In this document: in pieces, positions 1 through 64,000 of the stretch
Numbering within the stretch: position 1 is the first letter of the stretch
How the letters are laid out: the number at the start of each line of letters is the position of its first letter
Origin: Frondihabitans sp. 762G35
GTDB taxonomy: Bacteria; Actinomycetota; Actinomycetes; Actinomycetales; Microbacteriaceae
DNA length: 64,000 bases
NCBI RefSeq assembly: GCF_002074055.1
Contig: NZ_CP014619.1
Location: 372,001 to 436,000 of the forward strand
Direction: 5' to 3'
Translations under genes and position numbers: made by a program
The notes under the pieces: model-generated
Seen by the model: the letters and a program-made list of their open reading frames with translations, nothing else
Told to the model about the DNA's origin: nothing
The model's database searches: none

Positions 1-133
1 GCGGCTTACGCCGCCACCACGCCCCGACGCCCGTCTGTCCTCGTCTCCGGACGAGACGGTTCGGATGTCGGTGGTCACGAGCATCATGAACACGGGTCGG
101 ACACGACCCCGCACCAGAACGAGTTGGAACCCC

Positions 134-2047
134 ATGTCCCACCATCCCCCCTCGACCACCGCCACCGATCGGGTCGATGCGGCGACCCGCGAGGCCGCCC
201 GCGACGACGCCACGTTCCTCGACGAGGCGGCCCGCGAGGCCGCGCGCATCAAGGCGCCCAAGCGCCTGTCGACGTTCGCGTCGATCTTCCGTCTCTACCC
301 CTACGTGAGGCCCGCTCGCGGTCGCATCCTGCTCGGCATGATCTCGGCGCTGATCGCAGGAGTCGTCGCGCTCGTCATCCCGCTGGTCCTGCAGGGCCTC
401 GTCGACGGCCCCCTCTCGCGACGCGACGCGGGGCAGGTGTGGCCGGCGTTCTTCGCCGTCCTCGGCCTCGGCGTGCTCGAGGCGGTCATGATCGCCCTGC
501 GCCGTTGGTTCGTCCTGACGCCCGGCACCATGGTCGAGGCGAGCCTCCGCAACAGTCTCTACAAGAAGCTGCAGGATCTGCCGGTCGCGTTCCACGACCG
601 CTGGCAGAGCGGTCAGCTGCTGTCGAGGTCGGTCAGCGACCTGAGTCTCATCCGCCGTTGGCTGTCGTTCGGCATCGTGCTCTTTGTCGTCAACATCCTG
701 ACCATCGTCGTCGGGTTCGTCGTGCTGTTCTCGTGGAGCCCGCTGCTCGGCGGGATCTTCGCGGTCGCGTCGATCCCGCTCTGGATCTACGGCTTCACCT
801 TCGAGAAGCGCTACTCCGTCGTCGCTCGGCGGAGCCAGGATCAGGTGGGCGACCTGGCCACGAGCGTCGAGGAGTCGGTGCACGGCATCCGCGTCCTCAA
901 GGCGTTCGGCCGGGGCTCCCACTCGCTGAAGAACTTCTCGAAGCAGGCCGCCGACCTCCGGGGGACCGAGATCGAGAAGGCGCGCGCCATCGCCGGCATC
1001 TGGCTGTGGCTGCTCATGGTGCCCGACGTCGCGTTCGCCCTCTGTCTGCTCGCGGGCATCTGGCTCGCGTCGACGGGACAGCTGACCGTGGGCGAGCTGT
1101 TCGCGTTCTTCGCGGCGGCGACCGTCCTACGCCAGCCCGTGGAGTCCATCGGCTTCCTCCTCTCGATGACCTTCGACACGCGCACGGCGGCCGACCGGTT
1201 CTTCGAGGTGCTCGACACCGAGAACACCGTCACCGATCCGGCTGAGCCCAAGACCCTGGCGCACCCCACGGGGCGCTTCGAGTTCCGCGACGTGCACTTC
1301 CGCTACCAGGACAGCCCCGCGCAGTACGACGACCTCGTGAACGGCGTGCAGCTCGTGCTGGAGCCGGGAGAGACGATGGCGCTCGTCGGGCTGACCGGGT
1401 CGGGCAAGACCACCCTGCTGGCTCTGGCCACCCGTCTCTACGACGTGACGGGCGGTGAGGTGCTGCTCGACGGCATCGACGTCCGCGACTTCACCCGCGA
1501 GGAGCTCCGGCGCCACGTGGCGATGGCGTTCGAGGACGCCACGCTCTTCAGCGCGTCGGTCCGCGACAACGTGCTGCTCGGTCGCCCCGAGCTCACCGGT
1601 CAGGCCGCGGAGGACGTCCTCGTCGAGGCGCTCGAGATCGCGCAGGCGTCCTTCGTCTACGACCTCCCCCAGGGCCTCGACACGCGCGTCGGCGAGGAGG
1701 GGCTGAGCCTCTCCGGCGGTCAGCGTCAGCGCCTGGCGCTCGCGCGAGCCATCGCGGCCCGCCCGGCGGTCCTGGTGCTCGACGACCCGCTCTCGGCCCT
1801 CGACGTCGACACGGAGGCCCGCGTCGAGGCCGGGCTCCGACGAGTGCTCGACTCGACGACGTCGCTGATCGTCGCCCACCGCCCCTCGACGGTCAATCTG
1901 GCCGACCGGGTGGCACTGCTCGAGAACGGCCGCGTCACCGCGGTCGGCACCCACTCGGAGCTGATCGCCACCAACGAGCACTACCGCTACGTCATCTCGT
2001 CCCTCGACGACGAAGACGCGACCGATCGACAGGAGGTGCACGCATGA
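134..2047 (+). CDS. ABC exporter half-transporter, subunit A (degenerate ATP site)
   Basis: Membrane-spanning domain (about residues 55-335) fused to an ATP-binding domain: the half-exporter architecture of the MsbA/LmrA type. Walker A reads GLTGSGKTT (about residue 419) and the signature LSGGQRQRL (about 525). Walker B ends LVLDDP, so aspartate replaces the catalytic glutamate, while the switch histidine (IVAHRPST) is kept. Its stop overlaps the start of the next half-transporter by 4 bp, so the two probably form a heterodimer like TM287/288 or Rv1273c/Rv1272c, exporting drugs or lipids (family knowledge; the substrate cannot be read from sequence). An ATG at 65 would add 23 residues of poorly conserved type. 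I prefer the ATG at 134 because the recognisable protein begins soon after it. Confidence 0.88.
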
Positions 2048-3852
2048 GCGTCATCGGAGTAGAGGGCGAAGAGCGCCAGGACTTCTCGCGCGCCGAGAGC
2101 AAGTCGCTTCGTCAGCGGTCCACGCGGCTCCTGCTGTCGCTGCTGACGCCGCTCCGCGCGCGTCTGGTGCTGACCGGCCTCGTGGTCGTCGTCAGCACGG
2201 CGGCGCAGGTCGCCGGGCCGGCCCTGATCGCGTACGGCATCGACAAGGCGCTGCCCGAGGTCATCCAGCGGGGCGACTGGATGCCGACGTTCGGCGTGGT
2301 CGGGATCTACCTGATCACCGGCATCGCGGGCGCGATCCTCATCTCGCAGTACACGATCCAGTCGGCGAAGATCAGTCAGGCGATCCTGTTCGACCTGCGG
2401 AACCGGGTGTTCCGGCACACGCAGCTGCTCAGCCTGGAGTTCCACGAGACGTACACGTCGGGCCGCATCATCGCGCGCCAGACCAGCGATGTCGACTCCA
2501 TCCGCGAGCTGCTCGACTCCGGGGTCAACCAGCTCGTGCAGGGCATCCTCTACATGCTCTTCACCGCGATCGCGCTCGTCAGCCTCGACCCCACCTCGGG
2601 CCTCGTGCTGGCCGTGGCGCTCGTTCCGCTCTTCGCGCTGACGCGCTGGTTCCAGGTGCGCTCGCAGAAGCTCTTCCGGGCGACTCGGGTCACGAGTGCG
2701 CGGGTCATCGTGCACTTCGTCGAGACGATGACGGGCATGCGCGCGGTGCAGGCGTTCCGCAAGGAGAAGCGCAACGAGAAGGAGTACGGCGGCTACGTCG
2801 AGGAGTACCGCGACGCCAACGCCAAGGTCATCTCGCTGTTCGGCGTGTTCGACCCGGGGCTCATCCTGATCGGCAACGCCTGCCTCGCGGCGGTCGTGGT
2901 CGTCGGCGGATTCCGCGTCATCGGCGGCTCGCTCGAGGTGGGCGCGCTGCTGGCCGTCGCCCTCTACGCGAAGCGGTTCTTCGATCCCGCCGAAGAGATG
3001 GCCATGTTCTACAACAGCTACCAGTCGGCGTCGGCAGCGCTCGAGAAGGTGTCCGGCGTGCTGGAGGAGGAGCCGAGCGTGCCGGATCCGGTCGAGCCGC
3101 GTGAACTCCGGCAGGCTCGCGGGTCGATCGGTTTCGACGGCGTCGAGTTCGCGTACAACCGCGACCGCGTCGTGCTGCCGGAATTCGACCTGCAGGTGCC
3201 GGCGGGGCAGACCATCGCGCTCGTCGGATCCACGGGTGCCGGAAAATCGACCCTCGCCAAGTTGATCTCGCGCTTCTACGACCCCTCGAAGGGATCCGTG
3301 ACGCTCGACGGTGTCGACCTCCGAGACCTGTCGGCGGCGGACCTCCGCCGAGCCATCGTCATGGTGACGCAGGAGGCGTACCTCTTCTCGGGGACGGTCG
3401 CCGACAACATCGCGCTCGGCAAGCCGGACGCCGCGCGCGACGAGATCGAGCAGGCGGCTCGCGCCGTGGGCGCTCACGAGTTCATCATGGCGCTGCCCGA
3501 CGGCTACGACACCGACGTCAACAAGCGCGGCGGGCGCGTCTCCGCGGGTCAGCGCCAGCTGCTCTCGTTCGCCCGGGCGTTCATCGCCGACCCGCGCGTG
3601 CTCATCCTGGACGAAGCGACGGCGTCGCTCGACATCCCGAGCGAGCGGCTCGTGCAGGAGGGGCTGCAGACGCTCCTCTCCGACCGGACCGCCCTCATCA
3701 TCGCCCACCGGTTGTCGACGGTCGCGATCGCGGACCGCGTGCTCGTCATGGAGTACGGCCGCGTCGTCGAGGACGGCACGCCCGACGACCTCATCTCGGG
3801 GACGGGTCGCTTCGCGCAGCTGCACGCCGCCTGGCGCGACTCGCTGGTGTAG
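2044..3852 (+). CDS. ABC exporter half-transporter, subunit B (canonical ATP site)
   Basis: A 602-residue half-exporter with six predicted membrane segments and a C-terminal ATPase. Walker A is GSTGAGKST (about residue 394). Walker [12 protein letters not shown] carries the canonical catalytic glutamate, and IIAHRLST holds the switch histidine. The signature is VSAGQRQ rather than LSGGQ. In a heterodimer with the upstream subunit, its altered signature would face the Walker A/B of the aspartate-bearing partner, giving one weak and one active ATP site. It starts inside the stop of the upstream gene (ATGA), which supports translational coupling and equal stoichiometry. The substrate is unknown. 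It is followed by a palindromic repeat cluster rather than by another gene. Confidence 0.9.
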
Positions 3853-3890
3853 CGGCGTCGCGCTCGTGTAGCCGCGTCACGCTGCCCCGC

Positions 3891-4048
3891 GAGACTCCAC
3901 GATCGGCCCCACCGGCGGAAGGTGAGCGGCGTGTTGTGGAGTCTCGCGGGGTGGGCGTGTGGCGCACCGTCTCGGGGCGACGCTCGGCGTGCTGAGACTC
4001 CACGCTTGGCCACGTGGGCGGAAGGTGAGCGGCGTGTTGTGGAGTCTC
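3891..4048. repeat. Palindromic 55-bp repeat, cluster 1 (two units)
   Basis: Two 55-bp units at 3891-3945 and 3994-4048, repeating every 103 bp. Each begins GAGACTCCAC and ends GTGGAGTCTC, so the ends pair over 10-12 bp, and each contains the core CGGAAGGTGAGCGGCG. The core orientation is opposite to that in clusters 31664-31884 and 54382-54745. It lies between the converging exporter and alkyltransferase-like genes. No open frame here looks real. Confidence 0.85.
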
Positions 4049-4051
4049 GCG

Positions 4052-4131
4052 GGGTGGGCGGGGCGCAGCGCGGGCGGGGCGCAGCGAGGGCGGGGCGCAG
4101 CGCGGGCGGGGCGCACTGGCGGGGCGCAGCG
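4052..4131. repeat. 16-bp GC-rich tandem repeat
   Basis: About four and a half copies of a unit close to GGGCGGGGCGCAGCGC, with small substitutions. It runs directly from repeat cluster 1 to the stop codon of the minus-strand gene at 4132. Confidence 0.75.
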
Positions 4132-4455
4132 CTAGCCGCGCCAGGCCGCACGGGCGAGGTCGACCCGCCACGTGCCGGCCCGCGACCAGCGGAGGGGCGT
4201 GTTCTCGGCGCGGTAGTGCTGCAGGGCCTCCTGCTCGTGGCCGTCCGGAGGATGCCCGGACGCCCGGATCACCCGCCACCAGGGGAGCCCGTGCCCCGCG
4301 TGCGCCATGACCCTGCCCACCCCGCGTGAGGAGCGCGAGCCGAAGGCGGCGGCGACCTGCCCGTACGTCATGACGAAGCCCTCGGGGATGGATTCGACGA
4401 CGCCGATGACCAGACCCTCGAAGTCGACCGCGTCGTCACCCGGAGCATCGGCCAC
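4132..4455 (-). CDS. Alkyltransferase-like protein (MGMT family, no acceptor cysteine)
   Basis: A 107-residue protein with the DNA-binding half of O6-alkylguanine-DNA alkyltransferases: a helix-turn-helix stretch (MTYGQVAAAFGS, residues 29-40) and the active-site loop. The loop reads PWWRV (58-62) where true methyltransferases have PCHRV, so it cannot accept an alkyl group. It resembles ATL proteins, which bind alkylated guanine and flag it for nucleotide excision repair (family knowledge). The usual ATL motif is PWHR; a second Trp in place of His is a small variation. A minus-strand GNAT gene ends just upstream at 4470, so the two are probably co-transcribed. Confidence 0.85.
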   Translation of the reverse strand: MADAPGDDAVDFEGLVIGVVESIPEGFVMTYGQVAAAFGSRSSRGVGRVMAHAGHGLPWWRVIRASGHPPDGHEQEALQHYRAENTPLRWSRAGTWRVDLARAAWRG

Positions 4456-4469
4456 CCTCCCGGCGCCGC

Positions 4470-4958
4470 TCAGGACTCGGTGCCCTCGGATTCGTGCGGG
4501 TCGGGCAGGATGCGGAGCGCCGCCAGGTGCTCGCCGTAGGGCGTCTCGCGGACGACCTCGAAGCCGATCCGGGTGAAGAAGGCCTCCGGGCCGTCGTCGC
4601 CGGGCTCGTACATCACGGTGAGCTGGTCGAACCCGCGGTGGCGGGCTTCGGCGGCCAGGGCGTGCACGGCGAAGCGCCCGACACCGCGGCCCTGCGCGTC
4701 GGCGGAGACGTTGATGCGCCAGATGCAGCTGCGGAGCTCGTCGTGGTCGTTCTCGGCGTCGAAGTTGCCCATGATGAAGCCGACGACCTCGTCGTCGTCG
4801 AGGACGACGCGCGGCCAGGCGGTCGACGGGTTGACGTAGGCCTCGGCGATGGAGTGGGAGACGGGCGCCACGTATTGCTCCTGGCCCGGCTTGAGGGTCA
4901 GGGTATTGGCGGCGACGATGGTCGCGGCCGACAGCTCTTCGAGGCGGAGGTCACTCAT
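4470..4958 (-). CDS. GNAT family N-acetyltransferase
   Basis: A 162-residue single-domain acetyltransferase. The acetyl-CoA pyrophosphate loop is QGRGVG (residues 89-94), followed by a typical helix and a late strand around FFTRIGFEVV. The N-terminal part resembles the diamine (spermine/spermidine) type of GNAT, but the substrate cannot be assigned. The ATG at 4958 was chosen because the family domain begins at once. A longer upstream frame is antisense to the ROK regulator and is spurious. It lies 14 bp upstream of the alkyltransferase-like gene and divergent from the ROK gene. Confidence 0.8.
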   Translation of the reverse strand: MSDLRLEELSAATIVAANTLTLKPGQEQYVAPVSHSIAEAYVNPSTAWPRVVLDDDEVVGFIMGNFDAENDHDELRSCIWRINVSADAQGRGVGRFAVHALAAEARHRGFDQLTVMYEPGDDGPEAFFTRIGFEVVRETPYGEHLAALRILPDPHESEGTES

Positions 4959-5084
4959 GTCGTTCAGGGTAGCGCGACGGGATCGGCCGGGACAGGACCA
5001 CGGCCAACCTGTGGAGAAGTCATCGGCGCAGCGAACCGGTAGGGTGCAGGCGTCACGACCGTCGAGCGGCGAGGAGGAGAGCGC

Positions 5085-6326
5085 GTGCGAACCGGTACGA
5101 ACCTCCCGGCGATCAGCGGCTACAACCAGGTCGTCGTGCTCGACTCCATCCGGCGCGCCCGGAGCGGCCTCAGCCGCGTCGAGCTGGCGGAGCGGACGGG
5201 GCTGAGCGCGCAGACGATCGGCAACGTCTCGCGGCGGCTCCTCGAGGCCGGGCTGATCCGGGAGTCCGGCAAGGTCGTCAACGGGCCGGGCAAGCCGCGC
5301 ACGCTGCTGCAGCTCGTCTCGCGCGGGAGCTTCGCGGTCGGCGTCCACATCGACCCGGCCGTCATCACCTACGTCGTCCTCGACCTCGAGGGGGCCGTCG
5401 TCGCCCACTCGCGCACCCGGACCCCGTCGCCTCCGCAGGCCGACCAGGTGATCGAGCTGATGGCGCGGTCGATCCGCGCGCTGATCGACGACTCCGGCGT
5501 CGACCCGTCGCTCGTGCTCGGCGTGGGGATCGCCTCGCCCGGGCCCATCGACCCCGAGGCGGGAATCGTCCTCGACCCGCCGATGCTGCCCCGCTGGCGT
5601 GACGTGCCGCTCCGGGCGGCCCTCAGCGAGGCGACCGGCCTGCCCGTCCTCCTCGAGAAGGACGTCACCGCGGCCGCCGTCGCCGAGACCTGGTTCTCGA
5701 CCGGCGTCTCGCGCGCGAACTTCGCCTTCGTCTACTACGGCACCGGCTACGGCACGGGTCTCGTCCTCGGTCGCGAGGCCGTCCGAGGGGTCAGCTCGAA
5801 CGCGGGCGACGCGGGCCACATCACCGTCGACTCCGAGGGCACGATCTGCGTCTGCGGTCGTCGCGGCTGCGTCGGCGACCTCATCACCCCGCGCGCGCTC
5901 GTCGCGGAGGCGGTGAGCGCCGGCGTCCTGGCGCCCCTCCCGCCGCGCGACGACGACCCCCTCGACATGCGCGCCGTCGGCGAGGCGTTCCAGTCGCTCG
6001 CTGCGGCGGCAGGATCGGGCGACGAGGCCGCGACGCGCATCCTGCATTCCGCGGCCCGCCACCTGGCCCGGGCCCTCGTCGTGATCGTCAACCTCCTCGA
6101 CATCGACGAGATCGTCTTCGGCGGGCCGTTCTGGGAGGACATCGGCGACGCCGTCCTCGAGGTCCTGCCCCACGCCGTGCTGACGTCGAAGGCGCTGATC
6201 ATGAAGCGCGAGATCGCCTTCGTCACGTCGGCGATCGGGGAGGACGTCGCCGCCGTCGGCGCCGCGTGCCTCGTGCTCGACTACGCCTTCTCGCCGCGCC
6301 CGTCCGGGATGCTCATCTCCGTCTGA
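5085..6326 (+). CDS. ROK family transcriptional regulator (mannoside operon)
   Basis: A 413-residue ROK regulator. A winged helix-turn-helix occupies about residues 15-65, followed by the sugar-kinase-like ROK domain. The structural zinc site is visible as a GHI histidine and CVCGRRGC (Cys 255, 257 and 262). The GTG start at 5085 is preceded by a strong ribosome site, GAGGAGGAGA, at 5071-5080. The next genes in the same direction are a sugar ABC importer and an alpha-mannosidase, so this is probably their sugar-responsive repressor, acting at the inverted repeat at 6473-6495. The inducer (mannose or a mannoside) is inferred from context. Confidence 0.88.
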   Translation: MRTGTNLPAISGYNQVVVLDSIRRARSGLSRVELAERTGLSAQTIGNVSRRLLEAGLIRESGKVVNGPGKPRTLLQLVSRGSFAVGVHIDPAVITYVVLDLEGAVVAHSRTRTPSPPQADQVIELMARSIRALIDDSGVDPSLVLGVGIASPGPIDPEAGIVLDPPMLPRWRDVPLRAALSEATGLPVLLEKDVTAAAVAETWFSTGVSRANFAFVYYGTGYGTGLVLGREAVRGVSSNAGDAGHITVDSEGTICVCGRRGCVGDLITPRALVAEAVSAGVLAPLPPRDDDPLDMRAVGEAFQSLAAAAGSGDEAATRILHSAARHLARALVVIVNLLDIDEIVFGGPFWEDIGDAVLEVLPHAVLTSKALIMKREIAFVTSAIGEDVAAVGAACLVLDYAFSPRPSGMLISV

Positions 6327-6463
6327 GCCGCGCGCGAGCACTCCCGGAGGCCCCGCCGAGCCGGCAGGAGCCCCGGAGAACGCCGGCCCGCTCCGCACCG
6401 CCGACCCCTCCGCCCCGACCCCGCGGACCGGCAGGAGCCGCGTCGCCGTGATCGAAAATTGTC

Positions 6464-6495
6464 TTGACATGCATTACTCATTACGTTTTAGTAAT
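6464..6495 (+). promoter_or_regulatory. Promoter and ROK operator of the mannoside operon
   Basis: TTGACA at 6464-6469 is a consensus -35. A perfect inverted repeat, ATTACT-N11-AGTAAT (6473-6478 and 6490-6495), fills the spacer and covers the likely -10 (TTTAGT, 6487-6492). A repressor bound there would block RNA polymerase. This is the most AT-rich stretch of the neighbourhood. Assigning it to the ROK protein encoded just upstream is inference. Confidence 0.65.
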
Positions 6496-6549
6496 CGCAG
6501 GCCGAGTCGGCACAGCAGCCGCGGCGACTTCCTGGAGCAAAGGAGCACC

Positions 6550-7965
6550 ATGAAAATCTCACCATCTGCAGCGCCCGTCAACGGCCGCGACGGCAGGCGC
6601 ACGAGCGCCGCCCGCCGCCGCCGCGTCCTCGGTATCGCCGCCGGCGTCCTCGCGACCGCCCTCGTCGCGACCGGCTGCTCGGGGTCCGCGGGAGGCGGCT
6701 CCGACACCCTCAAGATCGCTTACCAGAAGTTCGGCACGTTCACGCAGCTCGACGCCCACCTCAAGGAGACCGTCAAGACCTTCGAGAAGGCGAACCCGAA
6801 GATCAAGGTCGAGCTCGTGCCGATCGCCGCGCAGAACGACGACTACTACACGAAGCTCGCGCTGATGAACCGGGCCTCGGCCACCGCGCCCGACGTGATG
6901 TACGAGGACACCTTCAAGATCAAGGCCGACGCCGCCGCCGGCTACCTCGCGCCCCTCGACGAGTACACGAAGACGTGGGCCGACTGGAGCAAATTCTTCG
7001 ACAACGCCAAGCAGGCGGGCATCGGCACCGACGGCAAGACCTACGGCATCCCGATGGGCACCGACACCCGCGCCCTCTGGTACAACAAGGAGCTGTTCGC
7101 CAAGGCCGGCCTGCCCGTGCCGTGGCAGCCGAAGACCTGGGACGACGTGCTGAGCGCCGCGAAGACGATCAAGTCCAAGCTCCCCGGTGTCATCCCCATG
7201 AACATCTACTCGGGCAAGCCGCAGGGCGAGGGCTCGACGATGCAGGGCTTCGAGATGCTCCTCTACGGGACCCCGAGCGGCACCCTCTACGACTCCGGCT
7301 CCAAGAAGTGGATCGCCGGCTCGCAGAACTTCACCGACTCGCTGGGCTTCATCAAGGACGTCTACCAGGGCGACCTCGGCCCGACGCCGCAGCAGGCCCT
7401 CGACACGAACGCGGCGACGACCGTCGCCGCCGAGCTCCTGCCGCAGAGCAAGCTCGCGATCGACCTCGACGGCTCGTGGCTCAGCGGTACCTGGCTCTCG
7501 ACCGGCACGAACCCGTGGCCGAAATGGAGCACCGTCCTCGGCCAGGCGCCGATGCCGACGCAGAACGGGCAGGCGCCCGGCGGGGTCAGCATGTCCGGTG
7601 GCTGGACCCTCTCGGTCGGCGCCAAGAGCGCCAACAAGGCCAAGGCCTTCGAGTTCATCGCCGACACGCTCGACAAGGAGGGGTCGACCTCGTACGACAT
7701 CGCCGCGAGCCAGATCGCGGTTCGCAGCGACGTCGCCTCCGACCCCACCTACGTGAATTCCAACCCGTCGTTCAAGTTCTTCTCGTCGATCGTGCCGGTC
7801 ACGCACTACCGCCCGGCGACGACCGAGTACAGCCAGATCTCCAACCAGATCACGGTCGCCATGGAGTCGGTCATGACGGGGCAGCAGACGCCGGAGAAGG
7901 CGGCCGCCGCCTACGACACCGCTCTCAAGGGCATCGTCGGCGACGACAAGACGGAGACGAAGTAA
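6550..7965 (+). CDS. Sugar ABC transporter substrate-binding lipoprotein
   Basis: A 471-residue family 1 extracellular solute-binding protein. It has a twin-arginine-rich N-terminus, a hydrophobic segment and a lipobox ending VATGC (Cys 43), so it should be a lipid-anchored receptor outside the membrane. It binds the sugar for the two permeases encoded next. The ATG at 6550 was chosen because AAAGGAG lies just ahead of it and the signal peptide begins there. The longer frame from 6448 would include the promoter. The co-encoded GH38 alpha-mannosidase suggests mannose-containing oligosaccharides as ligand. No ATPase gene is in this operon, so a shared MsiK-like ATPase elsewhere is likely. Confidence 0.88.
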   Translation: MKISPSAAPVNGRDGRRTSAARRRRVLGIAAGVLATALVATGCSGSAGGGSDTLKIAYQKFGTFTQLDAHLKETVKTFEKANPKIKVELVPIAAQNDDYYTKLALMNRASATAPDVMYEDTFKIKADAAAGYLAPLDEYTKTWADWSKFFDNAKQAGIGTDGKTYGIPMGTDTRALWYNKELFAKAGLPVPWQPKTWDDVLSAAKTIKSKLPGVIPMNIYSGKPQGEGSTMQGFEMLLYGTPSGTLYDSGSKKWIAGSQNFTDSLGFIKDVYQGDLGPTPQQALDTNAATTVAAELLPQSKLAIDLDGSWLSGTWLSTGTNPWPKWSTVLGQAPMPTQNGQAPGGVSMSGGWTLSVGAKSANKAKAFEFIADTLDKEGSTSYDIAASQIAVRSDVASDPTYVNSNPSFKFFSSIVPVTHYRPATTEYSQISNQITVAMESVMTGQQTPEKAAAAYDTALKGIVGDDKTETK

Positions 7966-7967
7966 CG

Positions 7968-8951
7968 ATGGCCACGCTCGCACCAGCCCCGATCGGCAAG
8001 GGGAGCTCGGGGTCCGGCGCGGGCTCGCCGCGCGGCACCGGGTCGGAGCGTCCGTCGCTCCGGCCCGGCGCCTCGCGGGCGAAGCGGAGGCGGTCGGTGG
8101 TGCGGTCCATCCCGCTCCTGCCGTCCATCGTCCTGCTCGTCATCTTCCTGGTCGGGCCGATCATCTCGTCGTTCTACGGCTCGTTCACGAACATGTCGCT
8201 CACCGGGGCTGCGGCCCAGGGGTCGTCGTTCATCGGCTTCAAGAACTACACCGACCTCTTCGCCGACCCGGACTTCCCGAAGTCGGTCGTGCTGACCCTG
8301 GTCTTCCTGTTCGCCTCGGCCGTCATCGGCCAGAACCTCCTCGGTCTCGGCCTCGCGCTCCTCATGCGGAGCGCCCTGGCGCCGGTCCGGGCGATCGTCG
8401 GGACCTTCGTCGTCGCGGCCTGGGTGCTGCCCGAGATCGTGGCGGCCTTCGCCGCCTACGCGTTCTTCAACCAGACGGGCACGCTCAACACCGTCCTGGC
8501 CTGGTTCGGCATCCAGGGGGCCAACTGGCTCTACACCTTCCCCATGCTCTCGGTGATCCTGGCCAACATCTGGCGGGGCACGGCCTTCTCGATGCTCGTC
8601 TACGCGGCGGCCGTGCAGGAGGTGCCGCCCGAGATCACGGAGTCCGCGGAGGTCGACGGCGCCGGCGGCTTCAAGCGGCTGATCTACATCACGCTGCCCG
8701 TCATCCGGCGGAGCATCTCGACCAACCTCATGCTGACGACCCTGCAGACGCTGTCCGTCTTCACGCTGATCTTCGTGATGACCGGCGGCGGGCCGGGCAC
8801 CGAGAGCTCGACCCTGCCGATCCTGGCCTACCAGGAGGCATTCAAGTTCTCGCAGCTCGGCTTCGGGACCGCGATCGCCACGATCATGCTCCTGGTGGGG
8901 GCGATCTTCTCGATCGTCTACATCCGGGCGCTCAAACCGGAGGTGGACTGA
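7968..8951 (+). CDS. Sugar ABC transporter permease (MalF type)
   Basis: A 327-residue inner-membrane permease with six predicted membrane helices after a basic, disordered N-terminal tail of about 45 residues. The EAA loop that contacts the ATPase lies near residue 223 (ESAEVDGAGGFKRL). It begins 2 bp after the binding-protein stop and ends 2 bp before the second permease, so all three should be translated from one mRNA. The partner ATPase is not encoded in the window's sugar operon. Confidence 0.9.
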   Translation: MATLAPAPIGKGSSGSGAGSPRGTGSERPSLRPGASRAKRRRSVVRSIPLLPSIVLLVIFLVGPIISSFYGSFTNMSLTGAAAQGSSFIGFKNYTDLFADPDFPKSVVLTLVFLFASAVIGQNLLGLGLALLMRSALAPVRAIVGTFVVAAWVLPEIVAAFAAYAFFNQTGTLNTVLAWFGIQGANWLYTFPMLSVILANIWRGTAFSMLVYAAAVQEVPPEITESAEVDGAGGFKRLIYITLPVIRRSISTNLMLTTLQTLSVFTLIFVMTGGGPGTESSTLPILAYQEAFKFSQLGFGTAIATIMLLVGAIFSIVYIRALKPEVD

Positions 8952-8953
8952 CC

Positions 8954-9790
8954 ATGGCCATGACCTCGCCCAGCGGCCGCAGCATGCGGGCCGTGTCGAA
9001 CGCCGTGCTGATCGTGGTGGCGGTGTGCTTCGCGATCCCTCTCGCGTGGCTCCTGCTGGCCTCGTTCGACCCGTCGGCGACGCTCTCGGTGAAGGTGCCG
9101 TCGTCGCTCACGCTGTCGAACTTCCAAAAGGTGCTGACGCCCGACATCTCGTTCATCCCGCTGTTCAACAGCCTCCTGCTCTCGGGCGGGTGCGCCATCG
9201 TCACGGTGGTGGTCGCGATCCTCGCGGCCTACCCGCTGTCCCGGTACCGGATGCGGGTGAACAAGCCGTTCCTCTACGGCATCCTGTTCGGCACCTGCCT
9301 CCCGATCACCGCGATCATGGTGCCCGTCTACAGCCTGTTCGTGAGCCTCAACCTCATCGACAGCGTCGCCGGCACGATCTTCTTCCTCGCCGCGTCCAGC
9401 CTCCCGATGGCGATCTGGATGTCGAAGAACTTCATGGACTCGGTGCCGATCTCCCTCGAGGAGGCCGCCTGGACCGATGGCGCGTCGATGATGTCGACCC
9501 TGACGCGCATCGTCGTGCCGCTCATGCGTCCCGGCATCGCCGTCGTGTTCATCTTCGTGTTCATCCAGGCCTGGGGCAATTTCTTCGTCCCCTTCATCCT
9601 GCTGCTCAGCCCCGACAAGCAGCCCGCGGCCGTGAGCATCTTCAACTTCTTCGGCCAGTACGGCTCGGTGGCCTACGGTCAGCTGGCGGCGTTCTCGCTC
9701 GTCTACTCCGTTCCGGTGATCGCGCTCTACGTGCTCGTGTCTCGGACCCTCGGCGGATCGTCCGCATTGGCGGGTGCTGTCAAAGGCTAG
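8954..9790 (+). CDS. Sugar ABC transporter permease (MalG type)
   Basis: A 278-residue permease with six predicted helices. Its EAA loop is near residue 169 (EEAAWTDGASMMSTL). The C-terminus ends SALAGAVKG, the conserved tail of MalG-type sugar permeases. It is the second membrane subunit of the presumed mannoside importer and is followed, after a 69-bp gap with an AGGAGGA ribosome site, by the alpha-mannosidase. The same AGAVKG tail recurs in an orphan relic at 23231-23296. Confidence 0.9.
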   Translation: MAMTSPSGRSMRAVSNAVLIVVAVCFAIPLAWLLLASFDPSATLSVKVPSSLTLSNFQKVLTPDISFIPLFNSLLLSGGCAIVTVVVAILAAYPLSRYRMRVNKPFLYGILFGTCLPITAIMVPVYSLFVSLNLIDSVAGTIFFLAASSLPMAIWMSKNFMDSVPISLEEAAWTDGASMMSTLTRIVVPLMRPGIAVVFIFVFIQAWGNFFVPFILLLSPDKQPAAVSIFNFFGQYGSVAYGQLAAFSLVYSVPVIALYVLVSRTLGGSSALAGAVKG

Positions 9791-9859
9791 AGCTCGTCCC
9801 ACCACCGCGTCAGAACCACCACCGACTCCCCGCCGTGAGGCGGCTCCAGGAGGAGAACC

Positions 9860-12800
9860 ATGCACGACAACAGCGCCCACGTCGAAGTCCGGATCGAACG
9901 CTTCGTCCGAGAACGCCTCGTCCCCGCCATCTACCGCCGCACCAGCCCGCTCACGATCGAGGCCTGGGAGGTGCCCGACGAGCCCGTCCCGTTCTCGGAG
10001 GCGGTCGGGCAGAGCTTCGAGCCGTTCTCCGTCGGCACCCCGTGGAGCAAGCCGTGGGGCACCACGTGGTTCCACGTCACCGGAACCGTCCCCGAGGGCT
10101 GGGGCGCAGGAGCCACGGCCGTCGAGCTCCTCGTCGACCTGGGGTTCAGCGCCCGCCAGCCCGGCTTCCAGGCGGAGGCCCTCGTCTACCGACCCGACGG
10201 CACCATCGTCAAGGCGCTGGAGCCGTTCAACGGCTACGCGCCCCTCGAGGGTGGCCCCGGGGCACCCATCGACCTCTACCTCGAGGCGGCCTCCAATCCC
10301 GACGTGGGCGGGAACTTCTTCTACCTGAAGACGCCCCTCGGCGACAAGAAGACGGCGGGCGCCGACCCCATCTACACGCTGCGGCAGATCGACGTGGCCG
10401 AGCGCGACCTCACCGTCTGGGAGCTGGAGCGCGACACGTGGGCCCTCATCGGCCTGATGCGCGAACTCGATCCGGGGCTGCCGCGGAGGGCGGAGATCCT
10501 GCGGGCCCTCGAGCGCATGTGCGACGTCGTCGACCCGGACGACGTGGCCACCACGGCGACGGCGGGGCGCGACGCGCTCGCCGCGGTCCTGGCCTCGCCG
10601 GCGTACGCGAGTGCGCACGACGTGCGCGCGGTCGGCCACGCCCACATCGACTCCGCCTGGCTCTGGCCGACGCGCGAGACGGTGCGGAAGTGCGCGCGCA
10701 CCTTCTCGAACGTCCTCCAGCTGATGGACGACCATCCCGACTTCGTGTTCGCCTGCTCCAGCGCCCAGCAGTACGCCTGGATGCGCGACTTCTACCCGGA
10801 GCTCTTCGAACGCATCCGCGTCCGCGTGGCCGAGGGGCGATTCGTCCCCGTCGGCGGCATGTGGGTGGAGTCCGACACGAACATGCCGGGCGGCGAAGCG
10901 CTCGCGCGGCAGTTCGTGGCGGGCAAGGGCTTCTTCCTCCGCGAGTTCGGCGTCGACGTGTCGGTCGTCTGGCTGCCCGACTCCTTCGGCTACACGGCGG
11001 CGCTGCCGCAGATCGTCCGGCACGCAGGATCCGACTCCTTCCTCACGCAGAAGATCTCCTGGAACGACACCAACCGGATGCCCCACCACTCCTTCCTCTG
11101 GGAGGGGATCGACGGCTCCCGCGTCTTCACGCACTTCCCGCCGGCCGACACCTACAACTCCGACCTCTCGGCCGAGGACCTCGCCCGCGGACAGCGCCAG
11201 TACGCCGAGAAGGGCGCCTCGAACGTCTCCATGGCGCTCTTCGGCTACGGCGACGGCGGCGGCGGCCCCACCCGCGAGATGCTCGCCGTCGCCGCCCGCA
11301 CGCACGACCTCGAGGGCTCTCCCGCGGTCACGCTCGACACACCGCAGCACTTCTTCGCGGATGCCAAGGCCACCCTCGCCACACCCTCGGTCTGGTCGGG
11401 CGAGATGTACCTCGAGCTGCACCGCGGTACCTACACGTCGCAGGCGAAGACCAAGCAGGGCAACCGCGTGAGCGAGCACCTCCTGCGCGAGGCCGAGCTC
11501 TGGAGTGCCACGGCCGCGGCGCGGGGCCTGATCGACCACCCCTACGACGAGCTGACCTCGATCTGGGAGACGGTGCTCCTGCAGCAGTTCCACGACATCC
11601 TGCCGGGCTCGTCCATCGCCTGGGTGCACCAGCAGGCGGAGGAGAACTACGAGCGGGTCGCGGGCGAGCTGGAGGCGCTGATCGGCCGGGCGCAGCGAGC
11701 ACTCGCGGGCACGGGCGACGCCTCCGTCGTGTTCAACGCGTCGCCGGTCGCCGCCTCCGGTGTCGGGCCGCTTCAGGCGTCGACCGTCGCGCAGCCGGCC
11801 CTCGTGCGGCCGCTGCGGGGCGACGACGGGACGGTGCTCGAGAACGGCGTCGTGTCGGCGCGCTTCGACACCTCGGGTCTCCTCGTCTCGTTCGTCGACC
11901 TGGCGTCGGGGCGCGACCTCGTCGCTCCGGGGGAGGTGGCCTCGCTCCTGCAGGTCTTCCGCGACACGCCAAACCAGTGGGACGCGTGGGACATCGACGT
12001 CCACTACCGCCACAACCGCACCGAGCTGCGCACGCCGACGACCGTCGAGGTCGAGGGCGACCGGCTCGAGGTCACGCACAAGTACGGGGAATCGCTGATC
12101 ACCCAGCGCTACTGGCTCGTCGAGGGCGCGTCGGAGCTCCAGATCGAGACCGTCGTCGACTGGCACGAGCACGAGAAGCTGCTGAAGCTGGCGTTCCCGC
12201 TCGACGTCCGAGCCGACGTCGCCACCTCCGAGATCCAGTTCGGGCACGTCAAGCGCCCGACCGCCGTCAACACGTCGTGGGACTACGCCCGCTTCGAGAC
12301 GATCGCGCACCGCTGGATCCACGTGGGCGAGCCGGGCTTCGGGGCGACCGTCGCGAACGGCTCGACCTACGGGCACGACATCACCCGCACGACGCGCGAC
12401 GACGGCGGCACGACGACGCTCGTGCGCGAGTCGCTGCTGCGGGCCCCGCAGTTCCCGGACCCGCACGCCGACCAGGGGGTCCACATCCTGCGGACCGCCC
12501 TGGGCGTCGCTCCCGACGTGCTCGATGCGGCGTCGCTCGGCTACCGCGTGAACCTGCCCGTCCGCACCGTCGACGGGGCCTCCGGCGACGGCGTGGCACC
12601 GCTCGTCACGGTGTCGTCGCCCTCGGTGTTCGTCGAGGCCGTGAAGCTGGCGGAAGACCGCTCCGGCGATGTCGTCGTGCGGCTGTACGAGGCCCAGGGT
12701 GCGCGGGCCACGACGACGATCGGGATCGGAGGCGCGTGGTCGCGCGCGCTCCGGACCGACCTGCTCGAGCGTCCGCTCGACGACGCCGCGTGGGCCGAGG

Positions 12801-12868
12801 GGGACGAGATCGCGCTGACGCTGCGCCCCTTCGAGGTGGTGACCCTCCGCGTGGTGCTCCGGTCGTGA
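9860..12868 (+). CDS. Alpha-mannosidase, glycoside hydrolase family 38
   Basis: A 1002-residue cytoplasmic GH38 enzyme without signal peptide. The zinc-binding block GHAHIDSAWLWP lies near residue 258, and the nucleophile block WLPDSFGY puts the catalytic aspartate near residue 374. A beta-rich C-terminal half completes the family architecture at about the usual length. It should release alpha-linked mannose from oligosaccharides brought in by the adjacent ABC importer, feeding glycolysis. The ATG at 9860 has AGGAGGAG 6-14 bp ahead. It is the last gene of the ROK-controlled operon, and its stop codon lies within a short direct repeat. Confidence 0.92.
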   Translation: MHDNSAHVEVRIERFVRERLVPAIYRRTSPLTIEAWEVPDEPVPFSEAVGQSFEPFSVGTPWSKPWGTTWFHVTGTVPEGWGAGATAVELLVDLGFSARQPGFQAEALVYRPDGTIVKALEPFNGYAPLEGGPGAPIDLYLEAASNPDVGGNFFYLKTPLGDKKTAGADPIYTLRQIDVAERDLTVWELERDTWALIGLMRELDPGLPRRAEILRALERMCDVVDPDDVATTATAGRDALAAVLASPAYASAHDVRAVGHAHIDSAWLWPTRETVRKCARTFSNVLQLMDDHPDFVFACSSAQQYAWMRDFYPELFERIRVRVAEGRFVPVGGMWVESDTNMPGGEALARQFVAGKGFFLREFGVDVSVVWLPDSFGYTAALPQIVRHAGSDSFLTQKISWNDTNRMPHHSFLWEGIDGSRVFTHFPPADTYNSDLSAEDLARGQRQYAEKGASNVSMALFGYGDGGGGPTREMLAVAARTHDLEGSPAVTLDTPQHFFADAKATLATPSVWSGEMYLELHRGTYTSQAKTKQGNRVSEHLLREAELWSATAAARGLIDHPYDELTSIWETVLLQQFHDILPGSSIAWVHQQAEENYERVAGELEALIGRAQRALAGTGDASVVFNASPVAASGVGPLQASTVAQPALVRPLRGDDGTVLENGVVSARFDTSGLLVSFVDLASGRDLVAPGEVASLLQVFRDTPNQWDAWDIDVHYRHNRTELRTPTTVEVEGDRLEVTHKYGESLITQRYWLVEGASELQIETVVDWHEHEKLLKLAFPLDVRADVATSEIQFGHVKRPTAVNTSWDYARFETIAHRWIHVGEPGFGATVANGSTYGHDITRTTRDDGGTTTLVRESLLRAPQFPDPHADQGVHILRTALGVAPDVLDAASLGYRVNLPVRTVDGASGDGVAPLVTVSSPSVFVEAVKLAEDRSGDVVVRLYEAQGARATTTIGIGGAWSRALRTDLLERPLDDAAWAEGDEIALTLRPFEVVTLRVVLRS

Positions 12869-12930
12869 CGCGGCGCGCGGTCCGATCGTGACGCGGCGCG
12901 CGGTCCCGGCGTCGTGATGCCGCGCGCGGT
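12863..12930. repeat. Short direct repeats over the mannosidase stop codon
   Basis: TCGTGACGCGGCGCGCGGTC occurs at 12863 and 12886, with a diverged third copy (TCGTGATGCCGCGCGCGGT) at 12912. The first copy contains the TGA stop of the alpha-mannosidase, so the stop codon itself is repeated. This is a small tandem expansion of no evident function. Confidence 0.7.
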
Positions 12931-12981
12931 GCACCCGTCGCGAGACGGGCGCCGGGGGAGTTCCCGGGCCAGGATCGACGG

Positions 12982-13632
12982 GTGGACTACGCGGGCGACA
13001 GGTGGGTGCGGCGGCTCCGCGACGGGGTGATCCCGCGGCGGTGGCCGCTCGTCGTGGGTCTGTCGGTCGCCGCGCTGGCGGGTGCGGCGATCGGCTGGGC
13101 CGAGCTCTCGCACCCGTTCGTGGTGACGGAGACGACGAGGTTGCGGTCGGCCGTGGCGCTCGTGATCCTGCCGATCGGCCTCATCGCGCTCGGGCCGATC
13201 GTCGCCGTCGGGACCTGGTTCCGGAGCCGCGACGACCGCAAGACCCTCGCGCGGATCCGGGCGGGGAGCACGCCGGCGTTCCACCTGCCGGTGGACGCGC
13301 CCGGTCACGCCGTGGCGGAGACGGTCCGGCCGACGGGGCCCGTCGTCTGGACGGTCGATGGGGTCGGGCTCCACGCGTGGACACCGGACGACGCCGAGCC
13401 GATCATCGACCTGCCGTGGTCGGAGATCGAGGGCTTCGACCTCTCGCAGACCGTCTCCCAGGGCATGGAGGTCGCGACCGGGATCATCGTCACCGCGGCG
13501 GAGGGTCCGCCGCTCCTGCTCACCTGCCGGTCGACGCTCGGTCGCCCGTACCCCGCGGGAGCCACGAAGATCGACATCCTGATGCGGGTTCTGCGGTCGC
13601 TCCGACGCGAGCTCGACCGCTCGACCGTGTGA
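12982..13632 (+). CDS. Hypothetical membrane protein with PH-like C-terminal half
   Basis: A 216-residue protein I do not recognise by name. Two hydrophobic segments (about residues 20-42 and 52-75) are followed by a soluble region of alternating strands (GPVVWTVDGVGLHAW, then LPWSEIEGFDL) of the kind seen in bacterial PH-like membrane proteins. The GTG at 12982 is the first plausible start. The coding frame is well supported by its third-position G+C, but no neighbour suggests a role. It is followed at 13675 by a small DUF4287 gene. Confidence 0.65.
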   Translation: MDYAGDRWVRRLRDGVIPRRWPLVVGLSVAALAGAAIGWAELSHPFVVTETTRLRSAVALVILPIGLIALGPIVAVGTWFRSRDDRKTLARIRAGSTPAFHLPVDAPGHAVAETVRPTGPVVWTVDGVGLHAWTPDDAEPIIDLPWSEIEGFDLSQTVSQGMEVATGIIVTAAEGPPLLLTCRSTLGRPYPAGATKIDILMRVLRSLRRELDRSTV

Positions 13633-13674
13633 TGGGCGTCGCGCCCGCGGCGGCGGCGCGCTAGGCTCCCGGCC

Positions 13675-13890
13675 ATGACGGAGCGGATCACCGGGCCGGC
13701 CAGCTACTTCCCGTCCATCGAGAAGACCTACGGCCAGCCCGTCGAGCACTGGTTCGAGATCGTGCGCGCGGCGCCGGCCTCCAAGCACGGGGAGTTGGTC
13801 GCCCTCCTGAAGACCGAGCACGGCCTCGGGCACGGCCACGCCAACGCGATCGTCGCCCACGTCCGCGCCCAGGACGCCGCCGGCTCCTAG
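13675..13890 (+). CDS. DUF4287 domain protein
   Basis: A 71-residue protein consisting wholly of a DUF4287-type domain: SYFPSIEKTYGQPVEHW near the start and KTEHGLGHGHANAIVAHVR near the end. Members are small, widespread in actinobacteria, and sometimes fused to DUF5655; the function is unknown. The ATG at 13675 gives the complete domain. Confidence 0.82.
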   Translation: MTERITGPASYFPSIEKTYGQPVEHWFEIVRAAPASKHGELVALLKTEHGLGHGHANAIVAHVRAQDAAGS

Positions 13891-13927
13891 CCCGCCCCGC
13901 GCCCCGCGCCCTGCAGCCACGGTGTGC

Positions 13928-13985
13928 TGTCACGTTTCGTGCGTCGTGTCACGTCGAGACGCGACATCACGCACGAAACGTGACA
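13928..13985. terminator. Long perfect hairpin between convergent genes
   Basis: Sixteen-base arms, TGTCACGTTTCGTGCG at 13928-13943 and its exact complement at 13970-13985. The middle part can also partly pair (TGTC with GACA, CGT with ACG). It lies between the DUF4287 gene and the minus-strand GNAT gene, so a bidirectional transcription terminator is the simplest reading. There is no T-run. A protein-binding or repeat element is possible. Confidence 0.5.
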
Positions 13986-14014
13986 CCACGCACGCACGAA
14001 TCGCCGCGCGACCG

Positions 14015-14512
14015 TCACACCGGGAGGTCGAGAACGCTCCAGACGATCTCACCGCGGTCGTCGACGGTGGTGTGGTCGCGGTGGAAGCCGAGCTTGTCGA
14101 GCACGCGGAAGGACGCCGCGTTCCCGGGCCGGACGGTCGACCACAGGCGGGTCCGACCGGACTCCGCGGCCGCTGCGAGCACGGCCCTCGCCGCCTCCGT
14201 CGCGTACCCGTGCCCGTGCTCGCGTTCGAACAGCTCGTAGGCGAGTTCCGGCTCGTCGACCGTGGCCTGGCCGACGACGAGGCCGCAGTAGCCGGCGACG
14301 GCACCGGTCTCCTTGAGGACGACGACCGACGGCACGACGCCGTGGTCCCGCGCCCTGTCGAGCAGACGGGCGACCACGGCCGCGTCCTCCTCGGCCGTCG
14401 GCGTCCCTCCGCCGCGCTCGGTCACGAGGTGGCGGTGCCAGGTCGTGTCGTCCGGGGTCCACGGGCGCAGCCGCAGCCGCGCCGTCTCGAGGTCCAGTCG
14501 AGGTCTCGCCAT
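14015..14512 (-). CDS. GNAT family N-acetyltransferase (RimJ/RimL type)
   Basis: A 165-residue acetyltransferase with the RimJ/RimL layout: LETARLRLRPWTPDD at the N-terminus, YELFEREHGHGYATEA as the acetyl-CoA-binding region, and FRVLDKLGFHRD near the end. Enzymes of this type acetylate N-termini of ribosomal proteins or small amines; the target here is unknown. The ATG at 14512 has GGGAGC just ahead; an ATG at 14524 would add four residues. It converges with the DUF4287 gene across a strong hairpin. Confidence 0.8.
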   Translation of the reverse strand: MARPRLDLETARLRLRPWTPDDTTWHRHLVTERGGGTPTAEEDAAVVARLLDRARDHGVVPSVVVLKETGAVAGYCGLVVGQATVDEPELAYELFEREHGHGYATEAARAVLAAAAESGRTRLWSTVRPGNAASFRVLDKLGFHRDHTTVDDRGEIVWSVLDLPV

Positions 14513-14576
14513 CGGTGCTCCCATACCTCAGCCTGGCACGGCGAGCGCGACGCCACCGGCGCGACGGGACCGGCGC

Positions 14577-15272
14577 CTAGGGGGCCGGCGCCGCGCAGAC
14601 GTCGAGCGACGGCACGGCGGCGACGCCCGGCAGGATGAGGTCGTACGGCCCGGCCGACAGCGCCTCCTCCGAGAGAGCCCCGGTGAGCACGCCCACGGAG
14701 ATCGCGCCGGCGTTCCGCGCGGCCTCCAGGTCGACGAGCGTGTCGCCCGCCGCGAGCACCCGGGCGACCGAGCGCACCCCGGTCAGCTCCATCGCGTGGT
14801 GGATCAGGTACGGCGCGGGGCGCCCGGCGGCGACGTCGGAGGTGGTGACGACCGCGTCGACGGTGTCGTCGGGGGAGGGGCCGACGGTCCAGCCGAGCGA
14901 CCGCAGGAGCGACGTGGCGACATCGCGATCGAATCCCGTCGAGAGGGCGACCCGGATGCCCCGCGACCGCAGCTCGCCGAGCGCCTCCACGACCCCGGGG
15001 AACGGGGTCGGCGGCTCCGCCTCGTAGGCCGCGGCGAGCTCGCGGGTGAACGCGGCGAAGGTGGAGCGGACGAGCTCGTCGGTCGGCGTCACTCCGCCGA
15101 GACGGAGGAGGGCCGTGATCGCCTCGACCTTGTCGGTGCCCATCCAGGTCTGGAGGTCGTCGTCGTCGACGGTGGCTCCCGCCGCCGAGACCGACGCGGA
15201 GAGCGCCCGGTAGACGGCCCCTCCGTCGTCGATGGTGGTGCCGGCCATGTCGAAGACTGCCAAGTCGATCAT
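14577..15272 (-). CDS. Phosphonatase-like HAD hydrolase
   Basis: A 231-residue HAD enzyme of the group closest to phosphonoacetaldehyde hydrolase (PhnX). Motif I reads DMAGTTID (residues 7-14) instead of DxDxT. A cap lysine is present in MGTDKVEAI, where PhnX forms a Schiff base, and an arginine (AAGRPAPYLI) replaces the usual HAD lysine. These three features define the phosphonatase-like group. It is divergently transcribed from a four-gene ABC importer, a pairing often seen with phosphonate uptake. No 2-aminoethylphosphonate transaminase is in the window, so the substrate is unproven. The ATG at 15272 begins at the conserved strand. Confidence 0.8.
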   Translation of the reverse strand: MIDLAVFDMAGTTIDDGGAVYRALSASVSAAGATVDDDDLQTWMGTDKVEAITALLRLGGVTPTDELVRSTFAAFTRELAAAYEAEPPTPFPGVVEALGELRSRGIRVALSTGFDRDVATSLLRSLGWTVGPSPDDTVDAVVTTSDVAAGRPAPYLIHHAMELTGVRSVARVLAAGDTLVDLEAARNAGAISVGVLTGALSEEALSAGPYDLILPGVAAVPSLDVCAAPAP

Positions 15273-15320
15273 TCTTCCGAGCGTAGGGGCGGCCCGGAAC
15301 GGGGCCGGCGCGCGCAAGCG

Positions 15321-15380
15321 ACTGGTCGCCCAGTGTTGGCGAACCATTCACCGACGAAGAGTGTCCCCGTAACGGGGGAC
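15321..15380. promoter_or_regulatory. Divergent control region of HAD and ABC genes
   Basis: The 188-bp gap between the divergent HAD and binding-protein genes holds an imperfect inverted repeat, TGGTCGCC to GGCGAACCA (15321-15344), and a hairpin GTCCCC-N6-GGGGAC (15363-15380). Either could be a regulator site or leader structure. No convincing -35/-10 pair was seen. Confidence 0.3.
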
Positions 15381-15460
15381 GGCAACCATGGCCCCGATCG
15401 GCACGCGGTTCCCCTTGTCCGGCACCACGGACCACCGGCGGCGATCATGGAGGAAACACA

Positions 15461-16606
15461 GTGAAACGCAACCGCATCGTCGCCGGCCTCGCCTTCACGG
15501 CCGCCGTCGCCGTCGTCCTCACGGGCTGCTCCTCGAGCTCGACCGCAGGATCCGGGTCGACCGCCGACACCAAGGCCGCCACCGCCACGAGCGCGGCCGA
15601 CCTCGGCGGCATGGACGCGCTCGTCAAGGCCGCCAACGCCGAGGGCAAGCTGAACGTCATCACCCTTCCGCCGTCGTGGGCGAACTACGGCAAGATCATC
15701 GCCGGCTTCGAGAAGAAGTACCCGGGGATCAAGATCACCTCGGCCAACCCGAACGGTTCCAGCGCCGACGAGGTCGCCGCGGCGAAGTCCCTCAAGGGCC
15801 AGTCGACCGCCCCCGACGTCTTCGACCTCGGCACGGCCGTCCTCTCGCAGAACACCGACCTCCTCGCGCCCTACAAGGTGTCGAACTGGGCCGACATCCC
15901 CACCGACTTCAAGGACGCCTCGGGGAAGTGGTTCTACGACTACACCGGCCTGATGTCGATCGGCTACGACTCGTCCGTCATCAAGACGGCTCCGACCTCG
16001 GTGTCCGACCTGCTCTCCTCCGAGTACAAGAACAAGGTCGCCATCAAGGGCGACCCGACGCAGGCGAACGAGGCGGCCTCGGCCGTCTACCTCGCGGCGC
16101 TCGGCACCGGCGGCTCGGCCTCGAACATCCAGCCCGGCATCGACTTCTTCAAGGACCTCAAGTCGAAGGGCAACTTCATCTCGACGCTCCCGACCCAGGC
16201 GACCGTCAACTCCGGCGAGACCCCCGTCGTGATCCAGTGGTCGTACAACAACCTCGCCTGGGGTTCCGCCGGCGGCTCGGCCGGCAACCCCAACTGGAAG
16301 ACCGTCGTCCTGCCGGGCACGGCCCTCGGCTCCTACTACAACCAGGCCATCAACAAGGACGCCCCGCACCCGGCCGCCGCGCGCCTCTGGGAGGAGTACC
16401 TCTACACCCCCGAGGTACAGAACCTCTACCTGGCCTCGGGTGCCTACCCCGCGACCCTCTCGGCGATGCAGAAGGCCGGCACCGTCGACTCCGCGACCCT
16501 GAAGACCGTCGGCGAGCCGCCGTCGGACTTCGTCCAGCTCACGAGCGACCAGGCCGCCTCCGCGGCGAAGCTGCTGACGGCCGGCTGGGCCAAGGCGGTC
16601 AACTAG
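15461..16606 (+). CDS. ABC transporter substrate-binding lipoprotein (Fe/polyamine/AEP type)
   Basis: A 381-residue periplasmic-binding-protein homologue with a lipobox ending VLTGC near residue 23, so it should be anchored outside the membrane. The fold (LNVITLPPSWANYGKII, then EKKYPGIKITS) is that of the iron, putrescine and 2-aminoethylphosphonate binding family. The start at 15461 (GTG, with ATGGAGGAAA just before) opens the signal peptide. It is followed by two permeases and an ATPase with 4-bp overlaps. Context with the phosphonatase-like enzyme favours an organophosphonate ligand, but this is inference. Confidence 0.85.
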   Translation: MKRNRIVAGLAFTAAVAVVLTGCSSSSTAGSGSTADTKAATATSAADLGGMDALVKAANAEGKLNVITLPPSWANYGKIIAGFEKKYPGIKITSANPNGSSADEVAAAKSLKGQSTAPDVFDLGTAVLSQNTDLLAPYKVSNWADIPTDFKDASGKWFYDYTGLMSIGYDSSVIKTAPTSVSDLLSSEYKNKVAIKGDPTQANEAASAVYLAALGTGGSASNIQPGIDFFKDLKSKGNFISTLPTQATVNSGETPVVIQWSYNNLAWGSAGGSAGNPNWKTVVLPGTALGSYYNQAINKDAPHPAAARLWEEYLYTPEVQNLYLASGAYPATLSAMQKAGTVDSATLKTVGEPPSDFVQLTSDQAASAAKLLTAGWAKAVN

Positions 16607-16610
16607 CGCC

Positions 16611-17561
16611 ATGACGACGCACTCGACCACCGACTCGCTGACCCGCGCTCCGCGGTCGAGTGTGTCGTCCGCCGCCGCGGGCGCCGGCGCGACGTCCGCG
16701 AGGAGCGGACGACGCCGGCGCCCGAGCGTGGCGTGGCTCGGCTTCACCCCCTTCGCCGCCTACGTGGTGCTCTTCCTCGCGATCCCCGCGGTGATCGCGG
16801 TGGCGAGCGGGTTCTTCACCGCCGACGGGGTGTTCACGTTCGCGAACCTCAAGGCGCTCCAGGACCCGACGATCGTCAAGGCCTTCCAGGGGTCGTTCGT
16901 CGTCTCGATCTCGAGCGCCCTGCTGGGGGCCGTGATCGGCGCCCTCGTGTGCTTCGCCCTCCTCGGGACGCGAGCGGACGGGCTCCTGCGGACCGCCATC
17001 GACTCGGCGGCATCGGTTCTCGCGCAGTTCGGCGGCATCATGCTGGCGTTCGCGTTCATCGCGACGATCGGCTTCCAGGGCTTCGTGACGCTCTGGCTCA
17101 AGACCACCTTCGGGCTCGACCTCAACGCCAACGGCGCGCTGCTCTACAGCGTCCCGGGGCTCGTCATCCCGTACACCTACTTCGAGGTGCCGCTCATGGT
17201 GCTGACCTTCATGCCCGCGATGGAGGGCCTCAAGGCGACCTGGGGCGAGGCGGCCGCGACCCTCGGAGCCACCCGGTTCCACTACTGGACCCGCATCGCC
17301 ATGCCCGTGCTCGCGCCCGCGTTCTGGGGCAGCGTCCTCCTCCTCTTCGCGAACGCGTTCTCGTCGTTCGCCACGGCCGCGGCCCTCCTCAGCCAGGGCG
17401 GCATCGTCCCGCTCACCATCAAGCAGCAGCTCACGAGCGAGACCGTCGTCGGCGTCTCCAACACGGCCGGGGTCCTCGCCCTCGGGATGCTCGTGGTGAT
17501 GGTCGTCGTCATGGGCGCCTACTCGCTCCTGCAGCGTCGGGCCGCGCGGTGGCAGCGATGA
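16611..17561 (+). CDS. ABC transporter permease, first subunit
   Basis: A 316-residue inner-membrane permease with six predicted helices after a basic N-terminal tail rich in Ser, Ala and Arg. The EAA-type loop reads WGEAAATLGATRFHYWTRI, typical of the Fe/polyamine importer class. It begins 4 bp after the binding-protein stop and overlaps the second permease by 4 bp (ATGA). Confidence 0.88.
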   Translation: MTTHSTTDSLTRAPRSSVSSAAAGAGATSARSGRRRRPSVAWLGFTPFAAYVVLFLAIPAVIAVASGFFTADGVFTFANLKALQDPTIVKAFQGSFVVSISSALLGAVIGALVCFALLGTRADGLLRTAIDSAASVLAQFGGIMLAFAFIATIGFQGFVTLWLKTTFGLDLNANGALLYSVPGLVIPYTYFEVPLMVLTFMPAMEGLKATWGEAAATLGATRFHYWTRIAMPVLAPAFWGSVLLLFANAFSSFATAAALLSQGGIVPLTIKQQLTSETVVGVSNTAGVLALGMLVVMVVVMGAYSLLQRRAARWQR

Positions 17562-18457
17562 GCGCGCCCCGCGTCGGCGCCGCCCCGAGCCGCGTCACCG
17601 GCACCGTCATCCTCGTGGTGGTCGGACTCGTCTTCCTGGTGCCGCTCGCCGCGATGTTCGAGTTCACGCTGCGGGTCACCGGCAAGACCGGCGTCTACAA
17701 CTTCGACCACTACGGCTCGATCTTCCACCCCGATCCCGCCCTGGGCGTCGACTACTCGCCGCTGTTCGAGGGCATCCAGAACTCGCTCGGCATCTGCGCG
17801 ATCACGGTGGCGATCATCCTGCTGCTCCTCCTGCCGACGATGCTGCTGGTCGAGCTGCGGTACCCGCGGGTCCGCAGGATCCTGGAGTTCGTCTGCATCC
17901 TGCCCATCACGATCCCCTCGATCGTCCTGGTCGTCGGCTTCGTGCCCGTCTACCAGACGGTCGCCGCGGTCTTCGGCAGCAACGCGTGGACCCTGGCCTT
18001 CGCCGTCGGCATCATCGTGCTGCCCTACGCCTACCGGCCGATCGCCACGAACATCAGCGCGTTCGACCTCGTGACGCTCAGCGAGGCGTCGCGGTCGCTC
18101 GGAGCCTCGTGGGGGACCGTCATCGTGCGGATCATCCTGCCCAACATGCGCCGGGGTGTCGTCTCCGCCGTGTTCCTCACGATCGCCGTGGTGCTGGGGG
18201 AGTACACGATCGCGTCGTTCCTCAGCCAGAACACGTTCCAGACCGCGCTCCTGCTGATCAGCCAGCGCGACCCGTTCACCGCCACGATCTTCGCGCTCGC
18301 CGCCCTCGTGTTCGCCTTCGTCCTGCTCATCGTGATCGGCCGTTTCGGCGCCATCCGACCGGGCGGACGCGAGCGCCCCACGCGCTCCGAGCGCCGCACC
18401 GCCGCTGCCGCCGCAGCTCCCACCGTCCCCGCCGCAGCCCCCGGGAGGGCCTCATGA
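17558..18457 (+). CDS. ABC transporter permease, second subunit
   Basis: A 299-residue permease with six predicted helices and the EAA loop LSEASRSLGASWGTVIVRI. The ATG at 17558 sits in the stop of the first permease, and its own stop overlaps the ATPase start, so the four transporter proteins are translationally coupled. The last 30 residues are an Arg/Ala/Pro-rich cytoplasmic tail. Confidence 0.88.
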   Translation: MSAPRVGAAPSRVTGTVILVVVGLVFLVPLAAMFEFTLRVTGKTGVYNFDHYGSIFHPDPALGVDYSPLFEGIQNSLGICAITVAIILLLLLPTMLLVELRYPRVRRILEFVCILPITIPSIVLVVGFVPVYQTVAAVFGSNAWTLAFAVGIIVLPYAYRPIATNISAFDLVTLSEASRSLGASWGTVIVRIILPNMRRGVVSAVFLTIAVVLGEYTIASFLSQNTFQTALLLISQRDPFTATIFALAALVFAFVLLIVIGRFGAIRPGGRERPTRSERRTAAAAAAPTVPAAAPGRAS

Positions 18458-19548
18458 CATCCACCAGCCCCGCACCCACCCTGGAGCGCCTCGGCGAGGG
18501 CGCCGTCGTCGAGCTCGACGGCGTCGTCAAGGAGTACTCCGGTTCTCGCGCCCTCGACGGACTCAGCCTCCGCATCGAGCCCGGCGAGCTGGTCGCCCTG
18601 CTCGGCCCCTCCGGCTGCGGCAAGACGACGGCGCTGCGCTCGCTCGCCGGCCTCGAGCAGATCACGGAGGGCTCGATCCGCATCGACGGCGTCGACGTCG
18701 CCTCGACCCCGGTCAATCGCCGCGACATCGGCATGGTCTTCCAGCAGTACTCGCTGTTCCCGCACATGACGGTGCGGCAGAACGTCGAGTTCGGCCTGGA
18801 GATGCGCAAGGTCGACTCCGCGTCCCGGAAGCTCCGGGCCGTCGAGGCGCTCGAGATGGTCGGCCTCGACCACCTCGCGGCGCGCTACGCCCACCAGCTC
18901 TCCGGCGGTCAGCAGCAGCGGGTCGCCCTCGCGCGCGCGCTCGTGACCCGGCCGCGCGTGCTCCTGCTCGACGAGCCCCTGTCGGCCCTCGACGCCAAGG
19001 TGCGGGTCGGGCTGCGCGAGGAGATCCGCAGGATCCAGACCGAGCTCGGCATCACCACCCTCTTCGTCACCCACGACCAGGAGGAGGCCCTGGCCGTCGC
19101 CGATCGGGTCGCCGTCATGCGCGCGGGCGAGATCGAGCAGATCGGCACGCCCGAGCAGCTCTACCTGACGCCCTCCACCGCCTTCGTCGCCGACTTCGTC
19201 GGGGTCAGCAACAGGATGCGCGGGGACCTGCGCTCGGGCGCGATCACCGTCCGCGGGGCGACCCTCCCGTCGATCGATCCGACGCTTCCCGACGGACCCG
19301 TGATCGCCTACGTGCGCCCCGAGGACATCGCCTTCGTGCCGGTCGGGGAGTCCGGCCCCGGCGATCTCCACGGGCACGTCGCCTCGACGAGCTTCCTCGG
19401 CTCGCTCCGCCGGACGAGCGTCCGCCTCGACGACGACACCATCGTCGCCGTGCAGCACGGAGTGGAGCAGCAGTTCCTCTTCGGCGACGCGGTCGCGCTG
19501 CGGCTCGCGGGGCGCGCGGTGGCCTCGGCGCCGCTCCCCGCCGAGTAA
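18454..19548 (+). CDS. ABC transporter ATP-binding protein with TOBE domain
   Basis: A 364-residue ATPase of the PotA/FbpC/PhnT class. It has Walker A GPSGCGKTT (about residue 50), signature [15 protein letters not shown], Walker B LLLDEPLSALD, and switch histidine FVTHDQEEA. The last 100 residues form a TOBE-like regulatory domain (VIAYVRPEDIAF). It energises the two permeases upstream, with which it overlaps by 4 bp, and closes the operon that faces the phosphonatase-like gene. Confidence 0.9.
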   Translation: MTSTSPAPTLERLGEGAVVELDGVVKEYSGSRALDGLSLRIEPGELVALLGPSGCGKTTALRSLAGLEQITEGSIRIDGVDVASTPVNRRDIGMVFQQYSLFPHMTVRQNVEFGLEMRKVDSASRKLRAVEALEMVGLDHLAARYAHQLSGGQQQRVALARALVTRPRVLLLDEPLSALDAKVRVGLREEIRRIQTELGITTLFVTHDQEEALAVADRVAVMRAGEIEQIGTPEQLYLTPSTAFVADFVGVSNRMRGDLRSGAITVRGATLPSIDPTLPDGPVIAYVRPEDIAFVPVGESGPGDLHGHVASTSFLGSLRRTSVRLDDDTIVAVQHGVEQQFLFGDAVALRLAGRAVASAPLPAE

Positions 19549-19636
19549 GAGGCGACCAATAGGCTGGACACGCCACTCGAGACACCGGAAGCCGTCACGA
19601 CGGCCGCGACGAAGCGGCCACGGGGCAGACGAGGTA

Positions 19637-19650
19637 TCTTGATATCGAGA
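19637..19650. promoter_or_regulatory. Palindromic operator upstream of isocitrate dehydrogenase
   Basis: TCTTGATATCGAGA is a 14-bp palindrome with one mismatched pair, 40 bp before the isocitrate dehydrogenase start. Palindromes of this TTGATATC type occur upstream of citric-acid-cycle genes in actinobacteria, where MarR-family regulators such as Streptomyces TamR act. Identifying the regulator here is inference, and I found no MarR gene in the window. Confidence 0.4.
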
Positions 19651-19689
19651 CAATGCTGTGTCCGAAGTTCCTAAGGAGTCGTCACGACC

Positions 19690-21900
<2,211 letters not shown>

Positions 21901-21934
21901 CGACGACGTCGTGCGGCCTCGGGTCGCGAACGCC

Positions 21935-21968
21935 CGAACACCCTCGACCTTCCGGTCGGGGGTGTTCG
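21935..21968 (+). terminator. Terminator hairpin after icd
   Basis: A 15-bp stem from CGAACACCC through TCGACC, a TTCC loop, and the matching GGTCGG GGGTGTTCG, with one G-T pair. It begins 35 bp after the icd stop. There is no long T-run, which is usual in high-GC terminators. Confidence 0.75.
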
Positions 21969-22002
21969 TCGTCGGGCCGCCGTCTTCCATCGTGGACCGC
22001 TC

Positions 22003-22035
22003 TTGACTTTTGTTTGTTAGGGCAATTTACTAACA
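22003..22035 (+). promoter_or_regulatory. Promoter and ROK operator of the GlcNAc operon
   Basis: TTGACT (22003-22008) and TTTACT (22026-22031) form a -35/-10 pair with 17-bp spacing. An inverted repeat TGTTAG-N9-CTAACA (22015-22020 and 22030-22035) overlaps the spacer and -10. It directly precedes the ROK gene, so autoregulation by that protein is likely (inference). Confidence 0.65.
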
Positions 22036-22073
22036 CCACCGGGCCGTGGTGCCCCGAGCGAGAGCGAGCGGCC

Positions 22074-23231
22074 GTGTCGGACGACGTGGTGACCAGCGCG
22101 CAGGAGGCGGTCGCCCCGCGCCGCCGCCGCGTCTCGATCAAGGCGCTGCCGCAGCACAACCGCGTTCACAACCGGGCCCTGGTCCTCCAGGCCCTCTTCC
22201 ACCAGGGCGCCATGAGCCGCGCCGACCTCGCCCGCGAGTCCGGTCTGACCCGCCCCACCGTGTCGGTGCTGGTCGCCGAGCTGGCGGCCGACGGGCTCCT
22301 CCGGGAGCTCGGCCCGCGCGAGGACGCCCGCGTCGGCAAGCCGGCCACACTCGTCGAGATCGACGCCGACGCCTTCCACCTGATCGTCCTCGACCTCTCC
22401 AGCGCCGACCGCTTCGTCGGGGCGGTCGTGACCCTCCGCGGCGAGGTCGTCGACCGGGCCGAGATCGACCTCGACGGAGCCGTCCGCGAGGACGCCATCG
22501 GGCGCGTCGTCCGACTGGGAGAGCGTCTCTCGGCTCTGACGACGCGACGGCTCCTCGGCATCGGCGTCGGCTCGCCGGGCATCGTGGACGACCGAGGCGT
22601 CGTGCGCGAGGCGCTCCACCTCGAGTGGTTCGACCTCCCGCTGCAGGAGCGACTGGCCGAGCACTTCCGGGTCCCCGTCCGGGTCGCCAACGACGCGAAC
22701 GTCGCCGCGCTCGGCGCGCACACCTTCCGCGAGATCCCCGGGCTCAGCCTCATGGTCGTGACGATCGAGCACGGCGTCGGCGTCGGTCTCCTCATCGGCG
22801 GCGCGCTCGTCGAGGGGGAGCAGTTCTCCGCGGGCGAGATCGGACACGTGACGGTCGACGAGGAGGGCGACCCCTGCGCCTGCGGCCGGCGCGGCTGCCT
22901 CGAGACCGTGATCGGCGCGCGCTCGCTGAGCGACCGCATCCGGGGCCTCGACGGCGAGGCGGTCGACGCGGCGCTGACGGCAGCGGGCAGAGCGCTCGGC
23001 ATCGTCACGGCCCCGGTCATCAGCGCGCTCAACCTCAACGAGGTGGTCCTCTCGGGGCCCTCCGCCCTGCTCGACGGCCCGTTCCTCCGGGCGGCCCTCG
23101 CGACGATCCGCGCACGGACGCTCGCGGCGGTCGGCGACGGCCTGTCGATGCGGACCACGCGCGGCGACACCGATCTCGTGCTGCTCGGCGGCGCCTCCCT
23201 GGTCCTGCGCGCCGAGCTCGGCGTCTTCTGA
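22074..23231 (+). CDS. ROK family transcriptional regulator (GlcNAc operon)
   Basis: A 385-residue ROK repressor: an N-terminal winged helix (MSRADLARESGLTRPTVSVL) followed by a sugar-kinase-like domain with the zinc motif CACGRRGC. It stands first in an operon with a GH20 hexosaminidase and nagB, so N-acetylglucosamine or its 6-phosphate is the probable inducer, as for NagC. The GTG at 22074 was chosen because the promoter ends near 22031. A frame opening at 22014 would begin inside the promoter. GTGs at 22086 and 22089 are alternatives. Its stop overlaps the ATG of a 21-codon permease relic. Confidence 0.85.
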   Translation: MSDDVVTSAQEAVAPRRRRVSIKALPQHNRVHNRALVLQALFHQGAMSRADLARESGLTRPTVSVLVAELAADGLLRELGPREDARVGKPATLVEIDADAFHLIVLDLSSADRFVGAVVTLRGEVVDRAEIDLDGAVREDAIGRVVRLGERLSALTTRRLLGIGVGSPGIVDDRGVVREALHLEWFDLPLQERLAEHFRVPVRVANDANVAALGAHTFREIPGLSLMVVTIEHGVGVGLLIGGALVEGEQFSAGEIGHVTVDEEGDPCACGRRGCLETVIGARSLSDRIRGLDGEAVDAALTAAGRALGIVTAPVISALNLNEVVLSGPSALLDGPFLRAALATIRARTLAAVGDGLSMRTTRGDTDLVLLGGASLVLRAELGVF

Positions 23232-23296
23232 TGCGCCTCCCGATCGTCCACCGCAACCCGGTTCCGGGCCTCTCGGCCGGCGCCGTGAAGGGATAG
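23231..23296 (+). pseudogene. Relic: C-terminal tail of a MalG-type sugar permease
   Basis: A 21-codon frame opening within the stop of the ROK gene (ATG at 23231, overlapping TGA) and ending in GLSAGAVKG. AGAVKG at the extreme C-terminus is the hallmark of MalG-type sugar permeases; the intact permease ending at 9790 closes with LAGAVKG. Nothing else of a permease remains. The simplest explanation is that the genes of a GlcNAc ABC importer once lay between the ROK and hexosaminidase genes and were lost by an internal deletion, leaving the last codons and the stop. Confidence 0.6.
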
Positions 23297-23300
23297 CCCC

Positions 23301-24929
23301 GTGATCGCACTCGTCCCCGCCCCCACCTCGCTCGTCGAGGGCACCGGGGTGTTCACGCTCGACCTGAACACCCGAATCATCGCGCCGGAGCCGCTGGCCG
23401 GCACCGTCGCGTGGCTCCAGGGCGCGCTCCGCCCGGCCACCGGCCTGCCGCTGCCCTCGGCGGCCGGTGGCTCCGGCCCGGTCATCGACCTCGGGCTGGC
23501 CCCCGAGCTCCGACCGTCGGAGTACCGGCTCGACGTCACCCCGGACGGCGTTGTCGTGCGGGGCGGCGACGCCGCCGGCGTGTTCCACGGGGTCACGACC
23601 CTGGTGCAGCTCCTGCCGGCCGCCATCTACCGGAAGGCGTTCGTGGCGGGAGTCGAATGGACCGTTCCCGCCGTGTCGATCGTCGACGCTCCGCGGTTCG
23701 GCTGGCGCGGGGCGATGCTCGACGTCGCCCGGCACTTCCTCCCGAAGCGCGACGTGCTGCGGTTCCTCGACCTGATGGCGCTGCACAAGCTCAACACGCT
23801 GCACTGGCACCTGACCGAAGACCAGGGGTGGCGCATCGAGATCCTCCGCTACCCGCGGCTGACCGAGATCGGGGCGTGGCGCACGGAGTCGCAGGTCGGC
23901 GTCGGGCCCGATGCTCCTGCCGACGGCCGGCCGCACGGCGGCTTCTACACGCAGGACGACATCCGCGAGGTGGTCGCCTACGCGGCGGCGCTGCACATCG
24001 ACGTCGTCCCCGAGATCGACGTGCCCGGGCACTCGCAGGCGGCCATCGCGGCCTACCCGTTCCTCGGCGTCGGCGGCGAGACCGAGCAGCTCGCGGTCGG
24101 GACGCGCTGGGGCATCATCGAGGACGTCCTGTCGATGGAGGAGACCACGGTCGAGTTCTACCGGAACGTCTTCGACGAGGTGATGGACCTCTTCCCCGGC
24201 CGGTACATCGGCGTCGGCGGTGACGAGTGCCCCAAGGTCCGGTGGCGCGACGACCCGCGCACGCAGCAGCTGATGCGTGCGCGGTCGCTCGACACGGAGG
24301 AGGAGCTGCAGACCTGGTTCATCCGCCGCCTCGACGACCACATCACCGCCCGCGGCCGGCGCCTCTTCGGCTGGGACGAGATCCTGGAGGGCGAGCTCGC
24401 GGAGAGCGCGACCGTCGCCTCGTGGCGCGGCATGACCGGTGCCGTCGTCGCCGCCCGTCGCGGGCACGACGTCGTCGCCTGCCCCGACGACCAGGTCTAC
24501 CTCGACTACCGGCAGTCGACCGACCCGGACGAGCCGATCCCCGTCGCGATCCCGCTCACGGTCGAGGACGTCTACGCGTTCGAACCGGTGCCCGCCGAGC
24601 TGACGGACGAGGAGGCCCGGCACGTCCTGGGCGGCCAGGGCAACATCTGGACCGAGCACATCGACTCGCCGCGCACCCTCGACTACCTCGTGTTCCCGCG
24701 GCTCTCGGCACTCGCCGAGGCGGTCTGGACGACGCGGACGCGCGATTTCTCCGAGTTCGCGCCGCGCCTCGAGGCGCACCTCTCCCGGCTCGACGCGATC
24801 GGCGTCGAGTACCGGCACGCCGCGGGTCCTCTGCCCTGGCAGAAGCGACCCGGGATCGAGGGCCGCCCGTCCACCCGCGAGGAGCGGGCCGCCTACATGG
24901 CCGAGGTCACCGCCACTATCGCCCCGTGA
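23301..24929 (+). CDS. Beta-N-acetylhexosaminidase, glycoside hydrolase family 20
   Basis: A 542-residue GH20 enzyme: an N-terminal GH20b domain (about residues 1-125) and a catalytic barrel beginning RFGWRGAMLDVARHF. The acid/base pair is in YIGVGGDECP (Asp 308, Glu 309), and HWHLTEDQGWR and WRGMTG are further family blocks. There is no signal peptide, so it acts in the cytoplasm on imported chitobiose or N-glycan fragments, releasing GlcNAc. It starts at GTG 23301, and nagB follows 71 bp downstream. Its own importer appears to have been deleted. Confidence 0.92.
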   Translation: MIALVPAPTSLVEGTGVFTLDLNTRIIAPEPLAGTVAWLQGALRPATGLPLPSAAGGSGPVIDLGLAPELRPSEYRLDVTPDGVVVRGGDAAGVFHGVTTLVQLLPAAIYRKAFVAGVEWTVPAVSIVDAPRFGWRGAMLDVARHFLPKRDVLRFLDLMALHKLNTLHWHLTEDQGWRIEILRYPRLTEIGAWRTESQVGVGPDAPADGRPHGGFYTQDDIREVVAYAAALHIDVVPEIDVPGHSQAAIAAYPFLGVGGETEQLAVGTRWGIIEDVLSMEETTVEFYRNVFDEVMDLFPGRYIGVGGDECPKVRWRDDPRTQQLMRARSLDTEEELQTWFIRRLDDHITARGRRLFGWDEILEGELAESATVASWRGMTGAVVAARRGHDVVACPDDQVYLDYRQSTDPDEPIPVAIPLTVEDVYAFEPVPAELTDEEARHVLGGQGNIWTEHIDSPRTLDYLVFPRLSALAEAVWTTRTRDFSEFAPRLEAHLSRLDAIGVEYRHAAGPLPWQKRPGIEGRPSTREERAAYMAEVTATIAP

Positions 24930-25000
24930 CGCGCGGGGCGAGCCGTCGCCCGTCCCGTCGCTCGCCCCGCCCCGTCGCCCCGTCGAAAGGACCCCACCCG

Positions 25001-25786
25001 GTGGAGATCATCATCCTGCCCACGCCCGACGAGGTCGGCCGCGTGGCCGCCTCCCTCATCGCCTCCGTCGTGCGCGCGAAGCCCGACGCCGTCCTCGGCC
25101 TCGCCACGGGCTCGTCTCCGCTCGGCATCTACCGGTCGCTCGCGGAGCGCGTCCGGGCGGGCGAGCTGGATCTGACGGGAGTCTCCGGCTTCGCCCTCGA
25201 CGAGTACGTGGGGATCCCGCTCGAGCACCCGGAGTCGTACGCCTCCGTCATCGCCCGCGACGTCACGGGGCCGCTCGGTCTCGATCCCGCCAGGGTGCAC
25301 GTGCCCGACGGTCGCGCCGCGGACCTCGAGGCGGCGACGCAGCGCTACGACGACGACATCGCGGCCGCCGGCGGCGTCGACATCCAGATCCTCGGGATCG
25401 GGGCCAACGGGCACATCGGCTTCAACGAGCCGACGTCGTCCTTCGCGTCGCGGACCAGGATCAAGACCCTCGCGCCCGAGACGCGTCGGGCCAACGCGCG
25501 GTTCTTCGACGACCCCGACGATGTCCCCACGCACTGCCTGACCCAGGGGCTCGGCACGATCCTCGACGCGCGCCGGGTCGTGCTCGTGGCCCAGGGGCCG
25601 GACAAGGCCCGGGCGGTGGCGGCGGCCGTCGAGGGTCCGCTGTCGGCCCTCTGCCCGGGATCGGCGCTGCAGCTCCACCGGCACGCGACGATCGTCGTCG
25701 ACGAAGCGGCCGCCGCCGAGCTGACCCTGGCCGACTACTACCGCTACACCTACGCCCACAAGCCGGCCTGGCAGCGGTTCGAGTGA
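25001..25786 (+). CDS. nagB: Glucosamine-6-phosphate deaminase
   Basis: A 261-residue NagB. It converts glucosamine 6-phosphate to fructose 6-phosphate and ammonia, delivering GlcNAc carbon to glycolysis. Conserved blocks are LATGSSPLGIY (phosphate binding), FALDEYVG with the catalytic Asp near residue 66, and GIGANGHIGFNEP. The GTG at 25001 has GAAAGG 11 bp ahead. It is the last gene of the ROK-GH20-nagB operon. The enzyme for the preceding step, NagA, is encoded separately at 31881-33032. Confidence 0.94.
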   Translation: MEIIILPTPDEVGRVAASLIASVVRAKPDAVLGLATGSSPLGIYRSLAERVRAGELDLTGVSGFALDEYVGIPLEHPESYASVIARDVTGPLGLDPARVHVPDGRAADLEAATQRYDDDIAAAGGVDIQILGIGANGHIGFNEPTSSFASRTRIKTLAPETRRANARFFDDPDDVPTHCLTQGLGTILDARRVVLVAQGPDKARAVAAAVEGPLSALCPGSALQLHRHATIVVDEAAAAELTLADYYRYTYAHKPAWQRFE

Positions 25787-25859
25787 CGCCGGGCGGCGTC
25801 TTCCTGCCCGCCGGAGAGCCGGTCGTGGTTGGCTGGATCGACACCGTGGGAGGCACAGC

Positions 25860-26474
25860 ATGCGAGTTCTCGTTCTCGGAGCGACCGGAGGCACCGGCCG
25901 GTTCGTCCTGACCAGCGCGCTCGCCGCGGGGCACGAGGTCACCGCGCTCGTCCGCGACCCGGCCGCGCTGGGCGACGTCGACGGGGTGCGGGTGATCGTC
26001 GGCGACGCGACCTCCGAGGCCGACGTCCAAAAGGCGGTCGACGGGCAGGAGGCGATCCTCAACGCTCTCGGGTCGCGGAACCTCCGCCGCCCCGTGGAGG
26101 CCGAGTCGACGTCCGTCCTGGTGCCCGCGGCCGTCGAGGCCGGGGTGCGACGGCTCGTCGTCTGCTCCGCCTTCGGCGTGGGCGACACGGCCGACGACGC
26201 CGGCGCGCTGCCGCGCCTCTTCTTCCGCACCGTCCTCGGGGCGGTCTACGACGCCAAGGAGATCGCCGACCGGGCCGTGCGCGAGTCGCCGCTCGACTGG
26301 ACGCTCGCCTACCCGACGCGACTCGTCGACACTCCCGCGACCGGGCGGCTCCTGACGGTCGAGAGCTTCTCGGGGACCGGCCGCGTCCCGCGCGCCGACG
26401 TCGCCCGCTTCATGGTCGACCAGCTGGGATCGGCCGAGTGGTCGCGGAAGACGGTGATCGTCAGCGGTCGTTGA
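25860..26474 (+). CDS. NAD(P)-binding epimerase-like protein (SDR, atypical)
   Basis: A 204-residue Rossmann-fold protein of the NmrA/YwnB type. The dinucleotide loop is GATGGTGRFV (residues 8-17), and a second strand leads to TALVRDPAAL. It lacks the YxxxK catalytic pair of classical dehydrogenases, as is common in this group, whose members act as NAD(P)H-binding reductases or redox sensors. The ATG at 25860 follows GGGAGGCACAGC. It stands alone, 73 bp after nagB and converging with ridA, and gives no clue to its substrate. Confidence 0.8.
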   Translation: MRVLVLGATGGTGRFVLTSALAAGHEVTALVRDPAALGDVDGVRVIVGDATSEADVQKAVDGQEAILNALGSRNLRRPVEAESTSVLVPAAVEAGVRRLVVCSAFGVGDTADDAGALPRLFFRTVLGAVYDAKEIADRAVRESPLDWTLAYPTRLVDTPATGRLLTVESFSGTGRVPRADVARFMVDQLGSAEWSRKTVIVSGR

Positions 26475-26505
26475 TCGTCAGCGGTCGCTGACGACCCTCC
26501 CTCTC

Positions 26506-26913
26506 TCAGCCGAGGACGGCCAGCGCGTCGATCTCGACGAGCATGGCCTCGTTCGGCAGCTCGACGAACACCGTGGTGCGCGTCGGGTACACCCCGGACG
26601 GCACGTTCGCCTCGAGGTAGTCGGCGTACGCGGCGTTCATCTCCGGGAAGTCGCTGCGCGTCGTGAGGAAGACCCGGAGCGACAGGACGTCCTCGAACGA
26701 CCCGCCCGCCGCCTCCACGACGGCCCGGACGTTGTCGAGCGTGCGCCGCGTCTGCGACGTCAGGTCGCCCGGGAAGAGGTAGGCGCCGGAGGCGGGATCC
26801 TGCGGGCCCTGATCCGACACGGCGAGGATCGCGCCCTTGCGGACCCCCTGCGAGAATGTCGTGAGCGGCGTGGGAGCCCCCTCGGTGACGACGGGGGTCT
26901 TGCTGTCGGTCAT
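26506..26913 (-). CDS. RidA family enamine/imine deaminase
   Basis: A 135-residue RidA (YjgF/YER057c/UK114) protein. It hydrolyses reactive 2-aminoacrylate and related imines to keto acids and ammonia, protecting PLP enzymes. The key arginine that holds the carboxylate is visible in YPTRTTVFVELP near the C-terminus. It is divergently transcribed from a D-serine dehydratase/D-threonine aldolase-like PLP enzyme, whose reaction could generate exactly such an enamine. I chose the ATG at 26913; an ATG at 26925 would add four residues. Confidence 0.88.
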   Translation of the reverse strand: MTDSKTPVVTEGAPTPLTTFSQGVRKGAILAVSDQGPQDPASGAYLFPGDLTSQTRRTLDNVRAVVEAAGGSFEDVLSLRVFLTTRSDFPEMNAAYADYLEANVPSGVYPTRTTVFVELPNEAMLVEIDALAVLG

Positions 26914-27027
26914 GGTGCGGTCCATTCTGTGTCGGAGCGGCGCCGTCGATACCCGGCGCTCAGGGCACGGTACTGCACGCGATCCGGCACCGGATCACGG
27001 CCACGACACGATCACGACAGGAATCCC

Positions 27028-28290
27028 ATGACCGCCGGCACGGACAGCCCCTCGAAGATCGCCTTCACCGGGAGGGCGTGGCCGGTGCCGCTCGGGGAAC
27101 TTCCCACGCCCGTGCTCACGCTCGACCAGGCCGCGCTGACGCACAACGTCGACACGATGTCCGAGTGGTGCAGAGCGTCCGGCGTCGACCTCGCCCCGCA
27201 CGGCAAGACGACCATGGCGCCCGCGGTCTGGCAGCAGCAGCTCGACGCCGGCGCCTGGGGGATCACGGTCGCGACCGCGTACCAGGCGGCCGTCGCGCGG
27301 GAGGCCGGGGTCGAACGGATCATCCTCGCCGGAACCACCTTCGCCCCCGACGCCCTCGCGCTCCTCGCCGAGCCGGGCGCCGACGTCCTGATGTGGCTCG
27401 ACTCCGTCGACGGCGTCCGCCTCGTCGACGACGCCCTCGGCCGGGTCGGACCCGCGCGCCAGCTCCCGATCCTGGTCGAGCTCGGCGCCCCCGGCGGCCG
27501 GACCGGGGCCCGCACCATCGAGGTCGCGCTCGAGGTCGCCCGCGCCGTCCTCGCCGCGGAGAACCTCGTGCTCGCCGGAGTCGCCGGTTACGAGGGCGCC
27601 CTCAGCCACGGCACCGACGGCTCCGCTCTGCAGCTCATCGACGACTACCTCGCCTCGCTCATCGAGTTCCGCGACGTCCTCGACGGCGACGCCTTCGCCG
27701 ACTGGCTCGCGCGCGGCGGCGACGTCATCGTGACCGCAGGAGGCAGCGTCTACTTCGACCGTGTCGTCGAGGCCCTCGGGTTCCGGCACGACCCCGAGGG
27801 CGTGCGAGGTGCCCGCACCCGGGTCGTGCTCCGCTCCGGCGCGTACGTGACGCACGACCACGACCTCTACCGCCGCCTCACGCCCTTCGGCCGGACGGCG
27901 GGGCCGGAGACGTTCCGCCCCGCGCTCGACCTCTGGGCCAGCGTCGTCTCCCGGCCGGAGCCGACCCTCGCGCTCCTCAACGTCGGTCGCCGCGACACCT
28001 CCGACGACGAGGGGATGCCGCTGCCGGTCCGGGCCTACCGTCTCGTGGACGGGGAGCACCGACCGGTCTCGGACGCCGTCGAGGGCGCGGTCGTCACGGC
28101 CCTCAACGACCAGCACGCGTTCGTGCGACTCCCCGTCGGCTCCGAGCTCGCGGTGGGCGACCTGGTGCGGCTCGGGATCTCGCACCCGTGCACCACCCTC
28201 GACAAGTGGGCGAGCATCGCGGTGATCGCCGACGGGCGGGGCGGGCCGGCGCTGCCCGTGGTGACGGGGAGCGTCGTCACGCGGTTCTGA
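27028..28290 (+). CDS. PLP-dependent D-serine dehydratase-like / amino acid deaminase
   Basis: A 420-residue fold-type III PLP enzyme of the D-threonine aldolase/eukaryotic-type D-serine dehydratase family. An alanine-racemase-like barrel carries the PLP lysine in APHGKTTM (Lys 60). The C-terminal domain has the zinc ligands in ISHPCTT (His, Cys). Members deaminate D-serine or D-threonine, or cleave beta-hydroxy D-amino acids. A divergent ridA gene 114 bp away supports an enamine-producing dehydratase. The ATG at 27028 was chosen; the frame is open further upstream but contains the probable promoter. Confidence 0.82.
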   Translation: MTAGTDSPSKIAFTGRAWPVPLGELPTPVLTLDQAALTHNVDTMSEWCRASGVDLAPHGKTTMAPAVWQQQLDAGAWGITVATAYQAAVAREAGVERIILAGTTFAPDALALLAEPGADVLMWLDSVDGVRLVDDALGRVGPARQLPILVELGAPGGRTGARTIEVALEVARAVLAAENLVLAGVAGYEGALSHGTDGSALQLIDDYLASLIEFRDVLDGDAFADWLARGGDVIVTAGGSVYFDRVVEALGFRHDPEGVRGARTRVVLRSGAYVTHDHDLYRRLTPFGRTAGPETFRPALDLWASVVSRPEPTLALLNVGRRDTSDDEGMPLPVRAYRLVDGEHRPVSDAVEGAVVTALNDQHAFVRLPVGSELAVGDLVRLGISHPCTTLDKWASIAVIADGRGGPALPVVTGSVVTRF

Positions 28291-28291
28291 G

Positions 28292-28313
28292 GGCGGCGCG
28301 GCGCCGCGCCGCC
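28292..28313. terminator. Perfect GC palindrome after the PLP enzyme
   Basis: Eleven bases GGCGGCGCGGC followed at once by their complement, starting 2 bp after the stop codon. It could form a short-looped hairpin and is a plausible terminator element, together with the larger hairpin that follows. Confidence 0.45.
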
Positions 28314-28322
28314 GCCTGGAAT

Positions 28323-28392
28323 GGAAAACGCGGTCTTTCCGGCCGATCCCGACGCTCTCGCGCGAGGAACGACCCGGAAGACCGCGTTTTCC
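28323..28392. repeat. 70-bp palindrome, family B copy 1 (possible bidirectional terminator)
   Basis: Arms GGAAAACGCGGTCTTTCCGG (28323-28342) and CCGGAAGACCGCGTTTTCC (28374-28392), complementary except for one missing base, with a 31-base centre. It lies between two converging genes and ends in TTTT on one side and starts from AAAA on the other, as a two-way terminator would. A diverged relative lies at 46890-46960. Confidence 0.65.
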
Positions 28393-28404
28393 GACGGTGT
28401 CGGC

Positions 28405-30027
28405 TCAGCTCAGGCGACGCCGACGCGCAGCCACCACCAGGCCGAGGCCGAGGGCGAGGAACGCGCCTCCGGCGATCAGCGGCACGGTCGCGTCCGAGCC
28501 CGTGTAGGCCAGGGCGGTGGGCGCCGGTGCCGAGACCGTGGACGCGGGCGTCTGCGCGGCGGGGACCACGGCCACGGTGGCGACGCGGGCGAAGTAGGCG
28601 TTGGACGCCGTCACGGCCGTGCCGGAGGTGGCGCCGCGGCCGGTGACGGTCCCGACGTCGTGGTGGTCGGTGCTCCCGGGGACGACGCCGGTCAGGGCGG
28701 CCGTGCAGGGGAAGCTGGCGCCGACGGCGAGCGGTCCGGCCCAGGTGGTCCCGGTGCGGGGGCCGCCCAGCGCCGAGAAGTCGCAGCTCAGACCGTTCAC
28801 GGTGCCGTTCGCGATGACCGCGTCGGTGACCGCGAGGTCGGTGAGCGGCTCGGTACCGGTGTTGGTGACGGTGTACACGAGGCCCGTGGCTCCTGCGGTC
28901 CCGAGGGTCGCGGCCGTGGCCGCGGTGTCCGCGGCATTGCCCCGGACGTCGCCCTTGACGATACGGACCGTCGGTGTGAGGTTGGTGCCGACACCGGTGC
29001 CGCCCGCGGTGGCCTGCGTGTTGGAGGCCGAAGCGGACGCGGTGATCGTCGAGGCACCGACGGTCGTCGCCACCTGCGCGGTGTTGAGGAACGTCTGCGC
29101 GGGGGCGTCCGCCGGGATCGGCGTCGTGAGGGACACGGCGATGCGCGCGCGGTAGAGGTGGCCGTCGACCTGAGCGGGCCAGGTGACGCTGAGCGCCGTG
29201 GTGCTGCAGGAGGAGGTGGTCGGCGTGGCCGCGGCTCCGGGAGTCACTCCGCCGGCACCGTTGGGGGTCTCGTCCGCGAAGGTCAGGGTGCCGCAGTCGA
29301 AGGCCCAGTTCTGGCCGGCCGGCACGGTGTCGGTGGTGACGGCGGAGTCGAAGGGGCCGACGGGCGTGTCGAGGCGGTAGATGAGGAAGTCGGTGCCGTT
29401 GTCGCGGCCCTGGTCGGCGCGGGCGAACGAACCGTACTTCGACGGCATGCTGTAGTCGCGCGGTCCGCCGGTCGGAGTGACGTCGGTCGTGAACGAGCGG
29501 TTGTCACCGGTGGTGAACGTGAAGGGCGTCGCGACGTTCGAGGGCGTCGAGCCGCCGTTGAAGTCGGACGTGATGTAGGCGCTGCCCCGCGTGTTGAGGT
29601 GCGTGGACGCGTAGGACGTCATCGTGAACGTGATCACCTTGGGTGAGGTGCCGGTCAGGACCGCCGTGGCGACGACGGCGCCGGTCGCGGGGTCCTTCAG
29701 GGTGAAGCCCGCGGGCAGGTTGTCGAGGTGGGTCGACAGCGTCAGGGTGAACGTGTCGCCCGCCTTCGTGCTGTCGGGCACGGACCAGTCGATGCGCGTG
29801 GTCAACTGCGAGCCCTGCTTCGGGTTCGTCGGGGTGACCACGACGTTGGTGATCGCGGAGTCGATCGGGGCGGCCTGGGCGGGAGCGCCGATGCCGACGG
29901 TCAGGGCGAGGGCGGCCAGGAGCGGCGTCACCACGAGGGCGAGACGGCGGCGGGCGCGACCGGTTCGGGCGGAGGGCTCGGCCGCAAGCGGGCGCGCGGG
30001 CAGGAGGGGATTCGGGATTCTGGGCAT
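28405..30027 (-). CDS. LAXTG-anchored surface protein with adhesin-like domains
   Basis: A 540-residue secreted protein. A signal peptide (RRRLALVVTPLLAALALTVGIGAPAQA) leads into beta-rich, Thr/Ala/Gly-rich domains resembling bacterial Ig-like adhesin modules (TNVVVTPTNPKQGSQLTTRI) and a DUF11-like repeat (VTNTGTEPLTDLAVTDAVI). At the end, LAYTG (about residues 506-510), a hydrophobic segment and RRRR form a cell-wall sorting signal. Alanine at position 2 suits class E sortases of actinobacteria. The ligand is unknown, and no sortase gene lies in the window. The ATG at 30027 begins the signal peptide; a GTG at 30090 is possible. Confidence 0.78.
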   Translation of the reverse strand: MPRIPNPLLPARPLAAEPSARTGRARRRLALVVTPLLAALALTVGIGAPAQAAPIDSAITNVVVTPTNPKQGSQLTTRIDWSVPDSTKAGDTFTLTLSTHLDNLPAGFTLKDPATGAVVATAVLTGTSPKVITFTMTSYASTHLNTRGSAYITSDFNGGSTPSNVATPFTFTTGDNRSFTTDVTPTGGPRDYSMPSKYGSFARADQGRDNGTDFLIYRLDTPVGPFDSAVTTDTVPAGQNWAFDCGTLTFADETPNGAGGVTPGAAATPTTSSCSTTALSVTWPAQVDGHLYRARIAVSLTTPIPADAPAQTFLNTAQVATTVGASTITASASASNTQATAGGTGVGTNLTPTVRIVKGDVRGNAADTAATAATLGTAGATGLVYTVTNTGTEPLTDLAVTDAVIANGTVNGLSCDFSALGGPRTGTTWAGPLAVGASFPCTAALTGVVPGSTDHHDVGTVTGRGATSGTAVTASNAYFARVATVAVVPAAQTPASTVSAPAPTALAYTGSDATVPLIAGGAFLALGLGLVVAARRRRLS

Positions 30028-30199
30028 GCGGATTCGGGTTCCATTCGGGTGGGTATCCCCCAAAGTAGTGACAAATCCGTCGCGGCGCACCTCTTCGTTC
30101 GGTCACGGTCGGATTGCGCACCCTCGTCGGCACGACGCAGCACACCCCCTCGTCGCCCTGGGGCGGGAGGGGGTGCGATCGCTGCCGGGGTAGGGCCCG

Positions 30200-30439
30200 C
30201 TAGCGCGACACGTTCCGACCGGACCTCGGCCACGTGTCGGCTGCGACGCCGCGGCGGAGGAGGAGGGCCAGGACGATGCCGAAGAGAAGCCCGAAGAAGC
30301 CGACCGGAAGGCAGATTGCCGCTGCCAGGATCGGTGCCGTCGTGAGCATGAGCGTGAAGGCCGCGATCAGGAAGACGCCGCCGATCATCCCGGAGGCGAT
30401 CGCCACCCTCTCCCACGCTCCACGCTGCTCAGGCTTCAT
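30200..30439 (-). CDS. Small two-helix membrane protein
   Basis: A 79-residue protein with two hydrophobic segments (about residues 14-33 and 37-62), a charged N-terminus (MKPEQRGAWERV) and a basic tail. I do not recognise the family. It is encoded 172 bp upstream of the surface protein in the same direction. Third-position G+C is consistent with coding, but the evidence is modest. Confidence 0.5.
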   Translation of the reverse strand: MKPEQRGAWERVAIASGMIGGVFLIAAFTLMLTTAPILAAAICLPVGFFGLLFGIVLALLLRRGVAADTWPRSGRNVSR

Positions 30440-30499
30440 GTGAGCAGGCTAGGTGAGCGCAGGATGCCCGCGCAGTCGCATCTTCGGGGGACACGTCCC

Positions 30500-30590
30500 C
30501 CGGGCCGGGGTACGGGCGTGCCTCACGCGGGCGGTCAGGCGGTCAAGACGTAAGGCCCTCAGGCCCTCAGGCCATCGAGACGTCAGGCCC
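30500..30590. repeat. Degenerate GGCCCTCAGGCC repeats
   Basis: Five or six close copies of GGCCCTCA or GGCCgTCA (AGGCCCTCAGGCCCTCAGGCC and relatives) run up to the stop of the epimerase gene at 30591. This looks like a short slippage-type tandem expansion. Nothing else is visible in the 30440-30590 gap. Confidence 0.55.
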
Positions 30591-31571
30591 TCAGGCCGTC
30601 AGGCGGTCGTACAGCGCGTCCACCTCCGGGTCGACGACCCGTCGCGACGGATCCGCGTCGAACCAGTCCACGATCTGTCGGGCTCCCAGAGCGAACGGGA
30701 TCCGGGGTGCCCAGCCGGGCACGTGCGCCAGGATCTTCGTCGTGTCGAAGACGGCCGGATGGCTGCGGTCTCCCCGGAGGTCGGCGTCCCACTGCGGTGC
30801 GCTCGCGGCGAGGTCGTGGGTGGTCCGGTGCACCAGGTGAGGCGCCGTGACTCCTGCGGCGTCGGCGAGATCGAGCGCGATCCTGTTCCAGGTGAGGAGC
30901 TCCGTCGACATGATGTTGAAGGCCTCTCCGAGAGCTGCGGGCGAACCCAGGAGCGGCACGAAGGCCCGGGCGAAGTCGTCGGCGTGGGTGATCGCCCAGG
31001 GCGAGGTGCCGTCGCCGTGGACGACGATCGGACGACCCCGGCGGAGCCGGTCGACGGCCGTCCAACCGCCGAGGAGCGGCACGTGCGTCCGGTCGTAGGT
31101 GTGCGAAGGTCGGACGACGGTAACCGGGATCCTGCTGCGCGCGTGCTCGTCGCGGAGCACCGTCTCGCAGGCGATCTTGTCGCGCGCGTAGGCCGAGAAC
31201 GGGTTGAAGAGCGGCGTCGTCTCGGCGATCGGGAGTCGCGAGGGAGGCTTCTGGTAGGCCGAGGCCGAGCTGACGAAGACGAACTGGTCGGTGCGATCGA
31301 CGACGGCGGCGACGGCGGCGCAGACCTGCTCGGGCGTGAACGAGAGGAAGTCGACGACGCTGTCGAACCGTCGACCCCGCAGCGCCCGCTGCAGTCCGAC
31401 GTCGTCGCGGACGTCGGCGATCACCGTCTCGACGCCGTCGGGAAGCGGCCGGATGCTCGTGGAGCCGCGATTCACGACCGTCACGGCGATGCCCCGGCCG
31501 ACGGCCTCGCGCACGCACGCGGCGCTGATCTGCCCGGTGCCCCCGAGGACGAGGACCGACTTCGCTGTCAT
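30591..31571 (-). CDS. NAD-dependent epimerase/dehydratase family protein
   Basis: A 326-residue extended-SDR protein. The Rossmann loop is GGTGQIS (residues 9-15), and VFVSSASAYQ with a downstream YARDK gives the Ser and Tyr-x-x-x-Lys catalytic residues. It resembles the NAD-dependent epimerases and reductases related to CSP41 and to isoflavone-type reductases. The substrate is probably a nucleotide sugar or small sugar, but it cannot be fixed. The ATG at 31571 opens the Rossmann strand (TAKSVLVLGGTG). A longer upstream frame only reads through a palindromic repeat cluster. Confidence 0.8.
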   Translation of the reverse strand: MTAKSVLVLGGTGQISAACVREAVGRGIAVTVVNRGSTSIRPLPDGVETVIADVRDDVGLQRALRGRRFDSVVDFLSFTPEQVCAAVAAVVDRTDQFVFVSSASAYQKPPSRLPIAETTPLFNPFSAYARDKIACETVLRDEHARSRIPVTVVRPSHTYDRTHVPLLGGWTAVDRLRRGRPIVVHGDGTSPWAITHADDFARAFVPLLGSPAALGEAFNIMSTELLTWNRIALDLADAAGVTAPHLVHRTTHDLAASAPQWDADLRGDRSHPAVFDTTKILAHVPGWAPRIPFALGARQIVDWFDADPSRRVVDPEVDALYDRLTA

Positions 31572-31663
31572 GACCCGATCATGGCACGGGGGACAGGGCC
31601 CGCGCGGCGTCGGACGCCGCGCCGGGCGCGTCCCGCCCGGTCCCCGCCCGGTCCCCGCCCGGC

Positions 31664-31884
31664 GAGACTCCACGACACGCCGCTCGCCTTCGCCCGGCGT
31701 GGCGAAACGTGGAGCCTCGCGGGGCGAGCCCGCACGCATGCCCGGCGAGATTCCACGACACGCCGCTCGCCTTCGCCCAGCGTGGCGAAACGTGGAGTCA
31801 CGCGGGGCGAGCCCGCACGCATGCCCGGCGAGACTCCACGACACGCCGCTCACCTTCGCCCAGCGTGGCCAAACGTGGAGTCAC
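31664..31884. repeat. Palindromic 55-bp repeat, cluster 2 (three units)
   Basis: Units at 31664-31718, 31747-31801 and 31830-31884, repeating every 83 bp with an identical 28-bp spacer. Each starts GAGACTCCAC (GAGATTCCAC in the second) and ends GTGGAGYCWC, around a CGCCGCTCRCCTTCG core. The last unit runs into nagA, and its right arm supplies the nagA stop codon. The cluster fills the 309-bp gap between nagA and the epimerase gene. Nothing else is visible there. Confidence 0.88.
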
Positions 31885-33032
31885 ACGGCGAGACGCCGCC
31901 CCGCACCCCAGACCGAACGCACCGTCCAGTCGTCGTTCCAGACGACGAGGTCGGCGGCGTGCCCGGGCGCGAGGAGGCCGAGCCGATCGCCGAGGCCGAG
32001 GGCGATCGCCGGGGTGCGGGTCAGGGCCGCGACGGCGTCGCGAGGGGAGATCCCGGCCCGGTCGATGGCGAACCGGAGGGCCGCATCCTGCGTGAGGGTC
32101 GATCCCGCGATGGTGTCGCTGCCCCGCAGGCGGGCCACACCGCCGTCGACCCGCACGTCGAGCGAGCCGAGGACGTAGTCGCCGTCGGCCGCGCCGGCCG
32201 CGGCCATCGCGTCGGTGATCAGCGCCACGCGGTCGGGCGCCTCGCGCATCAGCAGCGCGGCGACGCTCGGGTGCACGTGCACGCCGTCCAGGATCAGTTC
32301 GAGCGTCACACGACGATCCTCGACGGCCGCGACGACCGGCCCGGGTGCGCGGTGGTGGATCCCGGGCATCGCGTTGAACGCGTGGGTGAGCAGCGTCGCG
32401 CCGCGGTCGAAGGCGAGAGCGGCGTCCTCGGCCGTCGCGACCGTGTGCCCGACGGCGACGGTGACGCCGGCTGCGACGAAGCGCTCGACGGCCTCGAGGG
32501 CGCCGGGCAGCTCGGGCGCGAGGGTGACGACGCGCAGGATGCCCGTGCCCGCCTCGATCAGGGCCTCGACGTTCTCCGGCGTCGGCGCCGCCAGGAAGTG
32601 CGGGTCGTGGGCGCCGCGGTTGTCCGGCGACAGGAACGGCCCCTCCAGGTGCGCCCCGAGGACGAGCGGGTCGCGGTCGGCCACTCGCCGGATCTGCTCC
32701 AGGGAGGCGCCGAGCCGGTTGAGCGGGCCGGCCACGAGGCTGACGACGCTCCGGGTGGTCCCGTGCGCGCGGTGGAAGGCGAGCGCCTCCCGGATCTCGT
32801 CGGCCGAGCCGTCGAACGAGTGGCCGCCGCCGCCGTGGCCGTGGAGGTCGATGAGCCCCGGCGTCACGACCGCCCCTCCGACGTCGACGATCTCCTCGGC
32901 GGTCTCGACCTCGTCGGCGGGAGCGCGACCCGTGCCGGTCGCGACGATCGTGTCGTCGTCGAGGAGGAGCCAGGCGCCGAGCGAGTCGCCGGTGGCGTCG
33001 AGCGCGACGGCGTGCGTGACGAGTGTCGTCAC
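31881..33032 (-). CDS. nagA: N-acetylglucosamine-6-phosphate deacetylase
   Basis: A 383-residue amidohydrolase. It removes acetate from GlcNAc 6-phosphate, giving glucosamine 6-phosphate for NagB. Metal and catalytic blocks are GLIDLHGHGGGG near the N-terminus, HLEGPFLSP with the metal-binding Glu, GHTVATAEDA and THAFNAMPGIHHRAPG with further ligands, and LITDAMAAAG with the catalytic Asp. The GTG at 33032 overlaps the stop of the upstream DUF2568 gene (GTGA), which decides the start. It is unlinked from the GlcNAc operon at 22-25.8 kb. Its stop codon lies inside a palindromic repeat. Confidence 0.93.
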   Translation of the reverse strand: MTTLVTHAVALDATGDSLGAWLLLDDDTIVATGTGRAPADEVETAEEIVDVGGAVVTPGLIDLHGHGGGGHSFDGSADEIREALAFHRAHGTTRSVVSLVAGPLNRLGASLEQIRRVADRDPLVLGAHLEGPFLSPDNRGAHDPHFLAAPTPENVEALIEAGTGILRVVTLAPELPGALEAVERFVAAGVTVAVGHTVATAEDAALAFDRGATLLTHAFNAMPGIHHRAPGPVVAAVEDRRVTLELILDGVHVHPSVAALLMREAPDRVALITDAMAAAGAADGDYVLGSLDVRVDGGVARLRGSDTIAGSTLTQDAALRFAIDRAGISPRDAVAALTRTPAIALGLGDRLGLLAPGHAADLVVWNDDWTVRSVWGAGRRLAV

Positions 33033-33412
33033 GCGTTCTCCCGACGGAAGTTGACGACGCCCGACACGAGCGCGAGCACGCCGAAGACGGCCCCGACGAT
33101 CGGGATGCCCAGGCTGAACCAGGTGTAGGTCGCCGCCCCCATCACGGCGATCTCGACGATCGCCTTGCCCACGGGGTCGTTCTTGACGACGGCCCGCGGG
33201 GAGCGGAAGAGCGCCCAGAGCACCGCCGCGAAGGCCGGCAGGCCGATGACGAAGAAGATCGCCGGAAGGGGCCAGGGCCAGGCGTAGTAGCCCCAGAATG
33301 CGAGGCTGAACAGGGCGAAGATCTCGAGCAGGAGGCGGAGGACGTCGTTGCCCCGGAGGGGACGCGGGTCGCCGCCCGGTCGGCCGGGGCGGCGCTTCGG
33401 GGTGTCGTACAC
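33029..33412 (-). CDS. YrdB/DUF2568 family membrane protein
   Basis: A 127-residue membrane protein with four predicted helices and the family blocks LLLEIFALFSLAFWGYYAW and FAAVLWALFRSPRA. Its function is unknown. It is encoded between purU (9-bp gap) and nagA (4-bp overlap) on one minus-strand transcript, so it is co-expressed with both. Confidence 0.8.
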   Translation of the reverse strand: MYDTPKRRPGRPGGDPRPLRGNDVLRLLLEIFALFSLAFWGYYAWPWPLPAIFFVIGLPAFAAVLWALFRSPRAVVKNDPVGKAIVEIAVMGAATYTWFSLGIPIVGAVFGVLALVSGVVNFRRENA

Positions 33413-33421
33413 GGCTGGAGG

Positions 33422-34306
33422 CTACCGGAACACGATCGTGCGCGCCCCGTCGAGGAGGACGCGGTCCTCGGCGAACCAGCGGACGGCCTGCGTGAGGGTG
33501 CGCGACTCCTCGTCCTGGCCGATCGCCATGAGGTCGGCGGGCCCCTGCGTGTGGTCGACCCGGACGACGTTCTGCTCGATGATCGGGCCCTCGTCGAGGT
33601 CGCTCGTGACGAAGTGCGCCGTGGCGCCGATCAGCTTGACGCCGCGCGCGTGCGCCTGGCGGTAGGGGTTGGCGCCCTTGAACCCGGGGAGGAACGAGTG
33701 GTGGATGTTGATGGCGCGGCCGCCGAGGGCGTCGCACAGCTCGGGGCTGAGGATCTGCATGTAGCGGGCCAGGACGACCAGCTCGACGTCGTGTTCGTCG
33801 ACGAGGTCGAGGATCCTGCGTTCGAAGGCGGTCTTTGAGTCGGCGTCGACGACGGCGCGGTGCTCGAACGGCACGCCGTAGAAGGCGGCCAGTCCGGCCA
33901 GGTCGGGGTGGTTCGCGAGGATCAGGGGGATCTCGACCGGGAGCTGGCCGGCCCGCTGCCGGAACAGCAGATCGTTGACGCAGTGGGCGGCCTTGCTCGC
34001 GAGCACCAGGGTGCGGAGGGGGCGGCCGACCACGTCGAGCTTCCAGTCCATCCCGTAGCGCTCGGCGACCGGGGCGAGCGCGGCCTCGAACGCCTCTCGC
34101 CCGATGCCTGCCACGACCTGGAGGCGCATGAAGAAGGTGCCGGTGTCGTGGCTGGAGAACTGCTGCGATTCGGTGATGTTGCCGCCCGCGTCGACGACGG
34201 CGCCGCTGATCGCGTGGACGATCCCGGGGCGGTCCTCGCAGACGAGCGTGAGGGTCCAGTGCGTCTCGGGGTCGCGTTCGTCGGTCACCCGTCCAGGGTA
34301 GGGCAC
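33422..34306 (-). CDS. purU: Formyltetrahydrofolate deformylase
   Basis: A 294-residue PurU. It hydrolyses 10-formyltetrahydrofolate to formate and THF, balancing one-carbon pools and feeding formate to purine synthesis. An N-terminal ACT domain (about residues 15-95, LTLVCEDRPGIVHAISG) is followed by a formyl-transferase fold with NIHHSFLPGFKGANPY and the catalytic Asp in TSDLDEGPII. The first start is a GTG at 34306; a GTG at 34288 would remove six residues and keep the ACT domain whole. It lies 19 bp after the PIG-V-like gene. Confidence 0.93.
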   Translation of the reverse strand: MPYPGRVTDERDPETHWTLTLVCEDRPGIVHAISGAVVDAGGNITESQQFSSHDTGTFFMRLQVVAGIGREAFEAALAPVAERYGMDWKLDVVGRPLRTLVLASKAAHCVNDLLFRQRAGQLPVEIPLILANHPDLAGLAAFYGVPFEHRAVVDADSKTAFERRILDLVDEHDVELVVLARYMQILSPELCDALGGRAINIHHSFLPGFKGANPYRQAHARGVKLIGATAHFVTSDLDEGPIIEQNVVRVDHTQGPADLMAIGQDEESRTLTQAVRWFAEDRVLLDGARTIVFR

Positions 34307-34325
34307 CGCCCACCCCGGGTCGGCG

Positions 34326-35498
34326 CTACGGGTACCCGACGAACCAGAGCAGCACGACGGCCGCGGCCTGCAGCGCGATCGACGAGGCGACCAGCAGGAT
34401 GCGCCGCCTCCGGCCCCGCGAGAAGACCTCCGCCCCGAAGAGCGGGGCGACCGGCATCAGGAGCCGGAAGAGGCTCTGCTGCGGCAGGAACACGGCCACG
34501 AGGTACAGCAGGTAGGCGCCCGCGAACCCGACGATCTCGTGACCGAGGGAGCGCACACCGGGCCGGGTCAGCCACCACGCGGCGGCCACGATCACGGCGG
34601 CGACGAGCAGGATGCCCAGGGCACCGAGATACGTCGACGCCATCGTGAACCAGGGCGTGAGCGGTGCGAAGTGGCGGCGACCGACGAAGCCGACCCACCA
34701 CGAGAGCTCGGTGTCGAGGTAGGCGTCCGGGCGGCCGGTGGCGCGCGCGGCGATCACCGGCCAGGCCAGGCCGGCCACCGAGACGACGGCCGCGGCGACG
34801 ACGATGCGGACGCGGTCGCCGACCGGGAACGGTGCCCCGCGGCTCCTGCTCTGCCACCACCGCACAGCGAAGTGGACGCCGAGCGCGAGGGCGAGAGCGA
34901 GCACGCCCGGCCTCGTGAACGCCGCGACCACGGCGAACGGCACGAGGAGGAGGTAGCGGCGGGTGACGAGGGCCCAGAGGCTCGCGAAGAGGAAGAAGAG
35001 GAACGTGCTCTCGGCGTACGCCGTCTGGAGCACGAAGCCGAGCGGGCCGACGCAGAACAGGGCGACCGCGAACAGGGCGCGGCGCTCGTCGACGCGCTGT
35101 CGCAGCAGGAGGAAGAGCATGAGCGCTGCTCCTGCGCCGAAGACGGTCGCGACGAGGACGCCCGCGGGGTAGAAGTCCAGCCCCGTGACGGTCGAGACGG
35201 CCCGGACGATGCCCGGGAAGACGGGGAGGAACGCCCACGGGTTCGGCACGACGTTCCCGCTCGCGTCGGTGGGGAGGACGCTCGGGTAGCCCCGGGTCGC
35301 GATGGTCCGGTAGAAGGAGGCGTCCCACGAGCCCGAGAAGGTGAAGAAGGTCGGGTTCGACCGGTGGCTCGCGAACGTCCAGCCGCTCGCGGTGGCGACG
35401 GCGAACATCGTGCCGAGCAGGAGCGACGACACGCCCCTCGAGGCGGCGTAGATCGCGAGCGCCATCAGCCAGGGGCGCTGTCGCAGGGCTCCTCGCAT
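34326..35498 (-). CDS. PIG-V-like integral membrane glycosyltransferase
   Basis: A 390-residue membrane protein with about ten predicted helices. An early loop reads GSWDASFYRTIATRGYP, matching the WDxxxY..IA..GY pattern of PIG-V/GT-C mannosyltransferases that use lipid-linked mannose. Later blocks (AYAESTFLFFLFASLWAL and VVAAFTRPGVLALAL) are also typical. It may add mannose to a cell-envelope glycan, but the acceptor is unknown. The ATG at 35498 was chosen; a long upstream extension in the same frame is antisense to other genes. Confidence 0.75.
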   Translation of the reverse strand: MRGALRQRPWLMALAIYAASRGVSSLLLGTMFAVATASGWTFASHRSNPTFFTFSGSWDASFYRTIATRGYPSVLPTDASGNVVPNPWAFLPVFPGIVRAVSTVTGLDFYPAGVLVATVFGAGAALMLFLLLRQRVDERRALFAVALFCVGPLGFVLQTAYAESTFLFFLFASLWALVTRRYLLLVPFAVVAAFTRPGVLALALALGVHFAVRWWQSRSRGAPFPVGDRVRIVVAAAVVSVAGLAWPVIAARATGRPDAYLDTELSWWVGFVGRRHFAPLTPWFTMASTYLGALGILLVAAVIVAAAWWLTRPGVRSLGHEIVGFAGAYLLYLVAVFLPQQSLFRLLMPVAPLFGAEVFSRGRRRRILLVASSIALQAAAVVLLWFVGYP

Positions 35499-35533
35499 CC
35501 GAACAACGTAGCGGGAACCGCCGCACGAGCGGG

Positions 35534-35920
35534 TCAGTGCCGCGGGCGCCGGATCCGGATCGGGCCCTTCGCCGTCGACGGGTCGACGACCGATCCGCCC
35601 TGGGTGATCTCGACCTCGCCCCGCGCCACGAGGCGCCTCGCGGCGCGACGGGCCGGCTCCATCAGCTCCCGCCAGGCCTCGTCGTCGGGGAGGAGATCGC
35701 GGGCGGCGTCCGACGGGCAGATCGACGACGACGCCGCCCTCGCGTCGAGGAGGCGCAGGATGCTCGACTCCAGGTCGCGGTCGACGCGCGTCACCTTGCG
35801 CCGGCGGCACGCGTCGCTGCAGTACGCGACCTCGTCCCAGTTCTTCGCCCACTTCGCGCGCCATTCGATGCGGCGGCCGCAGGAGCGGCAGGTCTTCTCG
35901 GCGGGTTCGGGCACGCCCAC
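35534..35920 (-). CDS. DUF2256 + DUF3253 domain protein
   Basis: A 128-residue two-domain protein. The N-terminal DUF2256 zinc-ribbon reads CRSCGRRIEWRAKW then YCSDACRRRK, with four cysteines. The C-terminal DUF3253 domain is a winged-helix-like fold (ARRLVARGEVEITQGG). This fusion is common, and its role is unknown; nucleic-acid binding is plausible. A GTG at 35920 was chosen because the longer version (ATG 35998) would overlap the next gene by 49 bp. Confidence 0.78.
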   Translation of the reverse strand: MGVPEPAEKTCRSCGRRIEWRAKWAKNWDEVAYCSDACRRRKVTRVDRDLESSILRLLDARAASSSICPSDAARDLLPDDEAWRELMEPARRAARRLVARGEVEITQGGSVVDPSTAKGPIRIRRPRH

Positions 35921-35949
35921 CGTCGTACGCCCCCGACCTGGAGCGTCGC

Positions 35950-36411
35950 TCAGCGCGACAGGCTCCGGACCAGGACCTCCTGGACGTAGCCGAGCCACTC
36001 GTAGACGGAGTGCAGCACGCGGCCGTCGTCGCTCGTCGGGGCGATGACGCCCTCGGCGGTCGTGCCGAGTCGCGCCGCGAGCGTCAGTCGCAGGTCGGTG
36101 AGGGAGCGCAGCCAGGCCTGCTCGGTCGCCGCGTCGAGGGGCGTCCGGCGGTCGACGTCGAGGCTCGCGAGGACGGCTCGCGCGTTCCTGACCTTGCCCT
36201 CGGTGAGGTCGTCGACGGTCAGGCGCCGGAACTCCTCCTCCGCCTCCCGGTCGCCCGTGTACCCGGGCGGGAGCAGGCGCTCGAGAGCAGGATCCGCGTG
36301 GTCGCCCTCCTCGAGCAGGGTGACGAGCTGCCCGACGAGGTCGCGCAGCAGGCCGCGCTCGTGCTCGGCGAGCCCGAGGTGCAGGCCGTCGCGCCGGCGC
36401 TGGAACGGCAT
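35950..36411 (-). CDS. DUF2017 family protein
   Basis: A 153-residue DUF2017 protein, a family found almost only in actinobacteria and usually encoded right after clpS. Its ATG at 36411 overlaps the clpS stop (ATGA). Helical throughout, with LLRDLVGQLVTLLEEGD and VYEWLGYVQEVLV as typical blocks. The function is unknown; the tight coupling suggests a link to ClpS-dependent proteolysis (inference). Confidence 0.85.
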   Translation of the reverse strand: MPFQRRRDGLHLGLAEHERGLLRDLVGQLVTLLEEGDHADPALERLLPPGYTGDREAEEEFRRLTVDDLTEGKVRNARAVLASLDVDRRTPLDAATEQAWLRSLTDLRLTLAARLGTTAEGVIAPTSDDGRVLHSVYEWLGYVQEVLVRSLSR

Positions 36412-36689
36412 CACTCGTCGGCCCTCGCCACCGTCGCCTGGAGACCGTAGCCGTGGAGGGCGTCGACGTGCATCTCCATGCGCTCGCGGGCGCCCGTCGC
36501 GACGACCGCCTTCCCCTTCGTGTGGACCTGCATCATGAGCCGCTCGGACTCCTTCTGGTCGAAGCCGAAGTAGCTCCGGAAGACGTAGGCGACGTACGAC
36601 ATGAGGTTGACGGGGTCGTCCCAGACCAGGGTCACCCACGGCACGTCGGAGGAGGTGCTCCGGCGGAGCTCGGTCTCGTCCATCGTCAT
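36411..36689 (-). CDS. clpS: ATP-dependent Clp protease adaptor ClpS
   Basis: A 92-residue ClpS. It binds proteins with destabilising N-terminal residues and delivers them to ClpA/ClpC for degradation by ClpP. The family core is intact: WDDPVNLMSYVAYVF forms the substrate pocket, ESERLMMQVHTKGKAVV the ClpA/C-contacting face, and ARERMEMHVDALHGYGL the C-terminal helix. The ATG at 36689 is preferred; a second ATG lies at 36683. It is divergent from the peptide/protease/ABC cassette. Confidence 0.93.
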   Translation of the reverse strand: MTMDETELRRSTSSDVPWVTLVWDDPVNLMSYVAYVFRSYFGFDQKESERLMMQVHTKGKAVVATGARERMEMHVDALHGYGLQATVARADE

Positions 36690-36752
36690 GCTCACGTCCT
36701 CCAGCGTGGCACGGTCCGGCGGCGGGGGAGTGCGGGAGCTCTCGGCGCCGAG

Positions 36753-36796
36753 CATCCGGATCGAGCATTCGGGCCGACCATCCGGTCCGCCATCGG
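36753..36796. repeat. Four direct repeats of CATCCGG, about 13 bp apart
   Basis: CATCCGG at 36753, CATTCGG at 36766, CATCCGG at 36779 and CATCGG at 36791, spaced 13, 13 and 12 bp. They lie just upstream of the cassette promoter in the clpS divergent gap, as an array of sites for an oligomeric regulator might. Confidence 0.45.
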
Positions 36797-36821
36797 ATCC
36801 TCCGGTAGGAATAACACTCGC

Positions 36822-36849
36822 TTGACATGAATATGTCGCATGGTAGACA
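36822..36849 (+). promoter_or_regulatory. Promoter of the peptide/protease/ABC cassette
   Basis: TTGACA (36822-36827) and TAGACA (36844-36849) with a 16-bp spacer. A small inverted repeat GACAT-N4-ATGTC (36824-36837) covers the -35. The region is strikingly AT-rich compared with its surroundings and ends 30 bp before the first cassette gene. Confidence 0.55.
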
Positions 36850-36879
36850 GTGGAGTCTCCTCCCACGAAAGGAACACCG

Positions 36880-37155
36880 ATGTCCCTCCTCGCTCCCGTA
36901 CGAGCCCCTCTCCTCCCGGGTATCGTCCGACTGCTCTCCGTCGACCCGGTCGACGTCGTCGCCCGCGCCCGCGAGCGCGCCGTCGAAAATGGGGTCGCGC
37001 CCGTGGTCCTGTTCTTCGTCGCGGTCATCGTCCTCCTGGCGCTCGCCGCCGCGATGAGCGTCGCCGTCCTGATCTTCTGCTCGCAGAAGGGGATGAACTT
37101 CGAGTGGTACGCGAAGACCTCCCTCTTCGAGGTGCAGATCGCCTGCAAGCGCTGA
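36880..37155 (+). CDS. Small membrane peptide with C-terminal cysteine pair (candidate precursor)
   Basis: A 91-residue protein, not recognised. Residues 1-39 are moderately basic and amphipathic, residues 40-66 form one strongly hydrophobic helix, and the last 25 residues are a polar tail bounded by Cys 67 and Cys 89 and ending KR. The start (ATG 36880) has GAAAGGA at the right distance. It is first in a tightly coupled operon with a small membrane protein, an HEXXH membrane protease, and an ABC ATPase and permease. That arrangement resembles peptide toxin or pheromone systems in which a membrane protease frees a tail peptide and an ABC transporter exports it or confers immunity. The role is inference. 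Confidence 0.6.
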   Translation: MSLLAPVRAPLLPGIVRLLSVDPVDVVARARERAVENGVAPVVLFFVAVIVLLALAAAMSVAVLIFCSQKGMNFEWYAKTSLFEVQIACKR

Positions 37156-37158
37156 GCC

Positions 37159-37524
37159 GTGAGCGCTGCACACCTTCACCAAGGCCCACCCGGAGCGCGG
37201 CGGGCCCGACTCGTCCTCTGGGGTGTCGTCGGCCTGGTGGTCGGCGGCCTCGTCGGCGCCGTCCTCACGGCCTGCACGGCCGGCTTCGCCGTCTGGCGGA
37301 CGGCGACTACGGCCCTGCCGACCGTCATCGATCCGGTCATCGCCGTCGCCGTCCGCGACGGGGTGATCCGAGCGGAGTCGGGCGACGGGATCCTGTTCCC
37401 GTCGCTGCTCGCGGCCTGCGCCGGAGGGCTGCTCGCCGTCCTCGTGGCGGCCCGGCTCCGAGGCGCGAGGCGTCCGTCAGCCGACTCCGGGGCGGGCGCG
37501 TCGCGCGGGGAGGTCGGCGGGTGA
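37159..37524 (+). CDS. Small two-helix membrane protein of the cassette
   Basis: A 121-residue protein with two predicted helices (about residues 17-45 and 78-98) joined by a loop of about 30 residues (VWRTATTALPTVIDPVIAVA). No family is recognised. The GTG at 37159 is 3 bp after the stop of the candidate precursor, and its own stop overlaps the protease gene by 4 bp. It could be an immunity or accessory protein for the cassette (inference only). Confidence 0.6.
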   Translation: MSAAHLHQGPPGARRARLVLWGVVGLVVGGLVGAVLTACTAGFAVWRTATTALPTVIDPVIAVAVRDGVIRAESGDGILFPSLLAACAGGLLAVLVAARLRGARRPSADSGAGASRGEVGG

Positions 37525-38030
37525 TCGTCTGGCCCTTCCGCGTCGCCTGGGCGGCGACCTGGCGTGTCACGCTGGCACTGTCCGGCCTCCTGGCCGTCAC
37601 GGTCGTGCCCGTCGGCCTCCTGTTCGGGGCGCTCGGCGGTCGCGCCGCCGCCGGCCCCGTCCTCGCGTTCGCCGTCCTGCTGCCCGGGAGCGTCCTCGTC
37701 CACGAGTGGGCGCACGCGGCGTGCGCCTGGCGGTGGGCGGCGTGCCGAACCCGCCGAGAGGTGGTTCCGGTCGGCGGCTGGCGACGGGCGGGCGTCCGAC
37801 GCCCGCGCCTGCCCGTGCGGTTCGACGTCGCCACGACGGTCGCCGGTCCTCTTGCGGGAGCGGCGTCGGGGCTCCTGCTGTTCGCGGCCGTCCCCGGAGC
37901 GGGGTCGTCGGCGCTCCTGTGCGGGGCCCTGTGCCTCCCGTTCGCCGCGCACCTCCTGTCCCTCGCGCCGTCCGCCGCCGACGGGCGAGCCCTGCTCGCG
38001 GCCCTGGCTCCCGAGGGGAGCACCCCGTGA
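37521..38030 (+). CDS. HEXXH membrane metalloprotease, M50 (site-2 protease) like
   Basis: A 169-residue membrane protein. The zinc motif HEWAH occupies residues 61-65 at the end of a hydrophobic segment. Near the C-terminus, LAPSAADGRALL places an Asp (154) in the position of the third zinc ligand of M50 proteases (PxxxxDG). Members cut substrates inside or beside the membrane. It is shorter than typical RseP or SpoIVFB proteins and lacks a PDZ domain. It overlaps both neighbours by GTGA, implying co-production with the small peptide and the ABC pair. I infer that it processes the 91-residue peptide. Confidence 0.65.
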   Translation: MIVWPFRVAWAATWRVTLALSGLLAVTVVPVGLLFGALGGRAAAGPVLAFAVLLPGSVLVHEWAHAACAWRWAACRTRREVVPVGGWRRAGVRRPRLPVRFDVATTVAGPLAGAASGLLLFAAVPGAGSSALLCGALCLPFAAHLLSLAPSAADGRALLAALAPEGSTP

Positions 38031-38812
38031 GCGACGGTCTCGTCGTCGCCGATCTCACCGTCGGCTACCGGCGTCGCGCGCCCGTCCTCCGCGGGGTCGG
38101 GTTCGAGGCGCCCCGGGGCCGGATCACGGCGCTGATCGGGGCGAACGGCTCCGGCAAGTCGACCCTGCTGCACTCGCTCCTCGGGCTGGTTCCCCGCTCG
38201 TCGGGTTCTGTGGAGCTCGACGGCGTCCCGCTCGTCGATCAGCAGCGCTGGGCGGTCGGCTTCTGCGCCGACGACCTCCCGCTTCCGGAGCTCCTGACGG
38301 GGGCCGAGTTCGTCCGCCTGATGACGTCCCTCCGGGGAGTCCACGTCGACGCCGCGCGACTGGCCGCGCTCTTCTCCGCTCTCAACATGCGCGGCGCCGA
38401 GCGCCGACTGCTGAAGGAGTACAGCCACGGCATGAAGCGCAAGGCGCAGCTCCTCGCGAACGTCCTCCACGGGCCGGAGCTCCTCGTCCTCGACGAGCCG
38501 TTCCGCGGACTCGACCCGGAGTCGCACGCCCTCGTGCTCGGCCTGCTCGACGGCTACGTCGAGACCGGGCGCGTCGTCCTGCTGTCGACGCACGACCTCC
38601 GGCTGGCCTCGACCCTGTGCCGAGGCGCCGTCATCGTCGAGGGCGGTGCGACGCGCTCGCTCGAGCTCGACCCGGGGGAGTCGCTCGGCGACGCCGTCGG
38701 CTCGGAGGCGGCGCTCGCCGCGAGCGATCGCGCCAGGCGGTTCTTCGAACTGCTCGATCCGGGCGGGTTCCGCGATCTCCCCGGGGCGAGCGACGCGGCG
38801 GTGCCGGGGTGA
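38027..38812 (+). CDS. ABC transporter ATP-binding protein of the cassette
   Basis: A 261-residue ATPase. Walker A is GANGSGKST (38-46), Walker B LLVLDEPFRGLDP, and the switch histidine lies in LLSTHD. The signature is YSHGMKRK, the variant common in ABC-2-type exporters and antibiotic or bacteriocin immunity transporters, rather than LSGGQ. The GTG at 38027 overlaps the protease stop, and its own stop overlaps the permease start, so the pair forms one exporter. It ends with a short alanine-rich tail. Confidence 0.85.
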   Translation: MSDGLVVADLTVGYRRRAPVLRGVGFEAPRGRITALIGANGSGKSTLLHSLLGLVPRSSGSVELDGVPLVDQQRWAVGFCADDLPLPELLTGAEFVRLMTSLRGVHVDAARLAALFSALNMRGAERRLLKEYSHGMKRKAQLLANVLHGPELLVLDEPFRGLDPESHALVLGLLDGYVETGRVVLLSTHDLRLASTLCRGAVIVEGGATRSLELDPGESLGDAVGSEAALAASDRARRFFELLDPGGFRDLPGASDAAVPG

Positions 38813-40263
38813 CGCCGGGTCTCGTGGAGCGGCCCCTGATCGGCGCCCACCTGCGGTCGAGCGTCAACCACCTCGGCGATCATCTGGGCGGGCGCAGGAG
38901 CCTCGGGGTCGCCGCCGCGAGCATCCTGCTGGCCCTCGCGGGCTACGGTGCGTTCACGTTCGTGTCGCTCGACCGCCTCCTCGGGCCGGTCCTCGACGAC
39001 CCCGCCGCGGCGGGCCGCATCGTGGCGATGCTGCCCGTGCTGCTGGCCGTGCCGGCCTTCGCCGTCAGCCTCGTCGTCGCGATGGTCATGCCGGTGTCGT
39101 CGCCGCTCGCGCTCCACGCCCGGATCGTCGGGGTGTCACGCTGGCGCTGCGGGGCGGCGGAGTTCCTCCCGTTCGCCGTCGTCACCGCGGGCCTCGGCGC
39201 CCTGTCGCAGGCGGGGTCGATCGCGTACCTGGCAGTGCTGTCCCCGGTTCCTGTCCTCGCCGCTCTCGGCCTCGGGTTCCTCGACGCGGCGTTCGCGCTG
39301 CTCTGCCCCGTCGGCGTGCTCGTCGTGCAGCGGATCGCGTCGCTCGCCCGGCTCCCGGGCTACGAGAGTCGATGGTTCGCGATGATCGCGGCGACGGCCG
39401 TGGCCGGGGCCGCGCTCGTCGATCTGGTGCGCTGGGCCGGCGATCCCTCCCCTGGGGCCGCCGCGTCGTCCGTCCTCGGACGCACGGCGGTCCTCTGGGG
39501 CGGCGGGGCTCCCGACGGCCCGCTCGCCGTCGGCGGACTGGCTCTCGTCGCTCTCGCCCTGGTGATCGTCGGGTCGGCGCTCGCCGCGGCGGATCCCGCC
39601 GGCGGCTACCTCGCGGGCGGGCGGCCCGTCCTCCGTCTCCCGGCGCTCCGGGGGCGTGCGGCACAGGTCGTCGCGACGGAGGTCGCGCAGTGGCTGCGCG
39701 ACCCCACGGCCCGCGTCTCGCTGGCCTGCACCGTCGTGGGCGACGCGGCGCTCGTGGTCGGTGTCCGGGGTGGCGTCGTCGATCCGGGGATCGGGCTGAC
39801 CGTGCTCGTGCTGCTTTCCGCGAGCGGTGCCGAGCTGGTGGTGGGGCGGACGAACCCCGTCACGTGGCTGCATCTCGTGGCGGGGCGGAGCGCCCCGGGC
39901 ATCCTGCTCGCGAGGCTCGCGCCGGTCGTCGTCGTGATGCTCGGAACGCTCGCCGTCGCGGCCACGGCGTCGGGAGCCGCGGCCGGCAGCGGGCTCCTCC
40001 TCGGCGAGGCGGTCGCTCTCGGCGCGGGCGTCCTCAGCGTGGCCGCCCTCGCCGGTGCCCTGGTGCCGTTCGACCCGCGGGCCCCGCTCGCGATGGTCGG
40101 CACGACCGTCGTCGCGTTCGTCCTCGAGATCGCGCTGCTCGTCGTCGAGACGGCCGTCCTGCGTCTCACAGGGCCGTCGCTCACGCTGGCGAACCTGGCG
40201 GTCGCCGCCGTGTCCGTCCCCGTCCTGTGCGCCCTCCATGGCCGCTCCGGCAGGCGGCTGTGA
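38809..40263 (+). CDS. ABC-type membrane permease of the cassette
   Basis: A 484-residue very hydrophobic protein with about twelve predicted membrane helices and no ATPase domain. No sequence family is evident beyond general ABC-2-like permease character. A charged cytoplasmic stretch (ALRGRAAQVVATEVAQWLRDPTARV) splits it into two halves, which suggests an internally duplicated permease. The GTG at 38809 lies in the ATPase stop. As partner of the ATPase, it would move the cassette peptide out of the cell or protect against it (inference). Confidence 0.78.
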   Translation: MTPGLVERPLIGAHLRSSVNHLGDHLGGRRSLGVAAASILLALAGYGAFTFVSLDRLLGPVLDDPAAAGRIVAMLPVLLAVPAFAVSLVVAMVMPVSSPLALHARIVGVSRWRCGAAEFLPFAVVTAGLGALSQAGSIAYLAVLSPVPVLAALGLGFLDAAFALLCPVGVLVVQRIASLARLPGYESRWFAMIAATAVAGAALVDLVRWAGDPSPGAAASSVLGRTAVLWGGGAPDGPLAVGGLALVALALVIVGSALAAADPAGGYLAGGRPVLRLPALRGRAAQVVATEVAQWLRDPTARVSLACTVVGDAALVVGVRGGVVDPGIGLTVLVLLSASGAELVVGRTNPVTWLHLVAGRSAPGILLARLAPVVVVMLGTLAVAATASGAAAGSGLLLGEAVALGAGVLSVAALAGALVPFDPRAPLAMVGTTVVAFVLEIALLVVETAVLRLTGPSLTLANLAVAAVSVPVLCALHGRSGRRL

Positions 40264-40302
40264 CTCGAGGTCACGGGGCTTCCGCGGGGTCGTCGCCCTT
40301 GT

Positions 40303-40392
40303 TATGCTCGACGGGTCGCGACTGGCGTTCGGGTGGTCAACCACCGGGGAGCGACTTGCACGGTTGGTGGCCGTACGCCTGGGCCACCGCTG
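40303..40392 (+). ncRNA. ZTP (pfl) riboswitch ahead of glyA-folD
   Basis: The leader carries the ZTP/ZMP motif. GGGTCGCGACTGGCG at 40313-40327 is followed by the hairpin GGTGGTCAACCACC (40332-40345) and GGGGAGCGA closing the first domain. After a variable linker, CCGTACGCCTGGGCCACC (40371-40388) gives the conserved GCCTGGG pseudoknot element. A likely -10 (TATGCT) lies at 40303-40308. ZTP accumulates when 10-formyl-THF is short, and the RNA turns on one-carbon genes such as glyA and folD, which is exactly what follows (established for this class). Confidence 0.88.
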
Positions 40393-40466
40393 CTCACGAT
40401 CCGCGCCGGTTTTCCCAAGACCAGTGCTGTCGTCGAGATCCGCCCGTGTAATCGAGGAGTCGTTCC

Positions 40467-41756
40467 ATGACCATTGCCGACCAGTCCACCGATCGTCTTC
40501 CCACGACGTTCAACCAGCCCCTCGAGGTCGTCGACCCCGAGATCGCCGAGGTCCTGCGCCAGGAGCTCGGTCGTCAGCGCGACTACCTCGAGATGATCGC
40601 CAGCGAGAACTTCGTTCCGCGCGCCATCCTCGAGTCGCAGGGCTCCGTGCTCACCAACAAGTACGCCGAGGGCTACCCGGGTCGCCGCTACTACGGCGGC
40701 TGCGAGTACGTCGACGTCGCCGAGAACCTCGCCATCGAGCGCGCCAAGTCGCTGTTCGGCGCCGACTTCGCGAACGTCCAGCCGCACTCGGGCGCGCAGG
40801 CCAACGCCGCCGTCCTCTCGGCGATCGCCACGCCCGGCGACACCATCCTCGGCCTCGAGCTGTCGCACGGCGGTCACCTGACCCACGGCATGAAGCTCAA
40901 CTTCTCCGGCAAGCTCTACAACGCGGTCGCCTACGAGGTCGACCCGAAGACCTACCTGATCGACATGGAGGTCGTCCGCCAGCAGGCGCTCGCCCACAAG
41001 CCGAAGGTCATCATCGCCGGCTGGTCGGCCTACCCGCGCCAGCTCGACTTCGCGGCCTTCCGCGCGATCGCCGACGAGGTCGGCGCGTACCTCTGGGTCG
41101 ACATGGCCCACTTCGCCGGTCTCGTGGCCGCGGGCCTCCACCCGTCGCCCGTGCCGCACGCCCACGTCGTCTCCTCGACCGTCCACAAGACCCTCGCCGG
41201 TCCGCGGTCGGGCGTCATCCTCTCCAACCACGAGCCCCTCTTCAAGAAGCTCAACTCCGCCGTCTTCCCGGGCCAGCAGGGCGGACCGCTGATGCACGTC
41301 ATCGCCGCCAAGGCCACGGCGTTCAAGCTCGCGGCCGAGCCCGAGTTCAAGGACCGCCAGGAGCGCACGATCCGCGGAGCCCAGATCCTGGCCGCCCGCC
41401 TCGTCGCCCCCGACGCGAAGGCTGCGGGCATCGACGTCCTCACCGGCGGTACCGACGTGCACCTCGTCCTGGTCGACCTCCGCACGAGCGAGGTCGACGG
41501 CAAGCAGGCGGAGAACCTCCTGCACGAGGTCGGCATCACGGTCAACCGCAACTCCGTGCCGTGGGATCCCCGTCCGCCGATGGTCACCTCCGGTGTCCGC
41601 ATCGGGACGCCGGCCCTCGCGACGCGCGGCTTCGGCGACGTCGAGTTCACCGAGGTGGCTGACATCATCGCCGCCACGCTCATGCCGAACCCCGACATCG
41701 AGGCCCTGGCTGCGCGCGTCAAGTCGCTCACCGAGGCTTTCCCGCTCTACGCGTGA
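40467..41756 (+). CDS. glyA: Serine hydroxymethyltransferase
   Basis: A 429-residue PLP enzyme. It interconverts serine and glycine while loading one-carbon units onto tetrahydrofolate. Blocks: MIASENFVP near the N-terminus, [28 protein letters not shown] with the PLP-pairing Asp, and the PLP lysine in [14 protein letters not shown] (about residue 241). The ATG at 40467 follows a weak GAGGAG. It is controlled by the ZTP riboswitch and overlaps folD by 4 bp if folD starts at its GTG. Confidence 0.97.
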
Positions 41757-42694
41757 GCGCGATGGTCGTGACCGACGAACTGCCTCGGGATCGATTCGTC
41801 GCCGATGACCCGGAGAGCGCCGTCCGCATCGACGGCACCGCCCTCGCCGCTCGGGTGAAGGCCGACCTGCGGGTCCGCGTCGACGCCCTCAAGGCGCGCG
41901 GCGTGCACCCCGGGCTCGGGACGATCCTGGTCGGCGCCAACCCCGGCTCGCTCTCCTACGTGGCGGGCAAGCACCGGGACTGCGCCGAGGTCGGCATCGA
42001 GTCGATCCGCATCGACCTCCCCGACACGGCCTCCGAGGCCGACATCCGCGGGGCGATCCTGACGATGAACGACGACGACCGGGTGACGGCGTTCATCATC
42101 CAGCTTCCGCTCCCCGACGGCATCGACCCGACGGCGATGCTCGAGCTGATGGATCCCCACAAAGACGCCGACGGACTCCACCCGGTCAACCTGGGCGAGC
42201 TCGTGCTGGCCGTCCCGGGCGGCAAGGGCTCCATCGACACGCCGCTGCCGTGCACCCCGCGCGGCATCGTGCAGATGCTCCAGGCGTACGACATCCCGAT
42301 CCGGGGGCGTCACGTGACGATCATCGGGCAGGGGCTCACCGTGGGGCGTCCGCTGGGGCTCCTGCTGACCCGCCTCGAGGCGACGGCCACGCTGACCCAT
42401 TCGCGCACGGTCGACGTCGCCGCCGAGGTGCGGCGGGCCGACATCGTGGTCGCGGCGGCCGGTGTCGCCGGCCTCGTCAAGGCCGACTGGGTCCGCCCAG
42501 GAGCCGCGGTGATCGACGTCGGCATCACGCGCGTCCTGAACGAGGAGACCGGTCGCTACCGCCTCCGCGGCGACGTCGACCCGGAGGTGGCCGCGGTCGC
42601 CGGTTACCTGTCGCCGGTCCCCGGCGGCGTCGGGCCGATGACCCGCGCCATGCTGCTCGCCAACGTGGTGGAGGCGGCGGAGCGCGCCTCCTGA
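41753..42694 (+). CDS. folD: Methylenetetrahydrofolate dehydrogenase/cyclohydrolase
   Basis: A 313-residue bifunctional FolD. It oxidises 5,10-methylene-THF and hydrolyses the product to 10-formyl-THF. The catalytic lysine is in [13 protein letters not shown]; further blocks are [39 protein letters not shown] and PGGVGPMT. The GTG at 41753 overlaps the glyA stop, but the protein has an N-terminal extension of about 20 residues over typical FolD, so the ATG at 41762 is an alternative. Same riboswitch-controlled transcript as glyA. Confidence 0.95.
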
Positions 42695-42698
42695 CCGG

Positions 42699-43847
42699 CT
42701 ACGCCGTGCGGCGGGCGCCCTCGGCGGCGTGCACCACGAAGAGCGTCGGCGCGGTGAAGCCGGCGTCGGCGAACGCCCTGACGACGGCCGCGGAGACGGC
42801 CTCGCGGAGGTCGGTCGGCACGAGCGCGATGGCCGCGCCGCCGAAGCCGCCGCCGGTCATCCGGGCTCCGACGGCCCCGGTGGCCTGAGCCGTCGCGACG
42901 GCCAGGTCGAGTTCCGGCACGGAGATCTCGAAGTCGTCGCGCATCGAGACGTGCGAGGCGTCGAGGAGCGAGCCGATGGCTCCGGGCCCCTCGAGCCGCA
43001 GGGTCCGCACGGTGTCGAGGACGCGCTGGTTCTCGGTCACGACGTGGCGCACCCGGCGGAACGTCTCGTCGTCGAGCACCTCGGCGGCTCGGGGGAGGTC
43101 GTCGACACCGAGGTCGCGCAGGGACGAGACGCCGAGCGCCTCGGCGCCCCGCTCGCAGGAGGCGCGGCGGGCCACGTACCCGCCGGTCGCGTGCGCGTGC
43201 TCGACGTGCGTGTCGATCACGAGGAGTTCCAGCCCGGCGGCGGCGAACCCGAGATCGATGACCTCGGCGTCGAGGCTCCGGCAGTCGAGGAAGACGGCGG
43301 AGTCGACCCGGCCGAGGAGGGACGCCGACTGATCCATGATGCCGGTCGGGGCGCCCACGGCGTCGTTCTCGGAGCGCTGCCCGATCTTGGCCAGGGCGGG
43401 GCCGTCGAGGCCCAGTTCCCAGAGGTCGTTCATCGCGACGGCGACGGAGCACTCGAGCGCGGCCGACGACGAGAGGCCGGCCCCGACGGGGACGTCCGAC
43501 TCGACGAAGACGTCGAGGCCGAAAGCCCCGGAGAGGTCGCTCGCGGGGACGCCCCGTGCGCCCTCGCCCAGCGCCCAGGCGATACCGTGCACGTAGGCCG
43601 ACCAGCCTGCGAGGGCGGCCGGATCGAGCGCGTCGAGCGACGCCTCCTGCACGCCGTCCTCGAAGGAGGAGGCGACCCGGAGGAGCCGGTCGCTCCGGCG
43701 CCCCACCGTCACGGTGGTCTGGCGGTCGATGGCGAGCGGCAGCACGAACCCGTCGTTGTAGTCGGTGTGCTCGCCGATCAGGTTGACGCGGCCGGGAGCG
43801 GCCCAGCGGCCCACGACGTCGGTGTCGAAGATGTCGGTGAATGTCAT
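42699..43847 (-). CDS. galK: Galactokinase
   Basis: A 382-residue GHMP kinase that phosphorylates galactose at C1. The galactokinase signature GRVNLIGEHTDYNDG lies near residues 19-33, the ATP loop VGAGLSSSAALE near 125, and the third motif GARMTGGGFGGAAI near the C-terminus. The ATG at 43847 overlaps the galT stop (ATGA). It is the second gene of the minus-strand galT-galK operon and converges with folD across only 4 bp. Confidence 0.95.
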   Translation of the reverse strand: MTFTDIFDTDVVGRWAAPGRVNLIGEHTDYNDGFVLPLAIDRQTTVTVGRRSDRLLRVASSFEDGVQEASLDALDPAALAGWSAYVHGIAWALGEGARGVPASDLSGAFGLDVFVESDVPVGAGLSSSAALECSVAVAMNDLWELGLDGPALAKIGQRSENDAVGAPTGIMDQSASLLGRVDSAVFLDCRSLDAEVIDLGFAAAGLELLVIDTHVEHAHATGGYVARRASCERGAEALGVSSLRDLGVDDLPRAAEVLDDETFRRVRHVVTENQRVLDTVRTLRLEGPGAIGSLLDASHVSMRDDFEISVPELDLAVATAQATGAVGARMTGGGFGGAAIALVPTDLREAVSAAVVRAFADAGFTAPTLFVVHAAEGARRTA

Positions 43848-44986
43848 GCGCGGTCGATGGCCTCTCGGATCAGGGCGGCGGAGGTCTCGGGGACGAGGTC
43901 GCCGATCCAGGCTCCCATCGCCGCCTCGGACCCCGCCAGGTACTTGAGCTTCGTCGCCGCGCGCCGCGGCGAGGTGATCTGCAGCATGAGCCGCACGGTG
44001 TCGCGCCCGGTGCCCACCGGGGCCTGGTGCCATGCGGCGATGTAGGGCGTGGGGTCGTCGTAGAGGGCGTCGACGCCGCGCAGGAGCCGCCGGTACAGCA
44101 CCGCGAGCTCGTCGCGCTCCTCGGTGGTCAGCCCCGCGAAGTCCGCGACGTGACGGTGCGGCAGCAGGTGGATCTCGACCGGCCAGCGCGCGGCGAACGG
44201 GACGAACGCCGTGAAGTGCTCCCCGGCGAGGACGACGCGCGGGCCGTTCCGCTCGCTGTCGAGGACGTCGGCGAAGAGCGTGGGGCCGTACTGCTCGATG
44301 CTCGTGAGGAGGCGGGCGGTGCGCGGCGTGACGTAGGGGTAGGCGTAGATCTGACCGTGCGGGTGGTGGAGCGTCACCCCGATCGCCTCGCCGCGGTTCT
44401 CGAACGGGAACACCTGCTGGATGCCCGGCAGAGCGCTCAGCGCCGCGGTGCGGTCGGCCCACGCCTCGACGACGGTGCGCGCGCGGGTCTCGCTGAGGCT
44501 CGCGAACGAGCCGAAGGTCTCCGGGCTGAAGCAGACGACCTCGCAGCGGCCGACGGAGGTCCGGGTCCGGCCGAGACCGATCGAGGCCAGATCGGCGAGA
44601 TCGTGCGGCGCGTTCGGCGCCTCGGGCGGCAGGAGCGGGCCGAAGGAGGGGGAGCGGTTCTCGAACACGGCCACGTCGTAGACGTCGGGGATCTCCGACG
44701 GATTCGTGGCGCTCGCCGGAGCCAGCGGATCGAACTCCGCCGGCGGCAGGAACGCGCGGTTCTGCCGCGAGGCCGCGATCGAGACCCACTCGCCGGTGAG
44801 GACGTCCTGCCGCATCGTCGCCGTCTCCGGCCGCGGGTCGAGGGGACGCTCGTCGGGCTTCCGCTCGGGGGAGAGCGACGTGCCGGGATCGTCGAAGTAG
44901 ATCAGGTCGCGGCCGTCGGCCAGCAGGGTCGATCGCTTGACGACACCGGACGACAGCTCGACGGCTTCGGTCGGTGAACCGCTCAT
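43844..44986 (-). CDS. galT: Galactose-1-phosphate uridylyltransferase
   Basis: A 380-residue GalT of the HIT superfamily. It transfers UMP from UDP-glucose to galactose 1-phosphate in the Leloir pathway. The catalytic motif HPHGQIYAYP is intact. The N-terminal part carries RQDVLTGEWVSIAASRQNRAF and the C-terminal part LPHRHVADFA with metal-binding histidines. The ATG at 44986 follows GAGGAGGG. It is divergent from the DeoR-type regulator, with the operator-like repeats between them. Confidence 0.95.
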   Translation of the reverse strand: MSGSPTEAVELSSGVVKRSTLLADGRDLIYFDDPGTSLSPERKPDERPLDPRPETATMRQDVLTGEWVSIAASRQNRAFLPPAEFDPLAPASATNPSEIPDVYDVAVFENRSPSFGPLLPPEAPNAPHDLADLASIGLGRTRTSVGRCEVVCFSPETFGSFASLSETRARTVVEAWADRTAALSALPGIQQVFPFENRGEAIGVTLHHPHGQIYAYPYVTPRTARLLTSIEQYGPTLFADVLDSERNGPRVVLAGEHFTAFVPFAARWPVEIHLLPHRHVADFAGLTTEERDELAVLYRRLLRGVDALYDDPTPYIAAWHQAPVGTGRDTVRLMLQITSPRRAATKLKYLAGSEAAMGAWIGDLVPETSAALIREAIDRA

Positions 44987-45024
44987 GGTCCCTCCTCGGG
45001 TTCGCGCGCCCGACTTGGGATTGC

Positions 45025-45048
45025 GAAAGCAAATGAAAGTATACGAAA
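45025..45048. promoter_or_regulatory. Three GAAA direct repeats at 10-bp spacing (DeoR-type operator)
   Basis: GAAA begins at 45025, 45035 and 45045, exactly one helical turn apart (GCGAAAGC, ATGAAAGT, ACGAAACT). Direct repeats of this type on one face of the helix are usual for DeoR-family repressors. The site lies between galT and the DeoR gene, so it could control both directions. Site assignment is inference. Confidence 0.55.
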
Positions 45049-45056
45049 CTGGGGGC

Positions 45057-45917
45057 GTGGCTACCAGTCGTGACGAGCATCCTGCGGTCAAGCCGCCGGC
45101 CTTCGTCGTGTCGGCCCGCCGCCGCGACCAGATCGCCGGCGTCGTCGAGGCGCACGGCTTCGCGCGGACCATCGATCTCGCCCGCGAGTTCGGCACGTCC
45201 GAGGTGACGATCCGAAGCGACTTCGACGCGCTCGCGGCCACCGGCCGGGTGGTGCGGGTGCACGGCGGCGCGATGTCCTCCGAGCAGTCGCCCGTCGAGC
45301 GCCCGTTCGAGGAGGAGTCCACGGTGCGCGCCGACGCCAAGCGCGCCATCGGTGTCCGCGCGGCCTCGATGGTCCGCTCCGGGCAGTGCGTCGTCCTCGA
45401 CGTCGGCACGACGAGCGCGCAGATCGCCGTCGCCCTGCTCGAGCGCACCGACCTGGTCGACGTGACGATCGTCACCAACGGCCTCACGATCGCCCTCGCC
45501 CTGGAGAGGGCCGTCCCGCGGTTCACCGTCATCGTGACCGGGGGCACCCTCCGCCCGCTGCAGCACTCGCTGGTCAACCCGCTCGCGACGAGCGTCCTCG
45601 ACGGCATCACCGCCGACCTCGCCTTCATCGGCTGCACCGGGGTCGACGTCGACCGCGGCGTCACGAACGTCAACCTCCCCGAGACCGAGGTGAAGCGGGT
45701 CCTCGCCCGGACGGCCCGCCGCTCGTTCATCGTCGCGGATGGCGGCAAGATGGGAGAGGCGCACCTCGGCGTGATCGCACCGCTCGACTTCTTCAGCGGA
45801 CTCGTCACCGCCGGCGCCTCGGCCGCGAGGGTCGACGCCCTCCGGGCTGCGGGCCTCGTCGTGATCGAGGCGGACGCGCAGGATGCCCAGCCGACGACCG
45901 AGGAGACCCCCGCGTGA
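45057..45917 (+). CDS. DeoR family transcriptional regulator of galactose genes
   Basis: A 286-residue DeoR-type repressor. The N-terminal winged helix reads ARRRDQIAGVVEAHGFAR, then SEVTIRSDFDAL. The C-terminal sugar-phosphate-sensing domain has LDVGTTSAQIA and IVTNGLTIALAL. It sits between galT-galK and an aldose epimerase, so galactose metabolism is the likely target and a phosphorylated sugar the inducer. The GTG at 45057 was chosen because it lies just after the operator repeats; the frame is open upstream through them. Confidence 0.85.
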   Translation: MATSRDEHPAVKPPAFVVSARRRDQIAGVVEAHGFARTIDLAREFGTSEVTIRSDFDALAATGRVVRVHGGAMSSEQSPVERPFEEESTVRADAKRAIGVRAASMVRSGQCVVLDVGTTSAQIAVALLERTDLVDVTIVTNGLTIALALERAVPRFTVIVTGGTLRPLQHSLVNPLATSVLDGITADLAFIGCTGVDVDRGVTNVNLPETEVKRVLARTARRSFIVADGGKMGEAHLGVIAPLDFFSGLVTAGASAARVDALRAAGLVVIEADAQDAQPTTEETPA

Positions 45918-46867
45918 CCGAGACCACCGCCCACCCGCCCACCGGGGAGCAGTACCACCTCGCCCTCGACGTCGACGGGCACCGGATCACCGGCATCGTG
46001 ACCGAGGTCGCGGGAGGCCTCCGCGCACTGGAGTACAACGGGGTCGCCCTCGTCGAGACGTTCGAGGAGCACGAGACGCCCCCGTCCGCCTGCGGCATCA
46101 CGCTCGCGCCCTGGCCGAACCGCGTCGACGGCGGTGCCTGGACGCTCGACGGGGAGACGCAGCAGCTCGACATCACGGAGGTGGCGAAGGGGAACGCGAG
46201 CCACGGGCTCCTGCGGTACACGGCCTATCGGCCCGTGTCGGTCGAGGAGCACGCGGTCACGCAGGCGGCCACGGTGTTCCCGCAGCACGGTTGGCCGTTC
46301 CGGCTCGACACGACGGTGCGGCACGAGCTCACGGCCGACGGCCTCCGCGTCACCCACACCGTGACGAACCGCGGCCCCGGTCGGGCCCCGTTCGCGATCG
46401 GGTCGCACCCCTTCTTCCGCGTCGGCGACCACGATCCGGCGACGCTCCGGGTCACGCTCGATGCTGCGACGCGGTACGAGCTCAACGTGAGGAGCATCCC
46501 GGTCGGAACGACGTCGGTCGCGGGCACCCCGTTCGACCTGACGTCGTCGCCGCTCCTCGGCGAGCTCGACATCGACGCCTGCTACCGCGACGTGGCCGCC
46601 GACGAGCACGGCGTGCGGCGCACCCGGCTCGAGGCGCCGGACGGCTCCAGCACCACGATGTGGCAGGACGCCTCGTTCGAGTACGTGCAGATCTTCACGC
46701 CGCGGAACTTCCCGCGCCGCGGGGTGACCGGGCTGGCGTTCGCCGCCGAGCCGATGACCGCACCCGCGAACGCGCTGGCCTCGGGCGAGAGCCTGCGCTG
46801 GCTCGACGAGGGCGAGACGTGGAGCGGCACCTGGGGTGTCGCGTACGCGGGGCCGTCGGCTGGCTGA
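45914..46867 (+). CDS. Aldose 1-epimerase family protein (galactose mutarotase)
   Basis: A 317-residue protein with the galactose mutarotase-like fold. APWPNRVDGGAW, NASHGLLRYTAY with a conserved His, and IGSHPFFRVGD with the second His mark the active site. The final Glu lies in FAAEPMTAP. It would convert beta- to alpha-galactose, the substrate of GalK. The GTG at 45914 overlaps the regulator stop, so the regulator and mutarotase are co-expressed. Confidence 0.88.
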   Translation: MTETTAHPPTGEQYHLALDVDGHRITGIVTEVAGGLRALEYNGVALVETFEEHETPPSACGITLAPWPNRVDGGAWTLDGETQQLDITEVAKGNASHGLLRYTAYRPVSVEEHAVTQAATVFPQHGWPFRLDTTVRHELTADGLRVTHTVTNRGPGRAPFAIGSHPFFRVGDHDPATLRVTLDAATRYELNVRSIPVGTTSVAGTPFDLTSSPLLGELDIDACYRDVAADEHGVRRTRLEAPDGSSTTMWQDASFEYVQIFTPRNFPRRGVTGLAFAAEPMTAPANALASGESLRWLDEGETWSGTWGVAYAGPSAG

Positions 46868-46889
46868 CGCGTCATCGTCGGCGCGCGTC

Positions 46890-46960
46890 GGAGAACACGG
46901 TCGTCTCGGTCGCATCGCGACGCGTCTGGCCCCGCTCGCCCGAAAAGACCGCGGTTTCCC
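46890..46960. repeat. 71-bp imperfect palindrome, family B copy 2
   Basis: GGAGAACACGGTCGTCTCGG and CGAAAAGACCGCGGTTTCC are imperfect inverted arms (about 15 of 20 positions pair). The right arm matches 18 of 20 bases of the palindrome at 28323-28392, and the two elements have nearly the same overall length. It follows the stop of the epimerase gene and may act as its terminator. Confidence 0.45.
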
Positions 46961-46967
46961 GCGGAGG

Positions 46968-47048
46968 CCGAGCGCAGCACGGGGCCGACAACGACGAAAG
47001 CCGCCCGAAGGCGGCTTCCGACGGTGTGGGCCCCGTGGGGCTCGATCC
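46968..47048. repeat. Duplicated tRNA-Lys 3' end plus terminator (partial copy)
   Basis: These 81 bp match 47119-47199 with two mismatches at a constant offset of 151 bp. They contain a second copy of the terminator hairpin (46998-47017) and of the last 20 or so bases of the minus-strand tRNA-Lys (T-loop and acceptor 3' side). The rest of a tRNA is absent, so this is a remnant, not a functional gene. Confidence 0.75.
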
Positions 47049-47148
47049 CCGGTGCACGGCCGCCACGTCGCTGGCGCGGCGCGTCGGGACCGGCTCCGTG
47101 GGCCCACCACCTGTGAGCCCGAGCGCAGCACGGGGCCGACAACGACGA

Positions 47149-47168
47149 AAGCCGCCCGAGGGCGGCTT
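47149..47168 (-). terminator. Terminator of tRNA-Lys
   Basis: An 8-bp stem AAGCCGCC/GGCGGCTT with a 4-base loop, beginning 10 bp after the tRNA 3' end on the minus strand and followed by CTTTCGTCGTTGTC, a weak T-rich tail. An almost identical hairpin lies in the duplicate at 46998-47017. Confidence 0.75.
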
Positions 47169-47177
47169 CCGACGGTG

Positions 47178-47250
47178 TGGGCCCCGTGGGGCTCGAACCC
47201 ACGACCCGCGGATTAAAAGTCCGATGCTCTACCGACTGAGCTAGAGGCCC
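47178..47250 (-). tRNA. tRNA-Lys (anticodon TTT)
   Basis: A 73-base tRNA on the minus strand. The acceptor stem GGGCCTC pairs with GGGGCCC, the D-arm is GCTCAGTCGGTAGAGC, the anticodon loop CTTTTAA carries TTT, and the T-arm is GTGGG TTCGAGC CCCAC. The discriminator is A, and CCA is not encoded. All stems close, so it should be functional. Confidence 0.97.
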
Positions 47251-47363
47251 TCGCGCACGAGGCGCTCCCTTTCAGCCTAGCAAGCATCCGCCGCCCCCAC
47301 GCGCGGTCCCGCCAGGGGCGAAACCGGGCGCGCACATCTCCTGTCGCGGCTAGCCTGGCCCCA

Positions 47364-47996
47364 ATGTCCCCACGCGACTTCCACCGTCCCGCCCAGTTCG
47401 CCGGCCACGAGTTCGAGGCGTTCCAGGGCGGCGCCGACCCGGCCGTGATGCACCGCGTCGCGCACGAGTCCGCGAGTGCCCTTCTGGCGCGCGTCCGGCA
47501 GGATCCCACACCCGAGATCCTCGACCGCCTCGTCGCGTTCACCGACTCCAACGGCATCGACGCCCTCGCCGAACTCTGGGCGAGCGCCACCCCGCACAGC
47601 CTGCCCGGCGCCCTCTGGCGGGTCTACCTCATGCGCGCCGTCATCCGGCAGAGCCCCGACGACATCGCCCTGCTCTTCGACCGGGGGACCCACGTCACCT
47701 CGACGATCGATCAGGTCGTGGCCGGAGCCCCGGCGCCCGCGAGCCCGGCGGAGATCCTCGATCTGGCCGACCGCATCCTGCGGGGCGTCTTCGACGGCGA
47801 CTTCGCGCTCGCGCTCGATCGCGGTGCGGCCTTCTGCCGTCTGGCGGCCGCCGGAGCCACGGACGTCGCCGACGACCTCGACCCGACGCGCCCCGACCGG
47901 GCGAGCGAGCTGACCCGGCGGGCCCTCCGCCTCTCCGAGCTCGCCGTCGACCTGAGCGCCTGCGCGGCACTCTGGCGCGACGGGAGTCTCGCCTAG
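47364..47996 (+). CDS. Conserved hypothetical actinobacterial protein
   Basis: A 210-residue soluble, mostly helical, alanine-rich protein that I do not recognise. It has no membrane segment, signal peptide or metal motif. LWASATPHSLPGALWRVYLMRAVIRQSPDDIALLFDRGT is its most distinctive tract (split here only by reading: LWASATPHSLPG, then LWRVYLMRAV). The ATG at 47364 is the first plausible start, and codon use is typical of the window. It stands alone between tRNA-Lys (divergent) and a long gene-free block. Confidence 0.65.
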   Translation: MSPRDFHRPAQFAGHEFEAFQGGADPAVMHRVAHESASALLARVRQDPTPEILDRLVAFTDSNGIDALAELWASATPHSLPGALWRVYLMRAVIRQSPDDIALLFDRGTHVTSTIDQVVAGAPAPASPAEILDLADRILRGVFDGDFALALDRGAAFCRLAAAGATDVADDLDPTRPDRASELTRRALRLSELAVDLSACAALWRDGSLA

Positions 47997-48096
47997 CCGG
48001 TTCGCCGTCCCGCGCCGACGCGCCCGGGCCCTCGCCGCGTTCGCTCTGTGCGGACTCGGTGCCGCGTTCCGGTTGCCGCGGCTAGAGTGGACGTCG

Positions 48097-48172
48097 CCGG
48101 GCCGCAGTAACCCCGGGCTCCAATATTCGCCGCTCCGAGCGGCCTCGCGCCGAGAGGCGTTCTGCGGCCCGG
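48097..48172. other. Branched palindrome 1 (possible structured RNA)
   Basis: An 11-bp perfect outer stem, CCGGGCCGCAG (48097-48107) with CTGCGGCCCGG (48162-48172), encloses two hairpins: GCCGCT-CCG-AGCGGC (48129-48143) and CTCG-CGC-CGAG (48144-48154). Together these give a three-way junction of 76 bases. No gene covers it, and the strand is undetermined. Confidence 0.4.
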
Positions 48173-48190
48173 TTCTTCTCTGCCTGGGTG

Positions 48191-48276
48191 CCCGCGCCTA
48201 GCCGGCGAGTGAACAGATACCGACGTATCTCGGCGTCGAGACGTCGACACCTGTCCACTCGCGGCGCCGGCGCGGG
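48191..48276. other. Branched palindrome 2 (possible structured RNA)
   Basis: A long outer stem pairs 48191-48198 with 48269-48276, 48201-48203 with 48263-48265, and 48205-48216 with 48251-48262 with one mismatch. Inside are ATAC-CGAC-GTAT (48217-48228) and GTCGA-GACG-TCGAC (48235-48248). The single A/C mismatch becomes a G-U pair if the minus strand is transcribed. It starts 19 bp after branched palindrome 1. Confidence 0.4.
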
Positions 48277-48548
48277 TGCGCGCGGCCGGCGCGGGGCACA
48301 CATCTGCGCGGACGCATTCTGCAGGATGCGCAGTCTCACCAAACCGATCCGGGACCCGCGCCGAATCCCTCTCTGAAACACCCCGCAACAGCTTCCCGAA
48401 AGCCGAACCGTGCCCCCAATGGCCGGTTCACAGCGGTGGTGCTCCCATGGGAGACGGGCTTGATTGCCATCCCAGACGTGTTCCATGGGAGTTCCACTGC
48501 TGTAACCGCCGCCCCCTTCGGACAGTGCGGATGGAGGTGCGACCTGAC
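48277..48548. promoter_or_regulatory. Gene-free leader of the sigma factor operon
   Basis: No credible gene is seen here. It holds a near-perfect 18-bp palindrome centred on CTGCAG (48313-48330), a perfect 12-bp palindrome CTCCCATGGGAG (48442-48453), and a partial second copy TTCCATGGGAG (48481-48491) 39 bp later. CCATCC at 48467 resembles the -35 reported for SigK promoters, but no matching -10 was found. Promoter identity remains open. Confidence 0.35.
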
Positions 48549-49148
48549 ATGCTGGAACTCGTGAGCCGAGATTCTGAACTCCCCGGGCGAGACATCGATC
48601 CCGCCCTGACCCCCGAGGAACTCCTCGAGAGGGTCGCGACGGGAGACCGCCAGGCCTTCGCCGCTCTCTACGATCTGACGGCCCCGAGGGTCCTCGGGCT
48701 CATCAAGCGTCTTCTGAAGGACCACTCGCAGTCGGAGGAGGTCACGCAGGAGGTCTTCCTCGAGATCTGGCAGACGGCCTCGCGGTTCGATCACGCCAAG
48801 GGCGGGGCCGCGAGCTGGATGCTGACCATGGCCCACCGTCGCGCCGTCGACCGGGTGCGTGCCAGCCAGTCGAGCCGCGACCGCGACACGAAGGTCGGCA
48901 TCCGCGACTTCGAGACCGACTACGACTCGGTCACCGAGCAGGTCGAGATCCGCATCGAACACGAGCGTGTCGAGCGGGCCCTGACCCGCCTCACCGAGCT
49001 CCAGCGCCAGGCCGTGACGCTCGCCTACTACGGCGGGTTCAGTCACAGCGAGGTATCCACCATGCTTCACGTCCCGATCGGGACGGTCAAGACCCGACTG
49101 CGCGACGGAATGATCCGCCTCCGCGACGAACTAGGAGTGGCATCATGA
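48549..49148 (+). CDS. sigK: ECF sigma factor, SigK-like
   Basis: A 199-residue extracytoplasmic-function sigma factor. Region 2 (DRQAFAALYDLTAPRVLGLIKRLL, seen as FAALYDLTAPRVLGLI, with EEVTQEVFLEIW) binds the -10, and region 4 (LTELQRQAVTLAYYGGFSHSE, here QRQAVTLAYYGGFSHSEV) binds the -35. The ATG at 48549 has GGAGGT 10 bp ahead; ATG 48531 is less well placed. The stop overlaps the next gene, a RskA-like anti-sigma factor, as in the mycobacterial sigK-rskA pair. It probably responds to an envelope or redox signal released through that membrane protein. Confidence 0.88.
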   Translation: MLELVSRDSELPGRDIDPALTPEELLERVATGDRQAFAALYDLTAPRVLGLIKRLLKDHSQSEEVTQEVFLEIWQTASRFDHAKGGAASWMLTMAHRRAVDRVRASQSSRDRDTKVGIRDFETDYDSVTEQVEIRIEHERVERALTRLTELQRQAVTLAYYGGFSHSEVSTMLHVPIGTVKTRLRDGMIRLRDELGVAS

Positions 49149-49999
49149 GCGACCGCGACAGCGTGTCCGGTGGTCGTCACCGCACGCCCGAGACCGACAA
49201 CCTTTCCGCCTCCTACGCCCTCAACGCCCTGAGCGACGAGGAGCGCACCGCATTCGAGACCCGCATCGACGAGTCTCCCGAGATCAGAACGGAGGTGGCC
49301 GAGATGACCGAGACAGCCCTCCTCCTCGGACGAGCCGTCGAACCCGTGACACCGTCGGCAGGCCTCCGCTCGAGCATCATGGGTCTCCTCGACTCGACGC
49401 CGCAGCTCCCGCGGCTCGAGACGGTGGCGCAGGATGCCCGGGGCGACGAGTCCACCACCCCCTCGTGGTCCCCGGCCGAGCCCGCAGCACCGTCCGGCGA
49501 ACTCCGCCAGCCGACGCCCCTCGCCCGCCAGCGCTGGTTCATGCGCCCCGTTGTCCTCGCCGTCAGTGCCGCCGCTGCCGTGGCGCTCGTCTTCGGTGCC
49601 GTGTCGCTCGGCACCAGCGGACTCGGACAGCGCCCCGCACCGGTCGCCGCCAGCGACCCGAGCATGTCGCAGATCCTCGCGGCGTCCGACGTGCAGCACA
49701 CCGCCGCCGACATCTCGACCGGTGGTTCCGCGACCCTCTACTGGTCGAACAAGCTCAGCCGCTCGGCGGTCGTCCTCAACGGGGTTCCGGCGCTGCCCAG
49801 CGACAAGACCTACCAGCTCTGGTACATCAACGGCTCGAAGATCGCCTCGGCCGGCACCGTCACCGCGTCGTCCAACGGTCTGACCCAGGTCCTCCAGGGC
49901 GACCTCAAGACCGGCGACGTCGTCGGCATCACCGTGGAGCCCGCGGGTGGGTCCAACCAGCCGACCACGAAGCCCATCGTGACCCTGCAGAGCGCCTGA
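49145..49999 (+). CDS. rskA: RskA-like membrane anti-sigma factor
   Basis: A 284-residue single-pass anti-sigma factor. The N-terminal cytoplasmic domain (LSASYALNALSDEERTAFE) would hold the sigma factor. A linker rich in Pro and Ser, a membrane helix (about residues 134-156, PVVLAVSAAAAVALVFGAV) and an external RskA domain (TYQLWYINGSKIASAGT) follow. The start overlaps the sigma gene stop by 4 bp. Release of the sigma factor would require regulated proteolysis of this protein (family knowledge). Confidence 0.88.
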   Translation: MSDRDSVSGGRHRTPETDNLSASYALNALSDEERTAFETRIDESPEIRTEVAEMTETALLLGRAVEPVTPSAGLRSSIMGLLDSTPQLPRLETVAQDARGDESTTPSWSPAEPAAPSGELRQPTPLARQRWFMRPVVLAVSAAAAVALVFGAVSLGTSGLGQRPAPVAASDPSMSQILAASDVQHTAADISTGGSATLYWSNKLSRSAVVLNGVPALPSDKTYQLWYINGSKIASAGTVTASSNGLTQVLQGDLKTGDVVGITVEPAGGSNQPTTKPIVTLQSA

Positions 50000-50021
50000 C
50001 CCGCGGATCCTGCGAACCGAG

Positions 50022-50057
50022 AACGGCCCCGACCGGGGATACCCGGGCGGGGCCGTT
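50022..50057. terminator. Bidirectional terminator between rskA and pstB
   Basis: A 10-bp stem AACGGCCCCG/CGGGGCCGTT with an inner GC-rich loop, followed by T on the plus side and preceded by A on the other. It lies between two converging operons. Confidence 0.8.
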
Positions 50058-50098
50058 TCCTGTGGGCGGTGACGCGTTCGCACGCCGCCGCCCTCGGA

Positions 50099-50878
50099 TC
50101 AACCGAAGCGGCCCGAGACGTAGTCCTCGGTGGCCTGGACGGACGGGTTCGAGAACATCGTCGCGGTGTCGTTGTACTCGATGAGCTTGCCGGGCTTGCC
50201 GGTGCCGGCGATGTTGAAGAACGCCGTCTTGTCGCTGACCCGCGACGCCTGCTGCATGTTGTGGGTCACGATGACGATCGTGTACTGGGTCTTGAGCTCC
50301 TCGATGAGGTCCTCGATGGCGAGCGTCGAGATCGGGTCGAGGGCGGAGCAGGGCTCGTCCATCAGGACGACGTCGGGGGAGACGGCGATCGCGCGCGCGA
50401 TGCACAGGCGCTGCTGCTGGCCGCCGGAGAGGCCGGAGCCGGGCTTCTCGAGGCGGTCCTTCACCTCGTTCCAGAGGTTGGCGCCCTGGAGGGACTTCTC
50501 GACCAGGGAGTCGGCGTCGCCCTTGCTCATCCTGCGGTTGTTGAGCTTGACCCCGGCGAGCACGTTGTCGCGGATCGACATCGTGGGGAACGGGTTGGGG
50601 CGCTGGAAGACCATGCCTACCTGGCGGCGGACGAGCACCGGGTCGACGCCGGGACCGTAGAGGTCGTTGCCGTCGATGAGGACCTCGCCGTCGACGTACG
50701 CCCCCGGGATGACCTCGTGCATGCGGTTGAGCGTGCGGAGGAACGTCGACTTGCCGCAGCCCGACGGGCCGATGAACGCGGTCACGGTCCGGGGCTCGAT
50801 CGTGATGTTGACGTCCTCGACGGCCTTGAACTTGCTGTAGTAGACGTTGAGGTCTTTGACTTCGATGCGCTTGGACAC
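50099..50878 (-). CDS. pstB: Phosphate ABC transporter ATP-binding protein
   Basis: A 259-residue PstB, the ATPase of the high-affinity phosphate importer. Walker [10 protein letters not shown], signature LSGGQQQRL, Walker [14 protein letters not shown] and [13 protein letters not shown] are all canonical. It is the last gene of pstS-pstC-pstA-pstB on the minus strand, 54 bp after pstA. No phoU gene follows. Confidence 0.97.
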
Positions 50879-50932
50879 GTGGTTCCTTTGACTGTTCGGG
50901 CGCGGGGGCGGGGGCGGGGCGCTGCGGAGGGC

Positions 50933-52012
50933 CTAGCGGCTGAGCTTCGGGGCGAAGAGGCGGCCGATGAGGCGGGCGATGAGGTTCAGCGCCATGACGA
51001 TGAGGATGAGCACGAGGGCGCCCGTCCAGGCCCGCTCGACGAACGGCGTCGCGTCGGGCCCCTGGTTGGCGTACTGCGTGTAGACGAAGACGGGGAGCGT
51101 CATCATCCGGTCGCTGAAGAGGTCGTAGTTCATGCTCGTCGTGAAGCCCGTGGTGATGAGCAGGGGTGCGGTCTCGCCGATGACGCGCGAGATCGCCAGC
51201 ATGACGCCGGTCGTGAGGCCCGCGATGGAGGTCGGCAGGACGATCTTCAGGATCGTGAGCCACTTCGGCACGCCGAGGGCGAAGCTCGCCTCACGGAGCT
51301 CGTTGGGGACGATCTTGAGGATCTCCTCGCTCGACCGGACGACCACCGGGATCATCAGGACGCTCAGCGCGATCGATCCCACGACGCCCGCGCGGAAGGC
51401 GGGACCGAGGAAGAGGGAGAAGAGCGCGAAGGCGAAGAGACCGGCCACGATCGACGGGATGCCGGTCATCACGTCGACGAAGAACGTGATCGCGCGGGCG
51501 AGGCGGCCGCGGCCGTACTCGACGAGGTAGATCGAGGTAAGTAGACCGATCGGGACGCTGATCAGGGTCGCGAACGCGGTGACCTCGAGGGTGCCGACGA
51601 TGGCGTGGACGGCCCCGCCGCCGGCGCCGATGATGTTGCGCATCGACGACTGGAAGAACGTGCCGTCGAACCGGGCCACGCCGCGCGAGAGCACGGTGTA
51701 GACGAGGGAGACGAGCGGGAGCAGGGTCACGATGAAGGCCGTGGTCACCAGCGAGGTGACGAGGCGGTCCTTCGCCTTGCGGCCGCCCTCCACGATCATC
51801 GAGGTCACGACGATCAGGACGTCGAACAGGATCGTGCCGAAGAAGAGCGCGCCGACGATGTTGAAGTCGGCGGTCGTACCGGACGCCTTGAGCAGCAGGA
51901 ACACCATGACGAAGATCGCCCAGCTGACCACGAGCAGGCCCCAGGTGGCGCCCTTCGGCAGCTTGCCGGCGGTGAGGGTGTTGGACTGCGCGTTGCGGAC
52001 GGCGACCGACAT
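50933..52012 (-). CDS. pstA: Phosphate ABC transporter permease PstA
   Basis: A 359-residue permease with a six-helix core preceded by two extra N-terminal helices (about residues 25-80). The EAA loop reads REASFALGVPKWLTILKIVLP. It shares one base with the pstC stop (ATG at 52012). The N-terminal extension over E. coli PstA is usual in actinobacteria. Confidence 0.95.
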   Translation of the reverse strand: MSVAVRNAQSNTLTAGKLPKGATWGLLVVSWAIFVMVFLLLKASGTTADFNIVGALFFGTILFDVLIVVTSMIVEGGRKAKDRLVTSLVTTAFIVTLLPLVSLVYTVLSRGVARFDGTFFQSSMRNIIGAGGGAVHAIVGTLEVTAFATLISVPIGLLTSIYLVEYGRGRLARAITFFVDVMTGIPSIVAGLFAFALFSLFLGPAFRAGVVGSIALSVLMIPVVVRSSEEILKIVPNELREASFALGVPKWLTILKIVLPTSIAGLTTGVMLAISRVIGETAPLLITTGFTTSMNYDLFSDRMMTLPVFVYTQYANQGPDATPFVERAWTGALVLILIVMALNLIARLIGRLFAPKLSR

Positions 52013-52968
52013 CAGTTGGCTCCCGAGAAGGCCTTGCGGCGGTTGACGACGAAACGTGCGGCCATGTTGACCACCAGCGTGATGACGAAGAGGATCAGGC
52101 CGGACGCGATGAGCGTGTTGAGCCCGACGCCCTGAGCCTCGTTGAACTGCAGCGCGATGTTGGCGGCGATCGTGTTCGGGTTCTGGCTCGTCAGCAGGAA
52201 GAGGTTGATGACGGTGGCCGGAGACAGGACGATCGCGATCGCGAGGGTCTCGCCGAGGGCGCGGCCGAGGCCGAGCATGACGGCCGAGACGATGCCGGAG
52301 CGGGCGAAGGGCAGCACCGCCATCTGGATCATCTCCCAGCGCGTCGCGCCGAGGGCGAGGGCGGCCTCCTCGTGCAGGCGCGGCGCCTGCAGGAAGATCT
52401 CGCGCATGACGGCGGTCATGATCGGCAGGATCATCACGGCCAGGACGATCGCGGCCGTCAGGATGGTCTTCCCGGTGCCGGAGACGGGGCCGGCGAACAG
52501 CGGGATCCAGCCGACCTTGTCGACGAGCGTCGAGTAGAAGGGCTGGATGAACGGCGCCAGGACGAGGACGCCCCACAGGCCGAACACGACGCTGGGCACG
52601 GCGGCGAGCAGGTCGATGATGTAGCCGAGCACCTGGCTGATGCGCCGGGGTGCGTAGTGCGAGATGAACAGCGCGATACCGAGCGCGAGCGGCGTGGCGA
52701 TGATGAGCGCCAGGAGGGCGGCCCAGACGGTGCCGAAGACGAGGGGGCCGACGTACGACCAGAAGCTCGTGGCCTGACCGGGCAAGGTTCCGGCCTTGGC
52801 GAAGAAGGCGGGGAGGCTCTGCGCCACGAGGAACGCGGCGACGAGGACCAGGACGAGCAGGATCAGCGAACCGGAGAGGACCGTGGCGAGGGAGAAGACC
52901 CTGTCGCCCAGCCGGACCTTGGCCTTGGGGCGCTCGGCGGTCAGGGGGCGTTCCGCGGTTGCGGTCAT
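52012..52968 (-). CDS. pstC: Phosphate ABC transporter permease PstC
   Basis: A 318-residue permease with six predicted helices and the EAA loop HEEAALALGATRWEMIQMAVLP. The ATG at 52968 is 132 bp after the pstS stop on the same strand. With PstA it forms the phosphate channel across the membrane. Confidence 0.95.
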   Translation of the reverse strand: MTATAERPLTAERPKAKVRLGDRVFSLATVLSGSLILLVLVLVAAFLVAQSLPAFFAKAGTLPGQATSFWSYVGPLVFGTVWAALLALIIATPLALGIALFISHYAPRRISQVLGYIIDLLAAVPSVVFGLWGVLVLAPFIQPFYSTLVDKVGWIPLFAGPVSGTGKTILTAAIVLAVMILPIMTAVMREIFLQAPRLHEEAALALGATRWEMIQMAVLPFARSGIVSAVMLGLGRALGETLAIAIVLSPATVINLFLLTSQNPNTIAANIALQFNEAQGVGLNTLIASGLILFVITLVVNMAARFVVNRRKAFSGAN

Positions 52969-53100
52969 GAAGTGGAATCCTCGTCTGGCCCGCGCGGGGC
53001 CGGCATGACTGTCGGGTGGTGGTGCGGGTCGTGCTGGTGGAGCAGGAACGGTCCGGGTCGCGGCGGGTGGACCGCGACCCGGACCGGGTGGAGCGAGGTG

Positions 53101-54198
53101 CTACTTGATCGTCGCGGCGGCGGTGGCGACCTTGGTGGCGAGCGCCGAGGTCAGCGGCGCCGACTTCGCCTGCGCGGCGGCGGCCTTCTGGCCCTCGTCG
53201 CTGGCGGCGTAGGTGGCGTAGGCCTTGACGAGCGTACCGACCTTGGCGTCCTTGTAGGTGTCGCAGGCGATGATGTAGCTGACGAGCACGAGGGGCCAGT
53301 CGCCCTTGTCGGTCAGCGTGCGGTCGATGTTGATCGCGAGGTCGTTCGAGGCGCGGCCCGAGACGAGCGGCGACTTCTCGACCACGGCGGCAGCACCGTC
53401 GGCGCTGATCGTGGTGGCGGTGTCGCCGACCATCAGCTTGGCGACGGAGAGCGAACCGGCGCCGGACTCGTCGATGTAGGTGATGCTGTTCGTCGAGTTC
53501 TTGACGGCGTCAGCGACACCCGAGGTGCCCTTGGCGGCGTCACCGACCTTGTAGGGGTAGGTCTGCGAGGCTTCGGCGTCCCAGACGGACTTGGCGTTGG
53601 CGGCCAGGTACTGCGTGAAGTTGAACGTGGTGCCGGAGTCGTCCGAGCGGTGCACGACGCCGATGGAGGCGCTCGGCAGCTTGGCGTCGGGGTTCAGCTT
53701 CTTGATCGCTGCGTCGTCCCAGGTCTTGATGGTGCCCTTGAAGATGCCCGCGATGGCGTTCGCGTCGAGCGTCAGGTCGGTCACGCCGGAGACGTTGTAC
53801 GCGATGGCGATGGGGGAGATGTAGACGGGGAGGTCGATGCCCTTGCCACCCGCGGCGCAGCCGGCGAAGGTCGAGGAGAGCTCGGTGTCCTTCAGGGCGG
53901 CGTCGGAGCCGGCGAAGTTGGCGGCGCCCGAGATGAAGCTCGTGCGGCCGGCGCCGGAACCCTGCGGGTCGTAGTTGACGGTGGCCCCGGGGTTAGCGGT
54001 CTGGAAGCCGGAGGCCCAGGTGGTCTCAGCGACGCCCTGGGCGGACGAGCCGATGCCGTTGATCGTGCCGGAGAGAGTCGAGGCCGAAGCCGAGCCGCTG
54101 CCCGCGGGAGCGGCGTTCTCGTTGGAAGCGCAGGAGGAGAGCGCGAGAGTTCCGACGATGGCGATGGCAGCGATGCTGCCGATTCGCGAGATTTTCAC
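53101..54198 (-). CDS. pstS: Phosphate-binding lipoprotein
   Basis: A 365-residue PstS. A short signal peptide ends in the lipobox ALSSC, so it should be lipid-anchored outside the membrane. Phosphate-binding blocks include GIGSSAQGVAE near the mature N-terminus, FAGSDAALKD, and HRSDDSGTTFNFTQYL. The GTG at 54198 follows GAAGGGAA and begins the signal peptide; a longer frame upstream is unlikely. It is controlled by the PHO box about 105 bp upstream. Confidence 0.95.
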   Translation of the reverse strand: MKISRIGSIAAIAIVGTLALSSCASNENAAPAGSGSASASTLSGTINGIGSSAQGVAETTWASGFQTANPGATVNYDPQGSGAGRTSFISGAANFAGSDAALKDTELSSTFAGCAAGGKGIDLPVYISPIAIAYNVSGVTDLTLDANAIAGIFKGTIKTWDDAAIKKLNPDAKLPSASIGVVHRSDDSGTTFNFTQYLAANAKSVWDAEASQTYPYKVGDAAKGTSGVADAVKNSTNSITYIDESGAGSLSVAKLMVGDTATTISADGAAAVVEKSPLVSGRASNDLAINIDRTLTDKGDWPLVLVSYIIACDTYKDAKVGTLVKAYATYAASDEGQKAAAAQAKSAPLTSALATKVATAAATIK

Positions 54199-54301
54199 AG
54201 GTTTCCCTTCGGGAAGGTTCAAAGAATATGTGCTGCTGGACGGGCCGGTGCTGACCCGCAAGCGAGGCTACGTTCGCGCGTTAACGACGTTCGTCCGGTT
54301 G

Positions 54302-54319
54302 GGTGAACGGAAGGTGAAC
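54302..54319 (-). promoter_or_regulatory. PHO box of the pst operon
   Basis: Read on the minus strand, GTTCACC-TTCC-GTTCACC: two identical heptamers 11 bp apart. This matches the direct-repeat PHO box bound by PhoP response regulators in actinobacteria. It lies about 105 bp upstream of the pstS start, in the correct orientation. A -10 such as TTAACG near 54279-54284 is possible but weak. Confidence 0.8.
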
Positions 54320-54381
54320 GGCTTGAGAACACGGGGCGGCCGAGGGCGTGGCGGCGGGTCGGGGCCCGTCGCGCGTCGCCC

Positions 54382-54745
54382 GAGACTCCACGACTCGCCG
54401 CTCACTTTCGCCGGGCGTGGCCAATCGTGGAGTCTCGCCGGCCGGGGCAGCCCGCCCCCGGCGAGGTCGGCCTCCGGCCCTGCCGAGACTCTACGACTCG
54501 CCGCTCACTTTCGTCGGGCGTGGCCAAACGTGGAGTCTCGCCGGCTGCGGCAGCCCGCCCCCGGCGAGGTCGGCCGCCGGCCCTGCCGAGACTCCACGAC
54601 TTGCCGCTCACTTTCGTCGGGCGTGGCCAATCGTGGAGTCTCGCCGGCCGGGGCAGCCCGCCCCCGGCGAGGTCGGCCGCCGGCCCTGCCGAGACTCCAC
54701 GACTTGCCGCTCACTTTCGTCGGGCGTGGCCAAACGTGGAGTGTC
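54382..54745. repeat. Palindromic 55-bp repeat, cluster 3 (four units)
   Basis: Units at 54382-54436, 54485-54539, 54588-54642 and 54691-54745, exactly 103 bp apart, with near-identical 48-bp GC-rich spacers. Each unit has GAGACTCCACG and CGTGGAGTCTC ends (small variants in units 2 and 4) around CGCCGCTCACTTTCG and GGCGTGGCCAA. The cluster fills most of the 652-bp gap between pstS and the NUDIX gene. Besides it, that gap holds only the PHO box, the promoter region and about 100 bp (54746-54850) in which I see nothing. Confidence 0.9.
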
Positions 54746-54850
54746 GCCGGGCGGGGGAAACCGGGGGCGGAGTGCGGCCGAGGGCGGGCGCAGGAGCTGC
54801 GGCCACAGCGACAACCGGCGGCTGCACCGGCCGGCCACCGCCTCGAACGG

Positions 54851-55810
54851 CTAGAGCTCCGGCCCGTGTGTCTCGACGGCGACCAGCGTGCCGTCGGCGC
54901 GCGACACGTGGAGCACCGTGTAGTCGGCGGTGCCGAGCGACGAGTAGCGACGGAGGTCGAGCCGGTTCCCCCCGCGCGTCTGCAGGGCGATCTGTCGGAC
55001 GATCTCGGGCAGCACGGGGCCGTGGCTGCAGAGCACGGCGTTGACCCGCTTCTTCAGACGCTTCTTGACCACGGCGGCGACGTCGTCGGTGCCCGCCTCG
55101 AACGCGTCCTGGCTGATGTCGTCGGTGTGCTTGACCCCGACGTGCGACGCCGCCGAGAGCGGTTCGACGGTGGCGAGGCAGCGCGCGGCCGTGCTGCTGA
55201 TGATCCGTTCGGGGCGCCAGGCGGCGATGCCGGGCGCGACGCTCTTGGCCTGCTTCCGGCCCGCAGGATGCAGGGGCCGAGTCGCATCCGCCCCCGACCA
55301 CTCCCCGGGCGGCACCGCTTTGGCGTGCCGGAGAGCCACGATGGCGAAGGTGCGCGCGGTGTCGGTCGCGACCCGGTCGGCGAAGCGGTCGAGCACCTCG
55401 GCATCGCGCTCGTAGGTGAGCTGCGTGCGGGCCTTCGCGAGCGGGACCCACTCGATGAGCTGCACCTCGCTGTTGGGCACGAAGGTGCCCGCCGCCTCGA
55501 AGGCCTCGTCGGTCACTTCCGCCGCCCAGTAGTGCACGATCTTGTCGCGGCCGCCGGGGAGGAGGTACTCGGCGGTGCCGAGCGGCGCTCCCAGAGCCAC
55601 CCGGTAGCCGGTCTCCTCCGCGATCTCGCGCACGGCCGTCTGCGGGGTGGACTCGCCGGGATCGACCTTGCCCTTGGGGAGGGACACGTCGTGGTGGAAC
55701 TCGCGGTGGATGAGGAGGACGCGCACCTTGTCGTCGACGAGTCGCCAGCAGACGGCTCCTGCCGCGACGACGGTCGTCGCCGTCGTGCCTGTCGGACGCG
55801 GCATCGTCAC
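54851..55810 (-). CDS. MutT1-like NUDIX + histidine phosphatase protein
   Basis: A 319-residue two-domain protein like mycobacterial MutT1. The NUDIX box ([22 protein letters not shown], read as [11 protein letters not shown] then REIAEETGY) lies in the first 140 residues. A phosphoglycerate-mutase-like domain follows with ALRHAKAV supplying the catalytic histidine and CSHGPVLP the second. Such proteins hydrolyse 8-oxo-dGTP and dinucleoside polyphosphates. The GTG at 55810 overlaps the ppk stop (GTGA), which decides the start and couples the two genes. Confidence 0.88.
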
Positions 55811-57981
55811 CGGGCGGAACGCCTTCTCTTGCTGATCTGTCGCATCAGACCATCTTGCATGTCGTCGAGCGTCTCGCCCTCATCGCCGTGCGAGTGGCGG
55901 ACCCACGTGCCGTCGGCGTCGAGGTGCCACGACGCGGTCTGCGGCGACATGGCGAGGTCGAAGAGGTGGCCGATCTCGGCGAGATGGTCGTCTTGCACGA
56001 GGCGGACGAGCACCTCGACCCGGCGGTCGAGGTTGCGGTGCATCATGTCGGCGCTGCCGATGAAGACCTGGCGGTCGCCGTCGTTCTCGAACGAGAAGAG
56101 GCGGGAGTGCTCGAGGTAGCGGCCGAGGATGGACCGCACCCGGATGTTCTCGCTGAGCCCGGGGATCCCCGCCTTGAGCGAGCAGATGCCTCGGACCCAG
56201 ATGTCGACCGGCACGCCGGCGTTGCTCGCGTGGTAGAGCGCGTCGATGATCTCCTCGTCGACCATCGAGTTGATCTTGATGCGGATGCCCGAGGGCTTCC
56301 CCGCCCGGGCGTTCTCCGCCTCGACGGCGATGCGCTTGATGAGGCCCTTGCGCAGGTGGAGCGGCGCGACGAGGAGGCGCTTGAACTTCTTCTCGATCGC
56401 GTAGCCCGACAGCTCGTTGAAGAGCCGCGTGACGTCTTTGCCGACCTGGTCGTCGGCGGTGAAGAGCCCGAGGTCTTCGTAGATGCGGCTCGTCTTCGGG
56501 TTGTAGTTGCCCGTCCCGATGTGGGTGTAGTGGCGGAGGCGTCCGCCCTTCTCCTGGCGGATGACCAGGGCGAGCTTGCAGTGCGTCTTCAGCCCGACCA
56601 GGCCGTAGACCACGTGCACACCGGCCTTCTCGAGCTTGCGCGCCCAGGTGATGTTGTTCTGCTCGTCGAAGCGGGCCTTGATCTCGACCAGGGCCAGCAC
56701 CTGCTTGCCGGCCTCGGCGGCGTCGATGAGGGCCTCGATGATGGGGCTGTCGCCCGAGGTGCGGTAGAGGGTCTGCTTGATGGCGAGGACGTTGGGGTCG
56801 GCCGCGGCCTGCTCGAGGAAGGCCTGCACGCTCGTCGCGAACGACTCGTAGGGGTGGTGCACCAGGACGTCGCGCCGCGCGATGCTCGAGAAGATGTCGG
56901 GCGCCGTGTTGGGCTCGTTGGGCAGGAGTTGGACGGCCGTGGTCGGGAGGTGCTTGGGGTAGTGCAGCTCGGGTCGCGCGATCTTGGCGACCTCGAACAG
57001 CCCGGCGAGGTCGAGCGGGGCCGGGAGGCGGTAGACCTCCTGGTCGGTGATGTCGAGCTCGCGCACGAGCAGCTCGAGGGTCACGGGATCCATGTCCTCG
57101 GTGATCTCGAGCCGGATCGGCGGCCCGAAGCGTCGACGGAGGAGCTCCTTCTCGAGGGCCTGGATGAGGTTCTCGGACTCGTCCTCGTCGATCTCGACGT
57201 CTTCGTTGCGCGTGACGCGGAAGATGTGGTGCTCGATCACCTCCATGCCGGGGAAGAGATCCTGCAGGTGGTTCGCGATCAGGTCTTCGAGCGGGATGAA
57301 GCGGAGGCGGCCGCTGTTGTCGTCGGGCAGCTGCACGAATCGGGGGAGGACCTGCGGCACCTTGAGGCGCGCGAACTCCTGCTTCTCGGTCTTGGGGTTG
57401 CGCACGCGCACCGCGAGGTTGAGCGACAGACCGGAGATGTAGGGGAAGGGGTGGGCCGGGTCGACCGCCAGCGGCATGAGCACCGGGAAGATCTGGTTGG
57501 AGAAGACGTCGTGCATGCGGGCGCGGTCGTCTTCGCCCAGGTCGGACCACATCTCGACGTGGATGCCCGCGGCGTCGAGGTCGGGCTTCACGAAGTCGCT
57601 GAACGCGCGAGCGTGCCGCTCCTGCAGCTCGAGCGCCCTCGCGTTGATGGCGGCGAGGACGTCGCTGGGAGCGGTGCCGATGTTGGTCGGGACGGCGAGG
57701 CCCGTGGCGATGCGGCGCTTGAGCCCGGCGACCCGCACCATGAAGAACTCGTCGAGGTTGCTGGCGAAGATCGCCAGGAAGTTGGCCCGCTCGAGCAGGG
57801 GCGTGTCGGGGTCCTCCGCGAGTTCGAGGACCCGCTGGTTGAACGCCAGCCAGCTGATCTCGCGGTCGAGGAACCGGTCGACGGGCAGCGTGCCGTCGTC
57901 GTCGAAGGTCACGATCTCGTCGAAGTCGTCGATCAGATCGTTGGTCACGGCTGCGCCGTCGACGTAGGGTTCGCTGTCCAT
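55807..57981 (-). CDS. ppk: Polyphosphate kinase
   Basis: A 724-residue PPK1, about the family length. It makes polyphosphate from ATP. N-terminal block [21 protein letters not shown]; autophosphorylated histidine region [13 protein letters not shown]-terminal [23 protein letters not shown], read as LFSFENDG and [15 protein letters not shown]. It is first in a minus-strand pair with the MutT1-like gene. An AT-rich stretch at 58026-58040 upstream is the probable promoter. Confidence 0.95.
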
Positions 57982-58076
57982 CCGTCAATCGTGCCACGCG
58001 GCCGCGTGCGGATGAGCCCGGGCGGGTTAACTGTTAGTAACTCGCTCGGATCCGCTCGCGGCCGCCGCGCATCCTG

Positions 58077-58292
58077 CTATTCCTCTTCTTTGAGCGCGAG
58101 CCCGATCGCGAAGAAGGTCGGCGCCCAGTGGCCGATGAAGATGCCCCAGCGGTCCGACTGGGCCTTGTCGTCGCTCTTCTTGCCGCGCGAGACCAGCCAG
58201 GCGACCAGGGCGATGACGATCGACGCGAAACCGCCGATGTAGGCGTGCTCGCTGCGGAAGCCGAGGTCGTGGACGAATTTGATGGGGTTCAT
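58077..58292 (-). CDS. Small membrane protein
   Basis: A 71-residue protein with two hydrophobic segments (about residues 18-35 and 49-66) separated by a charged loop (RGKKSDDKAQSDRWG). It is of a type common in Microbacteriaceae-like genomes, with unknown function. The ATG at 58292 has a moderate GGAAGGCACC ahead. It lies between ppk and mshD on the same strand. Confidence 0.65.
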   Translation of the reverse strand: MNPIKFVHDLGFRSEHAYIGGFASIVIALVAWLVSRGKKSDDKAQSDRWGIFIGHWAPTFFAIGLALKEEE

Positions 58293-58387
58293 GGGGTGCC
58301 TTCCGGGACGGGGTGTCCCTCGACCCAACTCCCCGGCGGGGATCGCGGGCCGCCCGGGCGACGATCGCGCCGGAACGGGAGCCGGAC

Positions 58388-59353
58388 CTAGCGCGAGAGC
58401 GTGTACTGCACGTCGACCGCGAAGTCGGTGAAGCCGCGCGCCCGGTACAGGCGCAGCGCCGCCTCGTTGTCGCCCTCGACGTAGAGGGAGGCCTCGTCGA
58501 CGCCCCGCTCGCGCAGTCGCACGAGCCCCGCGTCGACCGCCGCGCCGCCCAGGTGCTCGCCCTGATGCTCCGGGGCGACACCGACGGCGTAGAACTCGCC
58601 CGGCTGAGCCCGGTCGACCTTCAGCCAGCAGAACGCGACGAGGTCGTCGCCCTGTCGCAGCAGGAGGAGGTCGGCCGCGTCGAACCAGGGCTCGCGGATG
58701 CGGGCGTCGAGGTCGTCCTGCGTCAGGGAACCCTGCTCCGGGTGCGAGGCGAAGGCGCGCGCGTTGAGGTCGAGCCACGCCGCGTCGTCCGTGCCGGGGC
58801 GGAACGGGGCGACGGTGGTGCCGGGCGCGAGGCGCGGGGCCCGTGGCTCCTGCGCGACCGGGGCCCGCTGCTGCAGGAGCCGCCGGGTCGCCTCGAATCC
58901 GAAGCGGGCCGCGAGCCGCTTCGCCCCGGGCAGGTCGCCGTGGGCCCAGACGGCCAGGTCGCCCTCGGTCTGGTCGACGACGGCCCGCAGGAGCACCGTG
59001 CCGAGCCCCGCGCGTCGGAGCGACGGGTGCACGACCAGTTCGGCCTCCCCGGGGCGGAGGATCGCGGCGGCGTCGGCGTCGCCGAGCACCTGCGCGTCGC
59101 CCGCCCGCGCCTCGACGAGGGACTGGTCGGAGAACGGGGGGACGCCGTCGGCGTCCAGGGCGGCCGCCGCGAGGGCCTGGAGGACGGGTGCCGCCGCGGC
59201 ACCGCTCAGGTGGATGGCGCCCAGGTCGGAGGCCGCAGGGGAGTCGGTCGGCGCACCGGCGTCGGGACCCGCGCCAGCGTCGGGACTTGCAACAGCGTCG
59301 GGATCCGCGCCGCGTTCGGGCGCCGCGTCGTCAGGACGAGAGGGCCGGGACAT
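58388..59353 (-). CDS. mshD: Mycothiol synthase (acetyltransferase)
   Basis: A 321-residue double-GNAT protein. It acetylates cysteinyl-glucosaminyl-inositol, the last step of mycothiol synthesis. The first GNAT half has [14 protein letters not shown] and [18 protein letters not shown]; the active second half has [20 protein letters not shown] and [19 protein letters not shown]. The N-terminal 40 residues are an odd low-complexity tract of Ala, Pro, Asp and Gly. The start overlaps glnR by 23 bp, the same gene order as in mycobacteria. Confidence 0.93.
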
Positions 59354-60020
59354 CGCGCTGCTCGTCGTCGTAGACGTTGAATCGGTAGCCGACGTTGCGC
59401 ACCGTCCCGATGAGCGACTCGAGGTCGCCCAGCTTGGCGCGCAGACGCCTCACGTGCACGTCGACGGTGCGGGTGCCGCCGAAGTAGTCGTAGCCCCAGA
59501 CCTCGCTGAGGAGCTGCTCGCGCGTGAAGACGCGCGAGGGGTGGGTGGCGAAGAAGCGGAGGAGCTCGAACTCCTTGAAGGTCAGGTCGAGCGGGCGACC
59601 GTGCACCTTCGCCGAGTAGCTGGCCTCGTCGATGACGACGCCGGAGGCCTGGATCTTGGACCCGGTCTGCGTCTGGGCGAGGCGGCCGGTGACGAGCCGG
59701 ATGCGCGCGTCGACCTCCGCGGGACCGGCCGTCTCGAGGATGACGTCGTCGACGCCCCACTCGGAGTTGACCGCGGTCAGGCCGCCCTCGGTGAGCACCA
59801 GGACCAGCGGGACCGTGACGCCCGTCGTCCGCAGGATCTTGCAGAGGGCCTTCGCGCTCGCCAGGTCGGCGCGGGCGTCGACGAAGATGAGGTCGCTCGA
59901 CGGGGCGTTGACGAGGTGCGCGGGCTCCGCGGGGATCTGGCGCGTACGGTGACTGAGAAGGGCCAGGGCCGGCAGGACGTCGGGCGTGCTGGCAGAGGTC
60001 AGGACCAAGAGCTGCGCCAC
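59331..60020 (-). CDS. glnR: GlnR-type winged-helix response regulator
   Basis: A 229-residue OmpR-family regulator. The receiver-like domain (residues 1-115) keeps one acidic position (LIFVDARAD) but lacks the full acidic pocket, as in GlnR, which acts without a kinase. The DNA-binding domain has [40 protein letters not shown] and [10 protein letters not shown]. Adjacent mshD, with pst and ppk nearby, matches the order around Rv0818 in M. tuberculosis, supporting the GlnR assignment. Its targets would be nitrogen genes. Confidence 0.82.
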
Positions 60021-60125
60021 ACGACCTCCAGAAGATGGACTGCGGGCAAGTGTAGAGGACCGCCGCAGTGCTACCGGCTCAGCCTAGCGGGTGCCGTGGA
60101 GGCCTCCGTAGGGGATGATGGACAC

Positions 60126-60413
60126 GTGGAATCGACTGAACGACGCACGCGTCTCCGCCTGGCCACCACCATCCCGGTGTGGTTCGCGGCGCTCGTCGGC
60201 GCCGTGATCGTCGGTCTGACGACAAGCGGCGACCGCTACCTGGTCTGGCTGCCCCTGGTGCTCGGCCTGACGATCCTGCTGACCTTCTGCCTCCAGCTCG
60301 CGACCCGCGAGAAGGACGGCCTCGTCGACCGGACCATGCTCAGCCTCACCGGGAGCCTGGTGGTCCTGGGTGTCGCCACGGGCGTCCTGGCGCTGCTCGG
60401 CCTCTCGGCCTGA
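60126..60413 (+). CDS. Small three-helix membrane protein
   Basis: A 95-residue protein with three hydrophobic segments (about residues 15-33, 38-58 and 70-93) and short charged loops. Similar small proteins are encoded beside glnR or mshD in related actinobacteria; the function is unknown. The GTG at 60126 is the only suitable start. It is divergent from glnR. Confidence 0.65.
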   Translation: MESTERRTRLRLATTIPVWFAALVGAVIVGLTTSGDRYLVWLPLVLGLTILLTFCLQLATREKDGLVDRTMLSLTGSLVVLGVATGVLALLGLSA

Positions 60414-60459
60414 AGCGGACGGACCCCCGAAAGTCGGCCCCGACGAGTACCATCGGAGC

Positions 60460-60576
60460 ATGGATTCGCTGCTCGCCCTCGAGGTGTTCTACATCGGCCT
60501 GCTCGTGCTGGCCTCGATCAGCATCGCCTTCGTCGCGGTGACCGTGCTCGTCAAGCTGTTCAAGGGACAGCGCTAG
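60460..60576 (+). CDS. Very small single-helix membrane protein
   Basis: A 38-residue protein: MDSLLALEVFYIGLLVLAS opens a single membrane helix and VKLFKGQR forms a basic tail. The ATG at 60460 has GGAG 5 bp ahead. It lies 6 bp before the nitrobindin-like gene in the same direction. Short, but the start, ribosome site and hydrophobic pattern agree. Confidence 0.5.
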   Translation: MDSLLALEVFYIGLLVLASISIAFVAVTVLVKLFKGQR

Positions 60577-60582
60577 ACGTTG

Positions 60583-61185
60583 ATGGAGATCCCCACCGGT
60601 CTCCCCGCGGAGATCGTTCCCCTGTCCTGGCTCCTGGGCGTCTGGGAGGGCACCGGGGTGGTCGACTACACCACGGGCGACTCGCCCGACACCCGGCGCA
60701 CCCACGAGTTCGGCCAGCGCGTGAGCTTCAGCCACGACGGCCTGCCGTTCCTCAACTACAGCTCCTACACGTGGCTCCTCGACGAGGCGCACACGCCCCT
60801 CGCGAGCGAGACCGGCTACTGGCGGCTCGACCGGCCGGCCGAGGAGGGCGACCGCGGCCCCGGCATGCTGCCGGGCGTGGGCATCCAGCCGTTCACGACG
60901 CCGCGCGCCGTCGAGATCCTGCGAACCAACGACGACGGATTCAACATCGAGGTCTCGCTCGTGCACCCGAGCGGCGTCAACGAGCTCTACCTCGGCCGCG
61001 TCAAGGGCCCGCGCATCGACCTGGCGACCGACGCGGTGCTCCGGTCGAGCAACGCGAAGGAGTACTCCGCGGCCACCCGCATGTACGGCCTGGTCGACAA
61101 CCACCTCCTCTGGGCCTGGGACATCGCCGCCCTCGGCAACGAGCTGCGCACGCACTCGTCGGGGCGGCTCGCTCATGTCGACTGA
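60583..61185 (+). CDS. Nitrobindin-like heme-binding beta-barrel protein (DUF1794)
   Basis: A 200-residue FABP-like protein. The nitrobindin motif GVWEGTG (about residues 19-25) and the heme-ligand histidine region near the end (SSNAKEYSAATRMYGL and LLWAWDIAALG) are present. Members bind ferric heme and interconvert nitrogen oxides. The ATG at 60583 is preferred to the TTG at 60580. The end overlaps the YgfZ gene by 11 bp. Confidence 0.88.
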   Translation: MEIPTGLPAEIVPLSWLLGVWEGTGVVDYTTGDSPDTRRTHEFGQRVSFSHDGLPFLNYSSYTWLLDEAHTPLASETGYWRLDRPAEEGDRGPGMLPGVGIQPFTTPRAVEILRTNDDGFNIEVSLVHPSGVNELYLGRVKGPRIDLATDAVLRSSNAKEYSAATRMYGLVDNHLLWAWDIAALGNELRTHSSGRLAHVD

Positions 61186-62284
61186 CCTGACCCCCTTCTC
61201 CGCCCGCCCCGGTTTCGTCGCCGACGCGGCCACCGGCGTCGCCGCTCACTACGGCAACCCGTTCGTCGAGCAGCGCGAGCTCCTCGCGGGGCGCGCCGTC
61301 GTCGAGCTCGGCGACCGCGGCGTCATCACCGTCATGGGCCCCGACCGTCTTTCCTGGCTCGACTCCCTGACCAGCCAGGCCCTCAAGGGCCTCGCGCCGG
61401 GCGAGTCCACCGAGACCCTGCTGCTCGACCCCTCCGGTCGCATCGAGCACGCCGCCCGCGTCGTCGACGACGGCGAGACGACGTGGCTCCTCGTCGAGGC
61501 CTCCGAGACCGAGGCGTTCGCCTCCTGGCTCGACCGGATGCGCTTCACGCTCCGCGTCGAGGTCGCCGACCGCAGCGCCGACTTCCGGGCGCTGGCGTCG
61601 TTCGCCGATCCGGGGATTCCCGCCGCGGCTCCTGCCGGGGTCGCCCTCGTCTGGGTCGATCCCTGGGCGGAGGTCTCCGTCGGAGGCGTCGGCTACGCGG
61701 CCGAGGCGGGTCACGCCGGGCGCGGCTGGACCCTCCGGGAGACCCTCGTCGCCCGCGCCGACCTCGCCGGCATCGCGGCGTCCGAGATCCCCGTCGCCGG
61801 GGTCGTCGCGCTCGAGGCCCTCCGCATCGCCGCGTGGCGCCCGCGCCTGTCGACCGAGGTCGACGAGCGCAGCATCCCCCACGAGCTCGACTGGCTGCGC
61901 TCCGCGGTGCACCTCGCCAAGGGCTGCTACCGCGGGCAGGAGACCGTCGCCAAGGTCCACAACCTCGGGCACCCTCCGCGCCGGCTCGTGATGCTCCACC
62001 TCGACGGCTCCGACAACGTCCTTCCTCCCCACGGCGCGCCCGTGTTCGCAGGAGGCCCTGGCGAGCGCCGCGAGATCGGTGCCATCACCTCCAGCGCCAC
62101 GCACTTCGAGCTCGGGCCGATCGCCCTCGCGGTCGTGAAGCGCACCGCACCCGTCGACGAGTCGTTCGTCGTCGTCTGGGACGACACCGAGATCGCCGCC
62201 GGCCAGGAGGTCGTCGTGCCCCCCGAGGCCGGCGCCGCCGCCGGTGTCCCGCGTCTGTCGCGGCTCGGTGCCGTCCGGCGCTGA
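61175..62284 (+). CDS. ygfZ: YgfZ/GcvT-like folate-binding protein
   Basis: A 369-residue COG0354 protein. The signature KGCYRGQET, with the conserved cysteine, lies near residue 250. The N-terminal half has the GcvT-like fold (MGPDRLSWLDSLTSQALKGL). YgfZ proteins use tetrahydrofolate to assist Fe-S cluster assembly or repair. It overlaps the nitrobindin-like gene by 11 bp and lies 3 bp before the FUSC gene, so the three are co-transcribed. Confidence 0.92.
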   Translation: MSTDLTPFSARPGFVADAATGVAAHYGNPFVEQRELLAGRAVVELGDRGVITVMGPDRLSWLDSLTSQALKGLAPGESTETLLLDPSGRIEHAARVVDDGETTWLLVEASETEAFASWLDRMRFTLRVEVADRSADFRALASFADPGIPAAAPAGVALVWVDPWAEVSVGGVGYAAEAGHAGRGWTLRETLVARADLAGIAASEIPVAGVVALEALRIAAWRPRLSTEVDERSIPHELDWLRSAVHLAKGCYRGQETVAKVHNLGHPPRRLVMLHLDGSDNVLPPHGAPVFAGGPGERREIGAITSSATHFELGPIALAVVKRTAPVDESFVVVWDDTEIAAGQEVVVPPEAGAAAGVPRLSRLGAVRR

Positions 62285-62287
62285 CCC

Positions 62288-63406
62288 GTGTCGCCTCCCG
62301 CCGGGGCTCGCGCGCCTCGCCCCGGTGGCGCCTCGCGCGTCCTCGGCGACTTCGACCCCCGGGCCGCCCTCGAGCGCGTCCGCTCGTCGCTGCCCGCGGT
62401 GCTCCAGATCGTCGTCGCCGCCGGGGCCGCCTTCGCCATCGCCCACTTCGGCCTCGGCCACGCCATCCCCGTGCTCGCCGTCACCATCACCATCTCCTCG
62501 CTCGGGTTCGCCCGCGACGCGAGGCCCCGGCGCGTCCTCGAGAACGCCGTTGGCGTCGTCATCGGGATCGCGCTCAGCGAGGTGCTCCTGCTCGCCGTCG
62601 GCAAGGGGGTCTGGCAGTCCGGGGTCGTCCTGCTGGCCACGCTCCTCGTGGCGCGGTTCTTCTCGGCGAACAGCGCGTTCGCCGTCGCTGCGGCCACCCA
62701 GTCGATGTTCGTCGCGCTCCTGCCCGACCCGGCCGGCGGCCCCTTCACCCGCTCCCTCGACGGCCTCGTGGGCGGAGCGATCGCCCTGGTGGTGACGGCG
62801 ATCATCCCGCGCGACCCCGTCGGTCTGGCGCGTGCCGACGCCCGGCGGCTTTTCCGCGAGCTCGACGCGTCCTTCGCCGCTCTCGTCCTCGCCCTGCGCC
62901 ACGGCGACGTGCGCCGGGCCGACGACGCGCTGGCCACCCTGCGGGCGACGCAGCCGCTCCTCGACGACTGGGCGCAGACGCTCGACACGGCGGTGTCGAT
63001 CGCGCGGATCTCGCCGTTCCTCCGCGGCCGGCTGCCGGCGCTCGAACGGGAGCAGCGGCTCCTGCGGTACCTCGATCTCGCGACGCGCAACCTGCGCGTG
63101 GTCGCCCGACGCATCGACACGTCGACGGGCGACGGCCGGAGACGCGGCGAGATCGCCGACCTCGTGGCGAGCATCGCCCGGGCCACCTCCGCCCTCGGCG
63201 ACTCGATCGAAGCCATCGAGCTGATCCCGGTCGCGCAGGATGCCCTGACCGCCGTCGCCCGGAGGCTCGACCCCCGCGCGGTCCTGCCCGGCGCTCCCGT
63301 CGGGGAGACCGTCGTCGTGGTGATGCTGCGGCCGCTCGTCATCGACCTGCTCATGGCGACGGGGCTCGACCACGAGGCGGCGCGGGAGCGGCTCGCGCCG
63401 GTGTGA
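62288..63406 (+). CDS. FUSC/aromatic acid exporter family membrane protein
   Basis: A 372-residue protein: an N-terminal half with about five membrane helices (LPAVLQIVVAAGAAFAIAH, then IPVLAVTITISSLGF) and a soluble helical C-terminal half. This is the half-size FUSC layout of the YgaE/aromatic-acid-exporter type. The substrate is unknown. The GTG at 62288 follows the ygfZ stop by 3 bp. It ends before a 16-bp perfect palindrome. Confidence 0.78.
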   Translation: MSPPAGARAPRPGGASRVLGDFDPRAALERVRSSLPAVLQIVVAAGAAFAIAHFGLGHAIPVLAVTITISSLGFARDARPRRVLENAVGVVIGIALSEVLLLAVGKGVWQSGVVLLATLLVARFFSANSAFAVAAATQSMFVALLPDPAGGPFTRSLDGLVGGAIALVVTAIIPRDPVGLARADARRLFRELDASFAALVLALRHGDVRRADDALATLRATQPLLDDWAQTLDTAVSIARISPFLRGRLPALEREQRLLRYLDLATRNLRVVARRIDTSTGDGRRRGEIADLVASIARATSALGDSIEAIELIPVAQDALTAVARRLDPRAVLPGAPVGETVVVVMLRPLVIDLLMATGLDHEAARERLAPV

Positions 63407-63414
63407 GGTTTGGT

Positions 63415-63430
63415 GCGCTCCGCGGAGCGC
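63415..63430. terminator. GCGCTCCG/CGGAGCGC palindrome between convergent genes
   Basis: A 16-bp perfect palindrome placed 8 bp after the FUSC stop and 4 bp before the end of the minus-strand methyltransferase gene. It is a plausible two-way terminator, without a T-run. Confidence 0.5.
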
Positions 63431-63433
63431 GGG

Positions 63434-64000
63434 TCAGCGCGGCAGCGGAGCGACGGCCTCCCACGGCACGCTGATCTCCCCCAGGCGCCAGCGTGTGCGG
63501 CCGTGCAGCACGGGCCAGCCCTCGGCCCGGAGCGCCTCCACCGTGGCGACCCAGCGCTGCACGGGGGAGTAGACGGCGAGGGCCGCGTTGTAGCGCCAGT
63601 GCCGGTCGAGCGAGACGAGCAGATCGTGGATGCGTTCGCCCTCGACGTTGCGATGGATCAGGGCCTTCGGCAGGCGCTCGGCGACGACGAGAGGCGTCTC
63701 GAGCGACGCGAGGCGGAGGCTGGCGGTGAACGTCCGCGGTCCCTCCGCCGAGACGTCGATCCACGAGGCCACACGCCCGACCTCGTTGCAGGTCCCCTCG
63801 ACGAGCACCCCGTCGGGGGCGAGCCGGGAGGTCATGAGCGCCCACGCCTCTCCGACGTCGGCCTCGTCGTACTGCCGCAGGACGTTGAGGGCCCGGATGA
63901 CGGCCGGCCTCCGCCCGCCGTCGAGGGGGACCTCGAAGCCGCCCAACCGGAACGTCACCCCCGGCCGCGCCGAGAGGCTCGCCACCCGGACCCGCTCCGG
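63434..64000 (-). CDS. Class I SAM-dependent methyltransferase, partial
   Basis: The frame is open to the window edge, so the gene is probably incomplete at its 5' end; a GTG at 63985 is a possible internal start. The visible part has VIRALNVLRQYDEADVGEAW and SRLAPDGVLVEGTCNEVGR, typical of the middle and motif III/IV region of class I methyltransferases, and a C-terminal HWRYNAALAVYSPVQRWVA. Target unknown. It converges with the FUSC gene. Confidence 0.7.
   Translation of the reverse strand, partial: PERVRVASLSARPGVTFRLGGFEVPLDGGRRPAVIRALNVLRQYDEADVGEAWALMTSRLAPDGVLVEGTCNEVGRVASWIDVSAEGPRTFTASLRLASLETPLVVAERLPKALIHRNVEGERIHDLLVSLDRHWRYNAALAVYSPVQRWVATVEALRAEGWPVLHGRTRWRLGEISVPWEAVAPLPR

Follow-up and report, generated by a model that had tools for sequence, protein, structure and literature searches.

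The analyzed window is a stretch of actinobacterial chromosome of 64,000 nucleotides (Frondihabitans sp. 762G35, chromosome positions 372001-436000), and all window coordinates are counted from its first letter. Two adjacent branched palindromes had been predicted in a gene-free block in front of sigK. The block was confirmed: it is bounded by the gene for a 210-aa protein and by a downstream gene that NCBIfam NF007228 identifies as SigK and that is followed by a gene for an RskA-type anti-sigma factor (Table 1). The two palindromes, here called structure 1 and structure 2, are both real and adjacent, separated by 18 bp rather than the 19 bp originally given, and they are not one composite element, but two unrelated things side by side. 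Other features of the window include a minus-strand tRNA-Lys (TTT) gene at 47177-47250, adjacent to the gene for the 210-aa protein, and a ZMP/ZTP riboswitch (RF01750, 61.9 bits) at 40308-40391.

Table 1. Features of the sigK-proximal intergenic region and its neighbours (window coordinates).
Feature	Position	Strand	Evidence
Small RNA gene, predicted ~85-nt transcript, three-way-junction RNA	~48096..48180	+	Conserved 77-nt block, alignment, covariance-model match, covariation; ends deduced from -10 box and T-rich tail
Match to covariance model R1	48093-48184 (chromosome 420093-420184)	+	
RNA-gene -10 box, TAGAGT here and TACAGT in congeners	48083..48088	+	TANNNT at the same place in diverse homologues
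P1, 5' arm (including the G48096-U48173 wobble)	48096..48107	+	Inverted-repeat search, RNAalifold, covariation
P1, 3' arm	48162..48173	+	Inverted-repeat search, RNAalifold, covariation
Invariant unpaired motif CCCCGGGCTCCA; class consensus CCCCGGGYYCCA	48111..48122	+	1.78 bits per column, alignments
P2 hairpin, GCCGCT-CCG-AGCGGC	48129..48143	+	RNAalifold, covariation
P3 hairpin, CGCC-GAGA-GGCG, GNRA-type loop	48148..48159	+	RNAalifold, covariation, column conservation
T-rich stretch behind P1, likely the 3' end/terminator	48174..48180	+	T enrichment in homologues
Structure 2, long imperfect hairpin with species-specific palindromic repeat (core 48206-48261)	48191..48276		
210-aa all-helical protein, no known family, usually encoded upstream of the RNA gene	47364..47996	+	
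sigK, gene for an ECF sigma factor; follows the RNA in Frondihabitans but is not part of it	48549..49148	+	

Structure 1 spans 48096-48173 on the plus strand. As predicted, it consists of a perfect outer stem of 11 bp (48097-48107 with 48162-48172) that encloses two hairpins, and a G-U pair (48096/48173) lengthens this stem. We refer to the closing stem as P1 and to the hairpins as P2 and P3. The case for structure 1 is built on conservation and not on folding energy, which is modestly unusual in comparison with shuffled sequences (z -2.6 for the plus strand, z -3.2 for the minus strand).

Of 40 relatives, 36 gave matches to a 591-bp query from the region, at about 80-96% identity and in most cases over query positions 147-223 (window 48096-48172). 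The aligned block of 77 nt has a nearly invariant interior, and conservation stops sharply at both of its ends, leaving the flanks unconserved. Among 395 sampled genomes of the Actinomycetes, a covariance-model search detected the RNA in 215, mostly as one copy each. In a phylum-wide sample searched in the same way, 21 of 296 genomes carried it; all 21 belong to the Actinomycetes, and no sampled genome outside this class had a copy. Because the filters were strict, lineages missed by the model may hold diverged copies. A scan of named genomes with a degenerate pattern gives a lower bound for the genera involved, which are at least those among the matches listed: Cellulomonas, Brevibacterium, Streptomyces, Kitasatospora, Frigoribacterium, Curtobacterium, Rothia, Kocuria, Bifidobacterium, Arcanobacterium, Microbacterium, Nocardioides, Demequina, Brachybacterium and [Mycobacterium] manitobense.

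The structure is supported by compensatory changes. RNAalifold, applied to 20 sequences, returned P1, P2 and P3, and both partners had changed in 7 of the pairs. In a set of 66 homologues, 99.2% of the cells were paired and 13 of 22 pairs showed two-sided changes; these counts owe something to the alignment, which had been fitted to the model, as the 20-sequence alignment with its 7 pairs had not. None of 500 shuffles of the larger set reached any of five covariation measures, and pairing fell to 30-53% when the partner was slid by 1-3 columns. In P2, a two-sided change from C-G to U-A was found in distant lineages. A lack of conservation or compensatory changes in relatives, together with the lack of a transcript, had been set beforehand as the finding that would speak against a structured RNA; on the sequence side of this test, both conservation and compensatory changes are present. 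Column conservation was 1.3-1.4 bits in P1, 1.78 bits in CCCCGGGCTCCA, and 1.86-1.95 bits in the stems of P2 and P3. P1 is free to vary in sequence, and the CCCCGGGYYCCA strand and the two hairpins are almost letter-for-letter constant. Structure 1 belongs to an ancient, Actinomycetes-wide RNA family whose shape compensatory changes have preserved.

The RNA gene carries, as a sequence signature, its own promoter at a fixed distance. A TANNNT box was present just 5' of P1 in 90% of 134 diverse homologues versus 1.5-5% in control windows, and GGAAT or GGAAC-N17-19-GTT in 30% versus 0-0.7%, where the controls were windows further upstream, not shuffles, and the homologues, thinned at 75% identity, are still kin. 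The spacer was 18 nt long in 29 of the 40 matches to the latter pattern. The published sigmaR motif of S. coelicolor is GGAATN18GTT, and the SigH motif of M. tuberculosis is similar (PMC2375139). Some homologues (for example at loci L051 and L105) have the ECF-form promoter only, and many have the ECF form together with a -10 box. Members from Frondihabitans have the -10 box only (TACAGT or TAGAGT) without the GGAAT -35 element, so that stress control does not extend to the whole family. Control of the sigmaR/SigH type in a subset of the members appears quite probable from these motifs. In Frondihabitans, a conserved TTCGCTnnnTGCGGA lies at 48037-48055, 5' of the -10 box, and is possibly an activator site; the GGAAT -35 element of other genera is nearer to the -10 box. 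One locus (L062) has two tandem copies of the RNA gene (1501-1594 and 1683-1776), each with its own GGAAT/GGAAC-type promoter, and some other genomes, such as G116, have up to three copies.

At the other end of the gene, the T fraction in 123 homologues fell from 0.31 directly behind P1 to about 0.17 further downstream, which fits termination after P1. We infer a plus-strand transcript that would run from about 48095 to about 48180.

The wobble cells bear on whether structure 1 is an RNA or, as the original prediction also allowed, an element recognized as DNA cruciforms. Read on the plus strand, there were 58 G-U/U-G cells versus 2 C-A cells, which places the RNA on this strand, since an RNA on the other strand would reverse the ratio. 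Both structures are strong inverted repeats, and structure 2 is a dispersed DNA repeat (see below), so that both could be imagined as DNA elements, whether cruciforms or protein-binding palindromes. However, structure 1 has kept G-U but not C-A on the plus strand, its -10 box is strand-specific, and conservation is among the highest in its unpaired interior, so that we give this explanation hardly any credence. What survives of the cruciform proposal concerns structure 2, for which a DNA-level repeat is the best reading. A small ORF in structure 1 was also considered and rejected, because relatives differ by 1-base and 2-base length changes in the junctions and share no start codon, as judged by eye. 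The structured RNA that had been proposed for structure 1 is strongly supported by the class-wide conservation, the compensatory changes and the fixed -10 box, and structure 1 is almost certainly an RNA gene.

The proposal of a complex leader of sigK fared worse. In Frondihabitans and a few other genera, the RNA precedes sigK-rskA on the same strand, as a leader or attenuator would. Elsewhere, the downstream gene is a different one, such as an opposite-facing 259-aa ORF, and this variety of neighbours, some of them oppositely oriented, indicates that the RNA is not a sigK leader. Moreover, about 375 bp separate it from the sigK start, and the promoter and the T-rich tail fit a separate short transcript, making a role as sigK leader or attenuator very improbable. 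The RNA is not tied to one downstream gene, as expected for a free-standing small RNA. Between the RNA and sigK, at 48433-48500, we also noted an imperfect inverted repeat (24-nt arms, 79%) around CTCCCATGGGAG. Conservation of this stretch within the genus is partial, and it may serve as a regulator site or belong to the promoter region of sigK.

The usual neighbour of the RNA is, on the upstream side, the gene for the 210-aa protein. The 3' end of this gene faces the RNA in most loci of the Micrococcales, Propionibacteriales and Bifidobacteriales, and the gene was found in 117 of 190 RNA loci, mostly 40-330 bp away. The protein family, which many Micrococcales and Propionibacteriales share and whose genes are linked to that of the RNA, has no Pfam or NCBIfam assignment in the window, and none that is consistent across 40 homologues. 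The protein is predicted to be all-helical (mean pLDDT 90.5), and the predicted model had no fold match at E <= 0.001. It might be the partner of a ribonucleoprotein RNA, so that gene and RNA would form a linked RNA-protein unit. The adjacency, the sequence-level conservation of the RNA core, and the presence of the protein in 114 of 390 genomes of the class, largely in lineages with the best-scoring RNAs, are in favor of this idea, although these co-occurrence counts ignore phylogeny and shared ancestry could explain the pattern. Against it, the protein is missing from Streptomyces-like genomes (f34), f19 and most f33 genomes that carry the RNA, it is kilobases apart from the RNA in f35 genomes and unlinked in f44, and its predicted model offers no fold match. 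We consider the linked unit improbable, and the partnership of protein and RNA is a lead, not a result.

Structure 2 turned out to be different in kind. Instead of an outer stem of about 22 bp enclosing two hairpins, it is one long hairpin with 39-nt arms that are 74% complementary. It is beyond chance (none of 200 shuffles was as stable) and does pair better when the minus strand is read (z -7.5, versus -5.9 for the plus strand), as had been noted. The better minus-strand fold of this copy is due to four transitions that leave G-U there and is unremarkable alone. The core (48206-48261, about 56 bp) recurs in about a dozen full or partial copies in the genome, roughly of the form CGAGTGGACAGnTGnCGACG...CGTCGnCAACTGTCCACTCG. 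Four head-to-tail copies with related spacers lie at 2501237-2501667 (locus L194, 1038-1468), and two more at 1251391-1251542, in both cases between apparently convergent genes. The strict repeat pattern was absent from 39 relatives, including six congeners, and no hairpin like structure 2 follows the RNA in the aligned loci of the congeners. Structure 2 is a species-specific palindromic DNA repeat, unrelated to the RNA, which would have inserted or expanded in the species of Frondihabitans sp. 762G35. It resembles REP/palindromic unit repeats in being a dispersed intergenic palindrome with several copies in tandem or clusters, and dispersed intergenic palindromic copies are also what a REPIN/RAYT system has. 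It differs from them in that no Y1 (RAYT-type) transposase was detected in the genome and in being confined to 1 species among 40.

The position of structure 2, which starts 18 bp after P1, raised the question of whether it might be functional, either as the terminator that belongs to the RNA gene or as a bidirectional one, instead of a passive repeat. The copies between convergent genes would suit such a role, and a hairpin is often found 3' of the RNA in Streptomyces. However, structure 2 is missing at the same place in the congeners, the plus strand has no T-run after it, and the repeat is species-specific. A terminator function is rather unlikely, and we prefer to view structure 2 as a passive repeat.

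Altogether, structure 1 is best read as a free-standing, stress-linked small RNA of about 85 nt, or the core of a ribonucleoprotein, that would have its own plus-strand promoter and act in trans; we assign this reading, which was derived from sequence comparisons, a probability of about 0.88. Transcription would start at the RNA's own promoter and end just after P1. P1 and the junction would set the geometry of the C-rich strand and both loops, which would thereby form a recognition surface, and the RNA would then work either as a stress-linked regulator or within a ribonucleoprotein. As a regulator, it might pair its C-rich strand to G-rich (Shine-Dalgarno-like) sites in mRNAs. Such an antisense mode has a little less than an even chance; the ribonucleoprotein mode, which may overlap with it, is conceivable at somewhat lower odds. 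A target search with the complement TGGAGCCCGGGG found 3 exact sites in the genome, one of them the RNA gene itself, and none was convincing. A plain antisense small RNA would not usually keep both P2 and P3 so strictly, and since these hairpins are conserved as sequence, a protein or tertiary partner is likely, at least in addition. A more far-reaching version, which we regard as speculative and on the whole unlikely, is an uncatalogued, near-universal actinobacterial RNA under sigmaR/SigH-type (thiol/protein-damage stress) control in many lineages, with an invariant three-way-junction core that forms a ribonucleoprotein or dedicated machine, in contrast to a common antisense small RNA, and with the 210-aa protein possibly as partner in part of the class.

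Few structured RNAs are common to Bifidobacterium, Arcanobacterium, Streptomyces and mycobacteria. The near-invariant core, the gene's own promoter and its sigmaR/SigH-type form in many lineages suggest a likely role in basic physiology or stress, which can be tested in standard laboratory strains. The RNA would also add a family to Rfam and to annotation pipelines, in which such loci now stay blank.

Comparison with catalogued RNAs began with Rfam 15, which had no family match at the gathering score for the RNA in the window or for distant homologues. Matches at permissive thresholds were dismissed as chance only, mostly to eukaryotic miRNA models. Neither ARAGORN nor Rfam identified the RNA as tRNA or tmRNA, and the 20 kb around the homologue from Streptomyces contained no tmRNA gene. 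This Streptomyces-like homologue sits, by eye, between HelD-like and malic-enzyme genes, a position that we take to be that of SCO2952/SCO2951 in S. coelicolor. SCO2952 itself is presumably HelD (compare PMC10719064). The small RNA scr2952 of S. coelicolor is named after SCO2952, is reported to be conserved in more than half of the tested Streptomyces, and is stated to be in Rfam (PMC8388888), yet Rfam 15 gave no match over 16 kb of the Streptomyces-like locus. The literature searched described no class-wide family or structure. The Streptomyces homologue is possibly scr2952, by position and not by sequence. Entry 472 of a Streptomyces prediction table (PMC2422843), which may be near the expected region, was not equated with the homologue because the printed gene orientations do not fit. 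The text of two RNA screens, with 26 and with 50 bacterial genomes (PMC8632094, PMC11109978), offered no obvious match.

Among known actinobacterial RNAs, 6C RNA (RF01066) is similar in being a small RNA with conserved unpaired C-rich stretches. Structure 1 differs from it by one C-rich junction strand in place of two C-loop hairpins, by a GNRA-type hairpin, by different neighbours, and by the lack of an Rfam match. Ms1 and other 6S-like RNAs share with it the class-wide distribution of an actinobacterial non-coding RNA with a conserved fold; structure 1 is much shorter (about 85 nt), without a 6S-like bulged rod, and again without an Rfam match. Given the lack of an Rfam 15 match and the possible identity with scr2952, which is suggested by position, we call structure 1 a new family among the actinobacterial structured small RNAs, one member of which has possibly been seen before.
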